A stretch of DNA of 35,335 nt from contig JAIEFH010000142.1 in assembly GCA_029067025.1 (NCBI GenBank), forward strand, positions 1 to 35,335, in the 5' to 3' direction. The translations under genes were made by a program, and so were the position numbers. Source of the stretch: Oscillospiraceae bacterium. Its GTDB lineage: Bacteria > Bacillota > Clostridia > Oscillospirales > Oscillospiraceae. Positions within the stretch are counted from its first letter, which is position 1; every line of letters begins with the position of its first letter. Below the pieces are notes generated by a model. The model saw only the letters and a program-made list of their open reading frames with translations, did not search any database and was not told the origin of the DNA. Shown here piece after piece: positions 1 to 35,335 of the stretch.

Positions 1-1
1 T

Positions 2-205
2 GGGCTCGGAGCTGTGTATAAGCTACAGGTGTATGACCCCACCCACCCCGACGCGAACGAGGAGGGCTACCTGGAGATGCCCAACGTGGACATGGTGAAA
101 GAGATCGCCGACGCCATGGCCGCCAGCCGGGCCTACGCTTCCAACGTCACCGCGTTCAACACACTGAAGTCCGTCATCTCCAGCGGCTTGGAGATCGGTC
201 GGTAA
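2..205 (+). CDS. flgC: Flagellar basal-body rod protein FlgC, C-terminal part (5' truncated by window)
   Basis: Open frame from base 2; ...YDPTHPDANEEGYLEMPNVDMVKEIADAMAASRAYASNVTAFNTLKSV matches the conserved FlgC C-terminus; followed by fliE. Confidence 0.93.
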   Translation, partial: GLGAVYKLQVYDPTHPDANEEGYLEMPNVDMVKEIADAMAASRAYASNVTAFNTLKSVISSGLEIGR

Positions 206-239
206 GCAAGACTTTCGTGCATAAAAGGAGAAAACGGCT

Positions 240-587
240 ATGAGCGCTCCCATTGAGGGTATCACCAATACCGGGATCACCGGCATCACCAATACCATCC
301 CCAAAATTACGCCTCCCACCTGGGGGACGCAGGAGGAGAAGGCCGCCGGACTTGACGAGATCAAGGACAGCCCCTTCGGCTCCATTTTCGGCTCCCTGAT
401 CCAGAACGTGAAGGACACCGACGCCGAGTTCACCCAGAACCAGTATCTGCTGGCTACCGGCCAGCTGGACAATCCCGTCCAGATGGGCATTTCCGCCTAT
501 AAGGCGGAGGTCGCGCTGGATCTGCTGATCCAAATGCGCAACAGGGCGCTGGAGGCTTATAACGAGCTGAAGAACATGAGCGTCTAA
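240..587 (+). CDS. fliE: Flagellar hook-basal body complex protein FliE
   Basis: C-terminal QMGISAYKAEVALDLLIQMRNRALEAYNELKNMSV typical of FliE; position flgC-fliE-fliF. Confidence 0.93.
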   Translation: MSAPIEGITNTGITGITNTIPKITPPTWGTQEEKAAGLDEIKDSPFGSIFGSLIQNVKDTDAEFTQNQYLLATGQLDNPVQMGISAYKAEVALDLLIQMRNRALEAYNELKNMSV

Positions 588-636
588 GGCAGATCGCCGT
601 TTGGAAGAAAGGACGCGGAAAGCGGGGTGATGGGGC

Positions 637-2352
637 TTGGACAAGGAGAAGCTGAAGGGCTATCTCGACAAAGCAAAGACAGCCCTTGGAAAGATTTCTA
701 AGAAAATCTGGATTATCATCGCGATCGCGGTGGCCGTCCTGGTCATCGCCATCGTCATTTTCCTGAAAACAAGGCCCTACGCTACTCTGATTGCCGGAGC
801 CACCGATGAAGAGACGGCCACCGTGCTCTCCTGGCTCCAGGAGAATGGGTTTACGGATTATAAGATGGAGGGCTCCGGCACCATCCTGGTGCCCGCGGGT
901 CAGGCCCCCAGCCTGAAGGCGAGGCTGCTCCAGGAGCAGTACTCCAAGTCCGACTCCTCCTACAGCGCGTACTTTGAGCAGGTGGGCGCCCTTTCCACCC
1001 AGGAGGACCGGCGTGTGGCCCAACTGGCGACCCTCACCGACAACTATAGGAAAACCATCCTCCAGTTCCCCGGTGTGCGGGACGTGGATGTGTCCATCAA
1101 CCCGGGCGAGAATCGGGGCTACGTACTGGACAGCAACAACATGGTGGAGGCGTCCGCCGGCGTTTTCCTCTTTATGCAGAACGGCAAGACCCTCACCGAC
1201 GGGCAGGCCAACGCCATCCGAAATTACATTGCCGCCGGCGTGCCCGGGCTGAAAGTCCAGAACGTGACCATCGAGGACAGCAACGGCACCGACTACAGCG
1301 GTGTCAGCAGCGGCAACGCCGCCGCCGCGGCCAGCTCGGCGCTGAAGCTCCAGATGGAGAAACAGTGGAGAACCCGGATTGAGGAACAGATCTATAACTG
1401 GCTGGCCGGTACATTTGGCCCGGACAACGTGAAGGTCTCCGTCAATGTCACCGTGGAACTGGGCGAAAAAACGATCAACGATTACAAGGTGACCCTGCCC
1501 GAGTTCGCTGAGGACGGCTCCACCGGCGGCAGGGGCGTGGTGAATAAGGAGTTTTACATCTACCAGTTCACCACCCCCGATGAGGGCGCCGTAGGCGGCG
1601 TGGTGGGCACCACGACCAACGCCGACCTACCCACCTATGTGGAGCAGGGGAACGCCGAGGCGGAGCTCCAGAGGATCCTGGAGGAGCAGGTAGAGAAAGA
1701 TTACGACAACTCCAAGACCCAGACCCAGATGGTGATTACCGCCGCCACCCTGAAGGACGTTAGCGTGACGGTGACCATCGACTCGGAGAACTACGGGCCG
1801 GTCAACGTTGACGATGTCCGTGCCGGCGTGGCTACCTCGTCCGGCATCCTGGCCCCGCTGGAGCTGCCCGATGGCATGACCGCCAACGACTACCTGGCCC
1901 GGTACATTACGGTCGTCAACATCCCATTCTGGCGTGAGCCCGCGCCCACACCGACGCCCTCTTTCTTTGAGCGGCTGGGCATCCCCGAGTGGGTGGTGTA
2001 TGCCGCCATCGGCGGGCTGGTGCTGTTCGTGATTATCCTGGTGGCCATCATCCTGCTGGTGCGCGGCCACAAGAAGAAAAAGCAGGCGGCGGAGCAGAGA
2101 GCCGTGGAGGAACTGATGGCCACGGCCATGCCCGGCCAGGTGATGGTAGAGGTTGGGCCGGATGGGCAGACTGTTGTGCAGCCCGTGCTGGATGAGAACG
2201 GCAACCCCGTGTCCGGCGCCGATGTGATGGATATGCACACCGAGCGCAGCATGGAGCTGCGCCAGAACATCCGGGATTATGTGGACGAGAATATGGAAGT
2301 CGCCGCCCTGCTGCTCAAGAGCTGGCTGAAGGAGGATGCAGACAATGGCTGA
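637..2352 (+). CDS. fliF: Flagellar M-ring protein FliF (TTG start)
   Basis: 571 aa, N- and C-terminal TM segments, YscJ/FliF-like ring-building sequence (YATLIAGATDEETATVLSWLQENGF...), C-terminal FliG-binding tail; upstream of fliG. Confidence 0.95.
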   Translation: MDKEKLKGYLDKAKTALGKISKKIWIIIAIAVAVLVIAIVIFLKTRPYATLIAGATDEETATVLSWLQENGFTDYKMEGSGTILVPAGQAPSLKARLLQEQYSKSDSSYSAYFEQVGALSTQEDRRVAQLATLTDNYRKTILQFPGVRDVDVSINPGENRGYVLDSNNMVEASAGVFLFMQNGKTLTDGQANAIRNYIAAGVPGLKVQNVTIEDSNGTDYSGVSSGNAAAAASSALKLQMEKQWRTRIEEQIYNWLAGTFGPDNVKVSVNVTVELGEKTINDYKVTLPEFAEDGSTGGRGVVNKEFYIYQFTTPDEGAVGGVVGTTTNADLPTYVEQGNAEAELQRILEEQVEKDYDNSKTQTQMVITAATLKDVSVTVTIDSENYGPVNVDDVRAGVATSSGILAPLELPDGMTANDYLARYITVVNIPFWREPAPTPTPSFFERLGIPEWVVYAAIGGLVLFVIILVAIILLVRGHKKKKQAAEQRAVEELMATAMPGQVMVEVGPDGQTVVQPVLDENGNPVSGADVMDMHTERSMELRQNIRDYVDENMEVAALLLKSWLKEDADNG

Positions 2353-3433
2353 CGCTGCGGTCGTGGAACAAAAAGCGGCTCCCGCCGAGGCCGGCGCCCC
2401 CGCGCCCGCCGCCAAGAAGCCGATCAAGAACGAAATTCCACTCACTGGCGCCCAGCGGGCCGCCACTGTGATCATCGCCTTGGGAGTGGAACGGGCGTCC
2501 GTGCTCTACAAGCACATGGAGCCCGAGGACGTGGAACAGCTCACCCTGGAAGTGGCCAAAATGGGCTTTCTGGGTTCGGAGCAGACCGAGTCCATCCTGA
2601 ATGAATTTTATCAGTTGTGCCGCACCAACCGGGCGGTCACCGAGGGCGGTCTGGAATACGCCCGCACCGTGCTGGAAAAGGCGTACGGCGCCCAAGCGGC
2701 GGAGGAGCTGCTGGGCAAGGTGACCAAGTCCCTGCAAAACCGCAACTTCTCTTTCATGGAGAAGGCGGACGACAAGTCGCTGTACTCCGCTTTGCAGAAC
2801 GAGCGTCCCCAGACGATTTCTCTGGTGCTGTCCTATGTGGACCCGGACAAGGCCGCCGGGGTTATCTCCCAGCTGGACGAGAAACGGCAGATCCAGGTGG
2901 TGGAGAGCATGGCCAAGATCGAGAGCGTGTCCCCCACGGCCGTCAAGATCATCGAGGCCGAGATGCGCAAGAAGTTCTCCAGCATCGTCACCAGCGCCAA
3001 TGTGAAGGTGGGCGGCATCGACTACGTCGCCAACGTGATGAACAACCTGGACCGCACCAGCGAGAAGAACATCTTCGATGGGCTGTCCGCATACGACCAG
3101 GAGCTGGCCGACGAGATCCGCAAGCGGATGTTCGTGTTCGAGGACATCATCACCATGGACGACCGCTCCGTGCAGCGCTTCGTCCGGGACTGCGATCCCC
3201 GGGATCTGGTGCTGGCCCTCAAGGCCGCCAACGAGGAGGTCTCCAAGAAGCTGCTCAGCAATATGTCCACCCGTATGGCTCAGAATATCCGGGACGACCT
3301 GGAGATCACGACCAATGTCCGCATGAAGGACGTGGAGGACGCCCAGCAGCGTATCGTGGACATCATCCGCGACCTGGAGGAGAAGAACGAGATCGTGATC
3401 GCGAAGGGCGGAAAGGACGATATCATTGCCTAA
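2345..3433 (+). CDS. fliG: Flagellar motor switch protein FliG
   Basis: LTGAQRAATVIIALGVERASVLYKHMEPEDVEQLTLEVAKMG and IFDGLSAYDQELADEIRKRMFVFEDIITMDDRSVQRF are diagnostic; ATG at 2345 preferred over the in-frame ATG at 2336. Confidence 0.96.
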   Translation: MADAAVVEQKAAPAEAGAPAPAAKKPIKNEIPLTGAQRAATVIIALGVERASVLYKHMEPEDVEQLTLEVAKMGFLGSEQTESILNEFYQLCRTNRAVTEGGLEYARTVLEKAYGAQAAEELLGKVTKSLQNRNFSFMEKADDKSLYSALQNERPQTISLVLSYVDPDKAAGVISQLDEKRQIQVVESMAKIESVSPTAVKIIEAEMRKKFSSIVTSANVKVGGIDYVANVMNNLDRTSEKNIFDGLSAYDQELADEIRKRMFVFEDIITMDDRSVQRFVRDCDPRDLVLALKAANEEVSKKLLSNMSTRMAQNIRDDLEITTNVRMKDVEDAQQRIVDIIRDLEEKNEIVIAKGGKDDIIA

Positions 3434-4349
3434 CATATTCAAAGCGTTCCTGTTTGGGGAGGCCAAGGATAAGTCTGATTCCGAGACAAAGGTGGAACCC
3501 TACCGCTTCCCAGACGCGGCGGAGCTGGTGGTGGAGCCCGAGCCTGAGGAAGAGCAGCCGCCCGCTTTGGAGCTGGATTCGTCCATTGAGACGGACGCCG
3601 AGCCGGAGGTTGACGCGGGCCCCCCGGGAGGATTCGACGCACTCATTGCCGACCCGGAACCCGAACCGGAGCCTGAGGTGAAGACGAGCCCCATCACCTT
3701 TGCCCAGATACAGGCCGAGGAGATCCTGGCCGACGCCCGGCGGGACGCGGAGCGCATCTTGAAGCAGGCCAGGGACGACGCCGACCGGGAGGCGGAGAAC
3801 GTGTTCGCCAAAGCCCGGGAAGAGGGCTACCAGGAGGGCTATGTCCAGGGCATGGCCCAGGCGGCCGAGGAGTCCAAACAGCTCCGGGAGGAGCAGGCCC
3901 AGCGCATGGAGGAGGAAGTGCACCGCTTCATGGAGCATGCGGGGGTCGCCTTGGACCGGCAGATGGATCAGAGCGTGGACGACCTGCGGGATCTGGCCCT
4001 GGCGGTGGCGGAAAAGGTGGTGTGCGTCAGCCTGAAGAGCAGCGCCGACGTTATCAGCCGGATGATTCAGACCGCCATCGACAAGCGCAAGAAAAAAGAG
4101 TGGGTGCATATCTATATCTCGGAGTGCGACGCCAAGCGGCTCAGCCAGATTCCCGCCTCCCTGTCCGCGGCGCTCAGCGCCCTGTCCGACCGGGTGCGCA
4201 TCATCCCCATGGCGGACGACGAGTCGGGCACCTGCATCATCGAGATGCCGGACGAGATCGTGGACGCCAGCACCGCCACCCAGCTGCATAATCTGCGCAC
4301 CATCCTGACGGACACCGCCAACAGCGCGTCCGGGATTACGATAGTTTAG
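3426..4349 (+). CDS. fliH: Flagellar assembly protein FliH (TTG start overlapping fliG end)
   Basis: Acidic/proline-rich N-terminus, long charged coiled coil, FliH/V-ATPase E-like C-terminus; between fliG and fliI. Confidence 0.88.
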   Translation: MPNIFKAFLFGEAKDKSDSETKVEPYRFPDAAELVVEPEPEEEQPPALELDSSIETDAEPEVDAGPPGGFDALIADPEPEPEPEVKTSPITFAQIQAEEILADARRDAERILKQARDDADREAENVFAKAREEGYQEGYVQGMAQAAEESKQLREEQAQRMEEEVHRFMEHAGVALDRQMDQSVDDLRDLALAVAEKVVCVSLKSSADVISRMIQTAIDKRKKKEWVHIYISECDAKRLSQIPASLSAALSALSDRVRIIPMADDESGTCIIEMPDEIVDASTATQLHNLRTILTDTANSASGITIV

Positions 4350-4420
4350 GAATTTGACAGGGCTTCCCATTCTCCCAGGCCGGGAAGGAAGCGCTGAAGC
4401 ACAGGCCGGTGGAGTAAATT

Positions 4421-5731
4421 ATGCCTTCCATCTTTCAACAAATGACCCGTCAGGTCTACAACGCGGAGCCCTACAGCCTGACGGGGAAAATTGAGAATAT
4501 CGTGGGTATGTCCATCGAGGCCTCCGGCGGACGTGCCGCCGTGGGCGACATCTGCCGCATCTACAACGGCGACTCCGGCGGGCAGGTCACCGCCGAGGTG
4601 GTGGGCTTCAAGAACGACCACATCCTGCTCATGCCCTACTCGGACATGAGCGGCATCTCGGCGGGAAACTTCGTGCGCAACACCGGCGCGCAGCTCACCC
4701 TTCAGGTGGGCGAGTTTCTCCGGGGCCGCATCATCAACGCCCTGGGCCAGCCCATCGACGGCAAGGGTCCCTTTGAGGGGGGCACCTCTTACTGCGTGGG
4801 CGGCGGCTACATAAATCCCCTGGAGCGTCCCCCTATCCGGGAGCGCATCCAGTTCGGCGTGAAGGCCATCGACGGGCTTATCACGATTGGAAAAGGTCAG
4901 CGTATCGGCATATTCGCCGGCTCGGGCGTGGGAAAATCCACGCTGATGGGCATGATCGCGAAAAACGTCACCGCCGACATCAACGTCATCGCCCTGGTGG
5001 GCGAGCGTGGACGAGAAGTGCTGGAGTTTGTGGAGAAGGACCTGGGCGAGGAGGGCATGAAGCGGTCCATCCTGGTGGTTGCCACCTCCGACCAGCCCGC
5101 CATGCTGCGTATGCGCTGCCCCAGCGTGGCCACCGGCATCGCGGAGTACTTCCGGGATCAGGGGTACGACGTGCTGCTGATGATGGATTCCCTCACCCGT
5201 TTCGCCATGGCCCAGCGGGAGATCGGCCTGGCCATTGGCGAGCCACCGGTGTCCAGAGGCTATACCCCCTCCATGTACGCGGAAATGCCCAAGCTGCTGG
5301 AGCGAAGCGGCAATTTCAGCCGGGGCTCCATCACCGGCGTCTACACCGTGCTGGTGGAGGGCGACGACACCAACGAGCCCATCGCGGACACGGTGCGCGG
5401 CATTCTGGACGGGCACATCGTCCTGTCCCGGCAGCTTGCCAACTCCAACCACTATCCGGCCATTGACGTGAGCGCCAGCATCTCCCGTCTGATGGTGGAG
5501 ATCGTCTCCCCGGAACACAGGCAGCTTGCCTCCCGCCTCCGGGACATCATGAGCGTGTACGAGAAAAACGCCGACCTGGTGGCCATCGGGGCCTACAAGC
5601 CGGGGAGCAACCGCAAGCTGGACTACGCCATGTCCAAGATCGACGCGGTGAACGACTTCCTCACCCAGGATGTGAACCAGGCTTTTTCCTATGACCAGTG
5701 TGTGGCCGAGATGGCCAAGTTGCTGAAATAA
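4421..5731 (+). CDS. fliI: Flagellum-specific ATPase FliI
   Basis: Walker A GIFAGSGVGKSTLMGMI, LLMMDSLTRFAMAQREIGLAIGEPPVSRGYTPSMYAEMPKLLERSG. Confidence 0.97.
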   Translation: MPSIFQQMTRQVYNAEPYSLTGKIENIVGMSIEASGGRAAVGDICRIYNGDSGGQVTAEVVGFKNDHILLMPYSDMSGISAGNFVRNTGAQLTLQVGEFLRGRIINALGQPIDGKGPFEGGTSYCVGGGYINPLERPPIRERIQFGVKAIDGLITIGKGQRIGIFAGSGVGKSTLMGMIAKNVTADINVIALVGERGREVLEFVEKDLGEEGMKRSILVVATSDQPAMLRMRCPSVATGIAEYFRDQGYDVLLMMDSLTRFAMAQREIGLAIGEPPVSRGYTPSMYAEMPKLLERSGNFSRGSITGVYTVLVEGDDTNEPIADTVRGILDGHIVLSRQLANSNHYPAIDVSASISRLMVEIVSPEHRQLASRLRDIMSVYEKNADLVAIGAYKPGSNRKLDYAMSKIDAVNDFLTQDVNQAFSYDQCVAEMAKLLK

Positions 5732-5753
5732 CCCCGCGAGGTGCTGAAGAAAG

Positions 5754-6206
5754 ATGAAGAAATTCAAATTCGCGCTGGACTCGGTGCTGTCCTACAAAGA
5801 ACAGGTACTGGAGTCCCTCCAAGGCGAGCACGCCGCCATCCTGGCCCAGGTTCGGGAACAGGAGGAAGTGCTGGAGGCCGTCTGGCAGGACTACCGGGAC
5901 TGCAACGAGGAGTACCGCCAGCGCAAGGAAGAGGGCATTACCATCACCGACGCCATGGTCTACCAGAACGGCCTGCGGGTGCTGGAGCGCAATATCCAGA
6001 CGGAGACCGAAAAGCTGGAGGAGCTGAAAAAACAGGAAGAGGCCAAGCGCCAAGAGGTGGTGGACGCCAAGATCGACACCTCATCCATCGAGAAGCTGAA
6101 GGACAAAAAGCTGGAGCTTTACAACAAGGAAGTGGCCAAGAGCGAGGAGCTGCTCATCGACGAGTTTGTCAGCTCCGCCCGGGCGCGGGCCAGTATCGGA
6201 GCATAA
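5754..6206 (+). CDS. fliJ: Flagellar export protein FliJ
   Basis: MKKFKFALDSVLSYKEQVLESLQGEHA start and coiled-coil composition; directly after fliI. Confidence 0.88.
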   Translation: MKKFKFALDSVLSYKEQVLESLQGEHAAILAQVREQEEVLEAVWQDYRDCNEEYRQRKEEGITITDAMVYQNGLRVLERNIQTETEKLEELKKQEEAKRQEVVDAKIDTSSIEKLKDKKLELYNKEVAKSEELLIDEFVSSARARASIGA

Positions 6207-6304
6207 AATACCCGGGGCCCCAACAAAGCCGTCTCTGACGAAGTCCAATCCGGCGCTTGCGCCGTTTGGAAATATATATCCCAATATAAGGAGGTGTAAG
6301 AAAA

Positions 6305-7438
6305 ATGGATCAGATGAACAGCTTGGCCATGTCCATGCTTCAGACTGCGGCCAGCACCACCGAACTGCCCAAGACCGGAAAGGGCGGTGGGACGGACGAG
6401 TTCCAGAAGCTGCTGGAAAAGGCCCAGTCCGGCCAGACTGACAGCCAGGTCGAGGCGCGGCCCCGTGCCAAGGCCGAAACCACGGCGAAGAAGGCCAAGA
6501 CCCCTGCCCAGAAAGAGGAGCCGGCGGAAGACCCCAAGCAGCTCCAGGTGTACTTGGTTCCCCTGACCCAGGAGCAGCTGAGCCAGATCCCAGCCGAGTG
6601 GCTGCCCGCCAATTTGGAAGAGGGCGAACCTGTCGTGTGTATCGGTGTGCGCACCGGTGAGAACGGCGAGGATGTCCCGGTTCTGATGGGCGCCAACGAG
6701 GCCGCTCAGCGGTACGGCAAGGAGGTTGTCGCTCCCTGGCAGACGTTCGACGTCTCCGACCCCGAGGCCGACGCGATTCTGGAGGCCACCGCCCCCGGCG
6801 CGGACAACAGCCCCGCGGCCATGCTGGAGAAGGTGGTGGACGAGGAGATCGGCCAGGTGGCCCAGACCGCCGTCGAGGAGGTCAAGCCCCAGGAGAAGGA
6901 CGACGACCAGGTGGAACTTGTCGACGTGGAGCAGGGCTCCCAGCGTATTTTCCACGACGTGGAGGCCGCCCCGGTGAAGGTGGGCGAGGCGGAGAGCACA
7001 GAGCAGACCAATGAGGCCGACGTGGTTCGGCAGGTGAACGACCAGATCGCCCAGGCGATCCAGAGCGGCGAGTCCACCGTGACGGTGAGGCTCAACCCGG
7101 AGAATCTGGGAGAGGTCACCGTGCAGGTCAGCATGAAGTCTGACGGCGTCCTCAATGTGGCCATCAGCGCCCGCAACGACGACACCAGGGCACTGCTGGA
7201 GCGCCACGCCGCCAATCTTCAGGAGATGGTCAGCAGCTGCACCCAGCAGAGCGTGGAAGTGAACGTCCAGCGCCAGCAGGAGAGCCAGCAGAACCAGAAC
7301 CAGCAGAGCTATGACGGCCACAACGGCCACGCCCAGGACGGGCAGGAGCGCCGCCGCCGGCAGCATGAGCAGACCAATCCCCAGGACTTTATGCAGCAGC
7401 TGCGGCTGGGCCTCATCCCCACGGACGGGGAGATTTAA
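6305..7438 (+). CDS. fliK: Flagellar hook-length control protein FliK
   Basis: C-terminal VTVRLNPENLGEVTVQVSMKSDGVLNVAISARNDDTRALLERHAANLQEMV is the FliK C-terminal domain; upstream of flgD. Confidence 0.93.
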   Translation: MDQMNSLAMSMLQTAASTTELPKTGKGGGTDEFQKLLEKAQSGQTDSQVEARPRAKAETTAKKAKTPAQKEEPAEDPKQLQVYLVPLTQEQLSQIPAEWLPANLEEGEPVVCIGVRTGENGEDVPVLMGANEAAQRYGKEVVAPWQTFDVSDPEADAILEATAPGADNSPAAMLEKVVDEEIGQVAQTAVEEVKPQEKDDDQVELVDVEQGSQRIFHDVEAAPVKVGEAESTEQTNEADVVRQVNDQIAQAIQSGESTVTVRLNPENLGEVTVQVSMKSDGVLNVAISARNDDTRALLERHAANLQEMVSSCTQQSVEVNVQRQQESQQNQNQQSYDGHNGHAQDGQERRRRQHEQTNPQDFMQQLRLGLIPTDGEI

Positions 7439-7459
7439 ACAGAAAGGAGTACTTAGCGA

Positions 7460-8092
7460 ATGGGAACCAGTTCGTATTCTATGGCTGACATCGCCAGCTT
7501 GACCAAGTCGACCGCGATCGCTACGGCGAAAAACAGCACCAGCCGTAAGGGCAACACCGAGCTGACGATGCAGGACTTCCTCCAGCTTATGGTGGTGCAG
7601 CTCCAGAACCAGTCCATCGACGACACCATGGACACCAGCGAGATGATGAACCAGATGGTGCAGATGCAGATGGTCACCGCCATCACCAACATGAACGAGA
7701 TCAGCGTCATGACCTATGCCAGCTCCATGGTGGGCAAGATCGTCACCATCGGCATCGTGGAGAACAACGCCCTGGAGGAGCGGGAGGTCGAGGTCATCGG
7801 CACCGGCATTTCCAACGGCCAGCAGGTCATCTTTGGCAGGGACGGCAAGGGCAACGTGGAGACCTACGCGCTGAACCAGATCATGGCCGTGGGCAGACTG
7901 CCCGAGATCCAGAAGGAGCAGGGCGTTGTGGACGAGGACGGCAACCTGATTGATAAGACGGAAGGCGCGGACAAGACGGAAGGCGCCGGGAATACTGGCA
8001 CCGGCACCGAGCAGCCCCCTGTGGATCAGACCCAGGGCACCCAGACCCCGGAATACAACGGCGAGCAGGGAGCGCCCACCGACAACACGTGA
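7460..8092 (+). CDS. flgD: Flagellar hook capping protein FlgD
   Basis: LTMQDFLQLMVVQLQNQSIDDTMDTSEMMNQMVQMQMVTAITNM is the FlgD N-terminal signature. Confidence 0.93.
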   Translation: MGTSSYSMADIASLTKSTAIATAKNSTSRKGNTELTMQDFLQLMVVQLQNQSIDDTMDTSEMMNQMVQMQMVTAITNMNEISVMTYASSMVGKIVTIGIVENNALEEREVEVIGTGISNGQQVIFGRDGKGNVETYALNQIMAVGRLPEIQKEQGVVDEDGNLIDKTEGADKTEGAGNTGTGTEQPPVDQTQGTQTPEYNGEQGAPTDNT

Positions 8093-8112
8093 GAAAAACG
8101 AGGTGACATGAA

Positions 8113-8493
8113 ATGATCCAGCGTGTATCAGGACTCCAGCGCACGGACGCGCCACAAGCCCGGGTACAGCAGCAGGGGCAGACCGGCGGCGGATTCGGCG
8201 CCATGCTCCAGCAGGAGCTGGTCAAAAGCGAACAGCCCCAGGGCGTGGCCTTTTCCAAACACGCAATCTCCCGGGCGCAGGAGCGGGGCATTGAGGTAAC
8301 GCCGGATCTGATGGATCAGCTGGCGGGCAGCGTCATCCGAGCCCAGGCCAAGGGAGCCACCAACATCCTGGCCATGGACGCTGAGAAGGCATTTATCATC
8401 AATGTGCCCAATGCCAAGGTGATTACCGCTATCACCCAGGAGGAAATGAGACAAAATATCTTTACGAATATTGACGGCGCCGTTTTCCTGTAA
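8113..8493 (+). CDS. Flagellar operon protein of the TIGR02530 type
   Basis: FSKHAISRAQERGIEVTPDLMDQLAGSVIRAQAKGATNILAMDAEKAFIINVPNAKVITAI; conserved position between flgD and flgE. Confidence 0.85.
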   Translation: MIQRVSGLQRTDAPQARVQQQGQTGGGFGAMLQQELVKSEQPQGVAFSKHAISRAQERGIEVTPDLMDQLAGSVIRAQAKGATNILAMDAEKAFIINVPNAKVITAITQEEMRQNIFTNIDGAVFL

Positions 8494-8595
8494 TATGATA
8501 AACAGATGGCAGGACCGGATTCGGATGCTATTGGCCCCATGTCTGATTGACATGGGCCGAACGGCGCCAAATCGAAAGGAGTTAATTATCACACT

Positions 8596-10002
8596 ATGAC
8601 TGGTGCAATGTATGCGGCCATCGCTGGCCTGCGAACCCATATGCAGAACCTGAACGTAATCGGCAACAACGTGGCCAACGTCAACACCCAGAGCTATAAA
8701 TCCGCCCGTTCGGTGTTCAAGACGGCCATCTATACCACCCTGTCCGGCGGCTCCGACGGCACCGAGATCGTGGGCGGCGCCAACCCCTCTCAGATCGGCT
8801 ACGGCTCCAATATGGCCAGCGTGGGCATCGACATGAGTACGGGCAACTACGCCGTTACCGGCAACGCCACCGACATGATGCTGGACGGCGACGGCTTCTT
8901 CCTCATGGGCAACAAGGACGTGGCCGACACCTTTAACGGCAGCAACGGCGACGTGAGCAAGCTCACCTCCCTGACCCTCACGCGGCTGGGCAACTTCGGC
9001 TTCAAGGCCGACGGCTACCTGACCAACGACGACCTGTGCGTCTACGGCTTTATGTGCATCGGCGTGTGGGGCGACGCCAACCACCCGATGGAGATCGCGG
9101 GTGAAAACGGAGCGACGACCCCCAACCCCGCCGCCTTGGGCAAAAAGGCGGGCGACCCCATCTTCAGCGACCAGTTGGTGCCCATCCGCTTCCCCGGCGT
9201 GCGCATGACCGAGCGCTACTACGACGAGGAAGGCGTGGAGCTTGCCGGCCAGGATTTGACGACAGCCCAAGGACTGAACGCCACTCAGCTGGCGGCGAGA
9301 GGCTGGACTGTTCAAGAGGTGGGCGAGATCATGTACGCTACCACCGGCGCCGACGGCATCGGCAAGCTCCAGGACGCCTATTATTATGTGGATCCGACCA
9401 CCGGCGAGGCGGTTGAGGCGGGCCAGGACGGCCAGTATCCTGCCGGCGCGGTCAAGACGCTTTACAGCAAGGCTCAGTTCACCGGCATCACCGTGGATCA
9501 AAAGACCGGCCTGATTACCGGCACCAGCAATGAGACCAACGAGGTGGTCACCATCGGCTGCGTGGCGGTGGGCCAGGTGACCAACCCCAACGGCGTGACC
9601 CAGATCGGCAACAGCTACTACAACGCGGGCGCCGGCTCCGGCGACCTGACCATCTCCGTTCTGGGCGGCGGCGCCTCGAAGCTGGGCATCAACTACGTAA
9701 ACGGCGAGCTCACCCGCGCCCGCGCGCAGGCTGAAGCCGGCACTGGCGGCACCGGTGGCACTGGCGGGACTGGCGGCACCGGCGGCGACACCAACACAGT
9801 AGAGGTCGAATACGCCGACGGGATGCGCATCCGCAACGGCGGCAAGACCACCCTGCTGTCCAACGGCCTGGAGATGTCCAAGACCGACCTGGCCCAGGAG
9901 ATCTCCAACATGATCCTGACCCAGCGCGGCTATCAGGCCAACACCCGTATCATCACCGTGACCGACTCCATGCTGGAGGAACTGGTCAACATGAAGCGCT
10001 GA
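8596..10002 (+). CDS. flgE: Flagellar hook protein FlgE
   Basis: MTGAMYAAIAGLRTHMQNLNVIGNNVANVNTQSYKSARSVF ... EISNMILTQRGYQANTRIITVTDSMLEELVNMKR. Confidence 0.94.
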   Translation: MTGAMYAAIAGLRTHMQNLNVIGNNVANVNTQSYKSARSVFKTAIYTTLSGGSDGTEIVGGANPSQIGYGSNMASVGIDMSTGNYAVTGNATDMMLDGDGFFLMGNKDVADTFNGSNGDVSKLTSLTLTRLGNFGFKADGYLTNDDLCVYGFMCIGVWGDANHPMEIAGENGATTPNPAALGKKAGDPIFSDQLVPIRFPGVRMTERYYDEEGVELAGQDLTTAQGLNATQLAARGWTVQEVGEIMYATTGADGIGKLQDAYYYVDPTTGEAVEAGQDGQYPAGAVKTLYSKAQFTGITVDQKTGLITGTSNETNEVVTIGCVAVGQVTNPNGVTQIGNSYYNAGAGSGDLTISVLGGGASKLGINYVNGELTRARAQAEAGTGGTGGTGGTGGTGGDTNTVEVEYADGMRIRNGGKTTLLSNGLEMSKTDLAQEISNMILTQRGYQANTRIITVTDSMLEELVNMKR

Positions 10003-10098
10003 TTTTCAGTAATTTGAACGCGGCCCGGCCCGGGGGAGGCTAAAACCTCCCTCCGGGCCAGCCCCCTGTGGTCCCCAACTAAGAAGGAGGTTTGCGCG

Positions 10099-10314
10099 AT
10101 GATCGTCCTGACAAAACGTAACCATGAGAAATTCCTGGTCAACCATTTGCAGATCGAGTACATCGAGACCATCCCCGAATCCAAGATCGTCATGATGAAC
10201 CACGACTTCTACCTCGTCCGCGAGAGCACGGAGGAGATCATTGATAAGATCGCGAAGTACAACGCCAAGGTGATGGACATCCAGCGTGAGATCGCCGTGG
10301 TGGATAAGCGATAA
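10099..10314 (+). CDS. flbD: Flagellar FlbD family protein
   Basis: 71 aa, MIVLTKRNHEKFLVNHLQIEYIETIPESKIVMMNHDFYLVRESTEEIIDKI; between flgE and motA. Confidence 0.92.
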   Translation: MIVLTKRNHEKFLVNHLQIEYIETIPESKIVMMNHDFYLVRESTEEIIDKIAKYNAKVMDIQREIAVVDKR

Positions 10315-10377
10315 AGACAGAGACAAAGCGTCCGGGCCGACCGCTCTGCGCCCCGGCATTGGAGGTAGTGCTGTAGT

Positions 10378-11229
10378 ATGAATATTACATATATCATTGG
10401 CCTTGTCCTGGCCATCCTGGTGTTCCTGCTGGGCTGTGTGCTGGGCATCAACATCGGCCCTGCGGCGGCGGCGGCTCAGAAGCCTCTGTTTGAGTTCAAC
10501 CCCGGCAACCTGTGGAACTTCTTCGACGCGGCCAGTATCTTCATCGTCATCGGCTGTACCTTCGCCATCGTGGTGGCCAGCTTCCCGGCCAGCACCCTGT
10601 CGTCCATCCCCAAGCACTTCGGGGTCATGCTCAACGCCGGGAAGTTCAACCCCATGACCTACATCGACCAGCTGGTGGATCTGGCCCAAACCGCCCGTAA
10701 AAACGGCCTGCTGGCCCTGGAAGGCAAGGCCAACGAGCAGGAGGACCCCTTCTTTAAACAGGCCATCATGCTCATCGTGGACGCCAACGACCCGGACAAG
10801 GTGCGGGCCATCCTGGAGAACGACATCGACTGTATGTCCGCCCGGCATGAGGACGCGGCGGCGCTGTATGACAAAGCGTCGTCAGTGGCCCCGGCCTTCG
10901 GCATGGTGGGTACGCTGGTGGGCCTGATCAATATGCTGGCTTCCATGGATCCCACCAGCGGCGGCGGCGACCTGGGCAAGGACATGGGCACCGCCCTGAT
11001 CACCACCCTGTACGGCTGTATCCTGGCCCACATGATCTTCGGCCCCATCGCCAACAACCTGCGGATCCGGGACGGCGAGGAAGTGCTGTGCAAGCAGATC
11101 ATCGTGGAGGGCATCATGTCCATCCAGTCCGGCGAGAACCCAAAGGCTCTGCGGGAGAAGCTGCTGACCTACATTCCCCAGGGACAGCGGGAGGCCGCGA
11201 GCAGCTCCGCTGGTTCCGGCGGAGAATAA
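10378..11229 (+). CDS. motA: Flagellar motor stator protein MotA
   Basis: MotA/TolQ-like: four TM segments, SVAPAFGMVGTLVGLINMLASMDPTSGGGDLGKDMGTALITTLYGCILA. Confidence 0.95.
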   Translation: MNITYIIGLVLAILVFLLGCVLGINIGPAAAAAQKPLFEFNPGNLWNFFDAASIFIVIGCTFAIVVASFPASTLSSIPKHFGVMLNAGKFNPMTYIDQLVDLAQTARKNGLLALEGKANEQEDPFFKQAIMLIVDANDPDKVRAILENDIDCMSARHEDAAALYDKASSVAPAFGMVGTLVGLINMLASMDPTSGGGDLGKDMGTALITTLYGCILAHMIFGPIANNLRIRDGEEVLCKQIIVEGIMSIQSGENPKALREKLLTYIPQGQREAASSSAGSGGE

Positions 11230-11274
11230 GACAGCTGTCATTTTCGCGCAATGTGAGATAAAGGAGTTGAGAAC

Positions 11275-12078
11275 ATGGCGAAAAAGAAATCAGGCGGTGG
11301 CGGCGGCGCTAACTGGATGGATACATATGGCGACATGGTGACCCTGCTTCTGTGCTTCTTCGTCCTGCTCTATTCCATGTCCACCATCAGCGAGGACAAG
11401 TGGAAGGCCATTGTCCAGAGCTTCAACCCCCTGGCCACCGAGATCACCACTGACCCGGGAGGGAAGGGAGGCCCCTTCGCCGATCCAGATGTTGGGGACA
11501 AGAACCCCGGCCTAAGCGAAATTGAGAGCGCCCAGAAGATAATCGACGACATGATGGAGCAGATGGAAGAGGCGCTCAAGCAGATGGCCGCCAACGAAGG
11601 GCTGGGCGACGCCATCTCCGTGGAGCTGACCGGCGGCAAGATCTATGTCAAATTCAGCGACACCGTGTTCTTCGGCGGCAACAGCTCCACGCTGAAGCCG
11701 GAGGCCCAGGAGATCCTGCGCCAGGTGTGTGCCGTGCTGGACGCGGGGAAGGACGCCATCGAGGAGATTCGCGTCCAGGGACATACTGCTCAGCAGTACG
11801 ATGACCGGCCCAACGAGCCCCACGGCGACCGTCAGCTGGCCAGCAATCGGGCTACGGAAGTGGTGTATTTCATTCAGACCAACAGCTCCATCCACCCCGC
11901 CCGGCTCATCAGCGAGGGCTACGGCCAGTGGAGGCCCATTAGGGATAACCAGGGTGAGGAGAACAAAGCCCCTAACCGCCGGGTGGAAATGATCATCAGC
12001 GGCGTGGACCTGGAGAACAACACCGAGCTGAGCGAGGCGTTGTCCAAGTTCATCAGCTTAGACGGCGGGGAGCCGTAA
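11275..12078 (+). CDS. motB: Flagellar motor stator protein MotB (OmpA-like C-terminus)
   Basis: NWMDTYGDMVTLLLCFFVLLYSMS TM with conserved Asp; OmpA-like EEIRVQGHTAQQYDD...ASNRATEVVYFI. Confidence 0.94.
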   Translation: MAKKKSGGGGGANWMDTYGDMVTLLLCFFVLLYSMSTISEDKWKAIVQSFNPLATEITTDPGGKGGPFADPDVGDKNPGLSEIESAQKIIDDMMEQMEEALKQMAANEGLGDAISVELTGGKIYVKFSDTVFFGGNSSTLKPEAQEILRQVCAVLDAGKDAIEEIRVQGHTAQQYDDRPNEPHGDRQLASNRATEVVYFIQTNSSIHPARLISEGYGQWRPIRDNQGEENKAPNRRVEMIISGVDLENNTELSEALSKFISLDGGEP

Positions 12079-12118
12079 GGCACCGCAAAAAATTCAGCAG
12101 ATTAGGTGAGGTGATTCG

Positions 12119-13162
12119 ATGGCTGAGGTATTGTCGCAGAGCCAAATTGACGCGCTTTTGAACTCGATGCGCAGCGGCGGCGACGCGGAAAAAGCGGAGG
12201 AAAAGCAGCCGGAGAAGAAGTATCGGAAATATGACTTCACCACCCCCCGCAAATTTACCAAAGACCGGATCAAGATGCTCAACGGCATCTTTGAGAACTA
12301 TACGAGGGTCATCAGCTCCCGGCTCAACGCCCAGCTGCGCACCAACTGCGAGATCACGGTGGAGAGCATCGAGGAGCAGAAGTTCTACGAGTTCAACAAC
12401 GCCCTCACAGAGGGGGATGTGCTGGCCATGGTGGACACCACCATCCATCCCATCCTCCGCCCCTGGGATACAGGGGGAGAGGACAAGGACATTGTGGTGG
12501 AGGACCCGGTGATGGTGTACCTGTCCACCTCTACCGCGCTGGCGATGATGGACCGGATGATGGGCAGCGAGGACAACTCGGAGCGGGATGTGCCCATGGG
12601 GTACGCTTACACCGACCTGGAGCTCCAGCTGTACGAGCACCTGATGAAGGACATCATCACCCTGATGGGAAGCAGCTGGGAGAACTACGTGCCCATCACC
12701 TTTGAGTACAACCGGACCCAGGTGAACCCCACTCTGGTCCAGCTTCTGAACCTGGACGAGACAGTGGTGCTGGTGGACATGAAGCTGAATTTCGGCGGCA
12801 GCGAGGGCCGGATGAGCATCGTGCTTCCGGGCAATATGCTGATGAGCGTATTCGGCGAGGTCAACCGGGAGAGCATGGGCCGCAAGGTGGCCAGCGAGGA
12901 CAACTCGGATGAGATTTTCGACAAGCTGCGGGATTCCAGCTTGGAGATTATCGCCGCACTGGGTGAGACCCGAATCTCCCTCAGTGATATTTACCACCTG
13001 AACGTGGGCGATGTGGTGGATCTGGGCAGATCGAAGGATTCGCCGGTATTTTTGGAGATCGGTGGTTACCAGTGGTTTACCGGGCGCATGGGAACCCACA
13101 AGAAAAACATGGCCATCAAGATAGACGAGGTGTGCTATTCGGCCGAGCAAAGGAGCGAATAA
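12119..13162 (+). CDS. fliM: Flagellar motor switch protein FliM
   Basis: N-terminal MAEVLSQSQIDALLNSM CheY-P-binding-type motif; KYDFTTPRKFTKDRIKMLNGIFENYTRVIS; C-terminal SpoA domain. Confidence 0.96.
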   Translation: MAEVLSQSQIDALLNSMRSGGDAEKAEEKQPEKKYRKYDFTTPRKFTKDRIKMLNGIFENYTRVISSRLNAQLRTNCEITVESIEEQKFYEFNNALTEGDVLAMVDTTIHPILRPWDTGGEDKDIVVEDPVMVYLSTSTALAMMDRMMGSEDNSERDVPMGYAYTDLELQLYEHLMKDIITLMGSSWENYVPITFEYNRTQVNPTLVQLLNLDETVVLVDMKLNFGGSEGRMSIVLPGNMLMSVFGEVNRESMGRKVASEDNSDEIFDKLRDSSLEIIAALGETRISLSDIYHLNVGDVVDLGRSKDSPVFLEIGGYQWFTGRMGTHKKNMAIKIDEVCYSAEQRSE

Positions 13163-13165
13163 CGG

Positions 13166-14689
13166 ATGGAGAAGGAAATGTTCAGCCCAATGGCGATTGA
13201 TGCCTTGGGCGAGATGATGAATATCAGCCTGGGCTCCTCGGCCACCGCGGTGTCAAATATGCTGGATCATCGGGTGGATATTACCACACCCACGGTCTCA
13301 GTGGTGGACGTGAAGGACTTCTCCCTGGGCAATCTGGAGCCGGCCATCGGCGTGGAAATCAGGTACGTCGAGGGCCTGGAGGGCAGCAACATCATGCTGC
13401 TCAAGCGCAGCGACATCAAGATCATTGTGGACATCCTCATGGGGATGGAGACAGCCGAGGAGGACTTCGAACTCAACGAGCTGACCATCAGCTGTGTGTG
13501 CGAGGTTATGAACCAGATGATGGGCTCGGCTGCCACCGCCATGTCCGACTTCCTGGGCTTCCGCGTGGACATCTCCACGCCCCAGTCCTTTGAGCTGGAC
13601 AGTCTGGAGCATTTCAAGCAGGACCATATGCCCAAGGGCGCGGAGCAGGTTGTGGTGGTTCGCTTCTTCCTGAAGATCGAGAACGCGCTGGAGAGCGAGT
13701 TCATGAACGTGATGAGCGTGTCCCTGGCCAAGGAGCTGCTCAAGAGCCTGGGCCTGGAGAGCGAAGTGTCCAGCGGCGTGCCGGACGGAGCGCCCCTCCC
13801 GGAGGCGGCCCCCGAGCCGGAGCTCAGCAACCGGGTGATGAGCCAGGAGGAGATCGAGGCCCTGCTCCACGGAGGCGGGGCGGCTCCCGCTCCCGAACCG
13901 GAGCCCGCCCCGGCGGGCGGCGACCGGAAGATGAGCCAGGAGGACATCGAGAAGCTGCTGGCCGGAGGCATTCCGCCCGCTGAGCCGGAACCCGCCCCCG
14001 CGCCCGCTGGCGGCGACAAGAAAATGAGCCAGGAGGACATTGAGAAGATGCTGGCTGGTATGAACAGTGAGCCCGCCCCCGCTCCCGCGGCCCAGGCGGC
14101 GCCCGTTCAGGCTCCTGCGGCCCAGGCAGCGCCTTCCCAGGCTCCTGCGGCGCAGATGCCGCCCCAGGGAATGCCGTCCAGCCCCCAGATGGGCCAGCCG
14201 GGACAGATGCCTCCATACCCCTATCCGCCCATGCCCGGGCCGGACGGACAGATGCAGGGCGGTTACATGGGCTATCCCCCCATGTACTATCCGCCGTATC
14301 CCTACCCCTATCCCCCCCAGCCGGAGCAGCCCCAGAAGGCCGCTCCCGAGCCCAAGGTCATCGCCACCAAGCCCGCGCCCATGGAGCCGCTTGACGCGAC
14401 GGAGCGCCTGGGCAAAGAGCAGGCGCAGAACCTGGACCTCATCATGGAGGTGCCTCTCCAGGTGACGGTGGAAATCGGCAGGGCGCGCCGGAAGGTGCAG
14501 GATATTCTGGAATTCGCCAAGGGTTCGCTGGTGGTGCTGGATAAGCTGGCTGGCGACCAGGTGGATCTGTTTGTCAACGGCAAGTGCATCGCCCGGGGCG
14601 AGGTGGTGGTCATTGAGGACAACTTCGGCGTCCGCATCACCGAGATTGTGCAGACCCCAGGCATTGAGATGCTGGCAACCGGCAGATAA
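13166..14689 (+). CDS. fliY: Flagellar motor switch phosphatase FliY (CheC-like domain, Pro-rich linker, FliN/SpoA domain)
   Basis: LGEMMNISLGSSATAVSNMLDHRVDITTP and CEVMNQMMGSAATAMS (CheC-type E..N sites); C-terminal LIMEVPLQVTVEIGRARRKVQDILEFAKGSLVVLDKLAGDQVDLFVNG. Confidence 0.95.
   Translation: MEKEMFSPMAIDALGEMMNISLGSSATAVSNMLDHRVDITTPTVSVVDVKDFSLGNLEPAIGVEIRYVEGLEGSNIMLLKRSDIKIIVDILMGMETAEEDFELNELTISCVCEVMNQMMGSAATAMSDFLGFRVDISTPQSFELDSLEHFKQDHMPKGAEQVVVVRFFLKIENALESEFMNVMSVSLAKELLKSLGLESEVSSGVPDGAPLPEAAPEPELSNRVMSQEEIEALLHGGGAAPAPEPEPAPAGGDRKMSQEDIEKLLAGGIPPAEPEPAPAPAGGDKKMSQEDIEKMLAGMNSEPAPAPAAQAAPVQAPAAQAAPSQAPAAQMPPQGMPSSPQMGQPGQMPPYPYPPMPGPDGQMQGGYMGYPPMYYPPYPYPYPPQPEQPQKAAPEPKVIATKPAPMEPLDATERLGKEQAQNLDLIMEVPLQVTVEIGRARRKVQDILEFAKGSLVVLDKLAGDQVDLFVNGKCIARGEVVVIEDNFGVRITEIVQTPGIEMLATGR
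13838..14062 (+). repeat. Three in-frame copies of an MSQ(E/D)-IE-LL motif at 93-bp (31-aa) period within fliY
   Basis: MSQEEIEALLHGG at 13838-13876, MSQEDIEKLLAGG at 13931-13969, MSQEDIEKMLAGM at 14024-14062. Confidence 0.95.
14081..14160 (+). repeat. 30-bp tandem repeat (about 2.7 copies) in the fliY linker
   Basis: GCTCC(C/T)GCGGCCCAGGC(G/A)GCGCC...CAG units at 14081, 14111 and 14141, encoding APAAQAAPxQ. Confidence 0.85.
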
Positions 14690-14765
14690 GGCCGAACTCA
14701 TAAAACCCGCCCCGGAAAACCCAAGCCGCGGGCCACAACATCAATGAAAAAGGATGGATTAACCA

Positions 14766-15134
14766 ATGGCTAAGAAAATTCTGTTAGTGGACGACGCCGC
14801 TTTTATGCGCAAGATGATCAAGGACACGCTGACCAAGAATGGCTACACCGATGTGTACGAGGCTGTGGACGGCGCCGACGCCGTGGAGAAGTTCAGCGAG
14901 ATCGGCCCCGACCTGGTGGTCATGGACATCACCATGCCCAACATGGACGGCCTGGAGGCCCTGAAGGCCATCCGCGCCAAGGATGGCAGCGCCAACGTGG
15001 TTATGTGCTCCGCCATGGGCCAGGAGTCCATGGTTATGGACGCCGTGCGCTCCGGCGCCAAGGACTTCATCGTCAAGCCCTTTAAGCCCGACCGCGTGCT
15101 CAAGACCGTCACCTCCATTCTGGGCGCGCCCTGA
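14766..15134 (+). CDS. cheY: Chemotaxis response regulator CheY
   Basis: Stand-alone receiver: KILLVDDAAFMRKMIKDTLTKNGY ... DLVVMDITMPNMDGLEAL ... KDFIVKPFKPDRVLKTV. Confidence 0.95.
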   Translation: MAKKILLVDDAAFMRKMIKDTLTKNGYTDVYEAVDGADAVEKFSEIGPDLVVMDITMPNMDGLEALKAIRAKDGSANVVMCSAMGQESMVMDAVRSGAKDFIVKPFKPDRVLKTVTSILGAP

Positions 15135-15139
15135 CGGAG

Positions 15140-15544
15140 ATGCCGCGGCATAGCTGCCCGATCGCGCTGAGCACAGCGTCTTTGGGAAACAATTTGCTCT
15201 CCCTGGCCTGGGTGCTGGTGTGTGTGGCGGTCATCATCGTGCTGGCCTACCTGTTCACCAAGTACGCGGTGGGCAGGGGCGGCGGCTTTCTGGGCGCGGG
15301 CGGCGGCACGGATCGTTTCAAGGTGCTGTGCCGTCTGTCCCTGGGAAGGGATCAAGCCGCGGTGCTGGTTCGGGCGGGAGAGCGCTATCTTCTGCTGGGG
15401 GTGGCTCCCTCGGGCATTACGGTGCTGGCGGAGCTGACTCAGGAGGAGGCCGAGAGCCTGTACGTGCGCCCTGACCATCAGCCGGCGCCTCCCAGCTTTG
15501 GGGAAGCGCTGCGCACCGTACTCAAGCAAAAGAAACCGAGGTGA
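15140..15544 (+). CDS. fliO: Flagellar biosynthetic protein FliO (FliZ)
   Basis: Single N-terminal TM, FKVLCRLSLGRDQAAVLVRAGERYLLLGVAPSGITVLAEL; directly upstream of fliP. Confidence 0.87.
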   Translation: MPRHSCPIALSTASLGNNLLSLAWVLVCVAVIIVLAYLFTKYAVGRGGGFLGAGGGTDRFKVLCRLSLGRDQAAVLVRAGERYLLLGVAPSGITVLAELTQEEAESLYVRPDHQPAPPSFGEALRTVLKQKKPR

Positions 15545-15551
15545 GGATGGG

Positions 15552-16232
15552 ATGCCGACGGACAGTTTGATCAACATCAACGGAGACAGCGTACAGACCC
15601 TGGAGATTCTGTTCCTCACCACCATGATCGCCCTGCTGCCCTCCATGCTGGTGATGATGACCTCCTTCACCCGGTACATCATCTCCCTGTCCTTCCTGCG
15701 CAACGCCATGGGTACGCAGCAGAGTCCGCCCAACGTGGTACTGGTGGGCATTGCTATGTTTCTCACCCTCATCACCATGAACCCGGTGATTACCCGCATC
15801 CAGACGGAGGCGTGGGTGCCGTACACCGAGCAGGAGATCGGCCAGGAGGAGTTCCTGGCCCGGGCGTCCGTCCCGCTGAAGGAATTTATGCTGCACAACA
15901 CCGAGCCAAACACCCTGCGGATGTTCTGTAATCTGGCCCATGTGGACGTGCCCGATGACGCCGCCGGGCTGGACGGGGTGGCGATGGATCTGCCCCTGCG
16001 CATCATCGTGCCCGCTTTCATGACCCAGGAGCTGCAAAAAGCGTTCTACACCGGATTGCTGCTGTACATCCCCTTTATGCTCATCGACATCGTGGTATCC
16101 TCCACGCTGATGAGTATGGGCATGATTATGCTGCCGCCGGCCATGATCTCCACCCCCTTCAAGCTGCTTTTGTTCGTCTCTATCAACGGCTGGAGCCTGC
16201 TGTTCTCCTCTTTGGTGCAGAGCGTCCGGTAA
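15552..16232 (+). CDS. fliP: Flagellar biosynthetic protein FliP
   Basis: LEILFLTTMIALLPSMLVMMTSFTRYIISLSFLRNAMGTQQSPPNVVLVGIAMFLT; ATG at 15552 preferred over 15498, which would overlap fliO. Confidence 0.95.
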   Translation: MPTDSLININGDSVQTLEILFLTTMIALLPSMLVMMTSFTRYIISLSFLRNAMGTQQSPPNVVLVGIAMFLTLITMNPVITRIQTEAWVPYTEQEIGQEEFLARASVPLKEFMLHNTEPNTLRMFCNLAHVDVPDDAAGLDGVAMDLPLRIIVPAFMTQELQKAFYTGLLLYIPFMLIDIVVSSTLMSMGMIMLPPAMISTPFKLLLFVSINGWSLLFSSLVQSVR

Positions 16233-16259
16233 GTTCCGCCCCCAAGGAAGGAGTACACT

Positions 16260-16520
16260 ATGGATACCTCGCAGGTGATGGATCTTCTTCGGGACGCGGT
16301 GGGCGTGGCCATTAGGCTGTGCAGCCCCATGCTGCTGCTGGCTATGCTGGTGGGCGTGGTGGTGGCCATTTTTCAGGCTGTCACCCAAATCCACGAACAG
16401 ATCATCGGCTTTGTGCTGAAGCTCATCGTGGTGGTAGCGGTGCTTCTGCTGGGGGGCGGCTGGATGATGGACACCCTTCAGGACTATACCTATCAGATTT
16501 TTACCCTGATCGCCAGTTAG
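16260..16520 (+). CDS. fliQ: Flagellar biosynthetic protein FliQ
   Basis: 86 aa with two TM segments: LCSPMLLLAMLVGVVVAIFQAVTQIHEQ; between fliP and fliR. Confidence 0.95.
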   Translation: MDTSQVMDLLRDAVGVAIRLCSPMLLLAMLVGVVVAIFQAVTQIHEQIIGFVLKLIVVVAVLLLGGGWMMDTLQDYTYQIFTLIAS

Positions 16521-16539
16521 GCCGGGAGGGGGCGCTTCC

Positions 16540-17304
16540 ATGATTGACTGGGCGGCACTGACCGCGTTTCTGTTTATCACCGCCCGCGTCAGCGGGTTCA
16601 TCCTCTTCAACCCCATCCTGGGGCGCACCAACATCCCCGCCGCGTTCCGCACGGGCATGGCTTTGGTGCTGTCCGTTTTTGTGGCCTCGGCGTCCACCCT
16701 TCAGGTTACCGCGCCGGCAGGCATCATCGAGCTGTGCGTCCGGCTGCTGCTGGAGATCGCGGTGGGCTTTTTGCTGGGGATCGCGGTGAACTTTTTCTTC
16801 TATATCCCGCAGTTGGCGGGTTCCATGATCGATACCCAGATGGGTATGACCATGAATCAGATGTATGACCCGGGTTCGTCCGCCAATCTGTCGGTAACCG
16901 GGCAGCTGCTGAACACCCTGATGACCCTGCTGTTCTTCGCGGGGGGCGGACATCTCACACTGCTGCGGCTGTTCCTCACCTCACAGGACGTCGTGCCCCT
17001 GGGTATGGTGTCCATCGGCCTGCCCGCCTACAATTTGCTGCTGGAGCTGTTCGTGGAGTGCACCGTGCTGGGCGTGAAGCTGTGTATGCCCATACTCGTG
17101 GCGGAGCTTATGGCCCAGGTGGGCATGGGGGTGCTGATGAAAGTCATCCCCCAGATCAACGTGTTTGCCATCAATATCGAGCTGAAGGTCATCGTGGGGC
17201 TGGCGCTGCTGCTGGTGCTGGTCATCCCCTTCAGCGAGTTCCTCCTCCAGGCGGAGGCGGCCATGCTCAACGCGCTCCACGATATTCTGACCCTGACCGG
17301 GTGA
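16540..17304 (+). CDS. fliR: Flagellar biosynthetic protein FliR
   Basis: FLFITARVSGFILFNPILGRTNIPAAFRTGMALVLS; multi-TM. Confidence 0.94.
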   Translation: MIDWAALTAFLFITARVSGFILFNPILGRTNIPAAFRTGMALVLSVFVASASTLQVTAPAGIIELCVRLLLEIAVGFLLGIAVNFFFYIPQLAGSMIDTQMGMTMNQMYDPGSSANLSVTGQLLNTLMTLLFFAGGGHLTLLRLFLTSQDVVPLGMVSIGLPAYNLLLELFVECTVLGVKLCMPILVAELMAQVGMGVLMKVIPQINVFAINIELKVIVGLALLLVLVIPFSEFLLQAEAAMLNALHDILTLTG

Positions 17305-17387
17305 TGTTCTGACAGTACGCATTCACAAAATCCCATCCTCCACCCTTCTGAGGAGCGGGAACGCGCGGCTCAAAGGGGGGACAGACG

Positions 17388-18458
17388 TTGCCCGAGGGAA
17401 ATAAAACAGAAAAAGCAACCCCGAAAAAGCGACGGGACGAACGAAAAAAAGGCAACGTCTTTAAGAGCCAGGACGCGGTGGCGGTGGCTGGCCTGCTGAC
17501 CACTTTTGCCACCCTGTGGCTGCTCACCGGCGCGTTTACCGACCAATTGGGGGGCTTTATGGCCCTTTGCCTGACCACCGTGGGGGAGGAACCCCGGGAG
17601 GTGTCCGGCCTGGCCGGCGAGCTGGAGGTCCAGGGCATCATGGTCATTCTCAAGACCGTGGGCCCGGTGGTGGCGGTGGCCATTCTGGCCGCTGTGGCGG
17701 CCACCTTCGCCCAGACCAAGTTCCTGGTCAGCACGGAATCAATGAAGCCAAAATTCAGCCGGCTCAATCCTTTGGAGGGATTCAAGCGGCTGTTTTCCCT
17801 AAAAAGTCTCGTTGAGACGTTGAAGAATCTGATCAAGATCGTCATTCTGATGGCCATCATCTTCCTGAGCATCCGGGATATGTTCCTGGAGAGCTCCCGC
17901 TACCTGTACACCGACCTGACCGTTGCCGTGGCCCATCTGGTGCAGATGGCAGGTGGAATGGTGATGCGCATTTGCATCGCCTTCGTGGCGGTGGCCGCTC
18001 TGGACTTCTTCTACCAATGGTGGGACTATGAGCGGCAGATGAAAATGACGAAGCAGGAGGTCAAGGAAGAGTACAAACAGATGGAAGGCGACCCCCAGGT
18101 GAAGGGGAAGATCAAGGAGATCCAGCGCCGCCGGGCTCAGCAGCGCATGATGCAGCAGGTGCCTGGGTCGGACGTGGTCATCCGTAACCCTACCCACTTC
18201 GCCGTGGCTCTCCGCTATAAGCCGGATGAGGATGACGCCCCCATTGTGCTGGCCAAGGGCCAGGACAACATCGCCATGCGCATCGTGGAGATCGCCGAGG
18301 AGAACAAAATCGCGGTGGTCGAAAATGTGCCCCTGGCCCGGGCGCTGTATGCCCAGACGGAACTGAACCAGATGATCCCGCCGGATCTGTACGGGCCGGT
18401 GGCGGAGGTGCTGGTGTACATCTTCAAGCTGAACGAAAAGAAGCAGATTGTCAAATAA
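17388..18458 (+). CDS. flhB: Flagellar biosynthetic protein FlhB (TTG start)
   Basis: GNKTEKATPKKRRDERKKGNVFKSQD N-terminus; autocleavage-type motif VIRNPTHFAVALRY. Confidence 0.96.
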   Translation: MPEGNKTEKATPKKRRDERKKGNVFKSQDAVAVAGLLTTFATLWLLTGAFTDQLGGFMALCLTTVGEEPREVSGLAGELEVQGIMVILKTVGPVVAVAILAAVAATFAQTKFLVSTESMKPKFSRLNPLEGFKRLFSLKSLVETLKNLIKIVILMAIIFLSIRDMFLESSRYLYTDLTVAVAHLVQMAGGMVMRICIAFVAVAALDFFYQWWDYERQMKMTKQEVKEEYKQMEGDPQVKGKIKEIQRRRAQQRMMQQVPGSDVVIRNPTHFAVALRYKPDEDDAPIVLAKGQDNIAMRIVEIAEENKIAVVENVPLARALYAQTELNQMIPPDLYGPVAEVLVYIFKLNEKKQIVK

Positions 18459-18498
18459 GGACCCTAGGGCCCCCCACAAAGCCGCCTTAAACGGGGCT

Positions 18499-18528
18499 CC
18501 CGCAAAAGCGATTTTCAGCTTTTGTGGG
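18499..18528 (+). repeat. Intergenic inverted repeat (11-bp arms, one G-T) at the head of the flhB-flhA structured region
   Basis: CCCGCAAAAGC (18499-18509) / GCTTTTGTGGG (18518-18528). Confidence 0.75.
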
Positions 18529-18681
18529 GAGAGGAGAGACAGCGGAATGAATGAGCGTTCGCCGAAGGCGGAAGCGAGTGATATGAAGCTTGTCTCGACG
18601 ATGTGGGGAGAGGAGCCGCAACGGAATGAGCAAGCTTTCGGCGTCAGCCGGAAGCGAGTGATATGGAGTTTGCGGCGACGA
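18523..18681 (+). repeat. Two tandem imperfect ~80-bp structured repeats between flhB and flhA
   Basis: Copies 18523-18601 and 18602-18681, both TGTGGGGAGAGGAG...GGAATGA...CGGAAGCGAGTGATATG.AG.TTG...CGACGA; stems conserved with base-pair changes. Confidence 0.85.
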
Positions 18682-18696
18682 AGGAGGTGACCCGCC

Positions 18697-20802
18697 ATGC
18701 TCAAACGCATTTTAAACAATAGCATAGCGTTGTTCGTGGTGGTCGTGGTCATGTTCCTGTTCATCCCGCTGCACCCCGTGATTCTGGATATCCTGCTCAT
18801 CATCAACATCGGGCTGTCCATCATGATCCTGATGATCACCATGAACATCTCGGAGGCGCTGGATTTCTCCATTTTCCCATCCCTGCTGTTGATTACGACG
18901 CTATTCCGGCTGGGCATGAACGTGTCCAGTACCCGGATGATCCTCACCACCGGCTATCCCGGCGAAGTCATCGAAAACTTTGGTCGGCTGGTCACCCAGG
19001 GCGATATTGTGGTAGGCTTCGTGATCTTCTTTATCATCGTGCTGGTGCAGCTCATTGTCATCACCAAGGGCGCGGAGCGCGTGTCCGAAGTGGCCGCCCG
19101 CTTTACCCTGGACGCCATGCCCGGCAAGCAGATGGCCATTGACGCCGACCTGTCCTCCGGCCTCATTGACGAGCAGCAGGCCCGTATCCGCCGTGAGAAG
19201 ATTCAGAAGGAAGCCGACTTCTACGGCGCCATGGACGGCGCCACCAAGATCGTCAAGGGCGACTCCACCATGTCCATCATCATCACCCTCATCAACCTGG
19301 TGGGCGGTATCATCATCGGCATGGTGGTCAAGGGCGGCAGCATCGGCGACGTGATGCAGCAGTACTGCATCCTGACCATCGGCGACGGCCTGGTGTCCCA
19401 GATCCCATCCCTGATGATCTCCACCGCCACCGGCATGATTGTCACCCGTTCCGTGTCCGAGGGCAGCCTGAACGTGGACGTGATCTCCCAGTTCAAGGCC
19501 CAGCCCCGAGCCATTATGACCACCGGCGTTATCCTGCTGTTCCTGGGTGTCATTCCCGGTACGCCCACCATCCCGCTCCTGGTGGGCGGCGCGGCCCTGG
19601 TGGGCGGCGGATTCTTCGTTACCCGCCAGATGAGCGCCCAGCAGCAGGCGGAGGCCGCCGCGGCCCAGGCTCCCGCCGAGCCCCCTGAGCTGACCGCGCC
19701 CAGCGAGAGCGACTACTACAAGGACATCAACAACGTATATACCCTGCTGTCGGTGGAGCCGGTGGAGATGGAATTCGGCTACAGCCTCATTCCCCTGGTG
19801 GACGAGAGCCACGGCGGCAAGCTCATCAGCCGCATCGTCATCTTCCGGCGGCAGTACGCCCAGGATATGGGCTTTGTCATCCCGTCCATCCGCCTGCACG
19901 ACGGCTCCGCGCTGGGCACCAACCAGTACTGCATCCGCATCAAGGGAGAAGTGGTGGCCCAGGGCGAGATCCTGGTGGATTACTATCTGGCTCTCGAGCC
20001 GCCCAACCCCCTGGGCGAGATCGACGGCATCGAGACCATCGAGCCGGCCTACGGCATCCCCTCCCGGTGGATTCTGCCGGAGAACAAGGAGATGGCGGAG
20101 ATCTACGGCTACAACGTCATCGACCCGCTGTCCGTCATGCTGACCCACCTGGCGGAGACGGTGAAAAAGCACGCCTACGAGCTGCTCAACCGGGCCGAGA
20201 CCATCCGCCTGGTGGACAATCTGAAGCAGACCTCCCCGGAGCTGGTGGAGGAGGCGGTTCCCGCCATCATCCCCTACTCCAAGCTGGAGAAGCTGCTGCG
20301 CAACCTCCTTCAGGAGGGCGTGCCCATCAAGGATCTGGCCACCATCGTAGAGACCGCCGCCGACGCCTTCTCCCAGGGCCGGGATCTGGATATGGCCACC
20401 GAGCAGGTGCGCGGCGCCCTGGCCCGCACCATCACCCGCCGGTTCTGCGAGGACGGCCAGCTCCGGGTCATCACCCTGGACGCCGAGGTGGAGAAGAAGA
20501 TCATCTCCTCCCTCACCCGGAACGAGCAGGGTGTGTACCTGGCCATGGGCCCCGACCTGATGCAGACCATCATCGCCCAAATGGCGGAGCATCTGAAAAA
20601 ATTCGGCGATCTGTCCCAGACGCCGGTCATCCTGGTCAGCCAGGTGATCCGGGGCTATTTCAGCAAAATGATTACCCAATTCTACCCCAATGTCTACGTG
20701 CTGTCCTTCAATGAGATTACCAACACCGTGCAGATCCAGGCCTTGGGCAACATCACCGACCAGACGGCCGCCCAGACCCAGAGAAGGGCGGTGGGCACAT
20801 GA
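18697..20802 (+). CDS. flhA: Flagellar biosynthesis protein FlhA
   Basis: 701 aa; LLLITTLFRLGMNVSSTRMIL, RFTLDAMPGKQMAIDADLSSGLIDEQQARIRR, C-terminal cytosolic domain. Confidence 0.97.
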   Translation: MLKRILNNSIALFVVVVVMFLFIPLHPVILDILLIINIGLSIMILMITMNISEALDFSIFPSLLLITTLFRLGMNVSSTRMILTTGYPGEVIENFGRLVTQGDIVVGFVIFFIIVLVQLIVITKGAERVSEVAARFTLDAMPGKQMAIDADLSSGLIDEQQARIRREKIQKEADFYGAMDGATKIVKGDSTMSIIITLINLVGGIIIGMVVKGGSIGDVMQQYCILTIGDGLVSQIPSLMISTATGMIVTRSVSEGSLNVDVISQFKAQPRAIMTTGVILLFLGVIPGTPTIPLLVGGAALVGGGFFVTRQMSAQQQAEAAAAQAPAEPPELTAPSESDYYKDINNVYTLLSVEPVEMEFGYSLIPLVDESHGGKLISRIVIFRRQYAQDMGFVIPSIRLHDGSALGTNQYCIRIKGEVVAQGEILVDYYLALEPPNPLGEIDGIETIEPAYGIPSRWILPENKEMAEIYGYNVIDPLSVMLTHLAETVKKHAYELLNRAETIRLVDNLKQTSPELVEEAVPAIIPYSKLEKLLRNLLQEGVPIKDLATIVETAADAFSQGRDLDMATEQVRGALARTITRRFCEDGQLRVITLDAEVEKKIISSLTRNEQGVYLAMGPDLMQTIIAQMAEHLKKFGDLSQTPVILVSQVIRGYFSKMITQFYPNVYVLSFNEITNTVQIQALGNITDQTAAQTQRRAVGT

Positions 20803-21641
20803 GCGCGGGCGTTGTCCGGCGGAGATACACCCCGGACGAGGTCGAGGCCATGCCCACCCCCGAGCTGCTCTCCCTCTACAAGCAGACCGGGGATGAGGAG
20901 CTGAAGTGGCCCCTGGTGCTGCGGTATGAGGGCCTCATCAAGAGCGCGGCGCTGCAGATACGGGGTGTGTACAGCAGCTTTGCCCAGGTGGACGACATCG
21001 TCAGCGAGGGCATCCTCACTCTGCTCAGCTCCATCGACAAGTTTGACCCGGACAAGGGCATCAAGTTTGAGACCTACGTGGCCAAGCGTATCCGCGGCAT
21101 GGTCATCGACCTGGCCCGGAAGCAGGACTGGCTGCCCCGGAATATCCGGCAGCGGGCCAAGGAGATCGACGCCGCTGTGTCCAATCTGGCCAATGAGCTG
21201 GGGCGCTTCCCCACCGACCACGAGGTGGCGGATCACTTGGGTATGCCCACCGACAAGTACCAGAAGGAGGCCGCCCGGGTGGCGCTGAGCAACACCCTGT
21301 CCCTGGACGCGCTGATGGACGCCCGGGATTTGGAGGGCCACCGCTTTGAGGTGTCCTCTGAGGATCCCACCGTCCAGCCGGAGACTGTGCTGGAGGATCA
21401 GGAGCTCCAGCAGACCCTGGCCCAGGGCGTCGCCGCCCTCCAGGAAAACGAGCAGATCGTCTTGTCCCTCTATTATGAGAAAAACCTTCATATGAAAGAG
21501 ATCGCTCAGGTGATGGGGGTCAGCGAACCCCGCATCTCCCAGATCCACTCCCGGGCCATCCAGAAGCTGCGGGATCATATGGGCGCGTACATGAACAGCG
21601 AAGCCCCACAGAAAACCTCTAAAAAGCGGAAGAAGGTATGA
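20799..21641 (+). CDS. fliA: RNA polymerase sigma factor FliA/SigD (sigma-28, WhiG type)
   Basis: Region 2 VDDIVSEGILTLLSSIDKFDPDKGIKFETYVAKRIRGMVIDLARKQDWLPR; region 4 ENEQIVLSLYYEKNLHMKEIAQVMGVSEPRISQIHSRAIQKLR; ATGA overlap with flhA. Confidence 0.95.
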   Translation: MSAGVVRRRYTPDEVEAMPTPELLSLYKQTGDEELKWPLVLRYEGLIKSAALQIRGVYSSFAQVDDIVSEGILTLLSSIDKFDPDKGIKFETYVAKRIRGMVIDLARKQDWLPRNIRQRAKEIDAAVSNLANELGRFPTDHEVADHLGMPTDKYQKEAARVALSNTLSLDALMDARDLEGHRFEVSSEDPTVQPETVLEDQELQQTLAQGVAALQENEQIVLSLYYEKNLHMKEIAQVMGVSEPRISQIHSRAIQKLRDHMGAYMNSEAPQKTSKKRKKV

Positions 21642-21647
21642 TGCAAG

Positions 21648-22400
21648 ATGTTTAAGGGCTTTTATAACCTCACATCGGGGATGCTGACCCAGCAGCGCCA
21701 CTTGAACGTGGTGGGCAACAACATGGTGAACATCTCCACCGCGGGCTTTAAGGAGAGCCGGTACACCGCCACTACCTTTGATGACGTGATGTATACCCGC
21801 GTGGGCAACAAGGAGAAGGAGTATACCGAGATCGGGCGGCAGAGCTATATCCGGGCCAACAGCGAGATCTACGTCACCTATGACCAGGGCATCCCGGAGC
21901 CCACCGACATCCCCCTGGATTTCGCCATCATGGGGGACGGCTTCTTCGCCATCCAGCAGGAGGACGGAAATACCGTCTACACCCGGGCGGGCAGCTTCTC
22001 CCTGGACGATGAGGGCTATCTGTGCTTCCCCGGCGTGGGCCGGGTGCTGAGCAACGAAGGCCAGCCCATTGTTCTGGGCACCGACAAGCTGGAAGTGGAC
22101 GGGTTTGGCAACATCTCCCAGAAGGACGGCGGCTATTTGGGCCGCTTGGGCGTGTACAACTTTGAGGATCTGGAGCAGTTGGAGCACAACGACGCGGGCT
22201 TCTTCACCGGAGAGGGCGCGGAGGCCATGGAGACGCCCCAGGTCATGTGGAAGTACCTGGAGCGCTCCAACGTGGATATGATCCGCCAGATGACCGATAT
22301 GCTCACCTGCCAGCGCGCCCTGCAGAGCGCGGCTTCGGTGACGAAGATGTACGATGAGGTTATGGGCCACGCCGCCAGCGACGTGGGCCGGTTAGGATGA
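21648..22400 (+). CDS. Flagellar basal-body rod protein, FlgF/FlgG type
   Basis: GMLTQQRHLNVVGNNMVNISTAGFKESRY, LDFAIMGDGFFAIQ, C-terminal NVDMIRQMTDMLTCQRALQSAASVTKMYDEV. Confidence 0.88.
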   Translation: MFKGFYNLTSGMLTQQRHLNVVGNNMVNISTAGFKESRYTATTFDDVMYTRVGNKEKEYTEIGRQSYIRANSEIYVTYDQGIPEPTDIPLDFAIMGDGFFAIQQEDGNTVYTRAGSFSLDDEGYLCFPGVGRVLSNEGQPIVLGTDKLEVDGFGNISQKDGGYLGRLGVYNFEDLEQLEHNDAGFFTGEGAEAMETPQVMWKYLERSNVDMIRQMTDMLTCQRALQSAASVTKMYDEVMGHAASDVGRLG

Positions 22401-22411
22401 GGTGAGAGAGC

Positions 22412-23155
22412 ATGAATCAATCCTTTTATATCGGCGCTGTGGGCGCCCAGATGCAGCAGCGGCGGATGAACATCATCGGCGACAACATCGCCAACCTGAA
22501 CACCGTGGGCTTCAAGGCCGACCGTTCCGATTTCACCGCCCTGATGTATCAGAACCACAGGGGCGCCGAGGAAGAGCTGCCCATGGGCGTGGGCACCCGG
22601 CTGCTGATGACCTCCACCAACTTTGCCCAGGGGCCGGTGGTGGACAACCAGCGCACCCTGGACTACATGATCGAGGGGGACGGGTTCTTCGCCCTGGTGG
22701 ATCTGGCCACCGGCGAGGTCAGCTACACCCGCAACGGCGCTTTTGTCATGTCCGAGCTGGAGCGGGCCACCGGCGAGGTGGACGAGAACGGCCAGCCCGT
22801 GATGAACAAGGTATTTTGCCTGGGAGACAACGAGGGCCGCTTTGTACTCAGCGATCAGGGCGGCCTCATTGAGGTCACCGACCCCTCGGAGAAGCTGCCC
22901 ATCGGTATCTTCGATTACGCCAACTATAACGGGATGCAGCAGCTGAACGACACCCGCTATATGCCCATCGACAAGAACGGGGGACTTTGGTACGGCACCG
23001 GCAATCTCATCCAGGGAGTGCTGGAAGGCTCCAACGCCGATTTGGCGGAGGAGTACACCAAGGTCATCGAATCCCAGCGGGCGTACGGCATGGCGCTGAA
23101 GATGGTGCTCACCTCCGATGAGATCGAAGCCACCATCAATGGCCTGCGCAACTAA
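22412..23155 (+). CDS. Flagellar basal-body rod protein, FlgF/FlgG type
   Basis: VGAQMQQRRMNIIGDNIANLNTVGFKADRSDF, LDYMIEGDGFFALV, C-terminal NADLAEEYTKVIESQRAYGMALKMV. Confidence 0.88.
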   Translation: MNQSFYIGAVGAQMQQRRMNIIGDNIANLNTVGFKADRSDFTALMYQNHRGAEEELPMGVGTRLLMTSTNFAQGPVVDNQRTLDYMIEGDGFFALVDLATGEVSYTRNGAFVMSELERATGEVDENGQPVMNKVFCLGDNEGRFVLSDQGGLIEVTDPSEKLPIGIFDYANYNGMQQLNDTRYMPIDKNGGLWYGTGNLIQGVLEGSNADLAEEYTKVIESQRAYGMALKMVLTSDEIEATINGLRN

Positions 23156-23168
23156 GGAGGGAGACTGA

Positions 23169-23795
23169 ATGGCGATTAAAAATTACGACGAGCTGAACTC
23201 GCTGGAGCTGGACACGCTCCGGGAGATCGGCAGCATGGGCACCGGCAACGCGGCCACCGCCCTGTCCCAGATGCTGGGGCGGGAGGTGCGCATCACGCTG
23301 CCCGAGGTGCGCATCATGGGCTACAACGAGGCCATTGAGTGGATCGGCGGCCCGGAGGAGATCACCGCCGGCGTGCTGGTGAAGCTCAGCGGGCAGATGA
23401 CCGGCATCATGCTGTCGGTGCAGCCGCTGGAATTCGTCAACATTGTGCTGGAGAGCATGATGGAGAAAACGGTGTCCGACTACACCGAGCTCACCGATAT
23501 GGAGCACTCCGCCCTGGTGGAGGTGGGCAACATCATGATTTCCACCTTCATCAACGCGCTGAGCGGCCTGTCCGGCATAGATGTGAGCCTCACGGTGCCC
23601 GCTTTCACCGTGGATATGCAAGGGGCCATCCTGGCCGTGCCCATGGCGGAATACGGCGGACAGTCCGACTATATCATGACCATCGGGGGCAACTTTGTCA
23701 GCGACAACAAGCAGGTTCCCTGCCGCCTGCTGCTGTCGCCCGACCTCAGGTCGCTGAATGCTTTATTACGGAAGCTGGGCGTAAGTGATGGTTGA
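23169..23795 (+). CDS. cheC: CheY-P phosphatase CheC
   Basis: LREIGSMGTGNAATALSQMLGREVRITLPEV and LVEVGNIMISTFINALSGLSG, two CheC-type active-site helices. Confidence 0.92.
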   Translation: MAIKNYDELNSLELDTLREIGSMGTGNAATALSQMLGREVRITLPEVRIMGYNEAIEWIGGPEEITAGVLVKLSGQMTGIMLSVQPLEFVNIVLESMMEKTVSDYTELTDMEHSALVEVGNIMISTFINALSGLSGIDVSLTVPAFTVDMQGAILAVPMAEYGGQSDYIMTIGGNFVSDNKQVPCRLLLSPDLRSLNALLRKLGVSDG

Positions 23796-24270
23796 TAACA
23801 AGATCACCATTGGTATCGCGGATATGAAGATGGCCAAAGGGGAGGGTATGTTGGTCACCTACGCGCTGGGGTCCTGCATCGGCATCTGCCTGCACGACCC
23901 GGTTCTCAAGCTGGGGGCGTTGATCCATATTATGCTGCCGGTCAATATGGAGGCGGGGCGCAAAAACACGATGAAGTATGCCGATACCGGGATCAGAGAG
24001 ACCTTGAAGCAGATGGAGGCCATGGGCGCCAGCCGCTCCAGGATCACCGCCAAGATCGCCGGCGGGGCCATGATGTTCAAGGACGGCACGGGCTCCTTGG
24101 GCAACATTGGGCAGAGAAATATCGAGAGCGTGAAGCTCAACCTGAGAAAAGAGGGCATCCACCTGCTGAAGGAGGATGTGGGCGGGTCGGTGGCCCGCAC
24201 CCTGCTTTTTGACGTGAACAGCGGCTTGGGCTGCGTGCGCTGCTACGGCCGGCCGGAGCTTATCATTTGA
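23788..24270 (+). CDS. cheD: Chemoreceptor glutamine deamidase CheD
   Basis: EGMLVTYALGSCIGICLHDPVLKLGALIHIMLP: conserved GSC-catalytic Cys and H; follows cheC with overlap. Confidence 0.94.
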   Translation: MVDNKITIGIADMKMAKGEGMLVTYALGSCIGICLHDPVLKLGALIHIMLPVNMEAGRKNTMKYADTGIRETLKQMEAMGASRSRITAKIAGGAMMFKDGTGSLGNIGQRNIESVKLNLRKEGIHLLKEDVGGSVARTLLFDVNSGLGCVRCYGRPELII

Positions 24271-24319
24271 CAGAGCAGAGCCCGCCCCGGCGGGCCCCAG
24301 ATTGAAGGGAGAGTTGGAA

Positions 24320-25252
24320 ATGATGGAAGACAACAAGCATGGCATCCTGCTGGAGTCCGGCACCAATGAGATCGAAGTCATGAAATTTACCATTGGGGGC
24401 AACCTGTACGGAATCAATGTGGCCAAGGTGCTGGAGATTATGATCTCCGCTCCAGTGAAGCCCATGCCGCACGCCCACCCGTCGGTGGAGGGCATCTTCA
24501 AGCCCCGGGACGCGGTGATCACCGTGGTGGATCTGCCCCGGTATCTGGGGGTGGAGAGCCCCAAGGATGAGAAGGACATTTTCGTCATCACCAACTTCAA
24601 CAAGATGTGCATCGCTTTCCGGGTGCACACTGTGGATCGCATCAGCCGCATCTCCTGGACGGACATCTCGAAGCCGGACAAGACCGTGTCCGGCGGCGCG
24701 GAGAGCGTGGCCACCGGCATTGCCCAGTGCGACGGGGAGCTGGTCACCATCCTGGACTTTGAGCGCATCGTGGCGGAGATCGCCCCGGAGACCTCCATCC
24801 AGATTTCCGAGGTAGAGGGCCTGGGCCCCCGGGAGCGCAACGACAAGCCCATCTGGGTGGCGGAGGACTCCATCCTGCTGAGCAAGATGATCGAGGACTC
24901 TTTGCGCAAGGCCAACTATGTCAACCTGAGGATGTTCTCCAACGGCCTGGAGCTGTGGGAGGCCCTGACTGCCCTGCAGCCCGACCGGGAGCTGTTTGAC
25001 GATGTGGCCCTTATCATCACCGACATTGAGATGCCCCAGATGGACGGCCACCGGCTGACCAAGCTGGTGAAGGACAACACTCGGTTCAAGGAGGTTCCCC
25101 TCATCATCTTCTCCTCCCTGATCAGCGAGGAGATGCGCCTCAAGGGCCGGGAGCTGGGGGCGGACGAACAGCTCACCAAGCCGGAGATCGGCCACCTGGT
25201 GGATGTGATGGATCACCTTCTCATGCTCCAGGAAAAGAAGGTCAAGGGATAA
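24320..25252 (+). CDS. cheV: Chemotaxis coupling protein CheV (CheW domain + receiver)
   Basis: CheW-like IEVMKFTIGGNLYGINVAKVLEI...SVEGIFKPRDAVITVVDLPRYLG, then receiver PIWVAEDSILLSKMIEDSL...ALIITDIEMPQMDGHRL. Confidence 0.92.
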   Translation: MMEDNKHGILLESGTNEIEVMKFTIGGNLYGINVAKVLEIMISAPVKPMPHAHPSVEGIFKPRDAVITVVDLPRYLGVESPKDEKDIFVITNFNKMCIAFRVHTVDRISRISWTDISKPDKTVSGGAESVATGIAQCDGELVTILDFERIVAEIAPETSIQISEVEGLGPRERNDKPIWVAEDSILLSKMIEDSLRKANYVNLRMFSNGLELWEALTALQPDRELFDDVALIITDIEMPQMDGHRLTKLVKDNTRFKEVPLIIFSSLISEEMRLKGRELGADEQLTKPEIGHLVDVMDHLLMLQEKKVKG

Positions 25253-25273
25253 GGGATAGATTAGGAGGCGCTT

Positions 25274-26563
25274 ATGAGCGGCAAATATATCGTGCGGCAG
25301 CCCATCCGGGATCATGAGGGAAGTACCATCGGATATGAGATTCTCTACCATGGGGCCAATCAGGCCTTTAGCAGCGACAGCTCCACTTCCAGCGCGGAAT
25401 TTGCCGCCGCCAACACGATCTATAATTTTCTTACCGACAACAGCCCCAAGGTGCTGAAGGGCACGCTGAATTTTATGACCTTCACCACCATGCTGCTGAT
25501 GAAAAAGACGCCCAGGCTTTTTGATAAAAACGACCTGGTCATCCAGATCGACGACGCGGTGATTATCCACCCGCTGTCCATGCACCTGGTGCGCCAGTAC
25601 GCCAACGAGGGCTACCGCGTCGCGGTGAACGACTTCCAGTTTACCCCCCGGTATCTGTCCCTGCTGGACGACATCCATTTCATCAAGATCAACGCGAAAA
25701 ACGCCAGCGAGGTCACCATCCGCAACACGGTGGAGATCGCCCATAGCATGAACATCAAGTGCATTGTCACCCATGTGGACGACCCGCATACGTACCAGCG
25801 GGCGGTGGCTTTGGGGGCGGACGGGCTGGAGGGCTCCTATGTGGCCGACAAGCTCACCACCCGGGCCCACAGCAGCGCTTACATCCAGAGCAACTTCTTC
25901 CAGCTCATGGTGGCCGTCACCCGGGATGAGCCCAATGTGGAGGAGATCGAGCAGCTCATCGCCGCGGACGCCAGCCTGACCTACGGCCTGCTGAAAATGG
26001 TCAACTCCGCCTATTTTGCCCTGCGCCACCGGGCCACCACCATCACCCAGGCCATTATGACCCTGGGCCTGGGGCAGCTGAAGCAGTGGATCTACCTGCT
26101 CAGCGCCAGCAACGCGGATAACGAGTTGGATTCCGGCTCGGAGGAGTTCTTGAAGCGCTCCTTCATGCGGGCCAACTTCTGCAGCGAGCTGATGAACTAC
26201 GCCAAGGATATGCCCATCTCCAAATCCGAGGGCTATCTGATGGGGATGTTCTCCACCCTGAACTACCTCATCGACGCCCCCCTGGAGGAGATCCTGGCCG
26301 AGGTGCCGGTGGCTGAGGAGATCAAAGCCGCCCTGCTCCGCCACGAGGGGCGCTGCGGCAAGCTGTATGAGCTGGTGCTCAGCTACGAGGCGGCGGACTG
26401 GGAGCGCATCACCGTCCTGGCCGAGGAACTGGGCATCCCGGACAACATGATGACCAGCGTCTACTTCATCTGCATGGAAAATGTAAATACCCTTTGGGAG
26501 CAGCTTACCAATCCATACCCCCGGCAGGGCGAGCCCGCCGAGGCGGAAACACCCGCAACCTGA
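25274..26563 (+). CDS. EAL-HDOD domain signalling protein (EAL domain apparently degenerate)
   Basis: YIVRQPIRDHEGSTIGYEILYHG...AVNDFQFTPRYLSLLDDIHFIKIN (EAL-like) followed by HDOD region IAADASLTYGLLKMVNSAYFALRHRATTITQAIMTLGLGQLKQWIYLL. Confidence 0.9.
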   Translation: MSGKYIVRQPIRDHEGSTIGYEILYHGANQAFSSDSSTSSAEFAAANTIYNFLTDNSPKVLKGTLNFMTFTTMLLMKKTPRLFDKNDLVIQIDDAVIIHPLSMHLVRQYANEGYRVAVNDFQFTPRYLSLLDDIHFIKINAKNASEVTIRNTVEIAHSMNIKCIVTHVDDPHTYQRAVALGADGLEGSYVADKLTTRAHSSAYIQSNFFQLMVAVTRDEPNVEEIEQLIAADASLTYGLLKMVNSAYFALRHRATTITQAIMTLGLGQLKQWIYLLSASNADNELDSGSEEFLKRSFMRANFCSELMNYAKDMPISKSEGYLMGMFSTLNYLIDAPLEEILAEVPVAEEIKAALLRHEGRCGKLYELVLSYEAADWERITVLAEELGIPDNMMTSVYFICMENVNTLWEQLTNPYPRQGEPAEAETPAT

Positions 26564-26590
26564 CGGGATAAAAGCTGGCTTTAGGACAAA

Positions 26591-26629
26591 AAAATCTCTG
26601 GCGGATCGTTCAAGTCCGCCAGAGATTTT
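26591..26629. terminator. Bidirectional intrinsic terminator between convergent genes
   Basis: AAAATCTCTGGCGGA / TCCGCCAGAGATTTT, 15-bp perfect arms, 9-nt loop, A/T tracts at both ends. Confidence 0.92.
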
Positions 26630-26637
26630 CCATCAGG

Positions 26638-27279
26638 TTACTCCCGGCCGTGGTGGGGGCGCTCCATGACCAGCTTGCAGGCCTGGAGCAGCTGGGCCGT
26701 GATGTCGCTGCTGAACTTGCCCTCGTACACCGTCAGGCGCGGGATCATATCTCCCCGCTCCAGCACCACATACTTGGGGGGCAGATGGTTCAAGGTGAGG
26801 GCCTTTACGTCCTCCATGCAGCGCTCACAGCTGCACAGGCCGAACATCTGCACATATTTGGGGGCTTTTTCTTCCACCAGCACCTGCATGACGTTCATGT
26901 AGCCGGGGTAGACAGGGAGACGGGACTCATCCCACTTGGCGGTTTCCTCGGCCTCGGGCTGAGCGGCGGGCGCGGGTTCTGGCGACCGCTGGGGCTGGAC
27001 GGCGGCCACGGGCTCAGGGACAGGGGCCGGTTCCGGCTGGGGCTGAGGCGCCGGCTGCTGGGGGGCTGCCTGCTGCGAGGCCATCTCGCCCTCCAGCGCG
27101 TCCTCCAGCGCACTCTTGATCTGCACCGACACGGCGGCGTCCGGAGCTATGGAGGCGGCAATGGGGGTTTGGGCGGCGGGCGCGGCGGCCTCCTCGGGCG
27201 CGGCGGCGGGATCGGGCTTCTTGCTGAGCAGGTTCATCACCCGCGCGGTCTTGCTGGTTTTGTCGTTCTTAGATGCCAT
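26638..27279 (-). CDS. ComFB-domain protein with N-terminal basic peptide and Ala/Pro-rich linker
   Basis: C-terminal MNVMQVLVEEKAPKYVQMFGLCSCERCMEDVKALTLNHLPPKYVV matches the late competence ComFB family (Cys cluster, LNxLPPKYV). Confidence 0.85.
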   Translation of the reverse strand: MASKNDKTSKTARVMNLLSKKPDPAAAPEEAAAPAAQTPIAASIAPDAAVSVQIKSALEDALEGEMASQQAAPQQPAPQPQPEPAPVPEPVAAVQPQRSPEPAPAAQPEAEETAKWDESRLPVYPGYMNVMQVLVEEKAPKYVQMFGLCSCERCMEDVKALTLNHLPPKYVVLERGDMIPRLTVYEGKFSSDITAQLLQACKLVMERPHHGRE

Positions 27280-27296
27280 GACGCTGAACTCCTTAC

Positions 27297-28109
27297 TTAA
27301 TTGAAGAATTTGGAGATATATTTCTGCTTAAATGACTGCTTGGGCCGCGGGAAGCGCTCTCCGGCCACCGCGTCCACGATCTCCTGGAAGTCCTGGGCGG
27401 GACGGGAGTCGGGCTGATAGGTGAGCACGCTCTGCCCATGGGCGGGAGCCATAGCCACACCCACGCCCCGGTGGATCTTGGCCTGGAACACCTGGCTTCC
27501 AAGCTGCCCGGCCACCTCCTGGGCCAGCTCCAGGATGTCCTTGGACAGGGTAAGCCGGCCGTTGAACTTGTTGACCAGGATGCCCAGCACCTTCAGATGG
27601 GGATTGTAGGTGGAGCGCACGGTTTCGATGGTCTCCTGGAGCTGGGTGATGCCCACCAGGCTGAGTACCTCCGCCTCCATGGGGACGATCAGCCCGTCGG
27701 AAGCCACATAGGCGTTGACGGTGAGGATGTTCAGGGCAGGCGGTGTGTCGATGATGATGAAGTCGTACTGGGAGCGCACGCCGGACAGCTTGTCGGTGAG
27801 CAAAAACTCCCGGCGGGGCATGGTGAACTCCACATCGGCGGCGGACAGCATAATATCTGAGGGCAGGATGTCGCCGTACTCCGTGGACTGGATGGCCTGC
27901 TCGATGGGACAGCTTCCCTGGAGTACGTCGTAGACGGTGCTACCCGAACCGATGTCCAGCCCCAGGTTGAAGCCCAGGTTGCCCTGGGGATCCAGGTCGA
28001 TGCCCAGAACCTTGGCCCCGCGCTGTTGGAGGCCGGATACCAGGGCGGCGGCGGTGGTGGTTTTGCCCACGCCTCCTTTTTGGTTGGTGACGGTAATGAT
28101 TTGAGTCAA
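27297..28109 (-). CDS. ParA/Soj-family ATPase (TTG start at 28109 preferred)
   Basis: TQIITVTNQKGGVGKTTTAAALVSGL, GIDLDPQGNLGFNLG, DFIIIDTPPALNILTVNA; strong RBS AGGGGAGGG upstream of TTG. Confidence 0.93.
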   Translation of the reverse strand: MTQIITVTNQKGGVGKTTTAAALVSGLQQRGAKVLGIDLDPQGNLGFNLGLDIGSGSTVYDVLQGSCPIEQAIQSTEYGDILPSDIMLSAADVEFTMPRREFLLTDKLSGVRSQYDFIIIDTPPALNILTVNAYVASDGLIVPMEAEVLSLVGITQLQETIETVRSTYNPHLKVLGILVNKFNGRLTLSKDILELAQEVAGQLGSQVFQAKIHRGVGVAMAPAHGQSVLTYQPDSRPAQDFQEIVDAVAGERFPRPKQSFKQKYISKFFN

Positions 28110-28151
28110 GGAATATTCCCTCCCCTTTACAAAAACATTGGAGAAAAGTCT

Positions 28152-28178
28152 TAAGTTTAATATACTACAGGTCGATAA
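28152..28178 (+). promoter_or_regulatory. Sigma-28 (FliA/SigD) promoter upstream of fliD
   Basis: TAAG-N15-GTCGATAA versus consensus TAAA-N15-GCCGATAA (two mismatches, exact spacing), in an intergenic region before fliD. Confidence 0.82.
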
Positions 28179-28208
28179 AAAAGAACAGAGGTACAGCGAA
28201 AAAAAACT

Positions 28209-28226
28209 AAAAATTTTCAAATTTTT
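28209..28226. repeat. AT-rich inverted repeat between parA-like gene and fliD
   Basis: AAAAATTT-TC-AAATTTTT, perfect 8-bp arms in an otherwise GC-rich window. Confidence 0.7.
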
Positions 28227-28288
28227 CTTCTGTGAGCGCGCTTGGGGCGGGGATCCCGCCTACGGCTTTTCGAAAGGAGCGATCCGGT

Positions 28289-31123
28289 ATGGCATCTATT
28301 ACCAGTTTGAGCAACAGCAGTTACAACACCAGCAGCATTTACGGCAATCGGAACGTACTCAGCGGCCTGGCCAGCGGTATGGACACCGAGTCCATGATCG
28401 AGAACGCGGTCTCCGGCATCAAGACGAAAATCCAGAACCTGGTCAAGAAGCGCACCAAGATCGAATGGCAGCAGGACGCCTACCGCAGCATCATTGACAA
28501 GGCGGTGAACTTCAATACCAAGTACACCTCCTATTCCTCCAAGACCAACCTGCTCAGCAGCAGCTTCTTTACCAACGCGGTGAATACCGCTGTTCTGGGT
28601 ACTTACAAGGACAAGATCACCGCCAGCGGCAAGAGCTCCAGCGACATCAAGATCAACGCGGTGAAGCAGATGGCCAAGGCCGCCACCTACACCGTGTCCG
28701 GCGCCGCGACCGGCCTGGGCAGCAAGCTTGTCGCCGCCAGCGAGGGGGAGGCCGCCGGCATCAGGGGAGAGCTGTTCGACCTGAGCAAGCAGCTGGACAT
28801 CAACAATATGTCCGGTTCGCTGACCTTCCAGTACGGCGGCACCAATGGCGCCACCTTCGACATCAAGCTCGACGAGCTGGAGGACTGGAGCCAGTATGAG
28901 GGCAGCAGCAGCGCGGAGAAGATGGCCAATGCCATCAACAAGAAGCTGAGCGAGATCACCTACAGCTACACCAAGAACGGCTTCCAGGAAACCACCACCG
29001 CCGACAAGGCCATCAAGGTCACCGCCAACCCCGACGGCAGGCTCACCTTTACCGATGGACTGGGCAACGGCAACTCGGTGAAGATCAGCTCCTCCTCCGG
29101 AAAAATCAAAGCCTATGCCGGGGAGAACGTACTTGCCGTAGACAACAATCTGAGCACGAAAAAGTCTGCCTATGAGTATCTGGGCGGCAAGCAGGATAGC
29201 AGCGGCAAGTGGACCGGCGGCAAGGAACTGAGCGTCACCCTCAACGGCACCACCAAGAAGATCAGCATGAGCGACGTGATGAACAACGTCGACCTCACGT
29301 ATGACAATGCCAGCGGGAAAAGCAAGGAGGAGCAGTTCGCGGACGCCCTCCAGGGTGAGCTGGACAAAGCCTTCGGCAAGGGCAAGGTCACGGCAAGCAA
29401 TGTGGACGGCAGGCTGAACCTCACCCCCGCGAAGGAGGGCGATACCCTCAGCGTGGACGGCTCCGCCGTGAAGGCCCTGGGCTTCGAGAACAGCAACACC
29501 AACTACATCAACACCGGCAAGAAGCTGTCCGACCTGATGGGCGAGGACATTTTCGCCGACAAGAACAAGCTGGCGGCGGTGGGCGACGTCACGCTGAGTT
29601 CCAACGGGAAGTATTCCGTGGACGAGGCGGGCAACCGTGTCAGCATGGGCGATGACGGCAAGTATTATCGCGTGAACAGCGACGGCGAGTTCCTCTATGA
29701 TTTCAAGATCAACGGCGCCAACATCAACGTCACCAAGGACACCACCTTGGAGAAACTGATGAACTCCATCAACTCCAGCGCCGAGGCGGGGGTGAAGGTG
29801 AGCTATTCCAAGCTGACCAACGAGTTCAAGTTCACCGCCAACGAGACCGGCGCCAACAGCAAGATCGAGTTCGGCGGGCTGGCGAAGGAGATGTTTGAGC
29901 CTTCCAGCGATGTTGAAATCAGTAATAATTTTGCGGAGAACTATGGCCTTTCTTGGCTGAGAGACGGCGAAACGGAGCGGATTACCGTCAAGTTTGATGG
30001 GTACCACATCAGCTTTAATGTCAACAATAAGACGACCATGCAGGATTTTGCTGAGCATCTGTACCACGGTATAGGTGCTGGTAGCCGGAGTGCTGTCTAT
30101 GATGAAAAGACGGGCCAGATTACGGTGGCCGACGAGAATGGCAAGGAACTGCAATTTACCGTCATGGATAGCTGGGGGGATGAATGCAAACGCGTGATTC
30201 AGCCTGCCGCTACCTATACCAAGGGCCAGGACGCCATCATGGATGTGGAGATCAACGGCAAGCGGTTCGAGAACTTCACCCGCGGCTCCAACAGCTTTGA
30301 CATTGACGGGCTGACCGTCAACGTGAAGGGCACCTTCGAGGCGAAGGGCAAGGACGGCGAGGATTACGAGCCCATCACCTTCAACACCACCACCGACACC
30401 GACAAGATCATCGACGCCATCCGGGAGTTCGTCAACGACTACAACGAGATGGCCACCGAGCTTAAGAGCGCCTACTCCACCCTGCCTGCCCAGAAATCCA
30501 ACGGCGCCAGGTATGAGCCCCTCACCGCCGAGGAGGAGGAGGGCTACTCCAAGACCGAGCTGGAAGCCTATAACGAGAAGGCCAAGCAGGGCATCCTGTT
30601 CGGGGACTCCACCTTGTCCAGTATGTACAGCAAGCTGCTCAGCGCCATTGCCCCCGGCGGCGCCGACGGCCAGACCCTGCGGGAGATCGGCATTGGCACC
30701 TCCTATAACAACGGTATGACCACCCTGTCCCTGGACGAGGATAAGCTGCGCGCCGCCCTGGAGAGCAACCCGGACAAGGTGAAGGACGCCTTCACCAAGA
30801 CCCGCGAGGGCGGTTCCTCCACTGACGGGCTGATGCAGACCTTGCAGAACACGCTGAACACCTACGTCAAGACCACCGGCGAACCCAAGGGCGTCCTGAT
30901 CCAGCGGGCCGGATCCAACAAGGCGTATACCTCGCTGAACAGCAACAGCCTCAAGAGCCAGATGGACAGCATTGACAGCCAGATCGAGCGTTGGCAGACC
31001 AAGATGTCCAACCAGATCGACCGTTACACGACCCAGTTCAGCAAGCTGGAGCAGCTGATCGCCCAGATGAACTCCCAGTCCTCCGCGTTCGCGGGCCTGA
31101 TGGGCGGTTCCTCCGGCTACTAA
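28289..31123 (+). CDS. fliD: Flagellar filament capping protein FliD (hook-associated protein 2)
   Basis: NVLSGLASGMDTESMIENAVSGIKTKIQNLVKKRTKIEWQQDAYRSI...; C-terminal SQIDSQIERWQTKMSNQIDRYTTQFSKLEQLIAQMNSQSSAFAGLMGG; RBS GAAAGGAGC before ATG 28289. Confidence 0.93.
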   Translation: MASITSLSNSSYNTSSIYGNRNVLSGLASGMDTESMIENAVSGIKTKIQNLVKKRTKIEWQQDAYRSIIDKAVNFNTKYTSYSSKTNLLSSSFFTNAVNTAVLGTYKDKITASGKSSSDIKINAVKQMAKAATYTVSGAATGLGSKLVAASEGEAAGIRGELFDLSKQLDINNMSGSLTFQYGGTNGATFDIKLDELEDWSQYEGSSSAEKMANAINKKLSEITYSYTKNGFQETTTADKAIKVTANPDGRLTFTDGLGNGNSVKISSSSGKIKAYAGENVLAVDNNLSTKKSAYEYLGGKQDSSGKWTGGKELSVTLNGTTKKISMSDVMNNVDLTYDNASGKSKEEQFADALQGELDKAFGKGKVTASNVDGRLNLTPAKEGDTLSVDGSAVKALGFENSNTNYINTGKKLSDLMGEDIFADKNKLAAVGDVTLSSNGKYSVDEAGNRVSMGDDGKYYRVNSDGEFLYDFKINGANINVTKDTTLEKLMNSINSSAEAGVKVSYSKLTNEFKFTANETGANSKIEFGGLAKEMFEPSSDVEISNNFAENYGLSWLRDGETERITVKFDGYHISFNVNNKTTMQDFAEHLYHGIGAGSRSAVYDEKTGQITVADENGKELQFTVMDSWGDECKRVIQPAATYTKGQDAIMDVEINGKRFENFTRGSNSFDIDGLTVNVKGTFEAKGKDGEDYEPITFNTTTDTDKIIDAIREFVNDYNEMATELKSAYSTLPAQKSNGARYEPLTAEEEEGYSKTELEAYNEKAKQGILFGDSTLSSMYSKLLSAIAPGGADGQTLREIGIGTSYNNGMTTLSLDEDKLRAALESNPDKVKDAFTKTREGGSSTDGLMQTLQNTLNTYVKTTGEPKGVLIQRAGSNKAYTSLNSNSLKSQMDSIDSQIERWQTKMSNQIDRYTTQFSKLEQLIAQMNSQSSAFAGLMGGSSGY

Positions 31124-31151
31124 ATCCGAAACGACCAAAAAGGAGTCAAGA

Positions 31152-31580
31152 ATGGACAGAAAAGGCTTCCAGGGGTACCAGGGCTATAAGGAGCAGGGCA
31201 TCAACGACATGACCCCGGGGGAACTGCTGCTGCTGTTGTACGACGAGCTGGTCAAGCGCCTGCTCCGGGCCGGACTGGCCCTGGACAAGGCGGACTACCC
31301 CCTGTTTGAGGCAAGCGTGGATCGGAGCCTGGACATCATCCGCTATCTGGACGACACCCTGGATATGCAGTACCCCATCAGCCGAAACTTGAACCGCTTG
31401 TATGACTACTTCTGCTTTGAGCTCAACCGGGTGAAGGCCGGGCGGAACAAGACCGAGCTGGATCGGGTCAAAACCATGGTGAGCGAGCTGCGGGACACCT
31501 TCCGGGAGGCGGACAAGAACTGCGCCCGGGAGCTGGCCAACGCCGCTGCCTCGGCGGTAAGCGCCGAGGGAGAGGGCTAG
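31152..31580 (+). CDS. fliS: Flagellar export chaperone FliS
   Basis: GYKEQGINDMTPGELLLLLYDELVKRLLRAGLALDKADY; directly after fliD. Confidence 0.94.
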   Translation: MDRKGFQGYQGYKEQGINDMTPGELLLLLYDELVKRLLRAGLALDKADYPLFEASVDRSLDIIRYLDDTLDMQYPISRNLNRLYDYFCFELNRVKAGRNKTELDRVKTMVSELRDTFREADKNCARELANAAASAVSAEGEG

Positions 31581-31588
31581 GTGAGCGC

Positions 31589-31987
31589 GTGGACGAGAAA
31601 GCCGTGATGGATGCTCTGGTTCAGATGAAGCGCACCGGCAACCTGCTCAATGAGGCGTGGGATCTGACTCAGCAGCTGGGTCAATCCCTAGATCGCGATG
31701 ACCAGGTGAGTACCCAGATGCTGATTGCCATGCGGGAGGAGCCGTTAGCAAAGCTCCAGGCGGCCGACCAGGCCATCCGGGAGCAGTTGGAGGCGCTGCC
31801 TGACCGGGAGGAGGCCGCGCAGTTGGCCGTCATGCTCAACGGCGGGCCTGCCGCCGACCCGGCTCAGCAGAGCCAGCGGCTCCTGTGTGAACAGGTGGCG
31901 TCCAACAAGCGGCGGCTCAAGCAGGTGATGGAGCTGGATCGGGTGCTGAACCAGCGGATAGGCCGGGAAAAATCGGTCTATCAATAG
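31589..31987 (+). CDS. FliT-like flagellar protein (GTG start)
   Basis: Short helical protein directly after fliS; family assignment mainly from position. Confidence 0.6.
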   Translation: MDEKAVMDALVQMKRTGNLLNEAWDLTQQLGQSLDRDDQVSTQMLIAMREEPLAKLQAADQAIREQLEALPDREEAAQLAVMLNGGPAADPAQQSQRLLCEQVASNKRRLKQVMELDRVLNQRIGREKSVYQ

Positions 31988-31998
31988 AAATACAATAA

Positions 31999-32031
31999 AA
32001 TATCGGCTCGGTGAATCACCGAGCCGATATT
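31999..32031 (-). terminator. Intrinsic terminator; T-rich tract only on the minus side, so mainly for the C39-like gene
   Basis: AATATCGGCTCGGTG-AAT-CACCGAGCCGATATT, 15-bp perfect arms; minus-strand continuation TTTTATTGTATTTC. Confidence 0.8.
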
Positions 32032-32054
32032 GCACGAACAAAACAAATATGGTA

Positions 32055-33014
32055 TTATGTATATGTGTCGGGGGTGGACAGCGCCCATAGCGGCGCGCCG
32101 TTGCTCCGGGCGGAGGACAGCTCATCCAGAATGATCTGGGGATCCCAGAGCTGGAGACTGCGCTCCAGGCTGTTGGGGTCGGCCACCAGCACTTCTCCGC
32201 TGAGCGTTGCCCCGCGGATGAGGATAAAGTGCCCGGCCTCGGTGAAGTGGCCGGGGCCCACATGGGCCACCAGCAGCTTGCCGTCCCAGAGGGCTCGAAG
32301 CATTTCGTCCACAGTGCGCTGGGTGAGGCTCTCCGCCTCCAGTCCAAAGGCCTGGGCCGTGCCTGTGACAATAGAGTCATAGGAGCCGCTTCGGCGGGCC
32401 CAGTGGCCATGATCCGCCGCCCAGGCGGCCATTGCGGCGGGGTCGGTGTCCGTGTCTGTCATGGTGGCGATTGCCATGGCCATGACCGTGGGGCCGCAGC
32501 CATAGGGGCCGATGGGATCGGTGCCGTAGAGCTGCTCCGCCCATTCCTCATCTGACTGGCAGAAGTAGACGATGTCCATCGAGCCGCCGGTGAGGATCTG
32601 ATGGCCATCCACCTCCAGCACCTCGGTGATGGGGGGAGCGGTGGCCGGCGGCTGAGACTGGGGTCCTTCGGTAGAAGGCGGCGTCCTGCCGGGGGCTTGG
32701 ACGATTTCCCGAGGGGCGGTGAACTCCGCCCAGGCATCCGCCGCCCGGCCTGCCTGTTCGGCGATCCCAGCGCCCACCGACTGGCAGAACCGCCCGACCT
32801 CCAGGCAGAATTCCCCGGCGGCGTTCAATGCGGCTTTGCCGGTGTCCGCTATCACAGCGGCGGCGTAGCGGGCAGGGGCTACGATGCGATCGTAGGTCGC
32901 CGGGGCGAAATGACGGCAGGCAGCCAGCTCTACCCCGCCGATACATAACAGGGCCAGCAGGGCCGCCAGAGCGATATGCCGCCCCAGATGCCTTGACCCG
33001 TTGTTCTTCTTCAT
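32055..33014 (-). CDS. Membrane-anchored or secreted C39-like (papain-fold) peptidase
   Basis: N-terminal signal/TM (HIALAALLALLCIGGVELAAC), then DIVYFCQSDEEWAEQLYGTDPIGPYGCGPTVMAMAI (Cys), TEAGHFILIRG (His), VADPNS (Asp/Asn). Confidence 0.85.
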   Translation of the reverse strand: MKKNNGSRHLGRHIALAALLALLCIGGVELAACRHFAPATYDRIVAPARYAAAVIADTGKAALNAAGEFCLEVGRFCQSVGAGIAEQAGRAADAWAEFTAPREIVQAPGRTPPSTEGPQSQPPATAPPITEVLEVDGHQILTGGSMDIVYFCQSDEEWAEQLYGTDPIGPYGCGPTVMAMAIATMTDTDTDPAAMAAWAADHGHWARRSGSYDSIVTGTAQAFGLEAESLTQRTVDEMLRALWDGKLLVAHVGPGHFTEAGHFILIRGATLSGEVLVADPNSLERSLQLWDPQIILDELSSARSNGAPLWALSTPDTYT

Positions 33015-33053
33015 CTGCCCACCCCCTTAAAATGCGACTTGTTTCTGTTTGAT

Positions 33054-33081
33054 ATTATAGCAGATGCCAGCGTATTTTCAA
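33054..33081 (-). promoter_or_regulatory. Sigma-A-type promoter for the C39-like gene
   Basis: Minus strand TTGAAA-N16-TATAAT upstream of the start at 33014. Confidence 0.65.
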
Positions 33082-33132
33082 TGGAAAGAAATTTGAACCC
33101 GTTCAGGCTGTCCGCGGAGCCAGGAGAAGCTT

Positions 33133-33909
33133 ATGCCCACCATTTATCTTGAGCACGTTTCAAAATTCTATAAGCCCAAGCGCCGGAAAAAGGGCCCGGT
33201 ACACCAGGAAATGGGTGTGGAGGACGTGGATCTGACCATCCGCCAGGGAGAGTTCGTCTTTGTGGTGGGGGGCAGCGGCGCGGGAAAAAGCACGCTGCTG
33301 CGCCTGATTACAGGGGAGGCGAAGCCCAATCAGGGGAAGGTTTACCTGGGCGACCGGGATCTGAGCCGGGCAATGGCGCTCAGCCGGAATCGAATGTCCA
33401 TCCTGTTCGGGAAGATCTGGCAGGATCCGACCCTGATCCGAAAAAAAACCATCGGCGAAAATCTGGCCCTGGCTTCCCGGATCGCCGTGGGGCGGGAGAA
33501 ACCGCAGTTGGTGGACATCCGCGTCAAGAAGGTGCTGGGCCTGGTGGGGATGAAGGGCGTGGAGAGCAAGTACCCGGTGGAGCTGTCCATCGGCGAGTGC
33601 CGCCGGGTGGAGCTGGCCCGGGCCATGATCGGCAGCCCGCCAATTCTGATTTTGGACGAGATCACGGCCAATCTGGACGACGACTGCATTTGGGACACCC
33701 TGCATCTGCTCAACGACGTGAACCGCCGGGGCACCACCGTCATCATGGCCACCCACGACAGCCAATATGTCAACATCCTCCGCCGCCGGGTCATCACCAT
33801 GTCAAACGGCCGGGTGGTTGGGGACGAGAAAAAGGGAAAATACGGCGATGTGCTGGAGAAAGACCGGAAGCCTCTGGTCTTCACCAAGCTCAGAACCGAT
33901 TTGATATAA
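33133..33909 (+). CDS. FtsE-like ABC transporter ATPase
   Basis: Walker A VVGGSGAGKSTLLRLITGE; Walker B ILILDEITANLDDD; signature region LSIGECRRVELARAMI; H-loop MATHDSQYV. Confidence 0.88.
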   Translation: MPTIYLEHVSKFYKPKRRKKGPVHQEMGVEDVDLTIRQGEFVFVVGGSGAGKSTLLRLITGEAKPNQGKVYLGDRDLSRAMALSRNRMSILFGKIWQDPTLIRKKTIGENLALASRIAVGREKPQLVDIRVKKVLGLVGMKGVESKYPVELSIGECRRVELARAMIGSPPILILDEITANLDDDCIWDTLHLLNDVNRRGTTVIMATHDSQYVNILRRRVITMSNGRVVGDEKKGKYGDVLEKDRKPLVFTKLRTDLI

Positions 33910-33947
33910 ATACACCAAACAGCAAGAAATTGAGGAGGAAAACGTAA

Positions 33948-35335
33948 ATGATTAAAAACATGAAGATCAGGAAAAGCCTGATTCTGGGCTACGGCGTTAC
34001 CATTCTGATTTCCGCGGTTATCATCATTGTGTCCATCATCCTGATGACCGCCCAGAAGAACGCCTACGGCAGCATCATCGACAAGAACATCAAGGCCACT
34101 GAGCTGATCATGGAATGCCGCCTGGACAGCAACGTCGCCGCCCGCGACCTGCGCGACGTGGTGCTGTCCTACAACGGCAACGCGGACCAAAGCCGTGTGC
34201 GGGAGACCATTGCCGAGGCCCGCACCAATATCAGTAATCTGAACGGCCTGCAGGAGCAGCTGAGCAGCATCTACCCCCTGAAGGACAAGACCCTGCTGAC
34301 CGAATACAGCAGGCTGGTGGACGAGTGGGAGGTCGAGGCCGAGAACATTGCCAAGCAGATCGAGGCGGGCAACATCCAGGAGGCCGCCAGCCTGATCAGC
34401 TCCAACTGCACCCCCAAGCTGAATGAGGTGGCTACCGCCGCCAAGGCCCTGGCCAAGGCCCTGGACGATGATGAGGCCGCGGCGCGCAGCCGTCAGGATC
34501 TGACCTCCAATATCGCCATTGTGGTGATCGTGGTGGCCATGGTGATCGCCACCCTGGTGGTCATCCGCATGGCCCTGGTTATCATCAAGAGCATCGTGGA
34601 GCCGGTGAACCAGGTACATAACGCCCTGAACGGCTTCAGCGAGGGTAAGCTGGATATTGCCGTATCTTATGAGAGCACCAGCGAGCTGGGCGAGATGTGC
34701 AGCGCCCTGCGCACCAGCCAGAACGTCCTCAGCGAGGTCATCAGCGATACCTGCCGCCTGCTGGAAGAGATGGGCGCGGGCAACTTCGATGTGCGCACCA
34801 AGGATGAGAAGATGTACGTGGGTTCCTTGAGCAGCATCCTGTCTTCCGTCCGCGTCATCAACCGCAGCCTGAGCGATGCCCTGGCTCAGATCAACCAGAG
34901 CGCCGAGCAGGTGTCCGCCGGCGCCGAGCAGGTGTCCACCGGCGCTCAGTCCCTGGCTCAGGGCGCCACCGAGCAGGCCAGCGCCGTTGAGGAGCTGTCC
35001 GCCACCATCGCCGAGATCTCCAACAACTCCCGCAAGAACGCTCAGAACAGCGAGGCGGCCATGGGCCACTCCCAGGACGCCGGCAAGTGCCTCAACGAGA
35101 GCTCCGAGTATATGCAGCAGATGGTTCAGGCCATGGAGAAGATTTCCGAGTCCTCCTCCGAGATCGGCAAGATTATCGCCACCATCGAGAATATCGCTTT
35201 CCAGACCAACATCCTGGCTCTGAACGCCGCCGTCGAGGCCGCCCGCGCGGGCAGCGCCGGCAAGGGCTTCGCCGTGGTGGCCGACGAGGTGCGCAATCTG
35301 TCCGCCAAGTCCGATGAGGCCGCCAAGGCCACCAA
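33948..35335 (+). CDS. Methyl-accepting chemotaxis protein (3' truncated by window)
   Basis: [35 protein letters not shown]1, four-helix-bundle-like sensor, TM2, HAMP, signalling hairpin [43 protein letters not shown]. Confidence 0.95.

Follow-up and report, generated by a model that had tools for sequence, protein, structure and literature searches.

A ParA-type ATPase and a ComFB-domain protein form a conserved gene pair in flagellar clusters of Clostridia

What does a ParA-type ATPase do inside a flagellar gene cluster when the gene beside it encodes a protein whose domain is named for competence? ATPases of the ParA/MinD group place many bacterial machines or count them, and the systems differ by partner. 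The stretch of DNA analyzed here (the window, 35,335 nucleotides of one contig from an Oscillospiraceae bacterium) carries such an ATPase gene and a ComFB-domain gene on the minus strand between fliD and an EAL-HDOD/cheV region, an arrangement given in the initial annotation and confirmed by open reading frames and Pfam; the remainder of the window forms a flagellar and chemotaxis cluster, and no Rfam RNA was detected in it. The pair occurs inside the flagellar gene clusters of many motile gut bacteria, and we found no published report of it, nor any literature linking ComFB to ParA or to flagella, as judged by titles, abstracts, and term counts.

The parA-type gene (27297..28109, minus strand) encodes 270 amino acids from a TTG start at 28109, preceded by AAGGGGAGG, to a stop at 27297, and the partner gene (26638..27279, minus strand; 213 amino acids) begins 17 nt past that stop and is served by a separate AAGGAG ribosome site (27289-27294, minus strand). 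A hairpin with a T-run at 26590..26630 (minus strand) lies 3′ of comFB, before the convergent EAL-HDOD gene; it is strongly folded (−25 kcal/mol, z −6.5), is not listed in a consensus terminator scan, and gives the two genes the look of a small operon. This two-gene unit is divergent from fliD-fliS-fliT. A sigma28-like promoter, TTAAGTTT-N12-GTCGATAA (28151..28178, plus strand), reads towards fliD and has a counterpart in 25 of 62 related intergenic regions; no such site facing parA was found in the parA/fliD intergenic region, and sigma28 control of parA was rejected. The EAL-HDOD gene (25274-26563) is conserved beside comFB, and its EAL part is probably degenerate, given that the product matches the EAL profile over positions 115-234 alone. 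Genes for a C39-like peptidase and an FtsE-like ABC ATPase follow fliT in the window (32055-33909) and in many related loci.

The ATPase belongs to the ParA/MinD group by its Pfam AAA_31 match (5e-53), its ParA fold, its catalytic aspartate, and the deviant Walker A motif KGGVGKTT with the signature lysine; K11-T17, D38, and D40 are invariant among 45 sequences. In fold searches with its AlphaFold model (mean pLDDT 92), chromosomal ParA/Soj proteins rank first among solved structures (E down to 2e-28), followed by McdA and MinD, with FlhG ranking lower. In Myxococcus xanthus ParA, the pocket that receives the ParB peptide is formed by V116, L150, L152, L155, L187, and L192 (PMC12462528). When these residues were mapped through PDB chain 8RAY, taken as M. 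xanthus ParA from a D-to-A change at the expected place, five of the six positions proved hydrophobic or aromatic in the window's ParA: V93, L126, I128, V131, and Y168 correspond to V116, L150, L152, L155, and L192, while L187 corresponds to T163. L126 is invariant in all 45 relatives, and a hydrophobic peptide pocket at the ParA dimer interface is thus mostly kept.

The DNA-binding side of the protein is another matter. Mutation of R238 abolishes DNA binding in M. xanthus ParA, and by a single pairwise alignment in which the surrounding motif is clear, the equivalent residue here is G217; position 217 is non-basic in 43 of 45 sequences and basic only in two, both of family f6, so that the basic residue expected of a nucleoid-binding chromosomal ParA is lacking. 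R185, the counterpart of M. xanthus R209, is kept in 42 of 45. The clade is also acidic, with a median core pI of 4.92 vs 6.22 for the Soj-like protein of the same genome. Together, the loss of the R238-type arginine and the acidity of the clade disfavor a ParA gradient on the nucleoid, and with it the nucleoid-based form of the positioning role that the initial annotation had proposed. The product does carry KGGVGKTT and end in RPKQSFKQKYISKFFN, as had been noted, and this basic, amphipathic tail (residues 254-270; 27300..27350, minus strand) is lineage-specific: it was seen in the genus of the window and in close relatives, not clade-wide. A universal MinD-like membrane tail was considered, since SFKQKYISKFFN looks amphipathic, but variation of the tail among clade members led us to reject it as a general feature.

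The partner had been described as a basic N-terminus, a linker rich in A, P, Q, and E, and a ComFB domain. That architecture stands, with the refinement that conservation in the N-terminus covers K10-L18, not the full 21 residues. The ComFB domain (residues 126-208; 26656..26904, minus strand) matches PF10719 over residues 129-208 (E 1.7e-17, 63.7 bits against a cut-off of 25) and contains a CxCxxC motif at 149-154, whose cysteines C149, C151, and C154, candidate ligands for the four-cysteine zinc site of the family, are invariant in alignment A4. By profile and by fold the protein matches Bacillus subtilis ComFB (4WAI) and the Synechocystis CdgR:c-di-GMP complex (8HJA), the latter ranking after B. 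subtilis ComFB as a fold match. A role in competence was rejected on the grounds that the flanking genes are flagellar and that the Bacillus competence ComFB model NF052654 scores the protein at 31.9 bits, far under its equivalog cut-off of 120. In the structure model the ComFB domain is confident, whereas the N-terminal helix is short and of low confidence.

That N-terminal segment is the part that follows the ATPase. The motif KTARVMNLL (residues 10-18; 27226..27252, minus strand), with a helix predicted at low confidence over residues 10-17, generalizes to [KR]Tx2V[ML]x[LV][LIVM], which is present in 90 of 91 ParA-linked ComFB proteins of the main clade and in none of 49 without an adjacent ParA; a narrower pattern, [KR]T..V[ML].L[LIVM], covers 86 of the 91, and in the other four V replaces the L that comes first after the variable position. 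Composition-matched shuffles of the linker produced the motif 0 times in 18,200. Within the genus, pN/pS is 0.024 for the motif, 0.158 for a second conserved linker island around AVSVQIKSALEDALEGEM (27070..27138, minus strand; predicted helix 48-70), and 0.211 for the ComFB domain, making the motif the most constrained of the parts compared, even though the region before the ComFB domain ranges from about 40 to 490 residues across homologues. Six loci (L030, L053, L054, L055, L059, and L140) instead share a different short peptide, of DKDLMFSKIMP type, at the partner's N-terminus, and the ParAs of those present in the tree form one group (SH-aLRT 93), so that peptide type follows ParA type. 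The earlier idea that the partner's N-terminus contacts ParA is therefore well supported at the level of sequence: like the partner in ParB-type systems, the protein has a short basic and hydrophobic N-terminal peptide, which tracks parA under extreme constraint and would face a mostly hydrophobic pocket.

The pairing of the two genes and their flagellar association are conserved over several families, bearing out the view of them as a two-gene ParA/partner module of flagellar clusters; a lack of conserved adjacency, which the initial annotation had listed among the findings that would refute it, was not observed. Among 99 relatives from which the comparison within the window's genus (g1) was drawn, a long-form ComFB gene is present in 19 of 19 genomes with FlhA and in 0 of 22 without, with parA directly upstream wherever the contig reaches. 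In a survey of 394 genomes of the order, the adjacent pair was found in 34, all of them FlhA-positive, as are 69 of the 394 overall. A scan of named genomes yielded 80 loci, including those of Flavonifractor plautii ATCC 29863, Oscillibacter valericigenes Sjm18-20, and [Clostridium] viride DSM 6836, and where these loci reach past parA the divergent neighbor is fliD. Beyond the order, the pair was recognized with the same neighbors in two genomes of the class (G602 and G681), the best 30 hits having been checked for parA; the others, in short reading frames, are of the stand-alone type. Co-occurrence with flagella is partly trivial, because a module inside a flagellar cluster would vanish with it. 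More telling is that the flagellar neighbor varies by lineage, being fliD-fliS-fliT, flgN-flgK-flgL (divergent from the pair in G140, G044, and G390), or flgB-flgC-fliF-fliG (directly downstream of the pair in G371 and G413).

In Firmicutes, flhF and flhG often lie near flhA and the flagellar sigma-factor gene. Within the window (18697-21641) the latter two overlap by 4 bases, which leaves no room for flhF-flhG at that site, and flhF and flhG are missing there; no FlhF above the curated cut-off was found in the window's genome. Across the order, FlhF scores above the cut-off in 17 of 69 flagellated genomes, and the pair was found in 0 of 17 FlhF-positive vs 34 of 52 FlhF-negative ones (Fisher p about 1e-6), a distribution that follows family lines. 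This exclusion is suggestive of replacement, and the pair may control flagella in lineages without the usual FlhF/FlhG placement proteins, possibly standing in for them; because about 15 flagellated genomes lack both, such replacement is not obligatory. The ParA is not itself an FlhG orthologue, a candidate we rejected: it is not encoded with flhF, for which the genome has no product above the cut-off, and the MinD-like FlhG proteins, six of them in the tree, lie apart on long branches.

Evidence for a nucleotide input comes from homology and from gene order. Cyanobacterial ComFB/CdgR proteins bind c-di-AMP and c-di-GMP (PMC12313861). In six loci of family f26 (L166, L168, L170, L171, L172, and L173), parA-comFB is immediately preceded, in the same orientation, by a diguanylate cyclase gene with a GGDEF domain; the products are 661-711 amino acids long, and the three assigned by Pfam all have GGDEF and PAS domains, with HAMP in two. 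Such adjacency is stronger evidence than the mere presence of GGDEF and DAC genes, which all 25 carriers checked possess and which is weak evidence because these genes are common. With the CdgR:c-di-GMP fold match, the six upstream genes lend support to the link, and gating of the partner by a cyclic dinucleotide is plausible.

We propose that the ParA-type ATPase would dimerize on ATP, while the ComFB protein, itself a dimer joined at the C-terminal domain, would display two basic, hydrophobic N-terminal helices that dock in the dimer-interface pocket used by ParB and so stimulate ATP hydrolysis. Input would come through the ComFB domain, with c-di-GMP or c-di-AMP as its probable ligand; this domain and the second linker helix could jointly connect the module to a flagellar client. 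By cycling, the ATPase might then control the timing, location, or number of flagellar basal bodies or hook-filament units assembled. FlhF/FlhG do this in relatives, and pair carriers have no known agent for it. Docking, ATPase stimulation, ligand binding, and output are what we infer from the conserved features. O. valericigenes, which carries the module, has peritrichous flagella (PMC3558957), so polar placement is not implied. The data favor a flagellum-dedicated ATPase switch over nucleoid-gradient positioning. Our judgment is evenly balanced on whether the two genes form a ParA/partner module devoted to the flagellum, with ComFB as its input and an ATPase cycle governing flagellar building. 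The fuller version, a cyclic-dinucleotide-gated ParA system that replaces FlhF/FlhG in a large group of motile gut bacteria and in which the ComFB dimer would be both receptor and ParA activator, is possible and put forward tentatively.

In another reading, the pair would be an ATPase switch that positions nothing and instead regulates flagellar gene expression or export by a logic like that of FleN/FleQ. Speaking for it are the absence of the R238-type arginine in 43 of 45 sequences and the acidity of the proteins, which count against a nucleoid gradient, and the frequent location of the pair next to late hook or filament operons with the chaperone genes fliS/fliT or flgN; no transcription factor is consistently adjacent, however, and two f26 loci place the pair ahead of early rod and MS-ring genes, leaving this reading rather unlikely though worth keeping in mind. 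Positioning of chemosensory arrays rather than flagella, in the manner of ParC/ParP or PpfA/TlpT, would explain why cheV, cheC, and cheD are close in most Oscillospiraceae loci and in G441, but it fits poorly with the f26 loci, where the neighbors are flgB-flgC-fliF-fliG or the GGDEF gene, and with family f7 and G044, where they are flgN-flgK-flgL; nor is any array core gene a consistent recognized neighbor, cheA and the receptors lying outside the search. We regard it as improbable.

Far more doubtful still is an ordinary chromosome or plasmid partition ParA that sits next to a competence gene and shares no function with it. Its Soj-like sequence and fold and the name of the partner's domain would suit such a protein, yet the genome has a separate Soj-like ParA of only 41% identity, the motif is confined to ParA-linked ComFB, and flagellar loci of different families retain the pair. 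This reading, already largely contradicted, was rejected on the separate Soj-like gene and the flagellar linkage.

Several known systems are comparable to the pair. With ParA/Soj-ParB it has in common the fold, the deviant Walker A, a dimer-interface pocket for the peptide whose hydrophobic residues are mostly kept, and a partner with a short basic and hydrophobic N-terminal peptide (PMC12462528), which resembles ParB peptides in character but differs in consensus; it departs from that system in having a ComFB-domain partner without a recognized ParB domain, in the loss of the R238-type arginine, and in its flagellar location. McdA/McdB, which positions carboxysomes, likewise joins a ParA-type ATPase to a cargo partner, and the first 20 residues of McdB are necessary and sufficient for binding (PMC12204374), but the partner domain and cargo are different and the pair's ParA has the standard KGGVGKT Walker A. 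FlhF/FlhG (FleN) also devotes a ParA/MinD-superfamily ATPase to flagella, whereas FlhG is MinD-like and far away in the tree, its partner is the GTPase FlhF, and the two systems never co-occur. The ParA/MinD ATPase BcsQ of the BcsQ/BcsR/BcsE cellulose secretion system is part of a complex with c-di-GMP bound, according to the title of entry 6YBB; there the c-di-GMP-binding partner is BcsE instead of a ComFB protein and the role is cellulose secretion, and the window's ParA scores below the BcsQ cut-off. The cyanobacterial CdgR/ComFB proteins share the partner's fold and act on pili, competence, or cell size, with neither a ParA partner nor the N-terminal motif reported for them in the literature found.

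A ComFB-based partner would thus be, as far as we found, a new type of ParA partner, through which a second messenger could be coupled directly to a ParA-type ATPase; if the fuller version is true, c-di-GMP would directly set the ATPase cycle governing flagellar building. The pair would offer an answer to how flagella are controlled in flagellated lineages without FlhF, and would give a role to a competence-named domain that tracks flagella in these Clostridia. In a survey of 391 genomes of the class, ComFB domains, mostly stand-alone, were found to track flagella, 109 of 113 ComFB-positive genomes having FlhA vs 147 of 391 overall. Counting against the flagellar reading, no recognized flagellar neighbor was found within about 10 kb for the pairs of G255 and G353 or for a more distant pair in G065. 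The ParA of this last locus (L164) and that of G107 (L163) are more distant relatives (33-36% identity) encoded beside a ComFB protein, and position 217 is basic in both.
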